Positions 1 to 64,000 of a stretch of 64,000 bases of DNA are shown here, in pieces (positions within the stretch are counted from its first letter, which is position 1; every line of letters begins with the position of its first letter). The stretch is from an uncultured bacterium (lineage in GTDB: Bacteria; Bacteroidota; Bacteroidia; Chitinophagales; Chitinophagaceae). A program made the position numbers and the translations under genes. Where the stretch lies: contig CAIKEH010000013.1 in the NCBI GenBank assembly GCA_903826405.1, forward strand, positions 1 through 64,000, written 5' to 3'. A model generated the notes under the pieces. It was not told the origin of the DNA, ran no database searches, and saw only the letters and a program-made list of their open reading frames with translations.

Positions 1-1147
1 CAGTGACCCATCCCCTGTTCATGGCCTCAGCTATACTGTAGCATACTTCAGGATAGCTGATGATGAAGGTAGGCTCACCTGTCAATCCAGAATAATACTT
101 TTTATAGTTCAGGAAAGAGATTTTACCCTGTGCAGACAAAGACGCCATACTACTTAGGTCCTGACCCAGATCCGCACCCTTGAAGGAACGGTAATCCGTA
201 TCCTCGAAGCCAAGGCCACGGGCGGGTTCTGCAAGGTACATGGCACGGATATCATTCAGATCACTGAGGTTATTTAGTAATGTTCCACCGACATTCAACC
301 TTCCCGCATCATTACCATAATTATTGCTGTTGTTGGGGTAGTAGTTGTATTTGTCGTTATACACATATTGCAGGTTGTCGCTGTTGCTGGTGAAGATGGG
401 ATACTGAGCAGGATTGTTGAAGATCGCCCCAAAGCGGGATTTGACATTGAGATCCCCGTCATCAGCTTTCTTGCTCAGGTCGATCAGGAGTCTGAGTGCG
501 TAGCTGTTCACTACTTTCCTCCATTGAACGAGTGCATCATACCCATTACCGCCACCATAAGCACCGCTGAGCGCCTCTTTGAAATAGAAGTCACCAGAGA
601 ATTCCTTTACACCGCTACTGAGAACACTGGAAAGGATGATATTGGCGGAATCCAACCAGTTTAGGGATTGAAGGAAGATCTGCTTCTGTGAATCGTATTT
701 GGGCTTGATGTTCGCTGTACCCTGAAGTGCCTCGGTCATGGGCAGGTCCCCCACCTTCTTGGACATTTCAGTGAAAAAGTATGCACGTAGAAAAAGTCCC
801 AGAGCATGATATGGGTTGTTACTGCTTCCGTTCGCATTATAAGCCAGTTCCTCCATGGAGATCACGTTGTTCAAAACGCCATAGGAAAGACCCGCACTTC
901 CATTCCAATATTTGTTATCACCATAATAAGTATAGTTGGAAACATAGAACTGGCATGCCTTGTCCTCTTCACCACCTGGAAAAGTAACAATATTGTTGAG
1001 AACACCTTTTAGCACCACGCCTGAAGGCACGCTCGTGGGCAGGTTCTTGTTAAGTGAATATTCCTCAAATTTTTTGGAACAACCCGTTGCTCCTACGATC
1101 AGCAGGGCAAGGGCGACCATATTTATTTTAAATGCTTTCATATTCAT
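1..1147 (-). CDS. SusD/RagB-family outer-membrane lipoprotein (partial, continues past the left edge)
   Basis: Own reverse-strand translation from ATG at 1147: MNMKAFKINMVALALLIVGATGCSKKFEEYSLNKNLPTSVPSGVVLKGVLNN...; lipobox Cys, and directly downstream of a SusC gene. Open to the window edge, so absent from the ORF track. Confidence 0.85.
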   Translation of the reverse strand, partial: MNMKAFKINMVALALLIVGATGCSKKFEEYSLNKNLPTSVPSGVVLKGVLNNIVTFPGGEEDKACQFYVSNYTYYGDNKYWNGSAGLSYGVLNNVISMEELAYNANGSSNNPYHALGLFLRAYFFTEMSKKVGDLPMTEALQGTANIKPKYDSQKQIFLQSLNWLDSANIILSSVLSSGVKEFSGDFYFKEALSGAYGGGNGYDALVQWRKVVNSYALRLLIDLSKKADDGDLNVKSRFGAIFNNPAQYPIFTSNSDNLQYVYNDKYNYYPNNSNNYGNDAGRLNVGGTLLNNLSDLNDIRAMYLAEPARGLGFEDTDYRSFKGADLGQDLSSMASLSAQGKISFLNYKKYYSGLTGEPTFIISYPEVCYSIAEAMNRGWVT

Positions 1148-1177
1148 GATTTTTTCTGGTTCTTGATTGATCCTTGA

Positions 1178-4100
1178 TTAAAATACCACGTTGATGTTGA
1201 AACCAAAGCTCCTGGTTGTAGGTGTCTGCAAATTGTATTCTCTGCTCACACCACCGAATACATCACGGCCGGGATACTGGTCAACATCGATATCATGGAA
1301 TGCCTTGGGGAAGAAATAGATGAGGTTCCTGCCCACCAGGGAAAAATCAACCCTGCTGATGAAAGTCTTGTCCAACAACTTGCCGGGCAAGGAGTAGGTG
1401 ATAACCACTTCACGGAGCTTGGCGTAAGTCTTGCTCACCATGGTATGCTGGGGGTCGTTGTAGAAACTGCTCACATAGTCCTGAACCCACTGCGTAGCTA
1501 CCTTGTTGGGAGTGAACTGCAGACTCTTACCGTTGGTGATCACACCTGTTGCGGGGTCGTACTGAATCTGATCACTACCGCCTACGACGACGACACCATC
1601 AGCGCCCAGAATGGGAGAACCATTGGAATTATATGCTCCTGTGTATCCAGCATCACCCCAGTGATTGGATTCATACAAACGAGCCGCACCGATGACGCCT
1701 TCGTTGGTGTTTGCTCCACGTCCACCTTCAGTGAGTTTGCGGAGAACACGATCCTGTAACCTTCCACCGACCATGCCATCGAACTGGAATCCAATGCTGA
1801 ATGATTTATAGGTGAACTTGTTATGAATGGCCCATGACCAATCCGGATCGGCATGCCCCAGGTATTGACCCTTGGGGAGGTAGATGGGGAATCCACCTTC
1901 ATCATGAATGACCTTGCCATCGGGAGTGAGCGCTTCAAATGAACCGAAGAGCTTGTCTACGCGATCACCGATATGATAGGGGTAACCGGTACCATTGGAG
2001 ATCTCTGTCTGACCACCCGCGAAAGAGGCAAATGTCTCTTTATAGGTTGCCCAGTTGACCATGACATCCCAGCGCAAGCCACCTTTGGACTGAATGGGAG
2101 TTCCGGTCAAAGAGACTTCAGCGCCTGTCCTCTTCGTGGTACCACCATTTGTGGTGAAGTAATTTAGGCCGCTGGCTTCGGAAATGGATTGGTTGAAGAT
2201 CTTCGGGCCATCCTGATACTGGAACCAAGTGGCACTAAGACCTAATCTGTTCTTCAGGAAACGCATGTCGAATCCTGTTTCGAAGTTGGTCCTTGAAGTT
2301 GGCTTGATGCCGGCATCGATCCTGTAATTAGGAGAATTGGCCGCTGTGGCATTGTCGTAGCCATAATAGGTCAGGTAGGGAGGGTTTGCCAATTGGTAGT
2401 TCGGACCATTATATGGGGTAAAATAGCTGTTTCCATAACCAAGTGGGCCACCTACGCCGAGGCTCTGGAAAGCTGCGCCTATATATGGGCTGGTACCACC
2501 ATCCTTCACATTCACATAGGCTGCGCGAACCTTCAGGAAAGTTATCGCAGAAGGCAGATCGATATAATCGCTGAGGACCGAGCTGAACGAAACAGAAGGA
2601 TAGAAATAGGAATTCTTTCCAACAGGCAGTGCCGAAGTTTTGTCCAGACGGCCAGTTGTGGAGATAGTGAAATATTTCTTGTAGGTCAGGTCCACCGAAT
2701 AGTATGCACTCAGCTGCAGCAGATCTGAAGCGAATGAATAGGCGCGTATCGGCTTCATGGTGTTGGCGAAAGTGTACACATTGGGAACAATCAATTGGTC
2801 CGTGCTCACAAAGCTGGAGTTGTACCTCATGGTCCTCGCAGATCCGCCGCCGTAAGCACTTAAACTGAAACCACTGTTCAGGAAATTGTCCTTGTTATAA
2901 CGAACCAGTAATTCCGAGTTGTTCTCCCAAAGGCTTCTTCTATCTTCCCTGTAGTTGCCGTGGTTATGCTCATCCCCATAAGGGTGGGCGGAGAAAGGCA
3001 TTTTCTCATTTCTTAAGATGTCATAGGTCGTAACATTGGAACGAACCATAACATCCAGATCCTTGTTGAAACGGTAGGTAAAAGCCATCCATCCATACAC
3101 ATCGTTCTTCTTGTGACCCCTGAGCCACTCATAACTCTGGAAGTATGGATTGTGATAACGCTTGTACTCCACGAAGTTGGACTGAACACCTTCTTTACCG
3201 GGCTGCCAGTAATTGATGATGTTCGGATCCTTGACATTCCAGTCAGCACCGGTCCAAATATCAATATTGTAGATAATGGAGTTGGGGCCGTAGACAACAT
3301 CAGGGATATTATTCGAATTCTGATGGTTGTAGTTGATGTTCGCCTCAACTTTGAATTTGCTTGTGATATCGTAGCTGCCGATCAAATTCAGGTTCTGCGT
3401 GTTCAAGCCGGTGTTCGGAGTGATGCCGCGCTGGTATCCATTGGAAACCGACATCCGGATATTGGACCTGTCGGTAGCTGCTGAGAAACTAACGTTTGTC
3501 GTGTTGAGCAGACCAGCCTGAAGGAATTTCTGAAGATTGTCCTTTCCGCGGGAAACCCATGGAGTAGGCTCTATATTCCCGGTGAAAGTGGATCCGTCAG
3601 CAAATGTGGTGACGTAGGTTTTATTGGGATCATACTTGCCGTCGTATTGCGGAAGAAGAAGTCCAGCATCCAGACGGGGGCCCCAAACGTCATAGTCTTT
3701 ATCATTACGTCCGGATCCAGTACCGTTACTGTTGTAGTCACCGAAGGCAAACGTCTGATAATCACCGCCACCATATTGATTTTGCACCTTGGGTATGGCT
3801 ATGAAACCTTTGTTGATCTGAAGGCTGTTGCTCAGCTCAACGGTGAATCCTTTATTATTTTTCTTACCCCTCTTAGTCGTGATGAGGATGGCGCCGTTGA
3901 TACCGCGGCTTCCATAAAGGGCGGCGGCGGTGGGGCCTTTCAACACGGTGTAGGTCTCGATGTCATCGGGGCTGATGTTCCAGGTATCTGAGTTGATGGG
4001 GATACCATCCACTACATAAAAGTTCAGGGGTGAACCGCGAAGGAGCACGGTGGGTGCAGCCAGCAGTTCCTGATTGATACCCACGTTCAGGCCAGCCACT

Positions 4101-4552
4101 TTACCTACCAATCCATTCACCGGGTTGGGTTCACGGGCTTTGAGCAGATCAGAACCCTTGACCTCCTGGACAGAATAACCCAGGCGCTTGGTTTCCTTCT
4201 TGATGCCCAAAGCGGTCACTACCACGTCACTCAGGATCTTGGAATCCTGATCAACTCCTATGACCAAATTGTTGTCGGATACAGTCTTTTCAAAAGGCTG
4301 GATACCTACTCCGGAGAACTGGAGCACATCCCCTTTGTTGGCACGAATACTGAATGTACCATCGGCATTCGTCGAAGTCCCTTGCTTACTCCCTTTCACG
4401 ACCACGGTGATGGCCGAAATAGGAGTTTGATCAGCATTGGAAAGAATCTTTCCGGTGATGATACCCTGTGCTTGCAACAGATGCGGCACAAGCAAGACAA
4501 AAAGGGAAAGAAAGAACAACTTACTGGATCTAGCTAATGCATGCATAAACAT
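1178..4552 (-). CDS. SusC/RagA-family TonB-linked outer membrane protein
   Basis: 1124 aa; signal peptide, CarboxypepD_reg-like N-terminal domain (GIITGKILSNADQTPISAITVVVKG), plug domain (VLKGPTAAALYGSRGINGAILITTKRGK), C-terminal beta-barrel. Confidence 0.95.
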   Translation of the reverse strand: MFMHALARSSKLFFLSLFVLLVPHLLQAQGIITGKILSNADQTPISAITVVVKGSKQGTSTNADGTFSIRANKGDVLQFSGVGIQPFEKTVSDNNLVIGVDQDSKILSDVVVTALGIKKETKRLGYSVQEVKGSDLLKAREPNPVNGLVGKVAGLNVGINQELLAAPTVLLRGSPLNFYVVDGIPINSDTWNISPDDIETYTVLKGPTAAALYGSRGINGAILITTKRGKKNNKGFTVELSNSLQINKGFIAIPKVQNQYGGGDYQTFAFGDYNSNGTGSGRNDKDYDVWGPRLDAGLLLPQYDGKYDPNKTYVTTFADGSTFTGNIEPTPWVSRGKDNLQKFLQAGLLNTTNVSFSAATDRSNIRMSVSNGYQRGITPNTGLNTQNLNLIGSYDITSKFKVEANINYNHQNSNNIPDVVYGPNSIIYNIDIWTGADWNVKDPNIINYWQPGKEGVQSNFVEYKRYHNPYFQSYEWLRGHKKNDVYGWMAFTYRFNKDLDVMVRSNVTTYDILRNEKMPFSAHPYGDEHNHGNYREDRRSLWENNSELLVRYNKDNFLNSGFSLSAYGGGSARTMRYNSSFVSTDQLIVPNVYTFANTMKPIRAYSFASDLLQLSAYYSVDLTYKKYFTISTTGRLDKTSALPVGKNSYFYPSVSFSSVLSDYIDLPSAITFLKVRAAYVNVKDGGTSPYIGAAFQSLGVGGPLGYGNSYFTPYNGPNYQLANPPYLTYYGYDNATAANSPNYRIDAGIKPTSRTNFETGFDMRFLKNRLGLSATWFQYQDGPKIFNQSISEASGLNYFTTNGGTTKRTGAEVSLTGTPIQSKGGLRWDVMVNWATYKETFASFAGGQTEISNGTGYPYHIGDRVDKLFGSFEALTPDGKVIHDEGGFPIYLPKGQYLGHADPDWSWAIHNKFTYKSFSIGFQFDGMVGGRLQDRVLRKLTEGGRGANTNEGVIGAARLYESNHWGDAGYTGAYNSNGSPILGADGVVVVGGSDQIQYDPATGVITNGKSLQFTPNKVATQWVQDYVSSFYNDPQHTMVSKTYAKLREVVITYSLPGKLLDKTFISRVDFSLVGRNLIYFFPKAFHDIDVDQYPGRDVFGGVSREYNLQTPTTRSFGFNINVVF

Positions 4553-4833
4553 TGGTTTTGGTTAGTGCAGAATGAGGCCGCAAATTATCTGGCGTATGTT
4601 AAGGAACCGTATCAATGGGATTACAAGAATGTTATAGCTGTGTTACCGAAATCTTATGAATTAAACTGAATGTGAAGCCAATATTAAACTTTTCAGGAAT
4701 TCTGTCAATGAAAACCTAAAAATTGTGGAAAAACCACGAAATACTGTCAATCCATGTTTCATATTATAAAATTAACAAGTACGAAACCTGAGGAGGTAAA
4801 ATGCGTAAGAGATAAATCCTATTTGGGTTTGCG

Positions 4834-5985
4834 TCAAACAGCTTCCTGAAACAGGTATGGGCCGTCAACTGTATGGGGCTTGGGCAGAAATCCATGCAAA
4901 AAACTCAAAAGTCTGTCCGGGCAAGACAAAACCCAATCGCGATACTGATCAGGTATATGATGTCCCGATCTGGTGATGTTGATAAGCTGATTCATGTCGA
5001 AGGTTGAGCCCTGTAGCCCGGCTCCCGCTTCCTGAGCTTCCATGGCATTGCAGCGCTGTTCAAAATGACCTTTGACAGGTACCATGAAAATAGGTTTCCC
5101 CAAAAACATGGCTTCACATACCGTCTCAAAACCCGCGGTGGTGGCCAGGCCGCTGCAACCTGCAAGCTGCTCCAGGAAAACAGTTCCGTCCAAACTGTGA
5201 AAACTGAGTTTGGAGTCAACCTGCCAATACCCAAAATGTTCCTCGCGAACCTCCCGGCTGTCCGTGAAACAACGGAGATGAACCTCGGGGTTCTCCCGGT
5301 GCCATTCGAGAATATCTTTCATGTATCCGCTGTTGACCAAGTATACAAGTAGGTATCCCTCATCCCTGCTGTGCAGGGACAGCAATTCCCGACGAAGAAT
5401 GGGAGGAACCGTATACAACTTCTTACGCGGACAAGAACCAGAATCAGAAAGTGAAATCGCCAGACAGGAATTCGAACCCAGCTTGGTCAATTTCGTATAA
5501 GCAAGAATGCCGAGCTTATGCAAGGACTTGCTGAGAGGAAATCTGTGTTCGGGATGAAGATAACTATATTGATGGGCGATGCAGACTACAGGAGGATGCC
5601 CTGAATATGAACCAGCATACAAGCCTACAAGGGGTTCATAAAAATTGAGGATCAGATCTGGTTCATGAAAATCCACCAGCCTTTTGAATAATCTCACGCT
5701 CCGGATATATTCCGGTAGCATCAAAAGGTTTTTGATCAGTGTCCTTCCCATGTGGATGCCTCGACCATGACGGTCCATGAAAAAATTCGGACTCTTCATG
5801 GGAACCACCGGTTCATTGAAGGACTTCTTGAAAAACTCGGGTAATTCCCGTCGTGAACTCCCCCCAACCACTACACAACAGACTTCAAACCCATTTCGTG
5901 TAAGCAGTTCATACATCGAAATGGCTTGGGTCAGGTGGCCTCTGCCCTCACCCTGAACAGCGAACATGACACTTAAAGCCTTCAT
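4834..5985 (-). CDS. Glycosyltransferase family protein (MurG/UGT-like fold)
   Basis: 383 aa; MFAVQGEGRGHLTQAISMYELL N-terminus and a GFETVCEAMFLGKPIFMVPVKGHFEQRCNA donor-binding motif typical of GT-B enzymes. Confidence 0.8.
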   Translation of the reverse strand: MKALSVMFAVQGEGRGHLTQAISMYELLTRNGFEVCCVVVGGSSRRELPEFFKKSFNEPVVPMKSPNFFMDRHGRGIHMGRTLIKNLLMLPEYIRSVRLFKRLVDFHEPDLILNFYEPLVGLYAGSYSGHPPVVCIAHQYSYLHPEHRFPLSKSLHKLGILAYTKLTKLGSNSCLAISLSDSGSCPRKKLYTVPPILRRELLSLHSRDEGYLLVYLVNSGYMKDILEWHRENPEVHLRCFTDSREVREEHFGYWQVDSKLSFHSLDGTVFLEQLAGCSGLATTAGFETVCEAMFLGKPIFMVPVKGHFEQRCNAMEAQEAGAGLQGSTFDMNQLINITRSGHHIPDQYRDWVLSCPDRLLSFLHGFLPKPHTVDGPYLFQEAV

Positions 5986-6011
5986 GTGATATCGTTTATT
6001 TCACAGCATGA

Positions 6012-6860
6012 TCATGCAAACTCCTCCAGCAATTCCCCAGCGCCCATGAGATCTTTGATCGCGAGGTCAAAATCGATTCCCTCTTCTTCGGTATGAACTT
6101 CATTGACCCAATCCTGGTATCGAATGATCTTCCATTCCCCTTCTTCCGTCTCCACCAATGCGCTCAGTGTTTCGACCCAATCGCCGCTGTTCAGATATTG
6201 AATCCCATCCACGATCTTGACCGCTGGATGATGAATATGGCCACAAATGACCCCATCGCAACGCTCTTGCCTGGCCACAGCACACAACTCGGATTCAAAA
6301 TCGGTCATGAAGGAAACCGCTTGCTTGACCTTGTGCTTGACCACCTGTGAAAGGGAGTAATAGGGCAAGCCTTTGTTCTTTCTGAAGTTGTTGTAGTGAC
6401 GGTTCACCCACAGTAGGAACGTATATCCCACATCTCCCAACTTGGCCACCCATTTCAGGTTGGTTGTGACGGAATCAAAGATGTCTCCGTGCACCACGAA
6501 ATATTTTTTACCAAAAGATTGGTGAATATGGGTCCTGACTATGGAAAAATTTCCGATCTCTAAAGGCAGTATCTCATCCAGAAAGTCATCATGGTTGCCT
6601 CTTAAGTAGATGATCTCCGTTTCTGTTGTGGAAAGCCATTTCATGACTAGCCTGAAGAAGGCAGTGTGCTTCTTCTTCCATTTTCCCGACTTGCCCAATT
6701 GCCAGCCGTCGATGATATCACCATTTAGGATGAGCTTGTCGCAAGTGTGGTGCTTGAGGAAATGAATGGCTTCTCTGGGGTGGGCGTTGCGGATGCCCAA
6801 GTGGATGTCGGAGAGTACGATGGTCTTGTAGTGTGTTTTCACTATTCCGGGTTTTATCAA
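6012..6860 (-). CDS. Calcineurin-like metallophosphoesterase, LpxH-like (UDP-2,3-diacylglucosamine diphosphatase family)
   Basis: Motifs SDIHLG, NGDIIDGW, RGNHDD, VHGDIFD, CGHIHHP. Confidence 0.85.
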   Translation of the reverse strand: MIKPGIVKTHYKTIVLSDIHLGIRNAHPREAIHFLKHHTCDKLILNGDIIDGWQLGKSGKWKKKHTAFFRLVMKWLSTTETEIIYLRGNHDDFLDEILPLEIGNFSIVRTHIHQSFGKKYFVVHGDIFDSVTTNLKWVAKLGDVGYTFLLWVNRHYNNFRKNKGLPYYSLSQVVKHKVKQAVSFMTDFESELCAVARQERCDGVICGHIHHPAVKIVDGIQYLNSGDWVETLSALVETEEGEWKIIRYQDWVNEVHTEEEGIDFDLAIKDLMGAGELLEEFA

Positions 6861-6995
6861 AGTTTTAGCATGAGCATGAACAAATCGTTTCGAGATGGTT
6901 AAGAAATGATTAAGACAAGGCGTATCTGGAATTCATTCACTTTTCATTCACATCGGGATAACCGTAGATTAATAGTATTTCCATCGGTTTGTATC

Positions 6996-7640
6996 ATGAG
7001 TACAAATCGTATGTTTTGGGCCATCCCATTGATGTCGTTGATATCCTGCATGCATGATCAGCCGGCCATGCCGATACCGGTTGACAAAATCTGCTTTCAA
7101 CGCCAGGTCCTCCCTCTTTTCGTGAATTATTGCAGCAGGGTCGAAGGCGGCTGCCATGATGCTGGGAATCCACGGATCTCACTGGTTGATCATGCCGGCA
7201 TCATGCGGGGGATACAAGAAGGGAATGCTGATGGCAGTTGGTTCTTCCACACCATCGGATTGAGCATGCCGCCGGGTGCAGAACCACAGTTGAATGCAGA
7301 ACAGGTCGGGATCATCAGAAAATGGATAGATCAAGGTGCTCCGAATTCCAATTGTGAAAACCTCCCGTGTGATACGAGTAGATTGACCTATTCAAATTCC
7401 GCTTCGGCCATTTTCTCCAATTATTGCAATGGCTGCCATGATTCATGGGTTTATCCGAATGCCCTTGGCTTCTCCTCGTATGACCGTGCCAAAAATTCCA
7501 TCAGCGCCGATCCGGAAAAATTCCTGCGCAGCATCAGGTACAGCGCAGGGGCACAGAAGAATATGCCCCCTTCCTGCGAAATGAACCCATGCGACCGGAT
7601 GAAAATCGAAAGCTGGATCAACAGAGGTATGCCTTATTAG
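6996..7640 (+). CDS. Predicted lipoprotein with cytochrome c-like Cys-His motifs
   Basis: ORF 6906..7640, likely start ATG 6996 (MSTNRMFWAIPLMSLISCMHDQ lipobox). Contains YCNGCHDS (CXXCH) and YCSRVEGGCHDA. Confidence 0.6.
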   Translation: MSTNRMFWAIPLMSLISCMHDQPAMPIPVDKICFQRQVLPLFVNYCSRVEGGCHDAGNPRISLVDHAGIMRGIQEGNADGSWFFHTIGLSMPPGAEPQLNAEQVGIIRKWIDQGAPNSNCENLPCDTSRLTYSNSASAIFSNYCNGCHDSWVYPNALGFSSYDRAKNSISADPEKFLRSIRYSAGAQKNMPPSCEMNPCDRMKIESWINRGMPY

Positions 7641-7648
7641 TTCTTTCC

Positions 7649-7677
7649 AAAAAAAAGGGCCGGGCAATGCCCGACCC
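7649..7677 (-). terminator. Rho-independent terminator for the 7696-9366 transcript
   Basis: GGGCCGGGCA/TGCCCGACCC stem (one G-U) at 7657-7677, followed on the minus strand by a run of eight T. Confidence 0.75.
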
Positions 7678-7695
7678 CTTCATATGAAGTATTTC

Positions 7696-9366
7696 TTACT
7701 TGTTGAAAACTGCCCATCCACTTGTCCAGTCCGTGCTATTATCAAAAGCGCCGACGTAAGCGACCTTGTCAAAAAAAGCATCGGCAAGTGTTCCAAAATC
7801 GAATTTGGCTCCTGCGAGTAGAGGTGAACCTCCCTGAGGTTTGAGATTGGGAGCTGCATTGTTGAACGGATCGCCCAGTTGAAGGGTGTTCGGATCGGTC
7901 ACGATCTGTGAACCATAGACGCTGGTCAACCTATTGGCTACTGCAGCTGAATCATAAACCAGATTAGGGATATTCAGGCCGGAAACGACATCCACAACCT
8001 TACCCAGCGCAGTGTGGAAATAGCTGTTGTAAAAGGCACTGGTTCCACGCTGATGATATGCGATCGTTGAATCCTCTTGAAGACGGAAACCACCTTTTTG
8101 TGAACCTATGACAACGGAATTGGCAAGGATGAACTTAGTTCCTCTCCTCCAGCGCATGCCCCATCCATAATCCGAGGAGGTTCCTGGAGCGTTGTTGGGA
8201 CCAATGGCGGTGAAATTGGAAAGTACAGGGAACGTAATGGGAGCCCTGCTCAGGACGAAGCCGTTGGCAGGATTCACATTATCCACTTCAAAATTATTCG
8301 AAACATCACCAGTGGTTCCTTTGGGATCGGTGAACTTGGGGTCTTTGATGGAGATGGCGAACTGGATCTTCCCGGAATAACCGTCGTCCATATCATAATC
8401 ATCATCTGCACTGTTGTAAGCGATCAGATGCTTGCAGTTGACAGTGCCTCCGAAAAATTCAAAAGCATCGTCCAGGCCACGGACCACTTCTACATAATCG
8501 ATGGTGGTGGCATCACCCACCCCATAAAGTGAAAGACCGTTCACCTCATCGCCTGGATTGACCGCCTTTCCAGCATATTCGATCCTCCAGTATTTGATGA
8601 CACCGGAATTGTCCGTTTTATTCGTGCCTCCGAAAAGTTCATACTTTGAATCCACGCCACCTTCGATCTTGGCATGGTTTCCATTACCAGGTGCTGCACC
8701 AGCAATGATGACACCACCAAAGTCACCGGGCGTAGGTGTTGTTTCGGCGGATGTGAATACGATGGGAGAAGTCTGAGTTCCTTCGGCCTGGATCTTTCCA
8801 CCACGGGTGATGACCAGTACGCCTGCGGAATCTTTATTGGAAATGATATTTGTTCCAGCTTCGATCGTAAGGGTAACACCATTTTCCACGTAAACATAGC
8901 CGCGAAGACGCCATTTATAATTTTTGGTCATAGTCAGGTTTGCATTGATCACGCCACGAATGTCAATCACGGAGCCATCAGCTGGAACGATCTTGAAACT
9001 TTCGGGAGCAGCGGGAGATGCAGGGGAAGTTGCGGAATTCTTGGCGCCGTCTTTGGAAGTGACGCGGAAATAATAGGTGGAACCTACGGCCAATCCGGGG
9101 AGTTTCACGCTGTGCGTGGTCACCAAGGTCGCATCAGTTACGTTGGAGCCTAAAGTAGCATCGGTGGTGCCATAATCCACACGGCTGTCACTTGCTTCAT
9201 TCGTTGTCCATGTGACCACTGCGGAGCCATCACTGTTCGGTGTCGCAGTAACGGCTGAGATCGTTGGTGGAGTCACGTCCGGAGGAGTAACTGGCGTGTC
9301 CGATTTTTTGCAGCCCCAGGCCATGATCAAGGTGGCGAGAAGCAGCGAGGAAATTTGTTTTTTCAT
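7696..9366 (-). CDS. Fibronectin type III-containing surface lipoprotein, downstream of a TonB receptor
   Basis: 556 aa; lipobox MAWGC-KKSD; FN3-like SAVTATPNSDGSAVVTWTTNEASDSRVDYGTT...YYFRVTSKDGAKN; remainder repetitive and beta-rich. Confidence 0.7.
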   Translation of the reverse strand: MKKQISSLLLATLIMAWGCKKSDTPVTPPDVTPPTISAVTATPNSDGSAVVTWTTNEASDSRVDYGTTDATLGSNVTDATLVTTHSVKLPGLAVGSTYYFRVTSKDGAKNSATSPASPAAPESFKIVPADGSVIDIRGVINANLTMTKNYKWRLRGYVYVENGVTLTIEAGTNIISNKDSAGVLVITRGGKIQAEGTQTSPIVFTSAETTPTPGDFGGVIIAGAAPGNGNHAKIEGGVDSKYELFGGTNKTDNSGVIKYWRIEYAGKAVNPGDEVNGLSLYGVGDATTIDYVEVVRGLDDAFEFFGGTVNCKHLIAYNSADDDYDMDDGYSGKIQFAISIKDPKFTDPKGTTGDVSNNFEVDNVNPANGFVLSRAPITFPVLSNFTAIGPNNAPGTSSDYGWGMRWRRGTKFILANSVVIGSQKGGFRLQEDSTIAYHQRGTSAFYNSYFHTALGKVVDVVSGLNIPNLVYDSAAVANRLTSVYGSQIVTDPNTLQLGDPFNNAAPNLKPQGGSPLLAGAKFDFGTLADAFFDKVAYVGAFDNSTDWTSGWAVFNK

Positions 9367-9398
9367 CTGCTTTGGTTTAGTTGTTTTTATGTTCGGTT

Positions 9399-12191
9399 TT
9401 ATTTGGAGAGGTTGATCTTTGCACTCAGGATGAAAGTGGTCCCCAGCCTGACTGAATTGATTACTTTGTCATTCGCTGGATCAAAGGCATTGTTCTTCGG
9501 GTTGGCATCGAACTTATAATACCAGTTGTAGGGTTGTGCCAGCAGATCGCTGATCGTCAGTTTGAGTTCCACTTTATCTTTCAGCACCTTCTTTGAAACC
9601 TGTGCATCAATGAGGTCACGTGAATTTTCGAAGATGTTCAACGCGCCACCGGTGACAGCTCTGTATTTCAATCTTGGGCCGATACGATTGTAAAGAATAT
9701 TGAATGAGAACCCATCATTGGGTGTCGAATAAGTCAGGCCGGCATTGATGAGATATGGCGACTGTCCCTGAAGTGGACTATTGAAATTCACGTTGCCGAA
9801 TTTCACGGAACCCTTTATGTAGGCGAGATTGGTATAGAATGTCAGTTGGTTGAAAAAATCTCCCCCAAGGAAACCAAGGCGTTTGCGTATCTCCAGTTCA
9901 GCACCGTATGCGGTAGCTTGAGTGGCATTCTCATAGGAAAGCACATCATTCCCTGCATTCACCTGTTCTATGGGGTGATCGAAATGCTTGTAGAAAACGC
10001 TGGCACTGATGATCTCACCTGAACCCGGGAAAAATTCATACCGCAGATCACCATTGGTATTTTTGCTTCGTTGCAGCAATGGATTGCCACGGATGACATT
10101 GTAATTCTCATAATCGAATACACTATAGCTGGCCAACTCACGGAACTCCGGTCTGTTGACCGCTTGTGAACCCGCCAACCGCAAATTGGTCTTGCTATTC
10201 AGTGACCAGGTGAGCAGGAAAGAAGGTAACACGTCCAGATCCTCCTTCTTGATGGTGGGTTGGTTCAACGCCTTCAGGTCCTGAGTGTATCTCTCCACAC
10301 GAACTCCACCAGTGAACTTCAAACTCCCCGAAATGAAGCCATCATACATGGCATAACCTCCGTTCATGAGAGCATGAGCCTTGTAATCCGTGGAGTTTGT
10401 GCCGATGGTGGCCAATGTGAGTCGGTATAGATCGATGTTGGCCGGATCAAAAAGATTGTTGAAGGTCTGATCCTTCGTCTCCTGGATGAGAATCCCATAA
10501 GGATCCAGTGTGGAATAACCCAAGGCGTCCACGACGACCTTGCGGTCACGATAATAATTGCTCAGACCGAATTTCAATTTCGCCTTTCTATTTCCTTTCA
10601 GGTCGTATGCGAAATTCACATTTGCACCATAGATGAATTCCTTCAGATCCGAATACACTCTACCAGCATTGCGGATCTCTGGTGAATTCTCATTGGCCAA
10701 TTTGATATAGTAATAACTGGAATCGTTGTTCGGGGTCCGGAAAGTGAGTACTTTTTGGTCCGGCTGGTGGCGGTAGGTGTATCCTACGGATCCGTTCCAG
10801 TCGAACTTCCACCTGTTACCCAGATTGTGAAGGCCTTCCAGGACCGAATTCAAGAGTCCATTCCCTGAAGCTTCGCTATTCTCACTTTTATAGAGAAAAG
10901 TATACGGGTCATTGGATCGGTCAAACCCTTTACGAAGGCCCAATGACCTGGAAAAATCGTTGTTGAAGATGTTCTTCCAGGAGATCTTGGACTGCCTGTA
11001 AGCATAGGTCAGGTTGAACAGGGCAGAGAGCTGGTTACGTTGATCATAATTATCCGTACGGTTCTGATACAGGTAGAACTTGTCGATCTGGTATTCATTT
11101 CTTTCCCTTTCCGAAACCTTTCGGGACGACCCGTAACCTATGGTGAGGATATAACCCAATTTCCTGTTCCTCTCCAGGATACGGGTATTTCCTGCAGTGT
11201 ATCCAAATGAAAAATTCGGATAGCTTCGATACGCGGGCGCTTGACCATAATCGTTTCCGAAATCCTTGGTGATGGCTTGTTTGGTCGCTGGTGGCTGATT
11301 GATGAATGAAGAGCCCCTATAGGGAATGTATGAAGCCGGTATTTCCCGGGAATCATCGAAAAATCCTATGGCATCATATTTCCCATCCGGGAATCCCTTA
11401 TAGAAATTCTTGAATGTGGTCAATGTATTATAACCCATGCCCAAGGACAATTCACTGATTGGTCTGGTGGGGTAGTCTTTTGTGCTGACTTTGATGGCGC
11501 CACCAGAGAAGTCACCGGGCAAGTCCGGAGTGGGTGACTTGTAAACGACCAGGTTATCTATAAGAGCGGAAGGAATAATGTCGAAGGCGAAAGCTTTCTT
11601 ATCTGGTTCCGTACTGGGGAGTACGGCATTATTCAGCAGGGATACATTGTATCGTTCATTCAAGCCCCTGACTATGACGAATTTATTATCCTGAACGGAA
11701 GCGCCAGAAACCCGTTTGAGCACATCACCCGTATTTCTGTCTGGCGACTTCCTGATGGCCTCTGCGGAAATGCCATCGGAAATGGAGGAACTGTTCTTCT
11801 GAAGTGCATATACGGAAGCCAGAGATTCCTTTCGAGAATTACTTCTGATCACCACTCCCTCCAACTCCTTACTTTTAGCCCTTGCAAGAGAAATATCCAA
11901 GTTTGCACCATTCTCTAATTGCAGATCGGATATTTCCTTTGTCTGAAAGCCTAAGCTGGATATCGTTAGGGTGTATTTCCTGCCTCTTTCCAGGATCAAA
12001 AAGAATCGTCCTTCTACATCAGTTGTTACCGTTTTGGCCGGATCGACAAGATTTACGGTGGCACCGGAAACGGGCGTGCTACTACCTTCTTCGAGTACTT
12101 TTCCCGAAATCCTGATCGTCTGAGCACGTACTGATACGGAAAATGCTATCAGCAGTGTCATACATAGGAAATGCATGTTGAGTCGGTTCAT
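9399..12191 (-). CDS. TonB-dependent receptor
   Basis: 930 aa; signal peptide, CarboxypepD_reg-like domain, plug (RNTGDVLKRVSGASVQDNKFVIVRGLNERYN), beta-barrel to the C-terminus. Confidence 0.92.
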   Translation of the reverse strand: MNRLNMHFLCMTLLIAFSVSVRAQTIRISGKVLEEGSSTPVSGATVNLVDPAKTVTTDVEGRFFLILERGRKYTLTISSLGFQTKEISDLQLENGANLDISLARAKSKELEGVVIRSNSRKESLASVYALQKNSSSISDGISAEAIRKSPDRNTGDVLKRVSGASVQDNKFVIVRGLNERYNVSLLNNAVLPSTEPDKKAFAFDIIPSALIDNLVVYKSPTPDLPGDFSGGAIKVSTKDYPTRPISELSLGMGYNTLTTFKNFYKGFPDGKYDAIGFFDDSREIPASYIPYRGSSFINQPPATKQAITKDFGNDYGQAPAYRSYPNFSFGYTAGNTRILERNRKLGYILTIGYGSSRKVSERERNEYQIDKFYLYQNRTDNYDQRNQLSALFNLTYAYRQSKISWKNIFNNDFSRSLGLRKGFDRSNDPYTFLYKSENSEASGNGLLNSVLEGLHNLGNRWKFDWNGSVGYTYRHQPDQKVLTFRTPNNDSSYYYIKLANENSPEIRNAGRVYSDLKEFIYGANVNFAYDLKGNRKAKLKFGLSNYYRDRKVVVDALGYSTLDPYGILIQETKDQTFNNLFDPANIDLYRLTLATIGTNSTDYKAHALMNGGYAMYDGFISGSLKFTGGVRVERYTQDLKALNQPTIKKEDLDVLPSFLLTWSLNSKTNLRLAGSQAVNRPEFRELASYSVFDYENYNVIRGNPLLQRSKNTNGDLRYEFFPGSGEIISASVFYKHFDHPIEQVNAGNDVLSYENATQATAYGAELEIRKRLGFLGGDFFNQLTFYTNLAYIKGSVKFGNVNFNSPLQGQSPYLINAGLTYSTPNDGFSFNILYNRIGPRLKYRAVTGGALNIFENSRDLIDAQVSKKVLKDKVELKLTISDLLAQPYNWYYKFDANPKNNAFDPANDKVINSVRLGTTFILSAKINLSK

Positions 12192-12345
12192 TTTTCGCTA
12201 GATAAGAGGGTCGAAAGTAGAGGCGCCTGATTACCGATAGATGAACCGAACGACAACAAAGAGTTAATCCAATATGAACAACACGTAACATTAAGTTCAT
12301 TTTTTTCTAACCGTAAAGTGATGTTCTGGTCACATACGATTCTCA

Positions 12346-12365
12346 ATATTTACAATTGTTAATAT
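12346..12365. promoter_or_regulatory. Candidate operator: near-perfect 20-bp palindrome ATATTTACAATTGTTAATAT
   Basis: 9 of 10 base pairs symmetric; lies in the divergent intergenic region between the TonB receptor and regulator genes. Confidence 0.4.
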
Positions 12366-12407
12366 GACCAACCTTTCCAAAGAACTGTTTCAACCATATA
12401 AAAACGC

Positions 12408-13091
12408 ATGAGCCAAGCCCGTAAGATCCTGTTCATCAATGTCCCCAATGTTTTGATCCGGGACACTGAATCACTTTTAGCAGATGAGGGTGCCGCCGTG
12501 ATCAATTCATTCGGATTTCAGGACTGCATGCAAATGGCCAGGATCCACATCCCCGAGGTATTCGTTATAGCTGAATTGTCAGATGGCAACCCAAAAGGAC
12601 TGGAGACGATCAATGAGCTACGCGAAAACAGGATCTTTGACCGTGCGCTCATTTTATACATGACAGGAACACAGGGCGAGGAAAGCCAGATGAAGGCTTT
12701 CAATGCTGGAGCAGAAGACCTTTTGCCCCTGGACATCAGCGCCAAAGTATTGGCAACACGGATCTCATCGCTGATCAAGAGGCTCAACCGATCGACTGTA
12801 GGCATCGATCTTAATGGAAATTTCCATGTGAACCCGGAATCACTTTCCGTGACTATCCAAGGTAGACACATAGATCTGGTCCGAAAGGAGTTCGAATTGC
12901 TTCATCTACTTTGTTCAGCACCCAATCGTATTTTCTACAGAAAGGAGATCTTCAATCATATCTGGAAAGGAAGCCAGTTGAAAAATGACAGGACGCTGGA
13001 TGTGCACATCAGGAAGATCCGCAAAAAACTGGGCATTAAAAACATCAAGACCATCAACGGCGTGGGATACAAATTCGAATGGAATGGGTAG
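12408..13091 (+). CDS. OmpR-family response regulator with degenerate receiver domain
   Basis: C-terminal winged helix (VRKEFELLHLLCSAPNRIFYRKEIFNHIWKG...RTLDVHIRKIRKKLG...INGVGYKFEW); N-terminal receiver fold lacks the conserved acidic residues. Confidence 0.85.
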   Translation: MSQARKILFINVPNVLIRDTESLLADEGAAVINSFGFQDCMQMARIHIPEVFVIAELSDGNPKGLETINELRENRIFDRALILYMTGTQGEESQMKAFNAGAEDLLPLDISAKVLATRISSLIKRLNRSTVGIDLNGNFHVNPESLSVTIQGRHIDLVRKEFELLHLLCSAPNRIFYRKEIFNHIWKGSQLKNDRTLDVHIRKIRKKLGIKNIKTINGVGYKFEWNG

Positions 13092-13190
13092 GCCATTGGA
13101 CGGAACATTTTCTAGCTCCCATTGACATAATCGGAGTGTCTCTGAGCGCGAGCTCCATTCCTTCAGGGGAAGTTCAGAGTTAATGCATGC

Positions 13191-14404
13191 TCAATCCTTT
13201 CCGAAAACAAAATAAAAAGTCAACCTGAAAACCAGGTCATGGCTTTTGTATTTTTTCCAGAGGACCGGGATTGACATATTTGTTCAACCAGATGTTCGGC
13301 ATGAAATGGACAAAAGATAAAGGCCTGCCGTGAAAAAACTTTCCTTGGTAACGGGATCATTATAGTTAGCCGTATGACCCACATATTTATTTTATACGGC
13401 ATTGTCGATCCTATTATCGGGATTGAACCGATCAAATCGCACAAACCATTTCAATCTTTTGGGGATGAACACCCCATTAGCGAATAGGGATATGCCCTTT
13501 GCCGTACCACTCCATGTATCCGTACCTACAGTTATCCTGGTCGCGAAATCTTCGTTTTTCAAGTTGTTGAGGTAGCCCTCTATTCCGAATGTGAATGCCG
13601 GAGTGGAATAGGAAGCGAAGCCCTTGATCATGCTCCTGGAATGATGCCAGGAAGGAATGTCGTTCAACTTCTCATAGTCTACATAAACATCGAAAGTCAA
13701 TTTCCTATTGATGAATAAAGCCCATACATCGGCATTGTACCACCTGAAATTGTCATTCTCCGGCCTGGCGCTCGTGCCATTTCCAGCCCTGACATAATAT
13801 CCGGATCTCCCGTCTTTCCCGTATTTGCACTGCACTGTGATCCCTGAATCACAGGAAGGAGTTCTACGTATATCTGTAACCCTCCAGTCAATGGGCCGAT
13901 ACCCCCAGATTTGCTCCGTAAAAATGGAATAAGCAGGTGTACCTACTTGCCCCAAAACGAGATCTGTCGCTTTCCAAATGTTCTTCCATCGCAGGTTGAT
14001 CAGTTTGATGTAAAAGGCGAGTTTAATATCAGCAAGGAATTCCCCGTTTGTAGTACCCGTTCCCGTGGTGATATAGTCCTCTGCCGCCAGCAGGATCGCG
14101 GTGCTGAACGTTCTGGAGATGTTGAAATCATAACCCAAATAGATCCACCTCATCTGGATTTTCGTGCGTCCCTGTGGTATGCTTGTATGTTGTTTGGATC
14201 CGCCACGTGCCAAAGTGTTTGTTTGGGGTTTATCATAGAGATCACCAAAAGCATAACCCCACAGGCGTCCAGTAGAGGGCTGCCCCTTTTGTACAGAGAA
14301 TCTGCATTCCTCAGGACCTGCGACAATAAAATGTTGATTACTAATAAATTAATAATTAAAATGGCCAAGGGCTTGACGGCGTCCTTGAGACTTTCCCTAG
14401 TCAA
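13191..14404 (-). pseudogene. Decayed outer-membrane porin-like gene (phosphate-selective porin O/P-like)
   Basis: Homology-like sequence runs across frames: signal-like segment in frame of 14404; GRLWGYAFGDLYDKPQTNTLARGG...IYLGYDFN in frame of 14213; in-frame TAA at 13392-13394; then NKYVGHTANYNDPVTKESFFTAGL, a frameshift to FVHFMPNIWLNKYVNPGP, and a shift back to DLVFRLTFYFVFGKD* ending at 13191. 5' boundary approximate. Confidence 0.75.
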
Positions 14405-14439
14405 ATGCGTGTTATTTCTTTCCTGTGAGAAAACACAAT

Positions 14440-14456
14440 GTTAATAAATTATTAAC
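14440..14456. promoter_or_regulatory. Candidate operator: perfect 17-bp palindrome GTTAATAA-A-TTATTAAC
   Basis: 8-bp perfect arms around one base, 60 bp upstream of the DUF47-PiT operon. Confidence 0.4.
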
Positions 14457-14491
14457 TATACAATAAGTCCCTCAAGGGTGGGCGTAAAATC

Positions 14492-14499
14492 TATTTTTG
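14492..14499 (+). promoter_or_regulatory. Possible Bacteroidetes -7 promoter element (TATTTTTG)
   Basis: Matches the TAnnTTTG consensus 17 bp before the ATG at 14516; no clear -33 element seen. Confidence 0.3.
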
Positions 14500-14515
14500 C
14501 CAAAACTTGGAATCC

Positions 14516-15160
14516 ATGCTGAATTCATTCCTCAAGATATTCCTACCTAAAGACAGGGTTTTTTATGACCTTTTCGAGGAGGTCAGTGACAAGGTCAGGC
14601 AGATGGCTGCTTTGCTGAAGGAAGTGGTTTATGAACCCGATTTCGATAGGAGAACAGTCTTGATCGGGAAGATAGAGAACTTCGAACACCAGAATGATGA
14701 ACTCACCCACCGCATATTCACGGAATTGGGACGCAATTTCATCACGCCCTTCGACCGGGAAGACATTCACTATCTGGCCAGTTCGCTGGATGACATCGCA
14801 GATTACATATTCGCATCTTCAAAAAAGATCAATTTCTATCATGTCAACCCGCTGGACAGAGGCATGCAACGTTTTGCAGACCTCATCCTTCAGAGTTCTG
14901 AGCAGGTGCATAGCGCCGTCAAGGAACTGCGGAACATGAAGAATCTGCGCCTGATCACGGAATGCCTGGTCAAGATCAATAGCATAGAGAATCAGGCGGA
15001 CGACGTGTTCGACATGAGCATCGAACGCCTGTTCGCCGAGGAGCAGGATGCCAAAGAGGTTATCAAGATGAGAGAGATCTACCAGGTCATGGAGATTGCT
15101 ACGGACAAATGCGAAGATGCCGGCAATGTCATCGAGTCCATCATCGTTAAATACGCCTGA
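14516..15160 (+). CDS. DUF47 family (PhoU-like) phosphate transport regulator
   Basis: All-helical 214 aa MLNSFLKIFLPKDRVFYDLFEEVSDKV...DDVFDMSIERLF...MEIATDKCEDAGNVIESIIVKYA; immediately upstream of a PiT transporter. ORF track start is TTG 14507; ATG 14516 preferred. Confidence 0.9.
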   Translation: MLNSFLKIFLPKDRVFYDLFEEVSDKVRQMAALLKEVVYEPDFDRRTVLIGKIENFEHQNDELTHRIFTELGRNFITPFDREDIHYLASSLDDIADYIFASSKKINFYHVNPLDRGMQRFADLILQSSEQVHSAVKELRNMKNLRLITECLVKINSIENQADDVFDMSIERLFAEEQDAKEVIKMREIYQVMEIATDKCEDAGNVIESIIVKYA

Positions 15161-15201
15161 TCGATACAGGGTTAGCCTGCCCAAACCCATAATCAACGAC
15201 C

Positions 15202-16329
15202 ATGACACTGCTTGCAGTCATCATCATACTCGCCCTGATATTCGATTATATCAACGGGTTCCATGACGCCGCGAATTCCATCGCCACAATCGTTTCTACA
15301 AAGGTACTCACCCCCTTTCAAGCCGTACTCTGGGCAGCCTTGTTCAATGTGGTTGCCTTTTTCATATTCAAGGATCATAATGTGGCGAATACGATTGCCA
15401 AAACCGTTCACAAGGACGTCATAACCCTTCCGGTGATCTTGGCAGGCCTCATTGCTGCCATCATCTGGAACCTCTTGACCTGGTGGTACGGCATACCCTC
15501 TTCTTCATCTCATACCTTGATTGGTGGTTTCGCCGGTGCGGCGATAGCTCATGCCGGATTCGGCAGCATCGAATTGGAAAAGATCACCAAGACGCTCTCA
15601 TTCATTCTGCTCGCACCCCTGATCGGCATGATCATCGCCATGTTCATCTCCATAGTGACGATTGTCAGGAACATCTGGCTCAAACTGGCCATCATCACTG
15701 CCGCGGTCACCCTTACTTTGTATTATATCGACTTCAATCCGATCATAAGATATGGATTGGTCGTGATGACCATCATTTTCTGTATTTCCTATCTGATCGA
15801 TGCTTTGAAAACGCCCAATGCCTACAGGACATCGAACATGTACAAAAGGTTACAATTGGTTTCTTCGGCAGCGTTCAGCATAGGCCACGGTGGGAATGAC
15901 GCACAAAAGGTCATGGGGATCATCGCTGCCGCACTGGTGGCTAATGGCAATATTCAAGACTTAAAGGACATGCCTTACTGGGTACCTATCGCCTGTTACT
16001 GCGCCATCGGACTTGGCACCATGAGTGGAGGATGGAGGATTGTGAAGACCATGGGCACCCGCATCACCAAAGTCACCCCTTTGGAAGGAGTAAGCGCAGA
16101 GACTGCAGGAGCCATCACCCTTTTCATGACGGAGAAATTAGGCATCCCGGTCAGTACAACACATACCATAACCGGTTCCATCATTGGCGTTGGTGCAACA
16201 AAAAGACTTTCCGCTGTACGGTGGGGAGTCACCGTCAACCTCCTTTGGGCATGGATCCTGACCATCCCGGTAAGTGCCATAATGGCCATGATCATCTATC
16301 AGATCCTGAAATTTTTCATGCACCTTTGA
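15202..16329 (+). CDS. Inorganic phosphate transporter, PiT family
   Basis: GFHDAANSIATIVSTKVLTP and IGHGGNDAQKVMGII signature repeats; polytopic membrane protein. Confidence 0.95.
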   Translation: MTLLAVIIILALIFDYINGFHDAANSIATIVSTKVLTPFQAVLWAALFNVVAFFIFKDHNVANTIAKTVHKDVITLPVILAGLIAAIIWNLLTWWYGIPSSSSHTLIGGFAGAAIAHAGFGSIELEKITKTLSFILLAPLIGMIIAMFISIVTIVRNIWLKLAIITAAVTLTLYYIDFNPIIRYGLVVMTIIFCISYLIDALKTPNAYRTSNMYKRLQLVSSAAFSIGHGGNDAQKVMGIIAAALVANGNIQDLKDMPYWVPIACYCAIGLGTMSGGWRIVKTMGTRITKVTPLEGVSAETAGAITLFMTEKLGIPVSTTHTITGSIIGVGATKRLSAVRWGVTVNLLWAWILTIPVSAIMAMIIYQILKFFMHL

Positions 16330-16432
16330 CTTCTACCCAGGTGATGATCCCGTGTTTTTGACAACCAAAATACGCGGTACCTATCCGATATTTTGAGCAT
16401 CTTTGCGGGGTATTGAAAACCTCATCTTTATC

Positions 16433-17293
16433 ATGAAGGGAATCATCCTGGCCGGAGGATCCGGCACCAGACTCTATCCGATCACCTATGCGATCAGCAA
16501 ACAGATCATGCCTGTCTATGACAAACCCATGATCTATTACCCTTTGTCCACCCTGATGCTCGCAGGTATCCGGGAGATACTCATCATTTCCACACCTCAC
16601 GATCTTCCCAACTTCATCAAACTTTTCGGGGACGGCAATCGATTCGGCCTCGACATAAGTTATGCAGAGCAAAAGGAGCCAAATGGATTGGCACAGGCAT
16701 TCGTCATTGGTGCAGATTTCATCGGCAAGGAAAAAGTGGCTTTGGTTCTGGGAGACAACATTTTTTATGGTGCCGGGTTAGGGACTGTGCTGGCCAAGAA
16801 CAATGATCCGGATGGCGGCATTGTCTATGCTTATTCGGTCAGCGACCCCGAAAGGTATGGTGTGGTTGAATTTGATGCTCATATGAAGGCCATCTCTATT
16901 GAAGAAAAGCCCCTAAAACCGAAAAGTCGTTACGCCATACCTGGTCTCTACTTCTACGATAATGATGTCGTTCGGATCGCCCGGGAATTGAAACCTTCTT
17001 CACGCGGCGAATACGAGATCACGGATGTGAACAAGGAGTATCTAAGAATGGGCAAACTGAAAGTCTCTGTACTGGAAAGGGGTACCGCCTGGCTGGACAC
17101 CGGCACTTTCGATTCATTGATGCAAGCCTCTCTTTTCATTCAGGTCATCGAACAAAGACAAGGTGTCAAAGTTGCTTGCATCGAGGAGATCGCCTGGCGG
17201 AAAGGATTCATCAGTAAAGAAGAACTGATCACTTTAGCACGCCCATTAATGAAAAGCGGCTATGGCGAATATCTGATGAACTTAGTATCTTGA
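16433..17293 (+). CDS. rmlA: Glucose-1-phosphate thymidylyltransferase
   Basis: [53 protein letters not shown]...; ORF begins at 16403 but ATG 16433 fits the family. Confidence 0.95.
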
Positions 17294-17327
17294 CGATCCA
17301 TATACCGTCCATATTTAATTAAACCGA

Positions 17328-18383
17328 ATGAAAAAGATCCTGGTGACCGGAGGTTGCGGATACATAGGCTCCCACACTATTCTCGATCTTATTGAGAATG
17401 GATTTGAGGTCATCTCCGTAGACAATCAATCTCGCTCCAATAGCAAATTGCTGGATGGGATAGAAAAGATCTCAGGCGTCAAGGTCAAAAATTACAAGGT
17501 TGACCTATGCGATTTCGATGACACGCATGCCATTTTCACGGAAAATGATGATATCGCCGGCGTCATCCATTTCGCTGCATTTAAGGCAGTGGGAGAGTCA
17601 GTCGACAAACCACTCCTGTATTTCCACAACAATCTGAGTTCACTGATCAATTTGTTGCGTTGCGTGGAGGAATTCCAAACACCGCATTTTGTATTCTCCT
17701 CTTCCTGCACCGTCTATGGTAACCCGGATGCCATTCCCGTTACTGAACAAACCCCAATGAAAACGGCTGAGTCACCTTATGGCATGACCAAACAGATGGG
17801 TGAGGAGATCGTTTCCTCCTTTGCGAAAAAAGGGAAAACGAATTGTATTCTCCTACGCTATTTCAACCCGGCTGGCGCGCATCCGACGGCCTTGCTAGGT
17901 GAATTTCCCATCGGCCGTCCGCAGAACCTGACCCCAGCCATCACTCAAACTGCCATGGGCAAGATTCCGGAATTGACAGTATATGGGAATGACTACCCCA
18001 CTCGAGATGGTTCCTGCATTCGCGACTTCATCCATGTCTGCGACCTTGCCCATGCACATACCCTTGCCATCAAATATCTTGATGCCGGCAAAAATTCCTC
18101 TTCCTGCGATGTGTTCAACCTGGGCACCGGAAACGGTATCACTGTGCTCGAAGCGATAAAGGCTTTTGAAAAACAGACCGGTCAGACCCTGAACTACAAG
18201 ATAGGACCCCGAAGAGAGGGCGATGTTGTTGCCATTTATGCAAATAACGATCTTGCGATGGACAGATTGGGCTGGAAACCCAAATTCTCTTTGGATGATA
18301 TCATGTCCTCTGCCTGGAAATGGGAACAACAGATCAAACAAGATGAAGAATTCTTCTCCCGACAGAACTCCAGTCTCAACTAA
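17328..18383 (+). CDS. galE: UDP-glucose 4-epimerase
   Basis: Rossmann GGCGYIGSHT, YGMTK, RYFNPAGAHP; full-length 351 aa. Confidence 0.95.
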   Translation: MKKILVTGGCGYIGSHTILDLIENGFEVISVDNQSRSNSKLLDGIEKISGVKVKNYKVDLCDFDDTHAIFTENDDIAGVIHFAAFKAVGESVDKPLLYFHNNLSSLINLLRCVEEFQTPHFVFSSSCTVYGNPDAIPVTEQTPMKTAESPYGMTKQMGEEIVSSFAKKGKTNCILLRYFNPAGAHPTALLGEFPIGRPQNLTPAITQTAMGKIPELTVYGNDYPTRDGSCIRDFIHVCDLAHAHTLAIKYLDAGKNSSSCDVFNLGTGNGITVLEAIKAFEKQTGQTLNYKIGPRREGDVVAIYANNDLAMDRLGWKPKFSLDDIMSSAWKWEQQIKQDEEFFSRQNSSLN

Positions 18384-18466
18384 AGACATGTCCTGTTGAA
18401 AAATTATCCTCAGATGGGCATCAAAACCCGCCTCTTTGGCTTTATTTTGCCCTTCAATCAACTCCC

Positions 18467-19429
18467 ATGCTCAAAGACATCCAGGTATCCGGTCAAAAAG
18501 ACACAAGAAGCGGCTTCGGTGATGGCATCGTAGAAATCGCACAAAGGAACGAAAGAGTGGTGGCGCTCACCGCAGACCTTGCCGGATCATTGAAATTGGG
18601 AGCTTTCATCAAGGCATTCCCGGATAGATATTTTCAGTGTGGCATCGCAGAAGCCAATATGATCGGCATTGCAGCAGGATTGACCATTGGCGGCAAGATC
18701 CCCTACACAACCACCTTCGCCAATTTCTCTACGGGCAGAGTATACGACCAGATACGCCAATCTGTTGCATACTCCGGTAAGAACGTCAAGATCTGCGCAT
18801 CTCACGCAGGTTTGACCTTGGGTGAGGATGGGGCAACACACCAGATCCTTGAAGATATAGGACTGATGAAGATGCTTCCGGGGATGACCGTCATCGTCCC
18901 TTGTGATTACAACCAGACCAAGCAGGCTACTATAGCCATCGCCGATCATGAAGGTCCTGTCTATCTGCGTTTTGGCAGACCAGTGTGGCCGATATTCACG
19001 ACCCCGGAAGACGCTTTCATCATAGGCAAGGCCCAGATCCTTGGGGAAGGTACCGACGTGAGTATATTCGCCTGCGGACATATGGTTTGGAAATCCATTG
19101 AAGCTGCCCGTATTCTTGAAGAAAAAGGCATTTCAGCAGATGTCATCAACATACACACCATCAAGCCACTGGATCGCGAATCGGTACTCAAGTCACTGAA
19201 AAAGACCCGCTGCGCCGTTACAGCGGAGGAACACAATATCATTGGCGGACTCGGAGACAGCATTGCTCAGCTGGCTGCACGCGAATTCCCCATACCCATC
19301 GAAATGGTGGGAACCAAGGATACATTCGGTGAAAGTGGAAAGCCCATGGATCTGCTCAAAAAATACGGACTTGATACACCCGACATCGTTGCTGCAGCTG
19401 AACGCAGCATGGGCAGACGTTCAAAATGA
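18467..19429 (+). CDS. Transketolase family protein, C-terminal subunit
   Basis: 320 aa covering Pyr and C-terminal domains only (TRSGFGDGIVEIAQ...RYFQCGIAEANMIGIAAGL...DREGVL-like C-terminus). Confidence 0.9.
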   Translation: MLKDIQVSGQKDTRSGFGDGIVEIAQRNERVVALTADLAGSLKLGAFIKAFPDRYFQCGIAEANMIGIAAGLTIGGKIPYTTTFANFSTGRVYDQIRQSVAYSGKNVKICASHAGLTLGEDGATHQILEDIGLMKMLPGMTVIVPCDYNQTKQATIAIADHEGPVYLRFGRPVWPIFTTPEDAFIIGKAQILGEGTDVSIFACGHMVWKSIEAARILEEKGISADVINIHTIKPLDRESVLKSLKKTRCAVTAEEHNIIGGLGDSIAQLAAREFPIPIEMVGTKDTFGESGKPMDLLKKYGLDTPDIVAAAERSMGRRSK

Positions 19430-19510
19430 TTAGGCCCTGTTTTAAACTTTCCCAGAGCCGATAAGTCCAACGAGTGAATCAGAAAGTTCAGACCACTCAA
19501 AATACCATGG

Positions 19511-20062
19511 ATGGCCATCCACGCCGAAGATGCTGAACTGCTTAGCTTATTCCGGATCCCGGAAAAGAGGGAAATGGCGTTCACCGGCATCATCAGGAAA
19601 TATCAGGAAAAACTTTATTGGCATATCCGACGCATGTTGGCAGATCATGATGACACGGATGATGTGCTTCAAAATGTCTTCATCAAGGTTTGGAACGGAC
19701 TTGAACATTTCAGGGCAGATAGCAGCCTATACACTTGGCTCTACCGCATCGCCACCAATGAATCTTTATCATTCCTTGAACAAAAGAAGAGAAAAGGGGT
19801 AGTGCCCATCGACGGTCTTGGAGATTCCTTTCAGGACAAAATACGCGCCGAAACGGATTTCGATGCCTCTAAACTGGAATGGAAACTCCAACTCGCCATT
19901 CAAGAACTTCCTGAAAAACAGAAACTTGTGTTCATTTTGAGGTATTATGACGAGATGCCCTATGCGGAAATGAGCCGTGTGTTGGAAACTTCAGAAGGGG
20001 CACTCAAAGCCAGCTATCATCATGCGGCGAAAAAAATCGAAGACTACATCCTCAACCGTTAA
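19511..20062 (+). CDS. ECF-type RNA polymerase sigma factor
   Basis: Sigma-70 region 2 (DTDDVLQNVFIKVWNGLEHFRADSSLYTWLYRIATNESLSFL) and region 4 (LPEKQKLVFILRYYDEMPYAEMSRVLETSEGALKASYHHAAKKIE). Confidence 0.93.
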   Translation: MAIHAEDAELLSLFRIPEKREMAFTGIIRKYQEKLYWHIRRMLADHDDTDDVLQNVFIKVWNGLEHFRADSSLYTWLYRIATNESLSFLEQKKRKGVVPIDGLGDSFQDKIRAETDFDASKLEWKLQLAIQELPEKQKLVFILRYYDEMPYAEMSRVLETSEGALKASYHHAAKKIEDYILNR

Positions 20063-20095
20063 ACCCCGGCCTTAGGAAAGGGTCAAAACATAATC

Positions 20096-20887
20096 ATGAA
20101 AAGGGATCTGGACATACGGAATGAATTGAGGGAGGTCAGCCCGATACTTGCGGACCTGCCACTGGTCAATCCCCTTAGGGTACCGGACGGCTATTTCAAT
20201 GACCTTCCCGATGTTATCCTGTCTAGAGTTTCCGAACGTCCGGGACTTAGCCTTCCTATTTTAGAAAAACCCTTGAATCGATTCACACCGGAAGGATATT
20301 TCGACAATTTAGCCGGAAGGGTCATGCAACGGGTCAGGGAGGAAGGTTACATGAATGTGCTTGAGGAAACCGCCGCTATCGCACCCGTTCTTGCCAATTT
20401 GAGTCGGGAGATGCCTCAGCAAGTACCTGTGGGATATTTTGAACAGTTTGCCGCAAAAACTGTCTCTGGCTTGAATCAGAGTGAGGTTCCCCCTGATCGG
20501 CTCATCGTCATGAGCCGTAGTTCCATCTGGAGGAAGTATGCTGCCGCTGCCGCCATCGTGGGTACCATCTCCGTCTCTGCCTGGATTTTTATGTTCAATA
20601 GAAATGTCAAGCCAGAGAATGACAAGTCATTCGTCGAAGTTCAATCCGCACATCAATTGGACACTTTGCAGGTCAGCGAGAAAGACATGGCCGTTTTTCT
20701 TGATTCCAACGAGACGCTGGAGAATATGGACCTGACTGAAACAGCGTCCGGTTCCGACAACGACATCGCACTTGTCGATATGGATGACAACAGATTGGGT
20801 GAGGCCCTGCAGACCCTGCCCGATCACACCCTCTCCGAATACATTCAGGAATCTCCTGATAATAATGAAACCTCTATAACCAACTGA
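20096..20887 (+). CDS. Single-pass membrane protein, candidate anti-sigma factor with three P-x-GYF repeats
   Basis: 263 aa; one TM (AAAAAIVGTISVSAWIFMF); directly follows an ECF sigma gene; repeats VPDGYF, TPEGYF, VPVGYF in the N-terminal part. Confidence 0.6.
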   Translation: MKRDLDIRNELREVSPILADLPLVNPLRVPDGYFNDLPDVILSRVSERPGLSLPILEKPLNRFTPEGYFDNLAGRVMQRVREEGYMNVLEETAAIAPVLANLSREMPQQVPVGYFEQFAAKTVSGLNQSEVPPDRLIVMSRSSIWRKYAAAAAIVGTISVSAWIFMFNRNVKPENDKSFVEVQSAHQLDTLQVSEKDMAVFLDSNETLENMDLTETASGSDNDIALVDMDDNRLGEALQTLPDHTLSEYIQESPDNNETSITN

Positions 20888-20890
20888 TAA

Positions 20891-21325
20891 ATGTCACTTC
20901 TCAAGAAATCATATTCCATGGGTCTGCTCCTATTCCTGACCACAAGTGCGCTGGCACAACAGGAAGACATGTTGAACGAACGAGCAGGCGAGAAACTCAA
21001 GGCTATGGAAGTCGCCTATCTCACACGTGAACTCGATCTCAGCCCGGAAGATGCCCAGAAGTTCTGGCCAGTGTTCAACAAGTACCGGGAACAGGTACAT
21101 AATATAATGGCAGACCATTCTCTGACAGATCCTCTGGACCGGCAGCAAAAGGTATTGGATGTCAGAAAACAGTATCGAACCGACTTTTCAAAATTACTTT
21201 CGACGGACAGGGCCAACAAAGTTTTCCCTTCTGAAGATCAGTTCAGGCAGTTGGTGAGAAAGGAATTCATGAGACGACAGATGGAGAAAAGAGAAATGCT
21301 CGGACCCAGAAAAAGAGGATACTGA
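20891..21325 (+). CDS. Small secreted Spy/CpxP-like helical protein
   Basis: 144 aa; signal peptide; LTRELDLSPEDAQKFWPVFNKYREQV...; 3 bp after the preceding gene. Confidence 0.55.
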   Translation: MSLLKKSYSMGLLLFLTTSALAQQEDMLNERAGEKLKAMEVAYLTRELDLSPEDAQKFWPVFNKYREQVHNIMADHSLTDPLDRQQKVLDVRKQYRTDFSKLLSTDRANKVFPSEDQFRQLVRKEFMRRQMEKREMLGPRKRGY

Positions 21326-21375
21326 TTTAAAAAAATTGATTAATTTTACCTCGGTGTTTTTCATAGGTTAGCAAC

Positions 21376-21410
21376 GGCTGGCTCTTTCTAGGGCTAGCCT
21401 CTTTTATTTT
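21376..21410 (+). terminator. Rho-independent terminator after the sigma/anti-sigma-like operon
   Basis: GGCTGGCTC-TTTCTA-GGGCTAGCC stem (two G-U) followed by TCTTTTATTTT. Confidence 0.6.
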
Positions 21411-22111
21411 ATGGCAGTGTTGAGCTCCCTGATATGATCCAATAGATTATTCGCATCCTTATCCTCGTTCACTAGGGTCACCACATCCAGACCCAAGGTA
21501 TCACGAACATAGATGACTGCCTTTTCGGCGGACTCTCCTTTTCCCACGACCACTGCAGTCATGCGTACCCATGTCTGATCTTGTACGGCCTTGATCACCC
21601 TCTTCACCAATTTGAACTCTCCATCGGTCACGAGAAAAACTTCCTGCCTTGTCTTTCCCCTTGGCGTCTCTGACAACTGATCGTATGCCATGTCGATGGC
21701 ACCATTGACGTTGGTGGCGGTAGCTGTCGACCTCATCTTTTCAATAATTCGCATCAGCGAATCAGGAGTGGTCAGGGAACTAGTTCGATAGATCAGCGTG
21801 ACCGCGTTTCCGAAAGTGATCAGGCTGACCCTGTCCACGGGCCTCAGATTCTCCAGGAGAGATTGCATAGATCTCTTCAATAGTTCCATCTTCTTATCCT
21901 GTGCCATGCTGTTGCTGATGTCCAAGAGGAAAACGATATCTTGAGGAAGAGCAGACTGCAGCTGCGTACTATCCGGTTTTTTGGGCAGTGTATCCATTCC
22001 TTTATACACTCGAGGAGAAGGTTGATATGTATGGGCCTTCAGGTCTGGAGCCCCCCAGACAATAGTCATGAAGAACATCATAATTGCCAAACGGAATATC
22101 ATGAACATCAC
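21404..22111 (-). CDS. VWA domain-containing secreted protein
   Basis: MIDAS DISNS motif in IVFLLDISNSMAQDKKMELLKRSMQSLLENL and downstream FLVTDGEF; N-terminal signal sequence. Confidence 0.85.
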   Translation of the reverse strand: MMFMIFRLAIMMFFMTIVWGAPDLKAHTYQPSPRVYKGMDTLPKKPDSTQLQSALPQDIVFLLDISNSMAQDKKMELLKRSMQSLLENLRPVDRVSLITFGNAVTLIYRTSSLTTPDSLMRIIEKMRSTATATNVNGAIDMAYDQLSETPRGKTRQEVFLVTDGEFKLVKRVIKAVQDQTWVRMTAVVVGKGESAEKAVIYVRDTLGLDVVTLVNEDKDANNLLDHIRELNTAIK

Positions 22112-22884
22112 ATTTTGATTTGAGATTGATCATGCCGGCCTGCTTGGTAAGCGGGGGTTAGAAGGTCATGGTAGAACAAGAAGGTCCAGCTTTCAAGATT
22201 GCCTTGTTCCCACCACTTCTGGCGCATTTCCATCGCCCTTCTGCCATCATGATCATACTTTGCCACGAAACGGCTCTTCATCTGTTGGAGTTGCGGGGCC
22301 TCATCACCTCCGAAAAAAATGGTTTCCCCCTGATCATGTATCCGGAAGACTTGATGAAAAAGACTGTGTCCGCCGCTGGGTTGATAATGGATATACCCGT
22401 CCAGGTCGCCTTCCCCATCAAGGAGTATGACCCTATCAGAATCACGCAGGATCTCCAGTGCGCCGGGGATATAGGAAGCCGCGTCATTCGCGAATGCGTA
22501 TTCCCATTCCCTGCGTTGCACGTAATGTATTGCATTAGGGAAAGAGAGGAAAAACCTGCCCAGAATGTCATCATACCTGCTGACACCTCCTGCGTGGTCC
22601 TTATGGAGATGGGTCAATAAAACTTTGGTGACATCAAGTGGATCGATGCCCGATCGGGTCAGATTATGATGGATCTGAAGTATCCCATCGGCTCCTACGT
22701 ATCCCAAACCTGCGTCAAGCAGGATGGTGTCCCGTGAGGTGATGACTGCAAATGGTTGTACTTCCACGAGCAGGCTGCCCCTTGACCTTTCCTGTAGTTT
22801 TTCTGAGGAAGTGTCGAAAGGAATGAATTTTTTGGAATGATCGATCGTGAAACTTCCTTCTGAGAGCGGAATGACTTTCATCAT
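22108..22884 (-). CDS. MBL-fold metallo-hydrolase
   Basis: LLTHLHKDHAGG, LLDAGLG, FFGGDEAPQ motifs; 4-bp overlap with the VWA gene. Confidence 0.88.
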   Translation of the reverse strand: MMKVIPLSEGSFTIDHSKKFIPFDTSSEKLQERSRGSLLVEVQPFAVITSRDTILLDAGLGYVGADGILQIHHNLTRSGIDPLDVTKVLLTHLHKDHAGGVSRYDDILGRFFLSFPNAIHYVQRREWEYAFANDAASYIPGALEILRDSDRVILLDGEGDLDGYIHYQPSGGHSLFHQVFRIHDQGETIFFGGDEAPQLQQMKSRFVAKYDHDGRRAMEMRQKWWEQGNLESWTFLFYHDLLTPAYQAGRHDQSQIKM

Positions 22885-22950
22885 GCAAAGTTCATGAAAT
22901 TTCCGGCAGGAATTCAGGGGCCGGCGAAAAACAGACGGTATGGATAATGG

Positions 22951-24288
22951 TCAACGAAGTACCATCTGCCTGTCTGCATCCAGACGGATGAGTATAAAAA
23001 GCAGGATCGTGAATGTGAGCAGTGCCGTTCCCCCATAGCTCATTAATGGCAGTGGTATACCTATGACAGGCACAAGACCAACGGTCATCCCCATATTGAT
23101 GAATACATGAAAGAAGATGACCGAAGCCACTCCGTACGCATAGCAGCGGCTGAAGGTGCTTCGTTGCCTTTCCGCCACCCATATGATCCTGAAGAGGAGT
23201 CCCAGGTAGAGCAGCAGCAATAAAGCACTTCCGAGGAATCCGAAGCCTTCGCCGATGGTACAGAAAATGAAATCCGTACGCTGTTCCGGAACAAAATCAT
23301 ATCGCGTCTGAGTTCCCTTGAGCAAGCCCTTGCCGGAGAATCCACCCGAACCGATGGCGATCTTGCTTTGCTTCACATTATAGCTCGTGGCCCTTTTTTT
23401 ATCCTCTATCTTACGGATATCCTCCTCCGACATCGTAGTCGGATCGACGGGAAAATCACGACCAACAGTGGCATAGATCCGTTGTACCTGATACGGCTTC
23501 AAAACTTTGGAGAAGAAGAATGGAACTGCGAATCGCTGAATGCCCACGCAGATCGCCCAGATGCTTATGATGAGAACGAGTATTTCTTTTTTCCGTTTCA
23601 GTTGTCTTCGCAAAAGAAGGATGGTGATGATCGCGATGGCAGTGAGCAGTATCGCGAGTAGGTTTGGATCCAGGAGCAAGGTGGCGATGACCAGTGCCGC
23701 AAGTGAAAATCCTACGACTAGTACTATGGATGGAAGTCCTTCCCGATACATCACCAGGAAGAAAGAAAAATAGACGAGGGCAAGCCCCGTCTCACTCTGC
23801 ATGATGGAAAGTATGGCAGGGAGAAGAACCAGCCCCGCCGCGATCAACTGAGATCGCAGTTTTTTGAAATCAGTGTCCACCTGAGATAGATATTTGGCCA
23901 GTGCGAGGTTCACGAAGATCTTGCAAAGTTCTGCAGGTTGAAGTTGGAAGTTTCCGAACCTGATTATCGATTCGGTGCCCTTGACACGTGTATGAAATGG
24001 GAACACCAGTAGCAGAAGAATGATCCCAAAAAAGTATAGCAGGTTGGCGGTCGCAGTGAAAAATTTACTGTCTGTCAGCAAAATGAATGTAGCCAATACA
24101 ATACCGATCAAGAGGAATAGGGTCTGCCGGCTATAATCGGTTTTCATGGAAAGGAAACCGGAAACAACGTCTTCATTATGATATGTCGCTGCGAAAATAC
24201 TCATGATACCCACCACGGCTATCAGTCCGTAGAGCCAAACCAGGACCCAGTCGATCCCTCTGGATATTTCAAGATTTTTTCCGTTCAT
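22951..24288 (-). CDS. rodA: Rod shape-determining protein RodA (SEDS glycosyltransferase)
   Basis: FtsW/RodA/SpoVE family: polytopic, FQLQPAELCKIFVNLALAKYL, NMGMTVGLVPVIGIPLPLMSYGGTALLT; next to mrdA. Confidence 0.95.
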   Translation of the reverse strand: MNGKNLEISRGIDWVLVWLYGLIAVVGIMSIFAATYHNEDVVSGFLSMKTDYSRQTLFLLIGIVLATFILLTDSKFFTATANLLYFFGIILLLLVFPFHTRVKGTESIIRFGNFQLQPAELCKIFVNLALAKYLSQVDTDFKKLRSQLIAAGLVLLPAILSIMQSETGLALVYFSFFLVMYREGLPSIVLVVGFSLAALVIATLLLDPNLLAILLTAIAIITILLLRRQLKRKKEILVLIISIWAICVGIQRFAVPFFFSKVLKPYQVQRIYATVGRDFPVDPTTMSEEDIRKIEDKKRATSYNVKQSKIAIGSGGFSGKGLLKGTQTRYDFVPEQRTDFIFCTIGEGFGFLGSALLLLLYLGLLFRIIWVAERQRSTFSRCYAYGVASVIFFHVFINMGMTVGLVPVIGIPLPLMSYGGTALLTFTILLFILIRLDADRQMVLR

Positions 24289-26395
24289 CGTTCGGCAGTC
24301 TGGCTGCTGATTTTAGGGTGGTATCCTTTACTTTTCTGTTCTGACTGTCCGGTTCCGGCTCTGGCATCGGTACGATAACAGGATTGCCATATCTATCCTT
24401 CTGGACATTGATATCCAACTTCGGTCTTTCAGGAGCCGGTGGTGGAGCATTCTGCAAGACACTGCTGTCACCCATTTCCAACGCCAACCTGATCCTCCGA
24501 AGGGAATCGAGTCGCATGCGTTTCTGTTTGACCACAGGTAAAATGATCTCCTTGGAAGCGATCCGATCAACCTCTTTCAGTCTTTCTGCACTCAGTGTAT
24601 CACGGAGGTATTTTTCTACTAGAAGTGATGCGATGGGGCCGGCCCAAGTAGCGCCGAAACCGGCATTCTCCACGACAACCGCTATTGCGATCTTTGGATC
24701 TTCGCGAGGTGCGAAACAAACGAACCAAGAATGATCCTGCAGTTTTTCACGCTTGCCGTTGATGATGCCATAGTTCTCTGCAGTACCTGTCTTTCCCGCA
24801 ATGTTTATTCCTGCAACGTAAGCAGGCTTGGCGGTTCCTTTCTCGACGACATCCTGCATGCCCATTTGCACGACCTGATACATAGTATCAGATATATGAG
24901 TGACCTCATGGCGTAATTTGTAAGCATTCAAGGCAGTATCGATCGTGCTCTTCCCGTCGATCGACTTCACGAAGTGAGGTACATAATAATAACCCTTATT
25001 GGCAATGATGCACATCAGGTTGGCCATCTGCAAAGGAGTAGCCGTGATCTCCCCTTGTCCGATTCCCAGGGAGACGTTAGTGCAGGAATTCCAGGAACCT
25101 TTGTAAAGCTTGTTATAGAAACTCGTATCAGACACATTTCCTTTATCCTCACTGGGCAGGTCTACTCCGAGCCTAACTCCCAGTCCAAATGAATTCATAT
25201 AATGCCTCCACGCTGCATAACCCTCACGCACATTGCTGTATTTAGGATTGTCGACCGCCAGTCGATACGTGTTGGAGAAAAAGGAATTGCAGGACCATGC
25301 GATGGCCAGACGAAGTGAAGCGGCATGGCCCGACCAATGTTCCGTGCATTTGATGGCACGGTTGCATCCATAGTAGGCTCCATTGCAGCCTATACCGGAT
25401 GCCGGGGTGATCACTCCCTCATCGAGACCGATAAGTGCTTGTGAAGGCTTGACCGTGGAACCGGGTGGATACTGACCCTTGATGGCTCGATTGTAGAGGG
25501 GACGTGCCGTATCCGTCAGCAGCCAGGAAAAATTCCGCTTTCTTTCAGAACCGGTCAGAAGATTGGGGTCGTATGTGGGTCCGCTGGCCATGGCTATGAT
25601 ACCTCCCGTTTTCGGTTCAATAGCTACCACGGCACCCAATTTATTAGCCATGAACTTTTCCGCCAATTGCTGGATCCCGACATCAAGATAGGTGCGTAGA
25701 CTCCGACCTGCAGTGGCAGCCGTATCGAACTTGCCGTTCTCATAGGAACCCACGAGTCTGTTCTTGTTGTCTTTGAGTTGATATTTGACGCCACGCTGCC
25801 CCATCAGTATGGGTTCATAAAAACGTTCCAGACCGGTCAACCCCGCATAATCCCCCATTTGATAATAAAAATTGGTTCTTTTCAAAATGCTGGAATCCAC
25901 CTCTCCGATATAGCCAAGTAGGTGCGCTGCCACTTTGTATGGATAGGATCTGATCGGGCGGTCCTGCAGGAAGAAACCTGGCTCGAATCGATATATACTC
26001 TCTTGGAGTTTAACAAATTTCTCTACCGGCAAAGAAGCTTCAAACACCGAAGGCCTGTATCTCCCGTTCTTCAAAATGGAACTGACGAGGCGATCGCGGA
26101 AAGCAAGGGTATCTATGCCGAGTATCCTGCAAAGCCCGAGCGTATCCACTCCTTTCAGTTGCGTGGGCATGATCATGAGGTCATGTGTGACCGTGTTCTC
26201 CAATACTGGCTTGTCGTTCCTGTCGAAAATGATTCCCCTGTCAGGGTATATGGTGGTCCTGGCCACCGCATTGTCCATAGCCTGGATCTTGTACTGAGGA
26301 GACAAGACCTGCAATATGAAAAGTCTAACCAGCAGGATGATGACGGCTGAGAGTACTATGAATTGGATGACGGTCTGTCGAGACTGGTTAAACAA
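24269..26395 (-). CDS. mrdA: Penicillin-binding protein 2
   Basis: Transpeptidase motifs around GQYPPGSTVKPSQALIGL, SCNSFF, KTGTAEN; within the mre cluster. Confidence 0.95.
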   Translation of the reverse strand: MFNQSRQTVIQFIVLSAVIILLVRLFILQVLSPQYKIQAMDNAVARTTIYPDRGIIFDRNDKPVLENTVTHDLMIMPTQLKGVDTLGLCRILGIDTLAFRDRLVSSILKNGRYRPSVFEASLPVEKFVKLQESIYRFEPGFFLQDRPIRSYPYKVAAHLLGYIGEVDSSILKRTNFYYQMGDYAGLTGLERFYEPILMGQRGVKYQLKDNKNRLVGSYENGKFDTAATAGRSLRTYLDVGIQQLAEKFMANKLGAVVAIEPKTGGIIAMASGPTYDPNLLTGSERKRNFSWLLTDTARPLYNRAIKGQYPPGSTVKPSQALIGLDEGVITPASGIGCNGAYYGCNRAIKCTEHWSGHAASLRLAIAWSCNSFFSNTYRLAVDNPKYSNVREGYAAWRHYMNSFGLGVRLGVDLPSEDKGNVSDTSFYNKLYKGSWNSCTNVSLGIGQGEITATPLQMANLMCIIANKGYYYVPHFVKSIDGKSTIDTALNAYKLRHEVTHISDTMYQVVQMGMQDVVEKGTAKPAYVAGINIAGKTGTAENYGIINGKREKLQDHSWFVCFAPREDPKIAIAVVVENAGFGATWAGPIASLLVEKYLRDTLSAERLKEVDRIASKEIILPVVKQKRMRLDSLRRIRLALEMGDSSVLQNAPPPAPERPKLDINVQKDRYGNPVIVPMPEPEPDSQNRKVKDTTLKSAARLPNDERKKS

Positions 26396-26450
26396 TTTCG
26401 ATCAAGTTTGTTGGGAATATGCAAAAGTACATTTATCCAACCTTACGACA

Positions 26451-26984
26451 TCAGGCAGAATTATTCCTATATCGGGCTTTACGGGGAAAAATCATTTCCG
26501 TGATCAGAATCAGCAAGAGGCTGACGGTTAAGGTGCCCATGACCTTTCCCAGAAAATACAGGAAATCCCCTACTTCCAACCACTCCAGGAATACAAGCCA
26601 GGTATGATGCAGTGAGGTGAGCACCAGGATATATACCGAATACTGCATCCACCCCATACTCTTGATGGAGGGCTCGGCATAATTGATCTCCATGATCTCT
26701 TTGGGCATCAACAAGGTGATCAGGAATGGTCTTACATAGGCGATCAAGGTACAGGCCGCGGCATGCAGTCCAGGGGTCTTGGTGAAAAAATCCAGACAAA
26801 GGCCAAAGAAGAAACCAACCAAGGTCAATGCCAACCGTGGCATCTTGAATGGAAGCCAAAGTATGAAAAGAAAATACAGGTATGGGGATATGAAGCGATG
26901 CAAGGGTGGGATCCTATTGAGGAGAAAGACCTGAACCAGCAGGAACACCACGAACCGGATGATATTTTTGAGGAGATCACTCAT
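26451..26984 (-). CDS. mreD: Rod shape-determining protein MreD
   Basis: 177 aa polytopic membrane protein between mreC and mrdA; 8-bp overlap with mreC. Confidence 0.88.
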   Translation of the reverse strand: MSDLLKNIIRFVVFLLVQVFLLNRIPPLHRFISPYLYFLFILWLPFKMPRLALTLVGFFFGLCLDFFTKTPGLHAAACTLIAYVRPFLITLLMPKEIMEINYAEPSIKSMGWMQYSVYILVLTSLHHTWLVFLEWLEVGDFLYFLGKVMGTLTVSLLLILITEMIFPRKARYRNNSA

Positions 26985-27831
26985 TGTCCTTCTTGATCGT
27001 TTTTTCCAGAGCGTCCAGTTCCTCCTTCTGCATGTTCCTCACCACATAGGCGTGTTGAACGGAATAGAAATTGGTAGCGGTACGCAAGGTCAGTACATAT
27101 GTGCTGGTACTTTTGTCATCCTCCACTTTTTCAACTACACCCACTAAATGTCCCGGAGGATATTTATCAGAATACTGACTGGTCACGACTGAATCACCCT
27201 TGCTGACCTTCACGGTCTTCGGGATCTTGATGAGTTGGACGAGGTTCGGTGTCTTGCCATCCCAAATCACTTCACCGAAACCACTGCCTTTTTTCAACAT
27301 GGCGACGATCTTGCTCTGTCGATGGAGCATTCCCATGACCACGGACATATTTCGGCTAACATTGACAACGGTACCAATCACTCCATCTGGACCGACAACG
27401 GCCATATTCACCCCGACGCCCTGACCGCTGCCCCTGTGCAGCATGACATAGTTGTTTTGACTATTCACCGTGGTGCTGATCACTTTTGCGGGAAGGTACA
27501 GGTACTTGCGATACTGCTCTAGCGAGTCAATGCGAATGGTATCGTTTACGATGCTCAGTATGGAATCGGGCCAGTCGAAATCCGACTTAAGGAGATTCAA
27601 CAGCCGCGTATTCTGTGTCCGCAGGCTCTCATTGTCTTTTTTTAAACTGAAATAGTTCTCGACGTTATTATACCGCAAATTGACCTTTCCGGAGACTTCA
27701 TTGGCCACACCCATGAATGCAGCCTCGTGGAATTTATTGTAACTGAAGAGCAGGGTCAGGGCAACCACCTGCAAAAACAGGAAGAATAACAGGTTGATAT
27801 ATCTGCTGATGAAGAGAAATACATTACGCAT
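26977..27831 (-). CDS. mreC: Rod shape-determining protein MreC
   Basis: N-terminal TM, coiled coil, NNYVMLHRGSGQGVGVNMAVVGPDGVIGTVVNVSRN. Confidence 0.95.
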   Translation of the reverse strand: MRNVFLFISRYINLLFFLFLQVVALTLLFSYNKFHEAAFMGVANEVSGKVNLRYNNVENYFSLKKDNESLRTQNTRLLNLLKSDFDWPDSILSIVNDTIRIDSLEQYRKYLYLPAKVISTTVNSQNNYVMLHRGSGQGVGVNMAVVGPDGVIGTVVNVSRNMSVVMGMLHRQSKIVAMLKKGSGFGEVIWDGKTPNLVQLIKIPKTVKVSKGDSVVTSQYSDKYPPGHLVGVVEKVEDDKSTSTYVLTLRTATNFYSVQHAYVVRNMQKEELDALEKTIKKDNE

Positions 27832-27913
27832 CGATCACTTGCTCCTCCTTACGAGGGCGTTTTTATTCCACTGCAAATGTATGGCAATTGGCACCAGTCC
27901 TGCAGTCATACCG

Positions 27914-28939
27914 TCAACGCATGACGAAGGGGTAACGCTGGTAATTCTTTAGTGCGAGTCCGGTACCCCTGACGACACTTTTCAGCGGGTCATCTGCAAC
28001 ATGCACGGGTAGTTTGATCTTCTGACTCAGTCGTTTGTCGAGTCCTTTCAGCAGGGCACCGCCACCAGTCAGGTAAAGCCCCCTGCGATAAATGTCGGAC
28101 GCCAGTTCAGGTGGGGTGGTTTCCAAAGCCTTCAAGATCGCTTCTTCGATCTTGAAAATGGATTTGTCCAGCGCTTCCGCGATCTCTTGATAGCTAACCA
28201 TGATCTGCTTGGGAATGCCCGTGACCAAGTCACGTCCATTCACGGGAAGATCGTCCGGAGGATTATCGAGATCCTTAAGTGCCGCTCCGATCTGTATTTT
28301 GATCTGCTCTGCGGTACGTTCACCGATCAGCAGCGAATGATAACGACGTAGCGCCTCCATGATATCAGCGGTGAATTCGTCACCAGCTATGCGTATGGAT
28401 TGATCACAGACGATGCCGGCAAGCGCGATCACCGTGATGCCTGTTGTACCTCCTCCGATATCTATGATCATGTTCCCCACGGGTTCCTCGACATCGATAC
28501 CGATTCCCAAAGCGGCGGCCATCGGTTCATGAAGAAGGTATACTTCTTTGGCGCCGGCTTGTTCCGCACTGTCCCGGACGGCACGTTTTTCAACTTCCGT
28601 GATACTTGAAGGGATGCAGATCATCATGCGCCAGCTCGGTGGGAAAAGTGGCTTCTTGGGATAGATCATCTTGATCATTTCCCGGATCATGAGTTCTGCT
28701 GCGTTGAAATCCGCGATGACACCATCCTTGAGGGGCCGTACGGTCCTTATGCTCTCATGAGTCTTCTCATGCATCATCAGAGCTTTCTTGCCAACAGCCA
28801 GAACGATCTTGGGGTTGTTACGGTCAAGGGCAACGATGGAAGGCTCGTTGACAACGATCTCGTCGTTGTGGATGATCAGGGTGTTGGCCGTTCCGAGGTC
28901 GATGGCGATATCCTGGGTGAACCAGCTGAAAAGTCCCAT
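27914..28939 (-). CDS. mreB: Rod shape-determining protein MreB
   Basis: Actin-like: IAIDLGTANTLI, IIDIGGGTTGITVIAL, LTGGGALLKGLD. Confidence 0.97.
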   Translation of the reverse strand: MGLFSWFTQDIAIDLGTANTLIIHNDEIVVNEPSIVALDRNNPKIVLAVGKKALMMHEKTHESIRTVRPLKDGVIADFNAAELMIREMIKMIYPKKPLFPPSWRMMICIPSSITEVEKRAVRDSAEQAGAKEVYLLHEPMAAALGIGIDVEEPVGNMIIDIGGGTTGITVIALAGIVCDQSIRIAGDEFTADIMEALRRYHSLLIGERTAEQIKIQIGAALKDLDNPPDDLPVNGRDLVTGIPKQIMVSYQEIAEALDKSIFKIEEAILKALETTPPELASDIYRRGLYLTGGGALLKGLDKRLSQKIKLPVHVADDPLKSVVRGTGLALKNYQRYPFVMR

Positions 28940-29125
28940 TTTTCCTTGATATTGGTTTTAGAGCAATACTATCTTCAAAATTGAAGGAAATAATCCGAAT
29001 AACAAAACGCCAAAATATTGGCTTTATTGACTTTAGACGAAACTTTATTGGCCGAGACCACCCCCGGAAAGGGAAATTCGAAAATTCCAGAATGAAGCGG
29101 CCTGAAATGAAGGGGAGTAAGTGCT

Positions 29126-30406
29126 TCAGCTGAACTCGTACCCAATGTCTTTCCGGTAGGTGATACCTGGATAATAGATCTTACCAAGAACTTTGACGGA
29201 AGTTGACACTGCCTGGGCGATGGAACTGCCGAAGGAGGTAACTGCCAATACCCGACCCCCATTGGTGAGCACTTTGCCATTCTGTATCATGGTACCCGCA
29301 TGGAAAACATGCACACCTTCTTCATTCATTTCCTCCAAGCCATCGATCTGTAGCCCCTTGTCGTAATGGCCAGGATAACCCTGGCTGACCGCCATCACGG
29401 TTGTGGCTGCACGGGGGTCGGTCTCCATGACAATTCCGGATAATCGGCCGGCATCGACGGCAAGGAAGAGGTCTATGATGTCATTTTTTAGTCTGGGGAT
29501 CACCACCTCTGTTTCCGGATCGCCCATACGGCAGTTGTACTCGATGACGAAAGGATCATCGTTAACTTTGATGAGGCCGAAAAAAACAAACCCCTTATAC
29601 ACCAGACCCTCATCCCGAATGCCACTGATGGTCGGTTCTATGACCCGGGTACGCACCTTTTCCATGAAAGTCGCATCGGCGAAAGGAACAGGGCTGACCG
29701 CTCCCATCCCTCCTGTGTTCAATCCTTTATCCCCCTCCCCGACCCGTTTATAGTCTTTGGCTTCAGGCAGCAAGAGGTAATCTTTCCCATCAGTGAGCAC
29801 AAAAACACTGAGTTCAGTGCCCGTCAGGAATTCCTCGATGACGATCTTTCGGCTTGCTTCTCCGAATTTGGATCGCTGCAACATCATCTCATATTCTGCC
29901 ATCGCTTCAACATGACTCTGGGCGATGATCACACCTTTGCCTGCCGCAAGTCCGTCCGCCTTCAGGACGATGGGAGTGGGAAGCGAACGGATATAAGACA
30001 ATCCTTCCTCATAATTGGCTAAGCTGAATTCTCGGTATCCGGCAGTGGGAATTCCATTACGGAGCATGAATTCCTTGGCAAAAGCCTTGCTGCCTTCCAA
30101 TTGTGCCGCCATGCGGGAAGGTCCGATAACAGCGATATGTGACAATCCCGGATCGTCAGTCATGAAATCGTAGATACCCCTCACCAGCGGCTCTTCAGGC
30201 CCTACCACAACCATATCCACCCGCTTTTCCAAGCAGAATTTTTTCACTTCCCAGAAATTGGTCGGATCCATTTCCACATTGGTCCCACAGAGTCCGGTCC
30301 CTGCATTGCCAGGAGCAATAAAAAGTTCTGGATGATGTGCACTTTGGCTGATTTTCAGTGCCAGTGCATGTTCCCGGCCGCCTGAACCCAATAAGAGGAC
30401 TTTCAT
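29126..30406 (-). CDS. purD: Phosphoribosylamine-glycine ligase
   Basis: MKVLLLGSGGREHALALKI...APGNAGT, ATP-grasp motifs, NCRMGDPETE. Confidence 0.97.
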   Translation of the reverse strand: MKVLLLGSGGREHALALKISQSAHHPELFIAPGNAGTGLCGTNVEMDPTNFWEVKKFCLEKRVDMVVVGPEEPLVRGIYDFMTDDPGLSHIAVIGPSRMAAQLEGSKAFAKEFMLRNGIPTAGYREFSLANYEEGLSYIRSLPTPIVLKADGLAAGKGVIIAQSHVEAMAEYEMMLQRSKFGEASRKIVIEEFLTGTELSVFVLTDGKDYLLLPEAKDYKRVGEGDKGLNTGGMGAVSPVPFADATFMEKVRTRVIEPTISGIRDEGLVYKGFVFFGLIKVNDDPFVIEYNCRMGDPETEVVIPRLKNDIIDLFLAVDAGRLSGIVMETDPRAATTVMAVSQGYPGHYDKGLQIDGLEEMNEEGVHVFHAGTMIQNGKVLTNGGRVLAVTSFGSSIAQAVSTSVKVLGKIYYPGITYRKDIGYEFS

Positions 30407-30602
30407 ACTGCAAAGAAGATTGAAATTTGAGCTGAAAAAGGCCGGAGTGCCGTCATTCCCATTCCATTTTCATCTGTGCGAATATACCCACAGCCGCCTT
30501 CATGGTAAACATTATTTATCTAGGCCGATGCGGTTCCCTGCCTTACGAATAAATGTGTACTTTGGTCATTCACCGGCCACCGGCTTCAATAAAACCAGCG
30601 AT

Positions 30603-32249
30603 ATGAGCCAGACGAAATGGGGGGGATACCCGAAAGGACTGTACGTATTATTCGCGACCGAAATGTGGGAGCGCTTCAACTATTACGGTATGCGGGCGAT
30701 ACTGGTCTATTTCATGACCGATGCGCTGCTATTCAACAAGCCGTTCGCCTCCAATCTATACGGCGGATATACCAGCCTGGTCTACCTGACTCCGCTCATA
30801 GGAGGATACATAGCAGACCGATATTGGGGCAACCGGCGCTCGATCATCTTAGGCGGTTTGATCATGGCTCTCGCGGAACTAGTATTATTTATTTGTGCAA
30901 GCATTTACACCAGTTCCCCCGCACTCGCCTCAACCCTTTTTTACACAGGACTCGGAATGGTGATCGTGGGTAACGGATTCTTCAAGCCCAATATTTCCTC
31001 CATGGTCGGCCAGCTGTATGAACAGGGGGACAAGCGGACCGATGCGGCTTATACGATTTTCTACATCGGCATCAATGTCGGGGGCATGTTGGGTCCTTTC
31101 ATCTGCGGATGGGTGGGCAACACTGGGGATCCCGCCGATTACAAATGGGCCTTCTTGGCGGCAGGTATTGGAATGCTCCTGAGCGTGATCACCTTGAAGA
31201 TCCTGCAGGATAAACATATCGTGGCACCGGATGGATCACCTGTTGGAAAAATGCCCGAAAAAATGAAGGAAAGCAATTCCCCGTTGCGTTCAACCTTTTC
31301 TCCATTGGTCATCGGGGGACTTATCTTGTTGGTGGGCATTGCATACCTGTTGCTCCACCTGCATGCACAAAACATCTTTGACATATCTTGGCTACTATTG
31401 CTTTCACTTGCAGCGATCCTTTACATTATTTTTTCCGACAAGTCCCTGGACAAAGTGGAAAGACAACGCATCATCGCCATTTTCGTGGTGTCTTTCTTCG
31501 TGATCTTTTTCTGGAGCGCTTATGAGCAAGCAGGAGCATCACTCTCTTTCTTTGCCAAGGAACAGACGAACCTGCACGTCGGATTCCTCAACAAGGACGT
31601 ACCGCCATCCTGGTTCCAATCTTTGAATTCATTCTTCATCGTGATCTTTGCACCCATCTTCGCTTGGATCTGGGTGAGGCTGGGCAACAGGAATCAGGAA
31701 CCTTCGTCCCCGATGAAAATGGCCATCGGGCTATTCCTGTTAGCAATGGGATACTTATGGATCGCGTTCGGAGTAAAAGGCATTTCACCTAACATCAAAG
31801 TGAGCATGATCTGGTTGACGGGCATGTATGCCTTGCATACATGGGGCGAGCTTTGCCTCTCCCCGATCGGCCTGTCCCTTGTCAATAAACTAGCACCTCT
31901 CCGCTTCGCCTCCCTGCTCATGGCGGTTTGGTTCATGGCCAACGCAGCCGCAAATGTTTTAATGGGCAAACTGAGCGCGCTGTATCCTCCCGGCACTCAT
32001 GAGGTCCTGCAAGCCCGGGAAGCGGGCATCGACCTGCAGAGTATCCTGGATGGAAAGACGGCCACCGCTGAGCAGATCGCCGCACTGCAGAAGCTTGACA
32101 TCCCATATATCTACCGATCATTCATGGGATTCACTATACATAATCTTTATGAGTTCTTCATGCTCTTCGTGATCATGTCCGGCCTGGCTGCATTCATCCT
32201 GTTCTTACTTACCGGCTGGCTGGGAAAGATGATGCACGGAAAAAGATGA
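30603..32249 (+). CDS. Peptide MFS transporter (POT family)
   Basis: ATEMWERFNYYGMRAILVYFMTDALL, FYIGINVGGMLGPFICG; ORF opens at 30420 but ATG 30603 fits the family start. Confidence 0.93.
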   Translation: MSQTKWGGYPKGLYVLFATEMWERFNYYGMRAILVYFMTDALLFNKPFASNLYGGYTSLVYLTPLIGGYIADRYWGNRRSIILGGLIMALAELVLFICASIYTSSPALASTLFYTGLGMVIVGNGFFKPNISSMVGQLYEQGDKRTDAAYTIFYIGINVGGMLGPFICGWVGNTGDPADYKWAFLAAGIGMLLSVITLKILQDKHIVAPDGSPVGKMPEKMKESNSPLRSTFSPLVIGGLILLVGIAYLLLHLHAQNIFDISWLLLLSLAAILYIIFSDKSLDKVERQRIIAIFVVSFFVIFFWSAYEQAGASLSFFAKEQTNLHVGFLNKDVPPSWFQSLNSFFIVIFAPIFAWIWVRLGNRNQEPSSPMKMAIGLFLLAMGYLWIAFGVKGISPNIKVSMIWLTGMYALHTWGELCLSPIGLSLVNKLAPLRFASLLMAVWFMANAAANVLMGKLSALYPPGTHEVLQAREAGIDLQSILDGKTATAEQIAALQKLDIPYIYRSFMGFTIHNLYEFFMLFVIMSGLAAFILFLLTGWLGKMMHGKR

Positions 32250-32379
32250 CGGCCATCCGAAAGGCATTCACCGGGTTGGGATTTTCTTTTTCTGTAAGAT
32301 TGGTGTACTTTGAAGATGTGCCTATCGGACTCACAATGGAATTGACCGAACGGTTATACTGAAACGAATAACAGCTCCC

Positions 32380-34419
32380 ATGTCTGACAAAACCTTTCGC
32401 CCCTTCATTGCGCCTGAAACGGAAATGAAAGAGTTCACGCTCAAAGCCGTTCTGGTTGGTTCGGCGTTTGGGATCATCTTTGGTGCCGCCACGGTATATC
32501 TGGCCCTCAAAGCCGGCCTGACCGTATCAGCATCTATCCCCATTGCGGTCATGGCCATTGCCCTGAGCAAACTGTTCCTGAAAACGACCATTCTTGAAAA
32601 TAATATTATACAAACCACGGGGTCCGCAGGGGAAAGCATTGCGGCGGGAGTGGTATTCACGCTACCTGGCTTCCTCTTCCTGACGGAAAAAAGCAGCGCC
32701 GAATATTTCAACTATTCAACCATACTGACACTGGCCATTTTCGGTGGCATATTGGGCACACTGATGATGATACCGCTACGGCGTGCCCTCATTGTCAAAG
32801 AACACGAAGCCTTGCCTTATCCGGAGGGAACGGCCTGTGCATCCGTTCTCAAAGCAGGTGAGAAAGGAGGGGATTTCGCCCGTACGGCTTTCTGGGGCTT
32901 GGGAGTCGCCGCCATTTATGCTTTCCTGCAGAAGATCCTCCACGTGGTTGCGGAAACCCCGGCCTTCATGACAAAGCAGACCAACCGATTTTTCCCTTCA
33001 GCCAAGATCAGTGGGGAGATCACACCGGAATACTTGGGTGTGGGTTATATCATAGGCCCCAAGATAAGCGGCGTATTGGTAGCGGGCAGCGTACTCACCT
33101 GGTTCGCTTTCAACCCACTGCTGGCCACCCTTGTGCCATCGGACACCATCGCTGCGCAACTGGTCAAACTGGGTTATCTGAAAGATCTGACCACACCCGG
33201 TGGACCCGGAGGTTGGGATCCCGGAACGCACCAGTTCTCTGACTATTCCGTCGCCATCTATCGAGCATTCGTTCGTCAGATAGGCGCAGGTGCGGTTGCC
33301 GCAGGCGGGTTCATCACCCTGATCAAAACGATCCCGACCATCATCTCCTCTTTCAAAGGCAGCGTTGGCTCATGGAAAGGCAACAAAGAGGACATGACAA
33401 AAATCTCCAGGACCGAAAGGGACCTTTCCATAAGGATCGTGGGGATCGGTAGCGCAGCCCTCATCCTGCTCATGACCATTCTGCCCCAGGTGCCCGGTGA
33501 TTCCATTGGCAGCAAACTTTTATTGGGTGTACTCGTGGTCATATTCGGAGCTTTCTTCGTGACCGTATCATCCCGGATCGTCGGACTGATTGGATCTTCC
33601 AACAACCCGATCTCCGGGATGACGATCGCCACCATCATGGGGACTTGTCTGGTATTCATCGGCGTAGGATGGACGGGCAAGGTCTTCGAACCCATGGCCC
33701 TTGTTGTCGGGGGCATGATCTGCATCGCTGCAGCAAATGCTGGTGCGACTTCGCAAGATCTCAAGACAGGTTACATCGTTGGTGCCACCCCTCGTTATCA
33801 ACAGCTCGCCCTTTTCATAGGCGTGATCGTTTCCTCGCTGGCCATAGGACTTACCGTCAAAATATTGGACAAACCCACCAGCGACATGGTGGCTCAAGGA
33901 ATACAACACGCGATCGGAACAGACAAGTATTCCGCTCCCCAAGCCACCCTGATGGCCACTTTGATCAAAGGGATACTTTCTTTCAACCTCGACTGGCAGT
34001 TCGTCCTCGTGGGTGTGGCCATAGCGATAGTGATGGAACTCTGTGAGATCAAAGCACTGAGTTTCGCCATAGGACTATACCTTCCTCTTGCGACAACCCT
34101 TCCTATTTTCATAGGTGGACTCATACGTGGATTTGTGGACAGAAAAGAGAATAAAAAAGTAGCTCCCGAAGAGGAAGACCTGAGCAAAGGGAACTTGTTC
34201 GCAACGGGCCTAGTAGCGGGTGGGGCCATCGCCGGCGTCATCATTGCATTCCTATCCGCGTTTGACGGCACCAATGCCTTCCTGAAAAAGATCAGCTTGG
34301 AAGATATGTTCAACCGATCACTGGGCACCAATGGATATTTCCTGCTCGGAACGCTGATGTTTTTCGTCATGGCCTGGATGCTATACAGGACGGCCGTTTC
34401 GAAAAAGACCATGAATTGA
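32380..34419 (+). CDS. OPT family oligopeptide transporter
   Basis: 679 aa polytopic protein; EFTLKAVLVGSAFGIIFGAATVYLALKAGLTVSASIPIAVMA; EHEALPYPEGTACA. Confidence 0.92.
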   Translation: MSDKTFRPFIAPETEMKEFTLKAVLVGSAFGIIFGAATVYLALKAGLTVSASIPIAVMAIALSKLFLKTTILENNIIQTTGSAGESIAAGVVFTLPGFLFLTEKSSAEYFNYSTILTLAIFGGILGTLMMIPLRRALIVKEHEALPYPEGTACASVLKAGEKGGDFARTAFWGLGVAAIYAFLQKILHVVAETPAFMTKQTNRFFPSAKISGEITPEYLGVGYIIGPKISGVLVAGSVLTWFAFNPLLATLVPSDTIAAQLVKLGYLKDLTTPGGPGGWDPGTHQFSDYSVAIYRAFVRQIGAGAVAAGGFITLIKTIPTIISSFKGSVGSWKGNKEDMTKISRTERDLSIRIVGIGSAALILLMTILPQVPGDSIGSKLLLGVLVVIFGAFFVTVSSRIVGLIGSSNNPISGMTIATIMGTCLVFIGVGWTGKVFEPMALVVGGMICIAAANAGATSQDLKTGYIVGATPRYQQLALFIGVIVSSLAIGLTVKILDKPTSDMVAQGIQHAIGTDKYSAPQATLMATLIKGILSFNLDWQFVLVGVAIAIVMELCEIKALSFAIGLYLPLATTLPIFIGGLIRGFVDRKENKKVAPEEEDLSKGNLFATGLVAGGAIAGVIIAFLSAFDGTNAFLKKISLEDMFNRSLGTNGYFLLGTLMFFVMAWMLYRTAVSKKTMN

Positions 34420-34462
34420 TCTCGATCAATGAATCCAGTGTGTACATCACTCATCAAATAAT

Positions 34463-35527
34463 ATGCAGGTCCGCTCCCTGAAATACGCATCTCCATTCAT
34501 CGTTTATGCAGCCGCATGCCTAGCCTTTCTCCACGCAGGATGGGTCATCTTTCTCCCCCTGCTCTATGCATGGGTATTCATCCCCCTTGCCGAACTGCTT
34601 GTCCACCCCGACCCCTCCAATATGGATGCAACACAGGAGGCATTGGCAAAAAAAGATCCCCTTTATGACTTTTGGCTTTACCTGATCGTACCCTTCCAAT
34701 ATGCAGCCCTCTGGCTTTTCCTTTCATCCATGCAGACTCCAGGACAGCCTTGGTGGATGGTCATAGGACGTATATTCGATATGGGATTGCTCTGTGGCGT
34801 CTTCGGCATCAATGTGGCCCACGAACTCGGACATCGCAGCACCAAAATGGAAAAATGGATGGCCAAGGCCCTGCTGCTCACTTCACTCTATATTCATTTT
34901 TTCATCGAGCACAATAAAGGTCATCACAAAAGGGTATCCACACCCGAAGATCCAGCGAGTGCCCGTTATGGCGAGAACATATACAGATTCTTCCTGCGCA
35001 CCATCAAAGGATCATACCTTTCCGCCTGGGCTATTCAGCAAAAGGAGTTGGATAGAAAGAAACTTCCCTTTCTGAGTCTGCACAATCAGATGCTGATGTT
35101 CCAAATGATTCAGACTTTCTTGCTGATCCTGATCATGATCATTTTCGGCTGGACATCACTCCTCTCATTTATTGGAGCCGCTGCCATTGGTGCTTTGCTG
35201 CTCGAGACCGTCAATTACATTGAGCATTATGGATTGCAAAGGCGCAGCAATCAAGCAGGGGGTTACGAACGGGTCATGCCGGAACATAGTTGGAATAGCG
35301 ACCATGTGCTGGGCAGACTCACCCTTTTTGAATTGTCCCGGCACAGTGACCATCATTTTCAGTCGAGTCGGAAATATCAGGTGCTGAGGCGTCACGACAG
35401 AACACCACAGATGCCCACGGGCTATCCCGGAATGATGATTCTTGCACTTTTCCCACCTGCGTGGTTTCTTATCATGAACCGGGAGTTGTCAAAACTCCAC
35501 AATCAAAGATCCAAAAGGATAGAATGA
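34463..35527 (+). CDS. alkB: Alkane 1-monooxygenase (AlkB-like membrane di-iron hydroxylase)
   Basis: Histidine boxes HELGHRS, EHNKGHHKRVSTPEDPASAR, NYIEHYGL and LSRHSDHH. Confidence 0.9.
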   Translation: MQVRSLKYASPFIVYAAACLAFLHAGWVIFLPLLYAWVFIPLAELLVHPDPSNMDATQEALAKKDPLYDFWLYLIVPFQYAALWLFLSSMQTPGQPWWMVIGRIFDMGLLCGVFGINVAHELGHRSTKMEKWMAKALLLTSLYIHFFIEHNKGHHKRVSTPEDPASARYGENIYRFFLRTIKGSYLSAWAIQQKELDRKKLPFLSLHNQMLMFQMIQTFLLILIMIIFGWTSLLSFIGAAAIGALLLETVNYIEHYGLQRRSNQAGGYERVMPEHSWNSDHVLGRLTLFELSRHSDHHFQSSRKYQVLRRHDRTPQMPTGYPGMMILALFPPAWFLIMNRELSKLHNQRSKRIE

Positions 35528-35673
35528 ATGGAGCGAAGCCTATGCTAAGCACTTCTCCCCTTGATCAGACCAAGATGAAAGATGAGGTCGGAATGATTTT
35601 GATCAAATAAAGTTGACCAACTGACAGCATTCGGTTGAAACTATTGATCTCATTTCAGCTCAGCACAGTTTGA

Positions 35674-36945
35674 TCATATCAGGATCGTAGATCCGAAATA
35701 GCCATGGAGAATTTCCGGCAAGTTGATGCCTTTGTCCGACTGGTTGTTCTCGAGCAGTGCGGCAAGGATCCTCGGCAGGGCAAGAGAACTGCCATTCAAG
35801 CTATGGACCAGTTGGGTTTTACCATCTTCTTCTTTGAAACGGATCTTCATACGATTGCTTTGGAAGGCTTCAAAATTGGAAACGGAACTCACTTCGAGCC
35901 ATTTTTCCTGAGCGGCGCTCCACACTTCAAAATCATAAGTGAGGGCTGAAGCAAAACTCATATCACCGCCACATAACCGCAGGATCCTATAGGGAAGACC
36001 GAGGGACAGCAACAATCTTTCCACGTGAACAACCATGGAATCCAGTACGGCATAACTCTCCGCGGGATCCACCAATTGAACGATCTCGACCTTGTCGAAT
36101 TGATGAACACGGTTCAAACCCCTGACATCTTTTCCGAAACTACCAGCCTCCCTGCGGAAACAGGGGGTGTATGCGGTCATTCGGATCGGCAGATCACTTC
36201 TCTTGAGTATGGTATCCCTGTAAATATTGGTGACGGGAACCTCAGCCGTAGGGATCAAATAAAAATGGTCGGCGGGCATATGATACATCTGCCCTTCCTT
36301 ATCAGGTAGTTGCCCTGTGCCATAAGCCGTGGCTTCATTGACCATCAGCGGTGGCAGATATTCTGTGTACCCTGCTGCCGTATTGAAATCCAAGAAATAT
36401 TGGATCAATGCCCGCTGAAGTTTGGCCCCTTTGCCCTTATAAAGAGGGAATCCGCTACCGGTCAATTTGGAACCGGTCTCAAAATCTATGATATCATACT
36501 TTTTGATCAAGTCCCAATGCGGAACCGAATCAGGAGGTAAGTTCGGCTTGACTCCACCCTCTCGAACCAGAAAATTGTCCGCCGGGGTCCTGCCTTCAGG
36601 AACCAAATCAGAGGGGAGGTTCGGTAACCTGACCAAGGTTTCCTGCAAAGACTTTTCCGTATCAGCCAGGTCGGATTGGATCGGTTGCAGGGAGGCCTTC
36701 CAACCGGCGACTTGCGCCTTTTTCTGTTCGGCGGCATCCTTCTGTCCCTTTGACATCAATTGTCCGATCTCCCGGGAAGCACTGTTAACAAGAGATTGGG
36801 TGTTTTCGAAATCCAATTGCAGTTTCTTTCTTTTTTCATCCAGTGTAATCACCTCGTCAACCAGTTGCAGGTCAGCAAAATGCTTGACTGCAAGTTTCTC
36901 CCTGACCTTTCCCGGATCCTGTCTCATTACCGCGACCTGCAACAT
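35674..36945 (-). CDS. serS: Serine-tRNA ligase
   Basis: Class II aaRS motifs (LIPTAEVPVTNIYRD, TPCFRREAGSFGKDVRGLNRVHQFDKVE); N-terminal coiled coil. Start at ATG 36945 fits better than 37035. Confidence 0.97.
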   Translation of the reverse strand: MLQVAVMRQDPGKVREKLAVKHFADLQLVDEVITLDEKRKKLQLDFENTQSLVNSASREIGQLMSKGQKDAAEQKKAQVAGWKASLQPIQSDLADTEKSLQETLVRLPNLPSDLVPEGRTPADNFLVREGGVKPNLPPDSVPHWDLIKKYDIIDFETGSKLTGSGFPLYKGKGAKLQRALIQYFLDFNTAAGYTEYLPPLMVNEATAYGTGQLPDKEGQMYHMPADHFYLIPTAEVPVTNIYRDTILKRSDLPIRMTAYTPCFRREAGSFGKDVRGLNRVHQFDKVEIVQLVDPAESYAVLDSMVVHVERLLLSLGLPYRILRLCGGDMSFASALTYDFEVWSAAQEKWLEVSSVSNFEAFQSNRMKIRFKEEDGKTQLVHSLNGSSLALPRILAALLENNQSDKGINLPEILHGYFGSTILI

Positions 36946-37070
36946 AACTTGATTTTGGGCGAAATTAATCCATTTGCGGGTACGGACGCAGCAGGCATAT
37001 CGAAGGATCCGGCAGGAACACTCAGATATAATCATCCCAGCGGTTGAAACCTGCGGCTTACCTTTGCAAC

Positions 37071-37424
37071 ATGTTACAGGCAGAGGACGACCTGCAAAGC
37101 AGGTGGTGGAAACTGGAAGAGAAAATGCTGCAGAGATTCGGTAAAAAACCCGATCTCGAAGGTATCCTGTTCCTAATAGGGATCCAGGAACTCGGGGATA
37201 TACGGGAAAAATTCACCAAAGAACAGAAACAAGATCTCATGCACGTGGCCGTATGTACGGTCTTAACCTCCAGCGGGTATTATCTCCGGGAAGGACATGA
37301 CGATGATGGATGGCCACATTTCCGCCAACTTAAAGCCGTTCCCGCACTTCCACTACCCGAGCAGGAAGCTTTCCTCAAAGACCATGTTTTGCTGTATTTT
37401 CAGCAGTCGGGCCTTTTTGATTGA
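37071..37424 (+). CDS. Conserved hypothetical protein
   Basis: 117 aa intact soluble ORF (MLQAEDDLQSRWWKLEEKMLQRFGKKPDLEGILFLIGIQELG...). Confidence 0.6.
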   Translation: MLQAEDDLQSRWWKLEEKMLQRFGKKPDLEGILFLIGIQELGDIREKFTKEQKQDLMHVAVCTVLTSSGYYLREGHDDDGWPHFRQLKAVPALPLPEQEAFLKDHVLLYFQQSGLFD

Positions 37425-37510
37425 AGATCTTCTACTGACTATAATAATTTTAAAAGGCATCATCCATTCACCCGGAATTTCCACATATTTGCACCTCTAA
37501 ACGAACCAGC

Positions 37511-37891
37511 ATGAATTTTCCCGACAATCTTCACTACACCAAAGACCACGAGTGGATCAGGATCGATGGCCAGGTAGCTACAGTTGGCATTACGGATTTC
37601 GCACAGGGCGAACTGGGCGACATCGTATATGTTGACATTGACACCATTGGCAAGAAATTGCCAGCAGAGTCCGTCTTTGGCACTGTGGAAGCGGTAAAGA
37701 CCGTTAGCGACCTTTTCCTTCCTTTGAGCGGCACCATCACGGAGAAGAACAGCATATTGGACGCTCAGCCCGAATTGGTCAACACAGACCCTTATGGTGA
37801 TGGCTGGATGGTCAAGGTCAATATTGACGATTCATCGGAGATAGCCCATCTGCTTACAGCTGTCGCCTATCGTTCACTTGTTGGCGCATAA
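37511..37891 (+). CDS. gcvH: Glycine cleavage system H protein
   Basis: [35 protein letters not shown]...[22 protein letters not shown] (lipoyl-lysine motif). Confidence 0.98.
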
Positions 37892-37900
37892 TTCAACGCC

Positions 37901-38278
37901 ATGCTTAACCGGATCATTGGAAGATCATGGACTGCACTAGCCTGGTCTACCATCATTTTCATTTTGCTGGTCCTGCCCGGTCGTTCCCTTCCCGAATCCG
38001 GCATGCTGGGGAAGTATCATTTAGACAAGTTCGTTCATGCTTTCCTTTTCGGAGCCTTTGTCTATCTCTGGTTCGCATGGTACCGTACAGCATCCAGAAG
38101 TAATAGCCAACTCATCCGTGCAGCGGTTATCTTATTCGTCGTTGGTGCGCTTTATGGAACGGGAATGGAATTCTATCAGGAATATTTCACGACCCGGGAA
38201 TTCGAGACAGGTGACATCATAGCGGACAGCTTGGGTGCAGCCATCGGTGCTGCATGGTGCATTTGGGCCAAAAAATAG
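37901..38278 (+). CDS. VanZ family protein
   Basis: Small polytopic protein with KYHLDKFVHAFLFGAFVYLWF and GTGMEFYQEYFTTREFETGDIIADSLGAAIGA. Confidence 0.85.
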   Translation: MLNRIIGRSWTALAWSTIIFILLVLPGRSLPESGMLGKYHLDKFVHAFLFGAFVYLWFAWYRTASRSNSQLIRAAVILFVVGALYGTGMEFYQEYFTTREFETGDIIADSLGAAIGAAWCIWAKK

Positions 38279-38299
38279 GCCCCTATGGAAATAGGGGCC
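38278..38299. terminator. Hairpin overlapping the VanZ stop codon, terminator-like
   Basis: Perfect 9-bp stem GGCCCCTAT-GGAA-ATAGGGGCC; A-tract on its left would be a U-tract for minus-strand transcripts. Confidence 0.5.
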
Positions 38300-38559
38300 G
38301 TAACCAAAACTAACTGCTTATGAGAAAAATTGAATGCTAAACATTATAACAGATAAGGTGCAAATCAGATGCCAATCTCGATAGGGAAACTGTTAATAAT
38401 CCTTTAAAGAACTTCATCCTGACACCCCCTTTTTTCCTCGCTCGTTTCCATGAATAGTGTCGTATTACCTGCTACCCACATAGTGATCTTTGGACGCTTT
38501 CTCTCTGTGGTCCCTTTCATAAGAAAAAGCCAAAATCCCATTTCCCCGATAAAGAAATC

Positions 38560-38594
38560 TTGAAATCATTCTGTGAAATTCGCAATGATTTCAA
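38560..38594. repeat. Perfect 11-bp inverted repeat TTGAAATCATT-N13-AATGATTTCAA
   Basis: Direct reading of the intergenic sequence between the convergent VanZ and 38637-39215 genes. Confidence 0.7.
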
Positions 38595-38636
38595 ATTCAA
38601 ATCATTGAAAAATCCCCCGGGAGGCAGTTCAGGAGT

Positions 38637-39215
38637 TCATTTCATGAACCCCTTGAGCAGGTCCATGATCCCGCCTTCCCCTTGCTGTGAAGCGGCCCTG
38701 GAAACGTTACCAATGATATCCTGAAGATCATTGCTACCACTTCCTCCGGACTGCAATTTCTGCAGGATACCGCTGAAATCGGTATTGCCGGTACCGCCAC
38801 CGGTTAGCGACCTTATGACACTGTTGATATCGATACCAGGATTGGCAGGATCATTCACCTGACCTGACAGTCGGCTTAGCACCTGTGGTATCAAGTCTGC
38901 ACCAACCTGTTGGGCGTTGTTGGGGTTGAGCTGGAATTGGTTGGTCAGCTTGCCGGAGAAAGTTTGGATCATATTCTGTACGAGAGGGTTGGTCATCAGG
39001 GAGGCTATTCCACCTTGCTGGGATGAACTTGCACCGCTGATGAGTTGCATCACCTGGGCCAATCCGCCTCCAGCCAATGCCTGTTGTAGGCCACCGACAA
39101 TGGAACTTCCCGCCTCATTCATGACCTGCTGGTTGTATTCATTGGGAACTACCGGATTTTGCACGACTGTTTCCTGTCCCTGTTGCTGGATCAGAGAGAT
39201 CAATTGTTCTAACAT
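38637..39215 (-). CDS. Hypothetical Gly/Gln/Ser-rich protein (DUF937-like)
   Basis: MLEQLISLIQQQGQETVVQNPVVPNEYNQQVMNEAGSSIVGGLQQALAGGGLAQVMQLISG...; ATG 39215 preferred over 39236. Confidence 0.6.
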   Translation of the reverse strand: MLEQLISLIQQQGQETVVQNPVVPNEYNQQVMNEAGSSIVGGLQQALAGGGLAQVMQLISGASSSQQGGIASLMTNPLVQNMIQTFSGKLTNQFQLNPNNAQQVGADLIPQVLSRLSGQVNDPANPGIDINSVIRSLTGGGTGNTDFSGILQKLQSGGSGSNDLQDIIGNVSRAASQQGEGGIMDLLKGFMK

Positions 39216-39298
39216 AAATGATGATTTTTTCTGCAATCTATATCAATCATCACCCATAGAGAAGAAAGCTTTGAATCCGAATCGAAACTCGTTTCCGG

Positions 39299-40363
39299 TC
39301 ATTGCTGCGTAGCCAGCTTTTCAGCGTTCTCCGCGAATTGTAATGCATCTATGAGTTCCTGAATGTCTCCGTTCATCACCTCCTGAAGATTATACAAGGT
39401 GAGCCCTATTCGGTGGTCAGTGATACGGCCCTGGGGGAAATTATAGGTCCTGATCTTGGCAGATCTGTCGCCGGTGCTTACCAGACTCTTCCGGTGGCGG
39501 GATATCTCTTCTTCCTGCTTGCGAACCTGTTCTTCGTATAGACGGGTACGGAGCATCTGCATGGCCTTCTCGCGATTGGCCAACTGGGTGCGTTCTGTCT
39601 GGCAGATCACCACTGTACCGGTAGGTATATGCGTGAGCATGACCTTAGTCTCCACCTTGTTCACATTCTGTCCGCCAGCTCCACCACTGCGGGAAGTTTC
39701 CATCCTGACTTCACTATCCCTGACATCGACATCCACTTCCTCTGCCTCAGGCATGACAGCCACTGTAGCGGCACTCGTATGCACGCGTCCGCTCGCCTCC
39801 GTATCGGGAACACGCTGAACACGGTGTACACCACTCTCGAACTTGAGGATTCCATAAACATCCTCACCGGTAACTTCCAACTGAACCTCCTTATACCCTC
39901 CCACCGTGCCTTCATTTTCCGAAAGCAAGGCCGTTCGCCAGCCGCGTCTTTCACAGTATCGCATGTACATCCGCAAAAGATCCCCAGCGAACAAAGAAGC
40001 CTCATCCCCCCCGGTGCCTGCTCTGATCTCGAGGATGGCATTCTTCTCGTCCTGAGGATCCTTGGGTATGAGGAGGTTCCTGATCTGCTTTTCCAGGTCC
40101 TCCTTACGCAGCTCCAGTCCAGAAACCTCGGCTTTGGCAAGCTCCCGCAATTCTTCATCATCACCCGTTAGTGCTTCACGATTGAAGACTATCTGCTCCA
40201 AAAGCAGTTCATATAGGCGTTGCGCATCAACGATCTTCTCGAGGCTACGGTACTCCTTGCTCATCTGTGAGAATCGCTTATTATCATTGACCACTTCCGG
40301 GTTGGTGAGTGCAACTCCCAGTTCGTCGAATCTGGCTCTTATGGCATCCAGTTTATCCTGCAT
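39299..40363 (-). CDS. prfA: Peptide chain release factor 1
   Basis: RF-1 family with GGQ motif [26 protein letters not shown] and [23 protein letters not shown]. Confidence 0.97.
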
Positions 40364-40451
40364 GTTGGTCCTTCTACCCGTTCACTTCAAACATGAGTTG
40401 AGGCGATAGGGAAATGTTTAATTTCGGGCAGCGAAGTTAATCGAAATAAAC

Positions 40452-41621
40452 ATGGCTTACCGCAAATTCAGTGCAGACAGGATATTTGACGGAACCCGAT
40501 TCCGAGATGCGGGAACCGTACTCATCACGGACGAGCTGGGAAAAATAGAAGACATCGTATCCGGAACTGAGGCGGTTGATGATGTAGAACGGTTATCAGG
40601 CACCTTGCTTCCTGGGCTCATCAATGCCCATTGTCATCTGGAACTCAGCCACCTGAAAGATGTGATCCCGCCTCATACAGGCTTGATCGAGTTCCTCGTC
40701 AGCGTGGTACAGAAACGCGGCTTCAGCAGAGAGGTGATCGATGAAGCGATTCTCCGGGCAGAGGCGGAGATGCAAGGCAACGGTATCGTCGCCGTGGGGG
40801 ATATCGGCAATACCGCGGACACCGTATTTTGCAAAAGCAAAAGTTCCATCCGCTGGCAAAACTTCATCGAGGTGCTCAGTTTCACGGATGAAAGTACACC
40901 GACGAACCTGAAACATTATCAGTCAGTTTTGGATACTTACCAGGCAGAACTGGATCCTGGGCGCCACCGCTCCGTCCTGGTGCCTCACGCCCCTTACAGT
41001 ATCAGTCCATCGGCGTTCCGCGAACTCAACCGACTTGGCGCAGGCCAGGTCATGTCCATACATAATCAGGAACATCCTGCGGAAGATGAACTGTACCGTT
41101 CCGGCGGTGGCGAATACCTGAAGTTGTTCCGCATCTTCGGCATCGATAGTTCACCTTTCCCCGTCACAGGCAAAACGAGTTTGCGCTCATACCTTCCGCA
41201 CTTCGATGAAAAGCAGACGCTATTCCTGGTGCACAATACATTCATGCCGAAAGAGGATCTGGATTTTGCGCTCGAGCATGCGACGGCGCATGGCATGGAA
41301 CTGGTCATCTGCATCTGCATCAATGCCAATTTGTATATCGAAAATAAGGTTCCTCCCATCGGACAATTCCTAGATAAAGGTTGCAGGATCGTTATGGGAA
41401 CAGATAGTTATTCCAGCAACTGGCAATTGAGCATCGGCAGTGAGATCGCATCCGTACGCCAACATTTCCCGGGGATTCCCGAGGAAACGGTCCTCCATTG
41501 GGCGACCCTGAGCGGAGCCAAGGCATTGAGATGGGACGATCAGTTGGGGAGTTTTGAAAAAGGAAAGAAGCCCGGCCTCGTCGTGCTGGACCAGGCATAT
41601 CGAAGTAGTCGTCTGATTTAA
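40452..41621 (+). CDS. Amidohydrolase family protein (ATZ/TRZ-like deaminase)
   Basis: LLPGLINAHCHLELSHL metal site, VPHAPYSIS, IHNQEHPAE, VMGTDSYSSNWQLS. Confidence 0.85.
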   Translation: MAYRKFSADRIFDGTRFRDAGTVLITDELGKIEDIVSGTEAVDDVERLSGTLLPGLINAHCHLELSHLKDVIPPHTGLIEFLVSVVQKRGFSREVIDEAILRAEAEMQGNGIVAVGDIGNTADTVFCKSKSSIRWQNFIEVLSFTDESTPTNLKHYQSVLDTYQAELDPGRHRSVLVPHAPYSISPSAFRELNRLGAGQVMSIHNQEHPAEDELYRSGGGEYLKLFRIFGIDSSPFPVTGKTSLRSYLPHFDEKQTLFLVHNTFMPKEDLDFALEHATAHGMELVICICINANLYIENKVPPIGQFLDKGCRIVMGTDSYSSNWQLSIGSEIASVRQHFPGIPEETVLHWATLSGAKALRWDDQLGSFEKGKKPGLVVLDQAYRSSRLI

Positions 41622-42355
41622 TCCAGAACTTCCTGCAACACGGGCACCGACTTCAGTGTGCCGAAATCCGTATTCCTCAACGCATAGAAATGTAACAGGT
41701 GACGAAGCAGTTCCCGCCTCGATTCCTGATTGAGCGGGATATCCGCCAACTCGGCAGGATCCAGGGTTTTCAACAAGGTGGACACGATGGTGGACTGCAG
41801 CCCTCCGATCCAATCTGCATGTTGCGGTTCTTCCGAAACGAATTCACCTTCCCGTAGATCGAGCACCCCATGTGCCGCATCGTGGTCATCACTGATCCTG
41901 TACCCAAAGAAGTGCGCCAAGTGCAAAGCGAAATACAGGGGGAAATTAGCTGTTACCATCGGTTCGGCTTGATCCAAATGCATCAAGGCATCTTCCGTAA
42001 AATGGAAAAGGTCTGCATTCGGTTCAGGTTGGCGTAGGCATTTCTGCAAAAGTTCGACCATGAAAAGTGCCACTGCATTTTTCCGGATATCCTGGAAGAT
42101 GTGGCGGTATAATACTGACCAACGGGATTCGCGGATCCGTTGCATACTCTTCGATCCCTGATGATAAACGACCATCTCTAGAAGTGTGGCCGGTTGGAAT
42201 TGACTGGCCTTTTGTACAGTTTTCAAGGAAGATGTACGCACCCCATTTACCATATAGGTCTGTATGCCGAACAATTCCGTGAATATCGTCACCACCAGGC
42301 TGGTCTCCCCGTACTTGACGGATCGCATCACGATACCTTTGGTCTTGAACAGCAT
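41618..42355 (-). CDS. recO: DNA repair protein RecO
   Basis: MLFKTKGIVMRSVKYGETSLVVTIFTELFGIQTYMVNGVR OB-fold start; length 245 aa. Confidence 0.92.
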   Translation of the reverse strand: MLFKTKGIVMRSVKYGETSLVVTIFTELFGIQTYMVNGVRTSSLKTVQKASQFQPATLLEMVVYHQGSKSMQRIRESRWSVLYRHIFQDIRKNAVALFMVELLQKCLRQPEPNADLFHFTEDALMHLDQAEPMVTANFPLYFALHLAHFFGYRISDDHDAAHGVLDLREGEFVSEEPQHADWIGGLQSTIVSTLLKTLDPAELADIPLNQESRRELLRHLLHFYALRNTDFGTLKSVPVLQEVLD

Positions 42356-42373
42356 AATGGTGTTTTGATTTAT

Positions 42374-44665
42374 TTATCTGATGAAAAAAATCCTGGCCAT
42401 CACCTTATCCCGGTTATCCGCATCAGTGGCCAATACCAGATATGCCCCGCTCGACACTTTTTCTCCTTTGTAATTCCTGCCGTTCCATACAGCCTGTCCG
42501 CCCAAAGACCTTGTCTGATGAACAAGACGGCCATCGAGTTCGGTGATCCTGACCCAGGCATTCTCCGGTAATCCTCGAATGGCGATTGTACCATTGAATC
42601 CCGGAGGAACTGGATTCGGGAAAACCAAAACCGAACTCTTGTTGCTGTCGGCTACCGTTGCCGTACCCCGGAAGGAACAGATGCCATTGAACGTGGAAAA
42701 GAAAACCTCCCCTGATTTTGGATCGATGGCGATGTGGTTGACATCATTACTCAGGAGTGGACTGTTTATTTCCGTGAAATGTTCCAAAGTCTTCTCCCCA
42801 TCGGCACTGATTAACCAAGCGCCATTTCGGGTTCCCACCCACTTGCGATTGGCTCCGTCAACAGTGATGGTCTGTACGGTCTCACCTTGGAAAAGATATG
42901 CTGATATGCCCGCTTGTGTCACCACAGGAAGAAAAACCTCACAGGAATTATCCGTGAAGATGTCATTCATGCACTGCATGACACAGATTCCGTTCGCCGT
43001 TCCGATCCAGATGAATCCATCCCTGTCCTTTGCAAGGCATCGTACATCCGATGAAGGGAGGTTCCCGCTACCCTTGCCCTGTCGCAGGTATCGCCAACGG
43101 TCATCCCCAGTGGATTCCAGACTTGGCCCACGGTCATATACGAAGACACCATTGCCCTTCGGAGACTCCATCCAGAGATATCCATTGTCATCGAATGTCA
43201 ATTGAGACAATGCATTCTCTTCATGCAAAAAAGGGATATCGTATCTGGACCAGCTTCCATCGGCTTTGCGTAGTACCAGTTCCTGCGGCGCCCCATAATT
43301 GGCTATCCACAAGTTCCCATCTCGGTCGTACGCCAATCCTGAAACGCGAAAAGAGCCAGGATCACCGATGGCGGACTGAAGCCCGGTACCCTGCTTGTAG
43401 ATCTTGAATCCATTATCGGCATCCACATCCAGAAGACCTCCGCCATATGAACCTGCAAGTAAATGGTTGGTCAAAGGATCCTTGGCCAAAGTGATGATGT
43501 CCAGCAAAGTATCCAGCTTCGGGTATGCATAAAGGTTTATACCGGCCCAGTAATCGTCGCTGAACCGATATATCCCATTCGGATTATAGCGGTAATTCCA
43601 AGCTTCGTTCACGGAACCAGCAGCGACCCAAAGGCTGTTACCATCATGAAGCATTTGCCCATACGCAGTACTGATCGGCGAGTTGGGGAAAGTCCTTTCC
43701 TCCTGATCACCATCCACCCGGAGAAGTCCGTTATTCTTGTCTGCAATCCACCATATTTCTCCTGAGGCAGTGGCTTGTCGCGGGTCGGAGATAGAAGGAG
43801 TGTTGATGCTTCGAAGAAGTGATCCGGAATCGTCCAGCACATCCACCTTGCCCTTACCTTGGAAACTAGCGCACAACGCAATCCCTTTTAAAGTGGCATC
43901 CATGCCCACGATCGGCCAACTGCCCTGATACAGAAAGCGCCATCCAGTTGAACTGTGAGTGAAAAGGGAATCGTTTTTCAATACAAAAAGTTTCCCTGAA
44001 TATTCAGCCACATCCTGGCAGCCACCTGCAGTGAATACACCATCCTGGATCTTTTCCCATTGGGCCGGGTCTGCCAGATTCGCACCGGGGTAAATTCCAC
44101 GTTTCAACCCATCGCGACAACATGCATAGATATACCCATCATGAATGGCTATTGCGGTAACAGGCACCTCTGTGCCGTCATCCCCGATGCGCCAGGTATC
44201 CGAGATTTCGCGCCTGTCCGGATCCACTACGATAATGCCCAAACCTGTACCCAATAGCAGCTTGCCTTCAGACCAAAGGGCCGTGATCAGTTGCTTGTTG
44301 CCATTGACCGGACTCAACATGATGTCTGGTATGTTGAATACTCTATCTCCATCGATTATGTCCAAGTCGCTGTTCTCATAACCCAAAGCCACCCTTCCAC
44401 TTGCCGCATCCCTTCCCATGATCGAAACCTTCACTTCATGCAGTCCATTGACTTTTGTCTTCCTGTCGAATGTGTTGGAAGACTCATCATAATGGAAGTA
44501 GCCGTATGGTGTGGCACACCATACCTGTCCGACTTCGGCACTGACCGAGATCGCATTATTGAAAGGAAGATGTTCCCTCCACTGACCTATCAAGGGTATG
44601 GATTGTGCAGGTGCGAAACACCAGGAGAATATGAGGAGCAAGAATGGAACGAGGCGACAGGGCAT
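42374..44665 (-). CDS. porZ: PorZ-like two-propeller protein with type IX secretion C-terminal domain
   Basis: Signal peptide; propeller repeats with regulator-propeller motifs (GLAYDRDGNLWIANYG, DRDGFIWIGTANGICV); C-terminal VFPNPVPPGFNGTIAIRGLPENAWVRITELDGR...GAYLVLATDADNRDKVMARIFFIR; adjacent to recO. ATG 44665 preferred. Confidence 0.8.
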   Translation of the reverse strand: MPCRLVPFLLLIFSWCFAPAQSIPLIGQWREHLPFNNAISVSAEVGQVWCATPYGYFHYDESSNTFDRKTKVNGLHEVKVSIMGRDAASGRVALGYENSDLDIIDGDRVFNIPDIMLSPVNGNKQLITALWSEGKLLLGTGLGIIVVDPDRREISDTWRIGDDGTEVPVTAIAIHDGYIYACCRDGLKRGIYPGANLADPAQWEKIQDGVFTAGGCQDVAEYSGKLFVLKNDSLFTHSSTGWRFLYQGSWPIVGMDATLKGIALCASFQGKGKVDVLDDSGSLLRSINTPSISDPRQATASGEIWWIADKNNGLLRVDGDQEERTFPNSPISTAYGQMLHDGNSLWVAAGSVNEAWNYRYNPNGIYRFSDDYWAGINLYAYPKLDTLLDIITLAKDPLTNHLLAGSYGGGLLDVDADNGFKIYKQGTGLQSAIGDPGSFRVSGLAYDRDGNLWIANYGAPQELVLRKADGSWSRYDIPFLHEENALSQLTFDDNGYLWMESPKGNGVFVYDRGPSLESTGDDRWRYLRQGKGSGNLPSSDVRCLAKDRDGFIWIGTANGICVMQCMNDIFTDNSCEVFLPVVTQAGISAYLFQGETVQTITVDGANRKWVGTRNGAWLISADGEKTLEHFTEINSPLLSNDVNHIAIDPKSGEVFFSTFNGICSFRGTATVADSNKSSVLVFPNPVPPGFNGTIAIRGLPENAWVRITELDGRLVHQTRSLGGQAVWNGRNYKGEKVSSGAYLVLATDADNRDKVMARIFFIR

Positions 44666-44797
44666 TACCCCAAAAGTAGGGAAAGCAGACGTCAAGCCAT
44701 CGATGGGAGCCAGTTGAGGGTAGCCTTTTCGGAACGAATTAAATTTCCCATACACCCGAAATTGGCGTTATTTGCATCAACCAAAACTCTGGTCCTT

Positions 44798-47164
44798 ATG
44801 TGGCAAAAACTGGGTGAATGGCTGCTTCGTTTTCGGCTTTCCCTGCTGATCGGGCTATTTGCCTTCACCGGGCTCATGGCGTGGTATGCCAGCAAAGTCA
44901 AGATCAGCTATGAATTCGTCAGGGCCATACCCACGGACAACCCCAAGTATCAGGCTTTCCTGAAATTCAAGGAGCAGTTCGGCGAGGATGGCAATATCAT
45001 GACCGTCGGATTGATCTCCGACAGTTTATTTACTCCATCCACTTTCAATGATCTGATCGATTTTCAGAAAGACCTCAAGACTGTTCAAGGCGTTGAGGAA
45101 GTGATCAGTCCAGCCAATGCCGTCACCTTGAAGAAGAATGACAGTACGGAGAAATTACAAGCAACCCCCATTTTCCCTAAGCGCATCAATTCCCGGGAAG
45201 AAATGGACAGTTGCAGTAATGTGTTTTTCAGTCTGCCTTTCTACAAAGGCCTCATGTACAATCCGGAGACACATGCCTATCTGATCGCTGTCAGGATCAA
45301 CAAGGATGTAATGGATTCGAAGGAACGAGAGACCGCAGTGGCCTCGATCATACAGAAATCGAATGCTTTCGGCGAGCGTTTGCATACGGAGATCCATCTG
45401 AGCGGCCTTCCCCTGGTGAGGACCGATCTTGCTGTACGTGTGGAGAAGGAAATGCGGTGGATACTTGTCGCCTCACTCCTATTGTCCGCCATCATCCTAT
45501 TCCTGTTCTTCCGTTCGCTGAGCACCATGGTATTGTCCCTGATGACCGTGGCCATCGGAGTGATCTGGAGCTTGGGCACGATGTACCTCTGCGGCTTCCA
45601 GATCACGTTGCTGAATGCCCTCATCCCATCCTTGGTGGTGGTGATCGGCATACCGAACTGCATCTATTTCCTGAACAAATACCACACCTCCTATATACAA
45701 AGTGGGGACAAGAAAGCGGCACTGGTGAATATGGTCAGCAAAATGGGGATCGTCACCCTGTTCTGCAATATCACTGCGGCCATAGGATTTGCCGTATTCG
45801 CCCTCACCCGTAGCGCGGTACTCAAGGAATTTGGCATCGTTGCGGGCATCAATATCATGGCCCTTTTCTTCATTTCCTTCATCTTGCTGCCCACGGCACT
45901 CAGTTTTCTGCCTCCTCCCAAAAAACGCCATATCAAGTATCTCGACAACAAATGGTTGATCCGCTTGCTCACCAAGATCGAATTCTGGGTCTTCAGTCAT
46001 AAAAAGACGATCTACCTGATCGCCATCGCCGTGCTCATTTTCTCCATTACCGGCATGATGCGTCTACGCACCGAAGGGTTCATCGTTGACGACCTTCCAA
46101 AAAAGGATAAGGTATACCTCGACCTCAAATTCTTCGAGAAACATTTCAAGGGGATCATGCCACTCGAGATCATCGTGGATACCCGTAAAAAGTATGGATT
46201 TTCGGGTATGCGTTCCCTGCAGCTCTTCGAAAAGATCGATTCCTTCAGCAGCTACATCGCCGCGCAGCCAGAGATGGCCAGGCCTCTTTCAGTAGCGGAA
46301 GGTCTTAAATTCGCCAAGCAGGGATTTTATGATGGCGACAGCGCCAACTATGCCATTCCCAATTCATTCGACGGCGCTTTCGTCAGTGACTACCTCAAGG
46401 CGAAAAAGGACAGTGGGACTGCGGCTTCAGGAAATGCTTCCAACTTCGAGAAAATGCTCACGGCCTTCATCGACAGCAATAAGCAGAAGGCCAGGATCAG
46501 TGTGAACATGGCAGATGTCGGAAGTAAAAGACTTCCCTTGATCATAGACACGCTCACCAAGAAGGCAGCTGAATTCTTCGACACCAGTAAGTATACCGTT
46601 GAAATGACCGGCACCAGTGTGACCTTTCTGGAAGGCAGCCGCTTCATCATCAATGGCCTCAAGGAAAGCATCCTCTGGGCATTCCTGCTCATCGCACTCT
46701 GCATGCTATACCTTTTTCGTTCCTTCAGGATCCTCATTTGTTCCCTGATCCCCAATCTGATCCCGTTGATCTTCACCGCAGGGGTTATGGGATGGCTCGG
46801 CATCGCCATCAAGCCATCTACGGTACTCATCTTTAGTGTGGCATTGGGGATCGCCATTGATGTCACCATCAGGTTCCTCGTCAATTATAAACAGGAACTT
46901 CCCGTGCATGGGAATCAGGTGAAGATCACGGTGATCGAGACGATCAGGCATACAGGAATCAGCATCTTATATACATCGATGGTGCTTGTTGCCGGATTTA
47001 TTGTATTTGTGTTCAGCGGATTCGGAGGAACTCAGGCACTTGGCCTGCTGACCTCACTTACCTTGTTCTCGGCCACGACGACCAACCTTATCCTGCTTCC
47101 CGTTTTGCTCATTGACACGGCGAAGAAAGGGAAAGAAAAAAGTCAGAATCCATCCGAGGCATGA
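44798..47164 (+). CDS. RND/MMPL family transporter
   Basis: MWQKLGEWLLRFRLSLLIGLFAFTG...; two SSD-like membrane blocks. The ORF track start at 44291 runs antisense through porZ; ATG 44798 is the plausible start. Confidence 0.9.
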   Translation: MWQKLGEWLLRFRLSLLIGLFAFTGLMAWYASKVKISYEFVRAIPTDNPKYQAFLKFKEQFGEDGNIMTVGLISDSLFTPSTFNDLIDFQKDLKTVQGVEEVISPANAVTLKKNDSTEKLQATPIFPKRINSREEMDSCSNVFFSLPFYKGLMYNPETHAYLIAVRINKDVMDSKERETAVASIIQKSNAFGERLHTEIHLSGLPLVRTDLAVRVEKEMRWILVASLLLSAIILFLFFRSLSTMVLSLMTVAIGVIWSLGTMYLCGFQITLLNALIPSLVVVIGIPNCIYFLNKYHTSYIQSGDKKAALVNMVSKMGIVTLFCNITAAIGFAVFALTRSAVLKEFGIVAGINIMALFFISFILLPTALSFLPPPKKRHIKYLDNKWLIRLLTKIEFWVFSHKKTIYLIAIAVLIFSITGMMRLRTEGFIVDDLPKKDKVYLDLKFFEKHFKGIMPLEIIVDTRKKYGFSGMRSLQLFEKIDSFSSYIAAQPEMARPLSVAEGLKFAKQGFYDGDSANYAIPNSFDGAFVSDYLKAKKDSGTAASGNASNFEKMLTAFIDSNKQKARISVNMADVGSKRLPLIIDTLTKKAAEFFDTSKYTVEMTGTSVTFLEGSRFIINGLKESILWAFLLIALCMLYLFRSFRILICSLIPNLIPLIFTAGVMGWLGIAIKPSTVLIFSVALGIAIDVTIRFLVNYKQELPVHGNQVKITVIETIRHTGISILYTSMVLVAGFIVFVFSGFGGTQALGLLTSLTLFSATTTNLILLPVLLIDTAKKGKEKSQNPSEA

Positions 47165-47231
47165 TCAACAAGCTATACAGATTTTAGCTAAGCTCAAACC
47201 CGGGTTTTCCAGGAACTACTGAAGCGGGTGC

Positions 47232-48365
47232 TCACTTGAGCACCTGGGACAATTTATTCTCCAGATCGGGGCCGCGCAAAGAAGTGGCGACAACCTTTCC
47301 TTGGGGATCGACCAGTACATTGAAAGGGATGCCTTCGATATGGTAGAGTGGGACTACGGAACTATTCCAGTATTTCAAGTCACTGACGTGGGTCCAGACC
47401 AGTCCATCATCCTTGATGGCCTTGAGCCAGGCATCCTTGTTCTGGTCAAGTGATACACCCAATATCCCGAAGTTCCTGCCCTTGAACTTCTGATATGCTG
47501 CCACAACATTCGGGTTTTCGGCACGACAGGGTCCACACCAGCTGGCCCAGAAATCGACCAATACGTATTTGCCCTTAAATGAACTCAACGAAACATTCTT
47601 GCCTTCCGTGTCGGGCAGGGTGAAGTCCGGTGCCTGCTTGCCGCTCATATCCTTATCCATCATCGCCTTTTCTTCCTGCAGGTAATCCTGGGTTACCTTG
47701 ACCACTTCCGCATTGTCCGGGAATCTCTTGGACAGACCCGCTACCACCGGATCCAGTTTCTGTGGATCGGCTTGGCCCCTGACCATACCCAAGGCATAAA
47801 GTGCCACGGATGCAGACTTCGCAGTGTCCGCATAGCCTATCAGGAGATCCTCGGTACTTCCAATGAAAGAGCGGAAATCCGACTCATAACCTGCCTGAAG
47901 ACTATCAGAGAGTTTCTGTGCTCGAGCATCCAAAACTCTTTTACGTAATGAATCGATGACGGCCAGGTCGTTGTTGAAACGCTTCAACAACCTGCGAAAG
48001 GAATTGCTGGATGCACTGTTCACGGCATAGTCGCTAAAGGAATTCCAGTCGGCCTGAAAGCGGATGTTGGGGACATCATTGATCAGCAAGGCGAAAACTC
48101 CATCACGCTCGAATCTCAGCCGGTACATGCCTTCCTTACCTGGATCCGCCGTCTTGAGCATGAAATCCGTATTCCCCTTGGGCAGGATCATCGTGTCGAG
48201 GGTCTTCGGTGCCGATCCTGTCAAGTCCACTTTATCTAGATAGACGGTCTGCTTTTCGGGATTGTTCTTCAAGCTACCTTCTACCCGAAACTCTTTTTTT
48301 CCAGGATTAGTGCAAGAGAATAGCATCAGTGCAACGGCCAATAGCGTTAGGATAAGATTACGCAT
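47232..48365 (-). CDS. TlpA-like thiol-disulfide oxidoreductase lipoprotein (DUF4369-like N-terminus)
   Basis: Lipobox LFSC; AhpC/TlpA domain with VDFWASWCGPCRAENPNVV. Confidence 0.9.
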   Translation of the reverse strand: MRNLILTLLAVALMLFSCTNPGKKEFRVEGSLKNNPEKQTVYLDKVDLTGSAPKTLDTMILPKGNTDFMLKTADPGKEGMYRLRFERDGVFALLINDVPNIRFQADWNSFSDYAVNSASSNSFRRLLKRFNNDLAVIDSLRKRVLDARAQKLSDSLQAGYESDFRSFIGSTEDLLIGYADTAKSASVALYALGMVRGQADPQKLDPVVAGLSKRFPDNAEVVKVTQDYLQEEKAMMDKDMSGKQAPDFTLPDTEGKNVSLSSFKGKYVLVDFWASWCGPCRAENPNVVAAYQKFKGRNFGILGVSLDQNKDAWLKAIKDDGLVWTHVSDLKYWNSSVVPLYHIEGIPFNVLVDPQGKVVATSLRGPDLENKLSQVLK

Positions 48366-48374
48366 GATATGGTT

Positions 48375-49850
48375 TTATGATCGGTTGAGTTTTTCGAGTA
48401 ACAGTTCGTTCGTGATCTTGGGATCGGCCTTGCCTTTGGACAGTTTCTTCACTTCCCCAACGAAGAGTCCGATGAGTCCTTTTTTACCCTTTTGGTATTC
48501 CATGACCTTATCTGGCATGCGGGCGATCACCTCATCCACCCATTTCTGAACCGAACCGGAATCCGCATCTTGAATGATATTGAGTTCTCTGGCGAGTTGT
48601 ACCGGATCGGTTGAAATACCATCCAGGAGTGCCGGAAGGAGTTTTTGTGCTGCCACGGAAAAATTCAGTTTCCCTCCTTCGACAAGATCGATCATAGCCT
48701 TCCAGGACACAGGGTCGATCTTGACCGCATCCCAACCCTCCTGTCTTTCATTAAGCCAAGAGCGTACGGGCCCCATGAGAAAATTCGCCGTTGGCTTGAA
48801 TTGATCAGTGTGCCCTACGATTCGTTCATACAGATCAGAAAGTTCACGCTCCTCACAAAGTGCATGTGCATCGTAGTCCGTCAATCCATGTTCATCCCGG
48901 TATTTTGCCATCCGTTGTTCCGGCAAAGGCGGCAAAGCCTTTTCCACTCCACGGATCCACTCTTCGGTGAGATGAAATGGATTTAGGTCGGGCTCAGCGA
49001 AATATCTATAATCATCTGCGTCCTCCTTGGTACGTATGGAGAATGTGGTATTTCGGTCGGCATCATAGCTTCGTGTCTCTTGTAATATCGTCTCACTGCG
49101 ATCCATCATGCCCATGAGTCTTGTCGCTTCGGCATCAATAGCCTTCCGGATGTTCCGGATGGAGTTCAGGTTCTTGACCTCCACCTTGGTACCCAATTCG
49201 GTGACACCATGTGGACGAACGGAAATATTGGCATCGCAACGAAGGCTGCCTTCTTCCATGTTCCCATCACAGATGCCGATCCAACGGACCAACTTACGCA
49301 CTTCCGTTAGGAAAGCAAAAGCTTCCTCACTACTTCGCATGTCCGGCTCCGTAACAATCTCGATCAGCGGCACACCGGCCCTGTTGTAATCCAGACAAGT
49401 AAAAGACGGGTCTATATCATGGATGCTTTTGCCTGCATCCTCTTCAAGATGTATCCTAGTGAGTGGCACCTTCTTCTCCTCACCTTCCACGTTGATGATC
49501 ACATGACCATTACGGCATATGGGTGTGGTATGCTGAGAGACCTGATATCCCTTGGGCAGGTCAGGATAAAAATAATTCTTACGAGCGAAATAGTTATGAC
49601 GCTCGATATCGCAATGGCAGACCAGACCCATGCGTACGGCGAATTCGACTGCCTTCCTGTTGATCATGGGCAATGTTCCCGGGTGTCCGAGGGTGATGGG
49701 ACTGACATTCATATTGGGTCCCGATCCGAACAGGTTGGCATCGGAGCAGAAAAGCTTAGACTCTGTTCTCAACTGAACATGGATCTCCAATCCAATGACG
49801 ATCTCGTAAGGATCCGGACTTTTTTCCTTCTTGATTGCTTGCTGCTGCAT
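48375..49850 (-). CDS. gatB: Asp-tRNA(Asn)/Glu-tRNA(Gln) amidotransferase subunit B
   Basis: YEIVIGLEIHVQLRTESKLFCSD...YFYPDLPKGYQ...LDYNRAGVPLIEIVTEPDMRSSEEA; ATG 49850 preferred. Confidence 0.97.
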   Translation of the reverse strand: MQQQAIKKEKSPDPYEIVIGLEIHVQLRTESKLFCSDANLFGSGPNMNVSPITLGHPGTLPMINRKAVEFAVRMGLVCHCDIERHNYFARKNYFYPDLPKGYQVSQHTTPICRNGHVIINVEGEEKKVPLTRIHLEEDAGKSIHDIDPSFTCLDYNRAGVPLIEIVTEPDMRSSEEAFAFLTEVRKLVRWIGICDGNMEEGSLRCDANISVRPHGVTELGTKVEVKNLNSIRNIRKAIDAEATRLMGMMDRSETILQETRSYDADRNTTFSIRTKEDADDYRYFAEPDLNPFHLTEEWIRGVEKALPPLPEQRMAKYRDEHGLTDYDAHALCEERELSDLYERIVGHTDQFKPTANFLMGPVRSWLNERQEGWDAVKIDPVSWKAMIDLVEGGKLNFSVAAQKLLPALLDGISTDPVQLARELNIIQDADSGSVQKWVDEVIARMPDKVMEYQKGKKGLIGLFVGEVKKLSKGKADPKITNELLLEKLNRS

Positions 49851-49945
49851 GAATGCCTCAAAATTACCGAAATGAGGCTTATCCCCGAAATGAAAAGCCC
49901 CCCAGAGAAGCACTTTAGGGGACCATTTCATTGACTCATGCAGGG

Positions 49946-51067
49946 TCAGAGGTCTGCTTTGCGCAATGGTCTGGGCATCCTGACCTCCACCTTCAAGGGA
50001 GTTCCATTGCGTAGCAACATAATCGGAAAACTGGTTTTATCCCTCGCATCGTGAATGGCATTTATAGCCTGCTTCACTGAATTGGCTTCTTTACCGTCCA
50101 CCTGGGTGATGATGTCATCTTCCTTCAGTCCTGCTTTTTCACCAGGAGAGTCGGGTTTTACATCCATCACTTTAACTCCTTGGGAATCTTTCGTTTCTTC
50201 GATCTGTACTCCGAGTCGTGGCCTGTCGTTTACATACAAATCCCTTTCCCAACCCTTGTTGCTGAAATTCTTTGGTGGCAAATAAGGAAAAATCTGGCCT
50301 TCGCTGATCCGTGGAACGGCATCCATGAACTCGTCATCATTCAAGGGCAGGGTGATATCAAAGGTCCCAGAATTCCTCGCCTCTCCCAATTTCACTTTGA
50401 TCTTCTTTGTCTTTTTTTCCCGGATAAAACTGATCAACACTTCATCTCCCGGCTTTTTGGTTTGGATGATCGATGCAAGTGAAGCTTGGTCCGTGATTTT
50501 GTTTCCATCAACAGCCGTGATGACATCTCCTTTGGCCAGTCCAACTTTAGCGGCGGCTGAATTTTCTGATATGCCGGAGATAACCGCGCCTTTTTCCCCT
50601 TTATCTGCTGTCACGCCCAGCATGGCCCGGGGCTTACCTATTTCTTCCCCATCTTCGTTGAAATTCCAGGACTTGGGGCCAGGAACATGGGGAGATGGGA
50701 AACGAAAACTAAAATGCTTCATCCCTGGTTCAATGGATCCATCCGGCACCTCAATCTCAATATTCCGTTCGATAAGGTCATCGAGCCGATCCAGATCTCC
50801 CAACCTGTTCTTATTGATGACGATGTCGCCCCCCTGATATTCCACAAGAGGCTTACCATTGATGGTGATTTTGTCGCCATCAATCACAACGGTCATCTTT
50901 TCCTCATGACCACCGTTGTTGCGGATGATGATCTGTTTCTCAGAATTATTTCTGATGGGTTCTTTGCCAGAAGGTGCTGGCGATACCGACTCCTGTGCAG
51001 TAGCCGTTATCGTAAAGAGGGTCAGCATGCTCACCGATCCCTTCAGCATTAAAGAATATAGTCTCAT
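49946..51067 (-). CDS. Secreted tandem-PDZ protein without protease domain
   Basis: Signal peptide; PDZ 1 GAVISGISENSAAAKVGLAKGDVITAVDGNKI and PDZ 2 GVKVMDVKPDSPGEKAGLKEDDIITQVDGKEA. Confidence 0.8.
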   Translation of the reverse strand: MRLYSLMLKGSVSMLTLFTITATAQESVSPAPSGKEPIRNNSEKQIIIRNNGGHEEKMTVVIDGDKITINGKPLVEYQGGDIVINKNRLGDLDRLDDLIERNIEIEVPDGSIEPGMKHFSFRFPSPHVPGPKSWNFNEDGEEIGKPRAMLGVTADKGEKGAVISGISENSAAAKVGLAKGDVITAVDGNKITDQASLASIIQTKKPGDEVLISFIREKKTKKIKVKLGEARNSGTFDITLPLNDDEFMDAVPRISEGQIFPYLPPKNFSNKGWERDLYVNDRPRLGVQIEETKDSQGVKVMDVKPDSPGEKAGLKEDDIITQVDGKEANSVKQAINAIHDARDKTSFPIMLLRNGTPLKVEVRMPRPLRKADL

Positions 51068-51148
51068 ACTTGGTGAAATTTGAATGGAAAAAAGTCCAGT
51101 AAAAGTAGTGAAGGGGGAAATTGCCCTTAGTTTGAGAATTGTTAAAAC

Positions 51149-53782
51149 TCAGGCGAGCAGATGTCTAATTGCGGCAATGACCTGCTCGAGTCCGGCGGGA
51201 TCCTGGCCACCAGCCGTGGCAAGATTTTTTTGACCTCCACCACCGCCCTTGATCAAGGGTGCAATGATCTCCTTGATGATCTTTCCTGCATCAAGCCCAC
51301 GGGCTGCAACCACTTTGTCATCTATCCCGATGGCCACAAATGGCTTGCCGCCTATATTGGCAGTGAGGAGAATGAGGTAGTCGTTCAAATGGTTCTTCAG
51401 GTCGAAAATGAGTTTCTTGAGTGCCTCGGCATTACCGACATTCACTGCAGAGCCGATGAAAGTCACGCCGTTGATGATCTCATCTTTCATCAGCAGTTCG
51501 TTGCGAATGCCCACGAGCAGCCTTCCCTCGAGATGATCGATGTGTTTCCTGAGTTCTGCATTTTCCTGCTGCAGGTTTTCAATAGCCTTGCCGATCTCCT
51601 TGGGATGGCGCAATTGCTGACCGACGGCAGCCAGAATATCCATCTGATCCCGAACGTGCATAGCTGCTGGCGCACCACATACCGCTTCCACACGACGCAC
51701 ACCGGCAGCTACTGCAGTTTCAGCTGATATGGTGAACAAGCCGAGCTCGCCCGTGGATGAAACATGCGTACCTCCGCATAGTTCTATCGAGTAGGCCGGG
51801 TCGATGATCACCACCCGAACGATATCTGAATATTTTTCACCAAAGAGGGCCGTTGCTCCCATGGAAATGGCTTCTTCTTTCGGCATCTCCCGGATGACCA
51901 CCGGTATATTCTGTCGGATCCTGGCATTGACTATGGATTCTACTTCCCTGATCTCCTCAGCACTCATTTTGGCGAAATGGGAGAAATCGAACCGCAGGTA
52001 TTCGGAGTTTACCAGTGAACCCTTTTGGGCCACATGGGTTCCAAGCACTTTACGCAGTGCGGCATGCAAAAGATGAGTGGCCGAATGGTGAATGGCGGTT
52101 GCCTGTCGTTTTGGTGCATCCACCCAAGCTTCTACGGAACCACTCGTATCAGCGGGCATGTCCGGGACTATATGGAGTATGAGTTCATTCTCGCGCCGGG
52201 TATCGGTAACGGTCACCCGCTCTTCGCCGATCCGCAACCAGCCGGTATCACCTACTTGTCCCCCACTTTCTGCATAGAAGGGAGTATGATCAAGAACGAC
52301 CTGCCAGGATTCTTTCCCCTTGGACTTTATTCTACGGTATCTAAGCAATTTCGCTTCGGCTTCCACCTTATCGTATCCGATGAAAGGGCTGCCTTTTTTA
52401 CCAGCATCCTGATCCTGGACAATGATCCAGTCATCCGTATCCAGTGTGGTCGCGGCCCTGCTTCTTTGTTTCTGCTTACCCATCTCCAACTCGAAGGCAG
52501 TTTCATCCACCTGGTAACCTTTTTCCTGTGCGATGAGCCGGGTCAGATCGATCGGGAATCCATAGGTGTCATAGAGCTCGAATGCAGCGGATCCGTTCAC
52601 TAGCAGATCGACGGATGATTGAGCACTGATCTCCTCGAACTTGCGCAGGCCTTTTTCAAGAGTTCGGTGGAAAGATTCCTCTTCTTCCCTGACCACGCGC
52701 GAAACGAAGTCGGCTTGCTGGTGCAATTCAGGGAAAACGGTCCTGAACTGCTCGCCCAGCAAGGGAATGAGCTGGCAAAGCAGGGGTTTATGATGATCCA
52801 GGAATGAATAATAATACCTGACGGCCCTGCGCAGTATCCGACGGACGACATAACCGGCACCGGTATTTGAAGGCAATTGACCATCGGCGATCGTGAACCC
52901 GATGGCGCGGATATGATCCGCGATCACCCGGAAGGCTACGTCTTTTCGATCCGCCCCTGCTGTATATTTTTTGCCGGTGATCTTTTCCGTTGCGCTGATG
53001 GTACCGCTGAAAATGTCCGTATCATAGTTGGACGACTTGCCTTGCAAGACCCTGACCAATCTTTCCAGACCCATGCCCGTATCCACGTGGGTGGATGCCA
53101 ATGGCTCCAAACTCCCATCCTTCAGCCTGTTGAATTGAATGAAGACGTTGTTCCATATCTCGATCACCTGAGGATGATCCTTATTGACCAATTGTTCGCC
53201 AGGAATTTCGGCCCGTTCACCATCGGGACGGCAGTCAACATGTATTTCGCTGCAGGGACCGCAAGGTCCCATATCTCCCATCTCCCAGAAATTATCCTTT
53301 TTATTACCCAATACAATGTGGTTCTCAGGCAGGTAATGCCTCCATTTGGCCAGTGCAATGGTGGAAGCAGGAAGCTTTTCCTTGGCATCCCCTTCGAAAA
53401 CAGTAGCATATATGCGGTCTTTGGGCAGTTTATATATTTCGGTCAGCAGTTCCCAACTCCAATCAATGGCCTCATTCTTGAAATAATCACCAAAACTCCA
53501 GTTACCCAGCATCTCGAACATAGTATGATGGTAGGTATCCACGCCCACTTCCTCCAGATCGTTGTGCTTCCCACTGACGCGGAGGCACTTCTGGGTATCC
53601 ACTACCCGCTTGAAAGGGGCGGATCTGTTACCGAGGAAATAGTCTTTGAACTGATTCATACCCGCATTGGTGAATAGCAGGGTTGGATCATTCTTGACGA
53701 CGATAGGTGCCGAGGGAACGATATGATGTCCTTTCGATGCGAAAAAGTCAAGGAATCGCTGCCTGATCTCTGCGGAAGTCAT
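51149..53782 (-). CDS. alaS: Alanine-tRNA ligase
   Basis: MTSAEIRQRFLDFFASKGHHIVPSAPIVVKNDPTLLFTNAGMNQFKDYFLG; HSATHLLHAALR editing site; CGGTHV; ATG 53782 preferred. Confidence 0.97.
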   Translation of the reverse strand: MTSAEIRQRFLDFFASKGHHIVPSAPIVVKNDPTLLFTNAGMNQFKDYFLGNRSAPFKRVVDTQKCLRVSGKHNDLEEVGVDTYHHTMFEMLGNWSFGDYFKNEAIDWSWELLTEIYKLPKDRIYATVFEGDAKEKLPASTIALAKWRHYLPENHIVLGNKKDNFWEMGDMGPCGPCSEIHVDCRPDGERAEIPGEQLVNKDHPQVIEIWNNVFIQFNRLKDGSLEPLASTHVDTGMGLERLVRVLQGKSSNYDTDIFSGTISATEKITGKKYTAGADRKDVAFRVIADHIRAIGFTIADGQLPSNTGAGYVVRRILRRAVRYYYSFLDHHKPLLCQLIPLLGEQFRTVFPELHQQADFVSRVVREEEESFHRTLEKGLRKFEEISAQSSVDLLVNGSAAFELYDTYGFPIDLTRLIAQEKGYQVDETAFELEMGKQKQRSRAATTLDTDDWIIVQDQDAGKKGSPFIGYDKVEAEAKLLRYRRIKSKGKESWQVVLDHTPFYAESGGQVGDTGWLRIGEERVTVTDTRRENELILHIVPDMPADTSGSVEAWVDAPKRQATAIHHSATHLLHAALRKVLGTHVAQKGSLVNSEYLRFDFSHFAKMSAEEIREVESIVNARIRQNIPVVIREMPKEEAISMGATALFGEKYSDIVRVVIIDPAYSIELCGGTHVSSTGELGLFTISAETAVAAGVRRVEAVCGAPAAMHVRDQMDILAAVGQQLRHPKEIGKAIENLQQENAELRKHIDHLEGRLLVGIRNELLMKDEIINGVTFIGSAVNVGNAEALKKLIFDLKNHLNDYLILLTANIGGKPFVAIGIDDKVVAARGLDAGKIIKEIIAPLIKGGGGGQKNLATAGGQDPAGLEQVIAAIRHLLA

Positions 53783-53937
53783 GGGGGTAAATCGTTTGTC
53801 CGGAATGATTTCTTGAGTCAAACGGTTATATTTGTCTCCTTCACCCCGGCATGGGGCACAAAAGTACATCATTTGACAGATGTGGCCTTTCTGCGGCCGG
53901 AAGGATGAGGGGCTCAGAAGGACCGGACCGGGAAATC

Positions 53938-54909
53938 ATGAAAAAGGTCAAGTATTTTTATAACACCAATAGCCTCCGGTATGAGAAACTGGTGGTCCCC
54001 CTTCGGGTCAAGTTTCTCCGTGTTCTCGGCTTTCTGGCCACTGCTATTGTCACTGGAATGATCATTGTTGGTCTTGCCTTCCGCTTTCTGGATTCACCCA
54101 AGGAAAAGATCCTCCGACTGCAATATGAAAGGTCTCAGGAAGACCTGACAGCCATTTCCGCGCAGGTAAAGGAGATGGAACAGAAACTGGTTCAATTGGA
54201 GAAAAGGGATAACGACGTATACCGAACCATTTTTGAGGCCAGCCCCATTCCCGACAGCGCTCGGGCGAAAAAGATGGAATTGGAAAAGGAGATCAACCTG
54301 GTTTCTTCAATGGACGAGAATGAATTAGCCTATTCCCTCACCAAAACCATCAAAAACCTGGAAAGCCGGATGCAATTCCAGGAAAAATCCTACAAGGATA
54401 TAGAGTTCATGATCAGAGACAAGGAAAAACTGCTGGCATCCACCCCGGCCATACAGCCGGTAAATAACAAGGACCTCAATAGGTTGGCTTCTGGTTACGG
54501 ATACCGCATCGACCCTGTTTATAAGACGGTTAAATTCCATGCCGGCCTCGATTTTTCCTCCCCGCAAGGCACTCCTATATATGCCACGGCTGATGGTCGC
54601 GTGAACACCGCCGGAAATACCGGCAATGGATATGGTAACCATGTGGTCATCAATCATGGATATGGATACGAAACCCTGTATGGGCACATGGTTCGCGTAA
54701 AGGTGAAGTCTGGTCAATCCGTCAAGCGAGGGGAAGTCATCGGCTGGGTCGGAAGTACGGGGAAATCCACGGGGCCCCACTGCCATTATGAGGTACATAA
54801 ATTGGGCAGGACACTTGACCCCATCTATTTCTTCTATAATGACCTCAGCCCGGAGCAATATCAACAGATCCTGAAGATCGCAGCCTCCGGCAACCAGAGT
54901 TTCGACTAA
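53938..54909 (+). CDS. M23 family metallopeptidase
   Basis: N-terminal TM and coiled coil; LASGYGYRIDPVYKTVKFHAGLDFSSPQGTPIYATADG...GHMVRVKVKSGQSVKRGEVIGWVGSTGKSTGPHCHYEV; ATG 53938 preferred. Confidence 0.93.
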   Translation: MKKVKYFYNTNSLRYEKLVVPLRVKFLRVLGFLATAIVTGMIIVGLAFRFLDSPKEKILRLQYERSQEDLTAISAQVKEMEQKLVQLEKRDNDVYRTIFEASPIPDSARAKKMELEKEINLVSSMDENELAYSLTKTIKNLESRMQFQEKSYKDIEFMIRDKEKLLASTPAIQPVNNKDLNRLASGYGYRIDPVYKTVKFHAGLDFSSPQGTPIYATADGRVNTAGNTGNGYGNHVVINHGYGYETLYGHMVRVKVKSGQSVKRGEVIGWVGSTGKSTGPHCHYEVHKLGRTLDPIYFFYNDLSPEQYQQILKIAASGNQSFD

Positions 54910-54992
54910 ACTGGCCCCCTCCGGTTTATCCTTCACATCCTGTGCATAAATTATTAGCCTGATCCTTGCTGTATTCCTATAAATTCGTCGGC

Positions 54993-55628
54993 ATGCTGGA
55001 ACAACTCGACCTTTTCTCGACCACAACCACTCCCGAATCAGAGATCAAACCGGAAGAAAAGCTGAAAACCGCTTTTGAAAGAAGGTTACGCCCTCCTGTT
55101 GTGGTCATCGCTCCTGAAGAACCTGAAGCCATTCAGCAACCAGAACCCGTTTCGATCAAAATAGTCGCAGAGCCAACTGCCCCTTCTTTACAGGAAGATG
55201 CGGAAATCAAGGTCGTCCAAACCGAGGAAAAGAAAAGCACCAGGGGCAGGAAATCCATCAAGGAGATGGGGCTCGAAGCGGCACGAATAGATGTACCAGC
55301 CGATGACATCCTATATCAGAAGCAGTACTATGGCATTGGCGAGGTGGCCGCCATGTTCCAGGTGAATGCATCATTGCTCCGCTACTGGGAATCAGAATTT
55401 GATATCCTGAAACCCCGGAAAAACCGAAAAGGGGATCGCTTCTTCCGCCCCGACGACATCAAAAATCTGCAACGAATACATCATCTGCTTCGTGAAAGAA
55501 AATACACGATCGATGGTGCAAGGACCTTCCTGAAAGCCACCAAAAAATCCGGGGCCAAATTCGAAGCAATCGAAACATTGAAAAAGATCAAGGGCTTCCT
55601 GCTTGAGCTCAAGGCCGGACTATCATAA
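54993..55628 (+). CDS. MerR family transcriptional regulator
   Basis: YYGIGEVAAMFQVNASLLRYWESEFDILKPRKNRKGDRFFRPDDIKNLQRIHHLLRERKYTIDGAR helix-turn-helix. Confidence 0.9.
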   Translation: MLEQLDLFSTTTTPESEIKPEEKLKTAFERRLRPPVVVIAPEEPEAIQQPEPVSIKIVAEPTAPSLQEDAEIKVVQTEEKKSTRGRKSIKEMGLEAARIDVPADDILYQKQYYGIGEVAAMFQVNASLLRYWESEFDILKPRKNRKGDRFFRPDDIKNLQRIHHLLRERKYTIDGARTFLKATKKSGAKFEAIETLKKIKGFLLELKAGLS

Positions 55629-55674
55629 GTATCCTCCCTGAGCTCTTCATCCGCACCGCACAAATTCCGTTTCC

Positions 55675-56187
55675 ATGTATCGGTACATACTCTTTTGCAT
55701 CTTTTCATCCATGATATTTTCCGCCGTTGCACAACCATGTGTGGATGTATCCAGGGATAGCTCAGGGAGAAAACAATTGGTCGGCATTATTAACCGCAGC
55801 ATGGTGGAGCAGGACACCAGCTTTTCTGAATTTAGTGCAAATGGGAAATGGTATACGCCGCCACCCCAAGCGGTTGAGATCCTGAAAGCAAAAGTTGATT
55901 CCGTTTTTTTCGTCATCATCTTCGGTACCTGGTGCCACGATAGTCAGAACCTGATCCCTCAATTTTTGAAATGGTCGGATGCTGCAGGATTTCCCGAGCG
56001 ACGCATCACCCTATTCGCGGTGGATCGTGCAAAAAAAGTACAAGGAAACATCGCCCAACTCTTCAACGTCAAGAACACACCCACATTCATTGTCATGCAT
56101 AACGGGAAAGAGGCGGGACGTGTAGTGGAATACGGGAAGAGCGGGAACATGGTGGCGGAATTGGCCGCTATCGTGGAAAAACTCTGA
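55675..56187 (+). CDS. Secreted thioredoxin-fold protein with CXXS active site
   Basis: Signal peptide; FVIIFGTWCHDSQNLIPQFLKW and cis-Pro region NVKNTPTFIVMHNGKEAGRVV. Confidence 0.8.
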   Translation: MYRYILFCIFSSMIFSAVAQPCVDVSRDSSGRKQLVGIINRSMVEQDTSFSEFSANGKWYTPPPQAVEILKAKVDSVFFVIIFGTWCHDSQNLIPQFLKWSDAAGFPERRITLFAVDRAKKVQGNIAQLFNVKNTPTFIVMHNGKEAGRVVEYGKSGNMVAELAAIVEKL

Positions 56188-56234
56188 CCAAAAGTAAGCG
56201 AACAGCCAAAGGGTAGCTGGGGCTTCATATACAT

Positions 56235-57323
56235 TCATCGCTTGGGGACCAAGCGAAAGTCCTTTCCTGCACCGGCCAGTTCTATCCCCCTGTCCTCCAT
56301 CAGACGCATGATCGATAGGTTGACCCCCTGCTTCAGTTTCTGAAAATCCTCGATACTGACATCATCGGTGAAGTACTCCGCCTGGATCACGATGGACTGC
56401 GCGGTGAGTTCGCTGAGGTGGACGTTCCTTGATATGATGGAAGGTGCGCCGAGAATGGTCCTGATGCCATTTACCAGTTCCTCCGCTTGATTTGCGGAAG
56501 TTTCCGGCACCAATTCCAGTTTGAGTTCACCTCGACGTTGGGTGCGCAGGGAGAGATTGTCCACTATGCTGTCCACCATCTTTTTATTGGGCACGGTCAC
56601 ATAGGTCTTGTCCGTCGTACGGATCCTTGTGCTTCGTAATCCTATTCTCTCCACTGTTCCGGTGAATTGATCCACTCGAAGAAGATCGCCGGTCGTGAAC
56701 GGACGGTCGAAGAAGATGATGAAAGAGGCGATCAGGTTTTCCAGGCTTTCGCGCGCCGACAATGCTATCGCAGCACCAACGATGCTGAGTCCGGCCAGCA
56801 CCTTGGTGATATCCTTATTGAAAACGAACCGCAAGATTGCCAGCAGGCAAACGATGACGATAATGACCTTCAGGAAATCTTTAAAAAAGATGACCAGTTG
56901 ATTGTCGGACTGATCTGGTGTTAAGTCCGCCTTACGACCCATCACGTAGGCCATATAATCGATCCCCCGCAAAAGCATTCGGAAGAAGGACAGGATGAGC
57001 AGGAAAATAGCCGATCCTTCCAGAAAATGATGAAGACCGAAGGAATGGAATTTCCAATCCATCACCGCTGGATAATTCAAGCTGGAGATGGCCAAGTAGG
57101 TGATCAGCAGAAAAAGGAAGTCCTGAACAGGCCCGAGTATCAGCGTCCGGAAAGTAGCCCGATCGATTTGACGGCCTACCCTGCGCATGGTCCAGAGGAA
57201 GAAATCCGTGAAAAATGTACCTACGAATTTTTTGAGTAGGAATGCTATGAGAATGACACCGGCCACTACGAAATAATTGCTCATCAAATTATCAAGGAGT
57301 GTCCTGTTGAAGATGTCCTGCAT
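56235..57323 (-). CDS. Mechanosensitive ion channel (MscS) family protein
   Basis: VLAGLSIVGAAIALSARESLENLIASFIIFFDRPFTTGDLLRV...GTVERIGLRSTRIRTTDKTYVTVPNKKMVDSIVDN; ATG 57323 preferred. Confidence 0.92.
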   Translation of the reverse strand: MQDIFNRTLLDNLMSNYFVVAGVILIAFLLKKFVGTFFTDFFLWTMRRVGRQIDRATFRTLILGPVQDFLFLLITYLAISSLNYPAVMDWKFHSFGLHHFLEGSAIFLLILSFFRMLLRGIDYMAYVMGRKADLTPDQSDNQLVIFFKDFLKVIIVIVCLLAILRFVFNKDITKVLAGLSIVGAAIALSARESLENLIASFIIFFDRPFTTGDLLRVDQFTGTVERIGLRSTRIRTTDKTYVTVPNKKMVDSIVDNLSLRTQRRGELKLELVPETSANQAEELVNGIRTILGAPSIISRNVHLSELTAQSIVIQAEYFTDDVSIEDFQKLKQGVNLSIMRLMEDRGIELAGAGKDFRLVPKR

Positions 57324-57345
57324 GAGAAGTTGGATATTTGAATGT

Positions 57346-58152
57346 TCATTGAAGCGTGAACAGCCTGATGGCGTCCGCATCAAGTACAAAAATGCCCTGC
57401 CGCATCAGCCTGATCCGCTCTGAATCACGCAGTGCTGCTGGAAGTGGTTTTTCATTCAATTGCAATGTGCCGACGGTATAGGTCATCAGTTTGCCATCCA
57501 GCCTGCCCAAGATCGTTTTACCGATCACCTGTAAGTCTTTCCACTGCAGCAATGGCAACCTGTTCTTGAAAGCACCATAGTAATCGAATACATACATGCC
57601 GCGGGCAGGGTCATAGCAGTAAACGAATCCGTCCTGATCAAAAAGGGTGGCAGGAACGGGCACCTCATCGAAAACCATGCGCAGATCTGCGGTCTCGGAA
57701 AGTATCCTGCCATCTTCACCGATCTTTCGCAATTTGCTTTCCTGCTCGTCCCAGACCCATATATTATTATCATAGGAAGTGCAGATGGCCTTTGCCTGAA
57801 AGATGTTCTGTTTGCGCAGGTCGATCGTGTTGACCACATTCAGGAATCTGTCCAGCACAACAATAGTGCGAAAGTCACGATAGAAAAGCAATGTCTTCAG
57901 CGGGTTTGAAGCATCGATATAACTGAGTTTACCGAATCGACGTACATCGTTATAAACGCCAACCGAATCCCCGGAGGGTCCTGATTTTTTCAATTGATTG
58001 TCTTTCCCGATGGTGTACAGGTTCCCCAGGACATCCGCGGCGAATGAGGTGAACTCTCCGGGTATGGTACGGATAAGCTGAGGGCCACTCCCTTGTTGAG
58101 CGGCCAATCTCATTGACATCCCCGCGAAGAACAGGATCAGCATCAACCTCAT
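57346..58152 (-). CDS. Secreted beta-propeller-like hypothetical protein
   Basis: 268 aa; signal peptide; repeated ITTIG-type strands (FAADVLGNLYTIGKDNQLKKS, YDNNIWVWDEQESKLRKIG, DQDGFVYCYDPARGMYVFD). Confidence 0.6.
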   Translation of the reverse strand: MRLMLILFFAGMSMRLAAQQGSGPQLIRTIPGEFTSFAADVLGNLYTIGKDNQLKKSGPSGDSVGVYNDVRRFGKLSYIDASNPLKTLLFYRDFRTIVVLDRFLNVVNTIDLRKQNIFQAKAICTSYDNNIWVWDEQESKLRKIGEDGRILSETADLRMVFDEVPVPATLFDQDGFVYCYDPARGMYVFDYYGAFKNRLPLLQWKDLQVIGKTILGRLDGKLMTYTVGTLQLNEKPLPAALRDSERIRLMRQGIFVLDADAIRLFTLQ

Positions 58153-58907
58153 GACTTGTAGTATTTCAGCTCCAGCGCATCACCATCAAAAACCACATAA
58201 CTGTCGTATCTGATCCAATCGCCGAGATTGATGTAACGTATGCCTTGTCCAAGATCGTGATCGATGGGAAGGTGGCGATGGCCAAATATGAAATAGTCAA
58301 ACTTTTCCTTTTTCAATACCTGCCTGCAGTATATGATCAACCATTCCTTGTCTTCACCGAGAAAATGCTCGTCGTCCTTACCCGTCACCGCACGACTGCT
58401 TTTGCTGGACCAATTCGCCAGACCCATACCAATGAAGGGGGGTATGATCCCGAATAAGAACTGACAGAAGGGATTCCGGAATAATTTCTTCAGGAATTTA
58501 TACCCGTGATCCCCCGGTCCTAGCCCATCGCCATGCCCGACCAGAAATTTCTTGCCATTGTACTCAAAAGCCTTTGGACCGAAGTAGACGGGAATGTTGA
58601 GTTCTTTCTGAAAATAATCCTTCATCCACATATCGTGGTTCCCTACGAAGAAATGTATGGGTATTCCACTGTCGGTGATATCCGCCATCTTGCCCAAAAT
58701 GCGAACGAAACCACGGGGCACCACTCTTCTATATTCGTACCAGAAATCGAAAAGGTCTCCCACGATAAAAATCACTGCTGCATCGGAACGGGCCTCTTCC
58801 AGAAAACGGACGATCCTCTTCTCTCTGTCCAGACTACTTGCACGATCCGGCACGCCGAGATGAAAATCGGAAAGGAAATAAACTTTTTTGCCGTCGGGTA
58901 ACTGCAT
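58149..58907 (-). CDS. lpxH: UDP-2,3-diacylglucosamine diphosphatase (LpxH-like)
   Basis: VYFLSDFHLG, VGDLFDFWYEY, VGNHDMW, GHGDGLG, FGHRHLP; ATG 58907 preferred over 59006. Confidence 0.85.
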   Translation of the reverse strand: MQLPDGKKVYFLSDFHLGVPDRASSLDREKRIVRFLEEARSDAAVIFIVGDLFDFWYEYRRVVPRGFVRILGKMADITDSGIPIHFFVGNHDMWMKDYFQKELNIPVYFGPKAFEYNGKKFLVGHGDGLGPGDHGYKFLKKLFRNPFCQFLFGIIPPFIGMGLANWSSKSSRAVTGKDDEHFLGEDKEWLIIYCRQVLKKEKFDYFIFGHRHLPIDHDLGQGIRYINLGDWIRYDSYVVFDGDALELKYYKS

Positions 58908-58929
58908 CCTCAAAAGTAATAATATCGGT

Positions 58930-59352
58930 TCAGCCCTGCCGGCTTTTAAAATATTCCAGAACATCTCCCGATGCCACAACCGGTAATCCATCAACCGACC
59001 TCGCATACCAATAAATCCATGCCTTCATCTCCTTGCCTCCGCAATGCACATCAGTCATTGCCCTCCTGTATTCCTGCTTTTCTCCGGCTTCGACCACGAC
59101 ACCCTCGTAATCATCGAGCTGCGCCATGGCCCAACCGAACTGTGCCGTTTCGCGTATTCGGTAAAGTTCTCCCAAGATAATGCCTTCGGAAGATGGAATG
59201 GCCGCAGGATAATTCCCCAAGTCGTACAGCGTGCCTCGAGCAGAAGCATCCCCTTCGAAATGGAAATATTCACTGATGTACTGATATGCGGGATGATGGA
59301 AACCTCTCCTCAGGGATCCGTATACGAACAAGTAGTACGTTTCGGAATTCAT
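58930..59352 (-). CDS. Gamma-glutamylcyclotransferase (AIG2-like) family protein
   Basis: YYLFVYGSLRRGFHHPAYQ and YDLGNYPAAIPS...AQLDDYEG. Confidence 0.88.
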   Translation of the reverse strand: MNSETYYLFVYGSLRRGFHHPAYQYISEYFHFEGDASARGTLYDLGNYPAAIPSSEGIILGELYRIRETAQFGWAMAQLDDYEGVVVEAGEKQEYRRAMTDVHCGGKEMKAWIYWYARSVDGLPVVASGDVLEYFKSRQG

Positions 59353-59394
59353 ATTTTAAAGGTAATGAAACGGTGTTGTACGGGGAAGAGTCGC

Positions 59395-60033
59395 TCACAG
59401 GTCTTCGAGCAGGAAACAATAGACCTCTTTGGGGCCATGTACCCCCACGACCAGGGTTTTCTCGATATCCGCGGTACGACTTGGTCCGGTGGCGAAGCTG
59501 ACCTGTGAGGGAAGGCCTGAGGGATACTTCAGTTGAAGCATTTGAAGGGCATCCTTTACATCATATACGAGTTGAGAGGACAGGGCTACACAGACATGAA
59601 TTGGAGCGTATACACTTGAAGTCCGTCCGCCCGTTCGGGAACTGAGCACCAAGGAACCCGTTCGTGCCACGAGCGCCTCACAGGTTGTGATGGACAGATC
59701 AGCCTGTTCAAGAGGTAGTTCGGAAAATGACCATGCGCCGTCAGGTGAAAGCAGGTTTCGCAGTGTTGGCTCTGAGCAATACACTTCCTTCCAGCCCCTT
59801 TCCACGATGAGTTCCCGGATCTGATGCACCAATTCCTCCCTGCCACTGCAATAAGCGAATTTGCCCAACAACCTGGTGAATTCCTGAGCGAAAGCAACGG
59901 TGAGGTCCTCCGTGGCGGATGGATAGATCTCTCCCGGAGTCTCCTGTTTGGGGAAAGGCAGAGGAACCGGTTGGGCCAGTGATCTCCGGATCTTCGCCAA
60001 TATGGTCTCTCGGGATGAAGTGGTGCCGGCCAT
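59395..60033 (-). CDS. LUD domain (LutC/YkgG-like) protein
   Basis: ETILAKIRRSLAQ; ITTCEALVARTGSLVLSS; FATGPSRTADIEKTLVVGVHGPKEVYCFLLE. Confidence 0.9.
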   Translation of the reverse strand: MAGTTSSRETILAKIRRSLAQPVPLPFPKQETPGEIYPSATEDLTVAFAQEFTRLLGKFAYCSGREELVHQIRELIVERGWKEVYCSEPTLRNLLSPDGAWSFSELPLEQADLSITTCEALVARTGSLVLSSRTGGRTSSVYAPIHVCVALSSQLVYDVKDALQMLQLKYPSGLPSQVSFATGPSRTADIEKTLVVGVHGPKEVYCFLLEDL

Positions 60034-60045
60034 CTTTATCTTCGG

Positions 60046-62106
60046 TTATGCCTGATCGATAGTATGCGTTCCGAGATCAGTTGGAACGGGATGATCAGGT
60101 GTGGGATCAAGCAATACCTTCTTTTCTTCGAAGGGTCGTTTGCCGATGAGTTCTTCCACATCCTGCTGATGAAGCACCTCCCTTTCCAGCAATGCAAGTG
60201 CCAGCTTCTCCACATCTCCCCTTTTGCCTTTCAGTAAAGAGACCGTCCGAGTATAGGCACTCTCAACGAGTTTGCGAACCTCCGAATCTATCAATTCGCC
60301 TGTTTCCTCACTGTATGGCTTGGTGAACATAGTGTCCTGGTTGGGGTCATAGAAGCTCACATTGCCCACTTTGTCGTTCATCCCATAAACAGTGACCATC
60401 GCATAGGCCAGTTTGGTGACCTGTTGGAGATCGTTCTGTGCACCGGTAGATATTTTTCCGAAGAAGATCTCCTCGCTTGCTCTCCCCCCCAGGGTCATGC
60501 AAAGCTGATCCATCAACTGTTCCGTATCATAGAGGTATTGCTCCTTGGGCGTGTATTGTGCATACCCCAACGCAGCGACCCCGCGGGGCACGATGGTCAC
60601 TTTCAACAAAGGGTAGGCATGTTCCAAGTACCAGCCACAGATGGCGTGGCCTGCCTCGTGGTAAGCGATGATCTTCTTTTCTTCCGGTGAGATGATCTTA
60701 TTCTTCTTCTCCAGACCACCGATGACCCGATCGATCGCGTCCTGGAAATCGTCCATTTCCACTTGAGATTTGCCTTTCCGTGCAGCAATGAGCGCAGCCT
60801 CGTTGCAGACGTTGGCGATATCGGCACCAGCGAAACCGGGTGTCAGTTCGGCCAATTTATGGATATCCAATTTATCCGAATGTTTGATCGGCATCAGATG
60901 AACATGAAAAATGGCTTCCCTACCCACTACATCGGGCTTGTCTATGCTGATCTGCCTATCGAAGCGACCTGGACGCAGCAGCGCGGAATCGAGCACATCT
61001 GGACGGTTAGTAGCCGCCAAAATGATGATTCCACTGTCCCCGCCAAAACCATCCATTTCAACCAGCAGTTGGTTCAGTGTATTCTCGCGTTCATCGTTGC
61101 TCATCATCATGTTCTTTCCACGAGCACGGCCGATGGCATCGATCTCATCTATGAAAATGATGCAAGGCGCTTTTTCTCTGGCTTGCTTGAAGAGGTCGCG
61201 CACACGGCTGGCACCGACACCCACGAAGAGTTCGACGAAATCCGAACCAGACATGGAGAAGAATGGCACCTGTGCTTCACCGGCCATGGCCTTCGCCAAC
61301 AGGGTCTTACCCGTTCCGGGCGGACCTATGAGCAGCGCTCCTTTAGGGATCTTCCCCCCCAGCGCAGTATATTTTTTTGGATTCTTGAGAAAGTCTACGA
61401 TTTCCATCACCTCCTGCTTGGCCTCGTCAAGTCCGGCCACATCGGCGAAAGTGATGTTCACTTTGGTGCCTTTATCAAAAAGCTGAGCCTTTGACTTGCC
61501 GATGTTGAAAATGCCTCCGGGGCCTCCGCTTCCACCAGAGCCGCCCACTTTACGCATCATCAACACGAATAGCAGGCCGAACATGAGTAGCGGGAAGAGG
61601 ATATTGATGAGTGGACCGAACCATTCGGGATCGGTGACCGGATCCACTGGGATGGGCTTTACAGTGGGATTGTTCTTGAAAAACTCCGTGAGCACGGACT
61701 GATAGTCCTCAACCTTGGAATAATTGAACTGGAATTGAGGACCTTTTCCATTCATGATGTAGGTGAGTTTGTCACCCAACAATTCCTTGTATACAGGCTT
61801 ATTCAAGCTATCCTTAAGTATGTATACCCTAATCAAGTCCTTATTCCGTACAGGCTCCACCTTCTCCACATCATTGGCTGCAAGCATTTCCTGCCTGAAT
61901 TTCAATTCGGTGATTTTGGTCGCTTCCGGCGTGACGCGATTCAACACCTGATAGCCAATCAGGAACAGGGCGACAATGCCATATATCCAGTAGATGCTGA
62001 ATCGGGGTGTCTTCCTGGAATTCTTGTCATCTCCGTCCCCGCTGTTCCGGTTGAATCCCGGTCCCCGGTTACCTTGTACTTTCGGCTTGAACTCTTCCTG
62101 TGGCAT
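60046..62106 (-). CDS. ftsH: ATP-dependent zinc metalloprotease FtsH
   Basis: Walker [27 protein letters not shown] zinc motif; N-terminal TMs. Confidence 0.98.
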
Positions 62107-62153
62107 ATAGTCTTAATCTTCTGTTTATTACAAGTTAGTGAATTGGGGCAGCG

Positions 62154-62597
62154 TCATACTGCTTTTCTTTTCCTTTCTCGAACCGGAGGAGGCTGGTCAT
62201 CTGCATATTCAGTCCGCTCGGCATCGTTCCACATATCTTCGAGCCTGTAGAACTTCCTAGGTTCAGATTGGAAAACATGGGCAACGATGTTCACATAATC
62301 GATCAGTACCCACTGCATGGCCTGGTGGCCTTCATGACGGTAAGGTGTCTCTCCCAATTCCTTCTTTACTTCATTTTCAATGTTGTGTGCAATGGCTCTG
62401 ACCTGAACCTGAGTGGATGCTTCACAAATGACGAAGAAATCGGCAACGGCCTCAGGGATCTTACGCAAATCCAGTGAAACAAGATGTTCACCTTTCTTTT
62501 CCTGAATGGCCCTGATGATGGTTTTGAGAATCTTGCTGCTCTTGGTGAGCCGAGTATACTTGGCGGTCCGGGAAGTAGGAACTGATGTCTCTGTCAA
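62154..62597 (-). CDS. rsfS: Ribosome silencing factor
   Basis: KGEHLVSLDLRKIPEAVADFFVICEASTQVQVRAIAHNIENEVKK...WVLIDYVNIVAHVFQSEPRKFYRLEDMW. ORF opens at ATG 62750; TTG 62597 proposed as start, uncertain. Confidence 0.85.
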   Translation of the reverse strand: MTETSVPTSRTAKYTRLTKSSKILKTIIRAIQEKKGEHLVSLDLRKIPEAVADFFVICEASTQVQVRAIAHNIENEVKKELGETPYRHEGHQAMQWVLIDYVNIVAHVFQSEPRKFYRLEDMWNDAERTEYADDQPPPVRERKRKAV

Positions 62598-62728
62598 ATC
62601 TGTCGTTTTAAGTTTTTGGAGCAGTTCAGCACTTATTGAGGTGTTAAAGGCCCAATAGGACTGGGATGATCTGTCTGATCCCCCTGCGTTGATTTGCCCG
62701 AAATTATGAATTAATTTGCTCTTCCTGC

Positions 62729-63484
62729 ATGCATACCATCGGACAACCATTTATCTTACTTGACTCCACAGAGAGTACCAACATCCATGCCATGGCCGAA
62801 GCTCATGCCCGATTGGCTGGTCACGGAACTGCCTTTTTTGCTCAGGAACAGACTTCCGGAAAGGGGCAGAGAGGGAAAAGCTGGCTTTCTGAACCCGGGA
62901 AGAACATAATCCTTAGTGTAGTCTTGCAACCGAGAGAGATGAATCCAGCCGATGTTTTTCCCCTGCACCTGATATCTGCCCTTGCCTGCTTCGACTTATT
63001 TAACAAATATGCAGGTGGCGAAACTGCCATCAAATGGCCCAATGATCTTTACTGGCGTGACAGAAAGGCAGGTGGAATCCTGATTGAGAATGCTGTTTTA
63101 GGCAACAGGGTCGAATTTTCCATTGTGGGGATGGGCATCAATATCAATCAAACCTTGTTTCCGGAACAACTCGTCAATCCAGTCTCCCTGAGACAGATCA
63201 CAGGCAAAACCCATGCTGCTCCTGAAATGGCGAGGGAACTTTGCGGCTTGCTGGATAAACGCTACAGTCAATTCCTGAAAACAGGTATGGATCAGCTATT
63301 AGTGGAATACAATCAACATCTCTTCGCCCGGGGCAGGCAAGTCTGGCTGAAAACCGGGAACATCCGCAGCAAATGGGTGGTGAAGGGAGTGGACAGGAAC
63401 GGGTTACTCCTTGCAGAAGCAGTAGGAGAAAAGCGCTCTTTTGCTTTTGGCGAAGTCGAATGGATGGAAACTTTAATGGATTGA
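62729..63484 (+). CDS. birA: Biotin-[acetyl-CoA-carboxylase] ligase
   Basis: FAQEQTSGKGQRGKSWLSEPGKNIILSVVLQP; IKWPNDLYWRDRKAGGILIENAV. Confidence 0.95.
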   Translation: MHTIGQPFILLDSTESTNIHAMAEAHARLAGHGTAFFAQEQTSGKGQRGKSWLSEPGKNIILSVVLQPREMNPADVFPLHLISALACFDLFNKYAGGETAIKWPNDLYWRDRKAGGILIENAVLGNRVEFSIVGMGININQTLFPEQLVNPVSLRQITGKTHAAPEMARELCGLLDKRYSQFLKTGMDQLLVEYNQHLFARGRQVWLKTGNIRSKWVVKGVDRNGLLLAEAVGEKRSFAFGEVEWMETLMD

Positions 63485-63769
63485 ACCTTCAGCTTCCCTC
63501 GCCTCTATTTCGAATCGATTGTCCCAGTAACCGTTAAGGAGACTTTCCCATAGGTAAAGGATGGTGAACCGGAAGAAACCATAGCGGCGAAACTGCTCCA
63601 CATGCTTCAGTTCGTGAATCAGCCAGCGGCGATCACAGACCAGCACCTCGGCCGCTGCGTTATGGAGGTGTATCGTATCACCAATGGTTAGGGCAACGGA
63701 ATCAACCCCCAATTTCCAAGCAGCGACCCTAGCGACCCATGATCTTTCTTTGATACTTACAGTTGACAT
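63473..63769 (-). CDS. Small HEXXH putative metallopeptidase-like protein (DUF4157-like)
   Basis: DRRWLIHELKHVEQFRRYGFFRF...NRFEIEAREAEGSIH; ATG 63769 preferred. Confidence 0.65.
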   Translation of the reverse strand: MSTVSIKERSWVARVAAWKLGVDSVALTIGDTIHLHNAAAEVLVCDRRWLIHELKHVEQFRRYGFFRFTILYLWESLLNGYWDNRFEIEAREAEGSIH

Positions 63770-64000
63770 GCAATACTTATTGCAAAGTGGGTGCCAAAAA
63801 ACGGGAAGGAGTAGGTGTTTGACCATTGAACCTTTCGGATCCAATGGTTGAGCATTTGCTACCAGCACATTGCTTTAAGCTTTTATTTTCCTGATTCCGA
63901 ATATGATCGGCGATTTTTCCCCATAACCCAGAATTCACTAGGAACAGATTAATCATATCCCCCTCCCAATGCTCGGAAAAGCAATACCGCAGATAAATAT

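Follow-up and report, generated by a model that had tools for sequence, protein, structure and literature searches.

A probable pseudo-receiver paralogue of PhoB in a phosphate gene cluster of a Chitinophagaceae bacterium

Here we report that a gene in a 64,000-nucleotide stretch of DNA from an uncultured Chitinophagaceae bacterium (the window), at positions 12408-13091 on the + strand, very probably encodes a paralogue of the response regulator PhoB whose receiver has become a pseudo-receiver. Pseudo-receivers account for about 6% of bacterial receivers, and their on/off switching in bacteria has been called a mystery (PMC12632262). This one is of particular interest because it belongs to a PhoB paralogue that sits among PHO-response genes, with a normal PhoB encoded elsewhere in the genome. 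Taken as a whole, our account is that an unphosphorylatable PhoB paralogue, encoded with a PHO-type TonB receptor operon on one side and phosphate-transport genes on the other, would bind PHO boxes independently of phosphorylation and dampen PhoB; we hold it tentatively, as falling slightly short of evenly balanced. As the pseudo-receiver paralogue, its working parent and a clear candidate motif occur in one genome, the proposal that a paralogue serves as a brake is directly testable. Both the PhoB paralogy and the phosphate gene cluster setting go beyond a first-pass annotation of the same DNA.

A receiver that has lost its phosphorylation site

The gene starts with ATG and encodes 227 amino acids with no internal stops. 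Its product comprises a pseudo-receiver domain (residues 1-126; 12408-12785, + strand) and a winged-helix DNA-binding domain (residues 133-227; 12804-13088, + strand). Alignment of the protein with the canonical PhoB of its own genome and 31 other PhoB proteins revealed that four of the five catalytic positions (DD, D and K) are lost. The Asp-Asp pair is replaced by N11-V12 (12438-12443, + strand), the acceptor place is occupied by Ala55-Glu56 with Asp absent (12570-12575, + strand), and the conserved Lys-Pro has become Leu108-Asp109 (Leu108 codon at 12729-12731, + strand). Thr86 (12663-12665, + strand), in an invariant column, is the sole catalytic residue retained. In addition, the conserved Pro after the acceptor is replaced by Gly60 and the aromatic residue of Y-T coupling by Leu105. 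The first-pass annotation, made from the letters alone, had already read N11-V12, Leu108 and the retained Thr86, and the alignment bears out all three, with Asp109 in place of Pro as a further change.

The degenerate receiver is not a matter of chance, since the aligned PhoB relatives retain the missing motifs, the N-terminal half scores only 17.6 bits with Pfam Response_reg (cut-off 30.2) against 77 bits (1.2e-21) for Trans_reg_C on the C-terminal half, and a Pfam search of the whole genome, with 29 other receiver matches listed, omits this receiver. These scores and residues agree with the earlier description of an OmpR-family regulator with a degenerate receiver. A frameshift is not supported as the origin of the odd receiver: the frame can be aligned to PhoB over its whole length, the differences being a single inserted residue and substitutions scattered along it.

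AlphaFold2 predicted both the (beta-alpha)5 receiver fold and the winged helix-turn-helix fold to be intact (pLDDT 87), and the Foldseek neighbours of the predicted structure in the PDB are OmpR/PhoB regulators. By inspection, the charges of the alpha4-beta5-alpha5 face are partly retained (Asp104, Arg118 and Arg125). Having a receiver fold, lacking DD, D and K, and carrying a winged helix, the protein is an atypical OmpR/PhoB response regulator with a pseudo-receiver; this is a described class, of which ChxR, HP1043 and CosR have been studied, and the regulator adds a case to it, not a kind.

The fold neighbours include RitR, a streptococcal redox regulator that evolved from a response regulator, and a review discusses direct regulation for pseudo-receivers generally (PMC12632262). 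The domain might thus now sense a ligand, a redox state or a partner protein, so that regulation would be direct without phosphate transfer; we consider this very improbable, as the sequence gives no pointer to a particular ligand.

The first-pass annotation had noted that no histidine kinase gene is adjacent, and indeed there are no HisKA matches in the window, the nearest on the contig lying about 100 kb away. With four of the five catalytic positions and the coupling aromatic lost and no kinase nearby, its suggestion of phosphorylation-independent control appears well supported.

The acceptor position

Relative to the PhoB proteins, the regulator has one additional residue at the acceptor place. 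MAFFT, HMMER and HHalign all open the gap at Phe52 and align Glu56 with the acceptor Asp, and at precisely this point their confidence is low; the HHalign profile included the row of the pseudo-receiver itself and is not independent of the other alignments. In the AlphaFold2 models, the last residue of beta-3 is Ala55 in the pseudo-receiver and Asp56 in the genome's own canonical PhoB, whose numbering is one higher, so that the predicted strand would place Ala55 at the acceptor site and the additional residue in the loop that follows. The acceptor equivalent is therefore Glu56 by sequence alignment and Ala55 by predicted strand register, and Asp in neither, exactly the pair of choices that the first-pass annotation had offered. 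The structural comparison with PhoB that it had proposed did not restore an acceptor Asp either.

Its further suggestion, a constitutive Glu mimic of phosphorylation, is weakly supported. Glu56 is not upheld as a firm phosphomimic: the residue found depends on the method, with strand register favouring Ala55, the Lys that would support a mimic is gone (Leu108), and a review notes that for some pseudo-receivers such mimicry by Glu has been refuted (PMC12632262).

PhoB ancestry

The best curated family for the protein is Bacteroidota PhoB (NF053854), which it matches with 108 bits, far short of the 270-bit cut-off. Its best matches in relatives are canonical PhoB proteins. The genome encodes a canonical PhoB elsewhere (G000:C42:8790-9458), 37% identical to the pseudo-receiver protein (range 36-37%), and the gene for it adjoins a HisKA/HATPase kinase gene; because a separate canonical PhoB with a kinase exists, the 12408-13091 gene is a paralogue and not the PhoB of the genome. 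In a phylogenetic tree the pseudo-receiver protein fell on the PhoB side of a split with support of 97/94 that separates it from three further OmpR-type regulators encoded by the genome and from E. coli PhoB. The E. coli PhoB sequence was used for numbering and as this one outgroup row only. The end branch of the pseudo-receiver protein is extremely long, at 8.1 changes per column where the median is 0.18, and it joins another long row, so its exact placement within PhoB is unsafe; a tree-based origin within PhoB was for this reason rejected and not used.

Judged by its sequence, the protein is a fast-evolving, very diverged paralogue of Bacteroidota PhoB. It resembles the canonical protein and the NF053854 family in domain order, length, recognition helix and phosphate-gene setting, and differs in 37% identity and in lacking the catalytic residues, the polymerase-contact loop and a neighbouring kinase. 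Compared with what defines PhoB in NF053854, it shares common ancestry and falls short in score, in phosphorylatable receiver residues and in an adjacent PhoR.

A spared recognition helix and a diverged polymerase-contact loop

Divergence is distributed unevenly along the protein. Among columns with 90% or higher conservation across the other PhoBs, the receiver retains 18 of 53, whereas the winged-helix domain (77 bits with Trans_reg_C) retains 36 of 53, made up of 15/23 in its first part, 1/6 in the transactivation loop, 12/14 in the recognition helix and 8/10 in the wing. Recognition helix and wing together (20/24) thus differ from the receiver (P 7e-5, Fisher) and from the transactivation loop (P 0.005). 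The recognition helix, DRTLDVHIRKIRKKLG (12987-13034, + strand), is near-identical to that of canonical PhoB. The transactivation, or polymerase-contact, loop (12963-12986, + strand) reads WKGSQLKN against WGxDVIVG, with Gly replaced by Lys187 and Val by Lys192. The first-pass annotation had taken the DNA-binding domain to look intact, which holds for the recognition helix and not for this loop.

In E. coli PhoB, the transactivation-loop substitutions W184R, G185R, V190M and D192G abolish activation (PMC3973317; PMC3348028). In the pseudo-receiver protein, Lys stands at both of the positions that match G185 and V190, while the Trp and the Asp are retained, and a third Lys (Lys179) occupies the place equivalent to E. 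coli Glu177. By this analogy, the loop changes combined with a spared helix predict a protein that still reads PHO boxes and recruits polymerase poorly; the argument is carried from E. coli to a phylum with different promoters, in which even canonical PhoB lacks the acidic patch of the E. coli protein. At its strongest, the prediction would be a natural dominant-negative PhoB that has kept PHO-box recognition, has given up its phospho-switch as well as its polymerase contact, and acts as a decoy or brake within the phosphate-uptake cluster, a reading that we regard as doubtful.

An additional gene within a conserved phosphate cluster

Upstream of the regulator and on the opposite strand lies a gene for a TonB-dependent receptor with a CarboxypepD_reg domain (9399-12191, - strand), which has PHO boxes upstream in relatives, followed by its conserved partner, a lipoprotein-like protein with a purple-acid-phosphatase N-terminal/fn3 domain (7696-9366, - strand). 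Downstream are a decayed porin gene (13197-14330, - strand), a PhoU-like DUF47 protein (14507-15160, + strand; PF01865, 85 bits) and a PiT-type inorganic phosphate transporter (15202-16329, + strand; PF01384, 317 bits). The porin gene, traced by tblastn with the intact porins of two relatives (L084 and L082), contains two in-frame stops and has its N-terminal part in another frame. Intact relatives of this porin adjoin the orthologous TonB receptor in other genomes.

In relatives the cluster occurs without the regulator. The receptor stands opposite DUF47-PiT with no regulator between them in L086, L087, L092 and many of the 80 loci examined around TonB-receptor orthologues; porin and receptor are back to back, again without a regulator, in Ilyomonas limi; and a canonical phoB-phoR pair lies beside the receptor-lipoprotein pair in L095, L096, L097, L116, L121 and L178. 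The pseudo-receiver regulator is therefore supernumerary in a conserved phosphate cluster. Compared by gene kind, the cluster resembles the PhoBR operon of Flavobacterium johnsoniae, in which a glycosyltransferase, a porin, PhoB, a TonB receptor and a lipoprotein also occur together and in which the receptor and the lipoprotein respond to phosphate depletion with strong induction; the PhoB of that operon, in contrast, has a PF00072 receiver and adjoins PhoR (PMC8115612).

Selection and decay

None of the 80 receptor loci carried the regulator between the receptor and the phosphate transporter. Searches with strict cut-offs found no orthologue beyond canonical PhoB in 41 genus, 399 family and 399 order genomes (overlapping sets). 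When 299 family genomes were searched with the receiver alone, the best non-self matches examined were all canonical, and scanning the species collection for a pattern of the receiver alone found no orthologue. The first-pass annotation had proposed to check whether orthologues share the substitutions; with no orthologue in the searched sets, there is no conservation of them to point to.

The porin pseudogene next to the regulator means that this stretch is partly decaying and that decay has to be weighed for the regulator too. A phoB duplicate that lost its kinase and then selection, its substitutions being drift, would fit this neighbour, the lack of an orthologue in the searched relatives and the huge branch length. 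It fits poorly with an open frame: when the phoB of the same genome was mutated neutrally in simulation to 37% identity, about 5 stops arose on average and none in 0.3% of runs, whereas all 227 codons are open at about that identity. Strongly uneven change that spares the recognition helix, and folds predicted with good confidence, also argue against such decay, which we consider quite unlikely. The open frame and the uneven changes point to selection for most of the history of the gene, which does not imply present selection.

PHO-box-like repeats

Pairs of words with an 11-base period (for example TGTTA-TGTTA) occurred in 29-32 of 69 non-redundant regions upstream of the receptors, whereas shuffled sequences gave no more than 4. 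With the window left out of its training set, a position matrix found sites like TGTTAA-N5-TGTTAA, with the consensus AATGTTAACAAAATGTTAAC, in 67 of 68 receptor promoters of relatives, and the 25 best sites were all on the strand opposite to the receptor gene. We propose this 11-base direct repeat as a candidate PHO box of Chitinophagaceae and related families. The upstream regions of the TonB-receptor orthologues also have in common a promoter-like word, TACTTTTG (L082-L097, L100-L179).

The top match of the window is a TGTTAA-type repeat between the porin and DUF47 genes (14435-14460, + strand), which scored 20.8, the next match scoring 13.9; it may now serve DUF47-PiT. The exact pattern has six matches in the genome, this site among them, against five for the control, and is thus not evidence by itself. 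A PHO-box-like site (score 14.1) also lies upstream of the canonical phoB. The matches between receptor and regulator are weak sites and no more than suggestive: one faces the receptor in the orientation seen before TonB-receptor genes (12258-12283, + strand; score 9.4, P ~0.02 by shuffling), and another, with one strong half-site, faces the regulator (12280-12305, - strand; score 7.4, P ~0.008 for the half-site pair).

Proposed role and relation to known regulators

We suggest that the pseudo-receiver paralogue binds the PHO boxes of the cluster (TGTTAA direct repeats) without phosphorylation, which on present evidence seems somewhat probable, and that it would do so as a homodimer or as a heterodimer with PhoB. 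Because loop changes like those it carries leave E. coli PhoB unable to activate, we further propose, by analogy, that the bound paralogue would modulate PhoB at this locus, competing with or dampening it instead of activating; this sign of effect is possible, although we lean slightly against it. How much of the protein is made would then determine its activity, and the weak PHO-box-like repeats upstream of its gene might control this.

The loop also bears on the opposite sign. The paralogue could instead be a constitutive activator like ChxR or HP1043, acting as a homodimer independently of phosphorylation, perhaps aided by Glu56, and keeping the cluster expressed whatever PhoR senses. CosR and HP1043, both atypical regulators, are among the Foldseek neighbours, several pseudo-receiver regulators are constitutive dimers (PMC12632262), MAFFT and HMMER put Glu56 in the Asp column, and the repeat at 14435 together with the intact recognition helix would supply a target. 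Such an activator is nevertheless unlikely, since the transactivation loop has diverged where E. coli PhoB needs it for activation, there is no longer a Lys to help hold a Glu mimic, and the strand register points to Ala55.

HP1043 of Helicobacter and CosR of Campylobacter are, like the paralogue, orphan atypical OmpR/PhoB regulators, and are among its structural neighbours; both, however, are essential regulators, and neither is a PhoB paralogue beside a working PhoB. WhiI and BldM of Streptomyces have a DNA-binding domain of a different class from that of the OmpR/PhoB paralogue. For the hypothetical heterodimer they provide a precedent of an atypical regulator working in this way (PMC12632262). 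ChxR of Chlamydia shares the OmpR/PhoB architecture and the absence of the acceptor Asp and other active-site residues (PMC3960148). It is, in contrast, a shown constitutive homodimer and activator unrelated to PHO genes, and we do not claim orthology with the paralogue.

Other genes of the window

Beyond the lipoprotein gene, the phosphate cluster also includes two paired genes, for a PlcP-like metallophosphoesterase that is a candidate for phospholipid remodelling (6012-6860, - strand; PF00149/PF12850) and for a glycosyltransferase (4834-5985, - strand; PF13528). The pair (4834-6860, - strand) is a candidate for phosphate-saving remodelling of membrane lipids. Between the phosphoesterase and the lipoprotein is a gene for a protein with a weak cytochrome c (CBB3-type) match (6906-7637, + strand). 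A large TonB-linked receptor (1124 amino acids) followed by a lipoprotein, SusC/SusD-like in appearance, occupies positions 2-4552 on the - strand.
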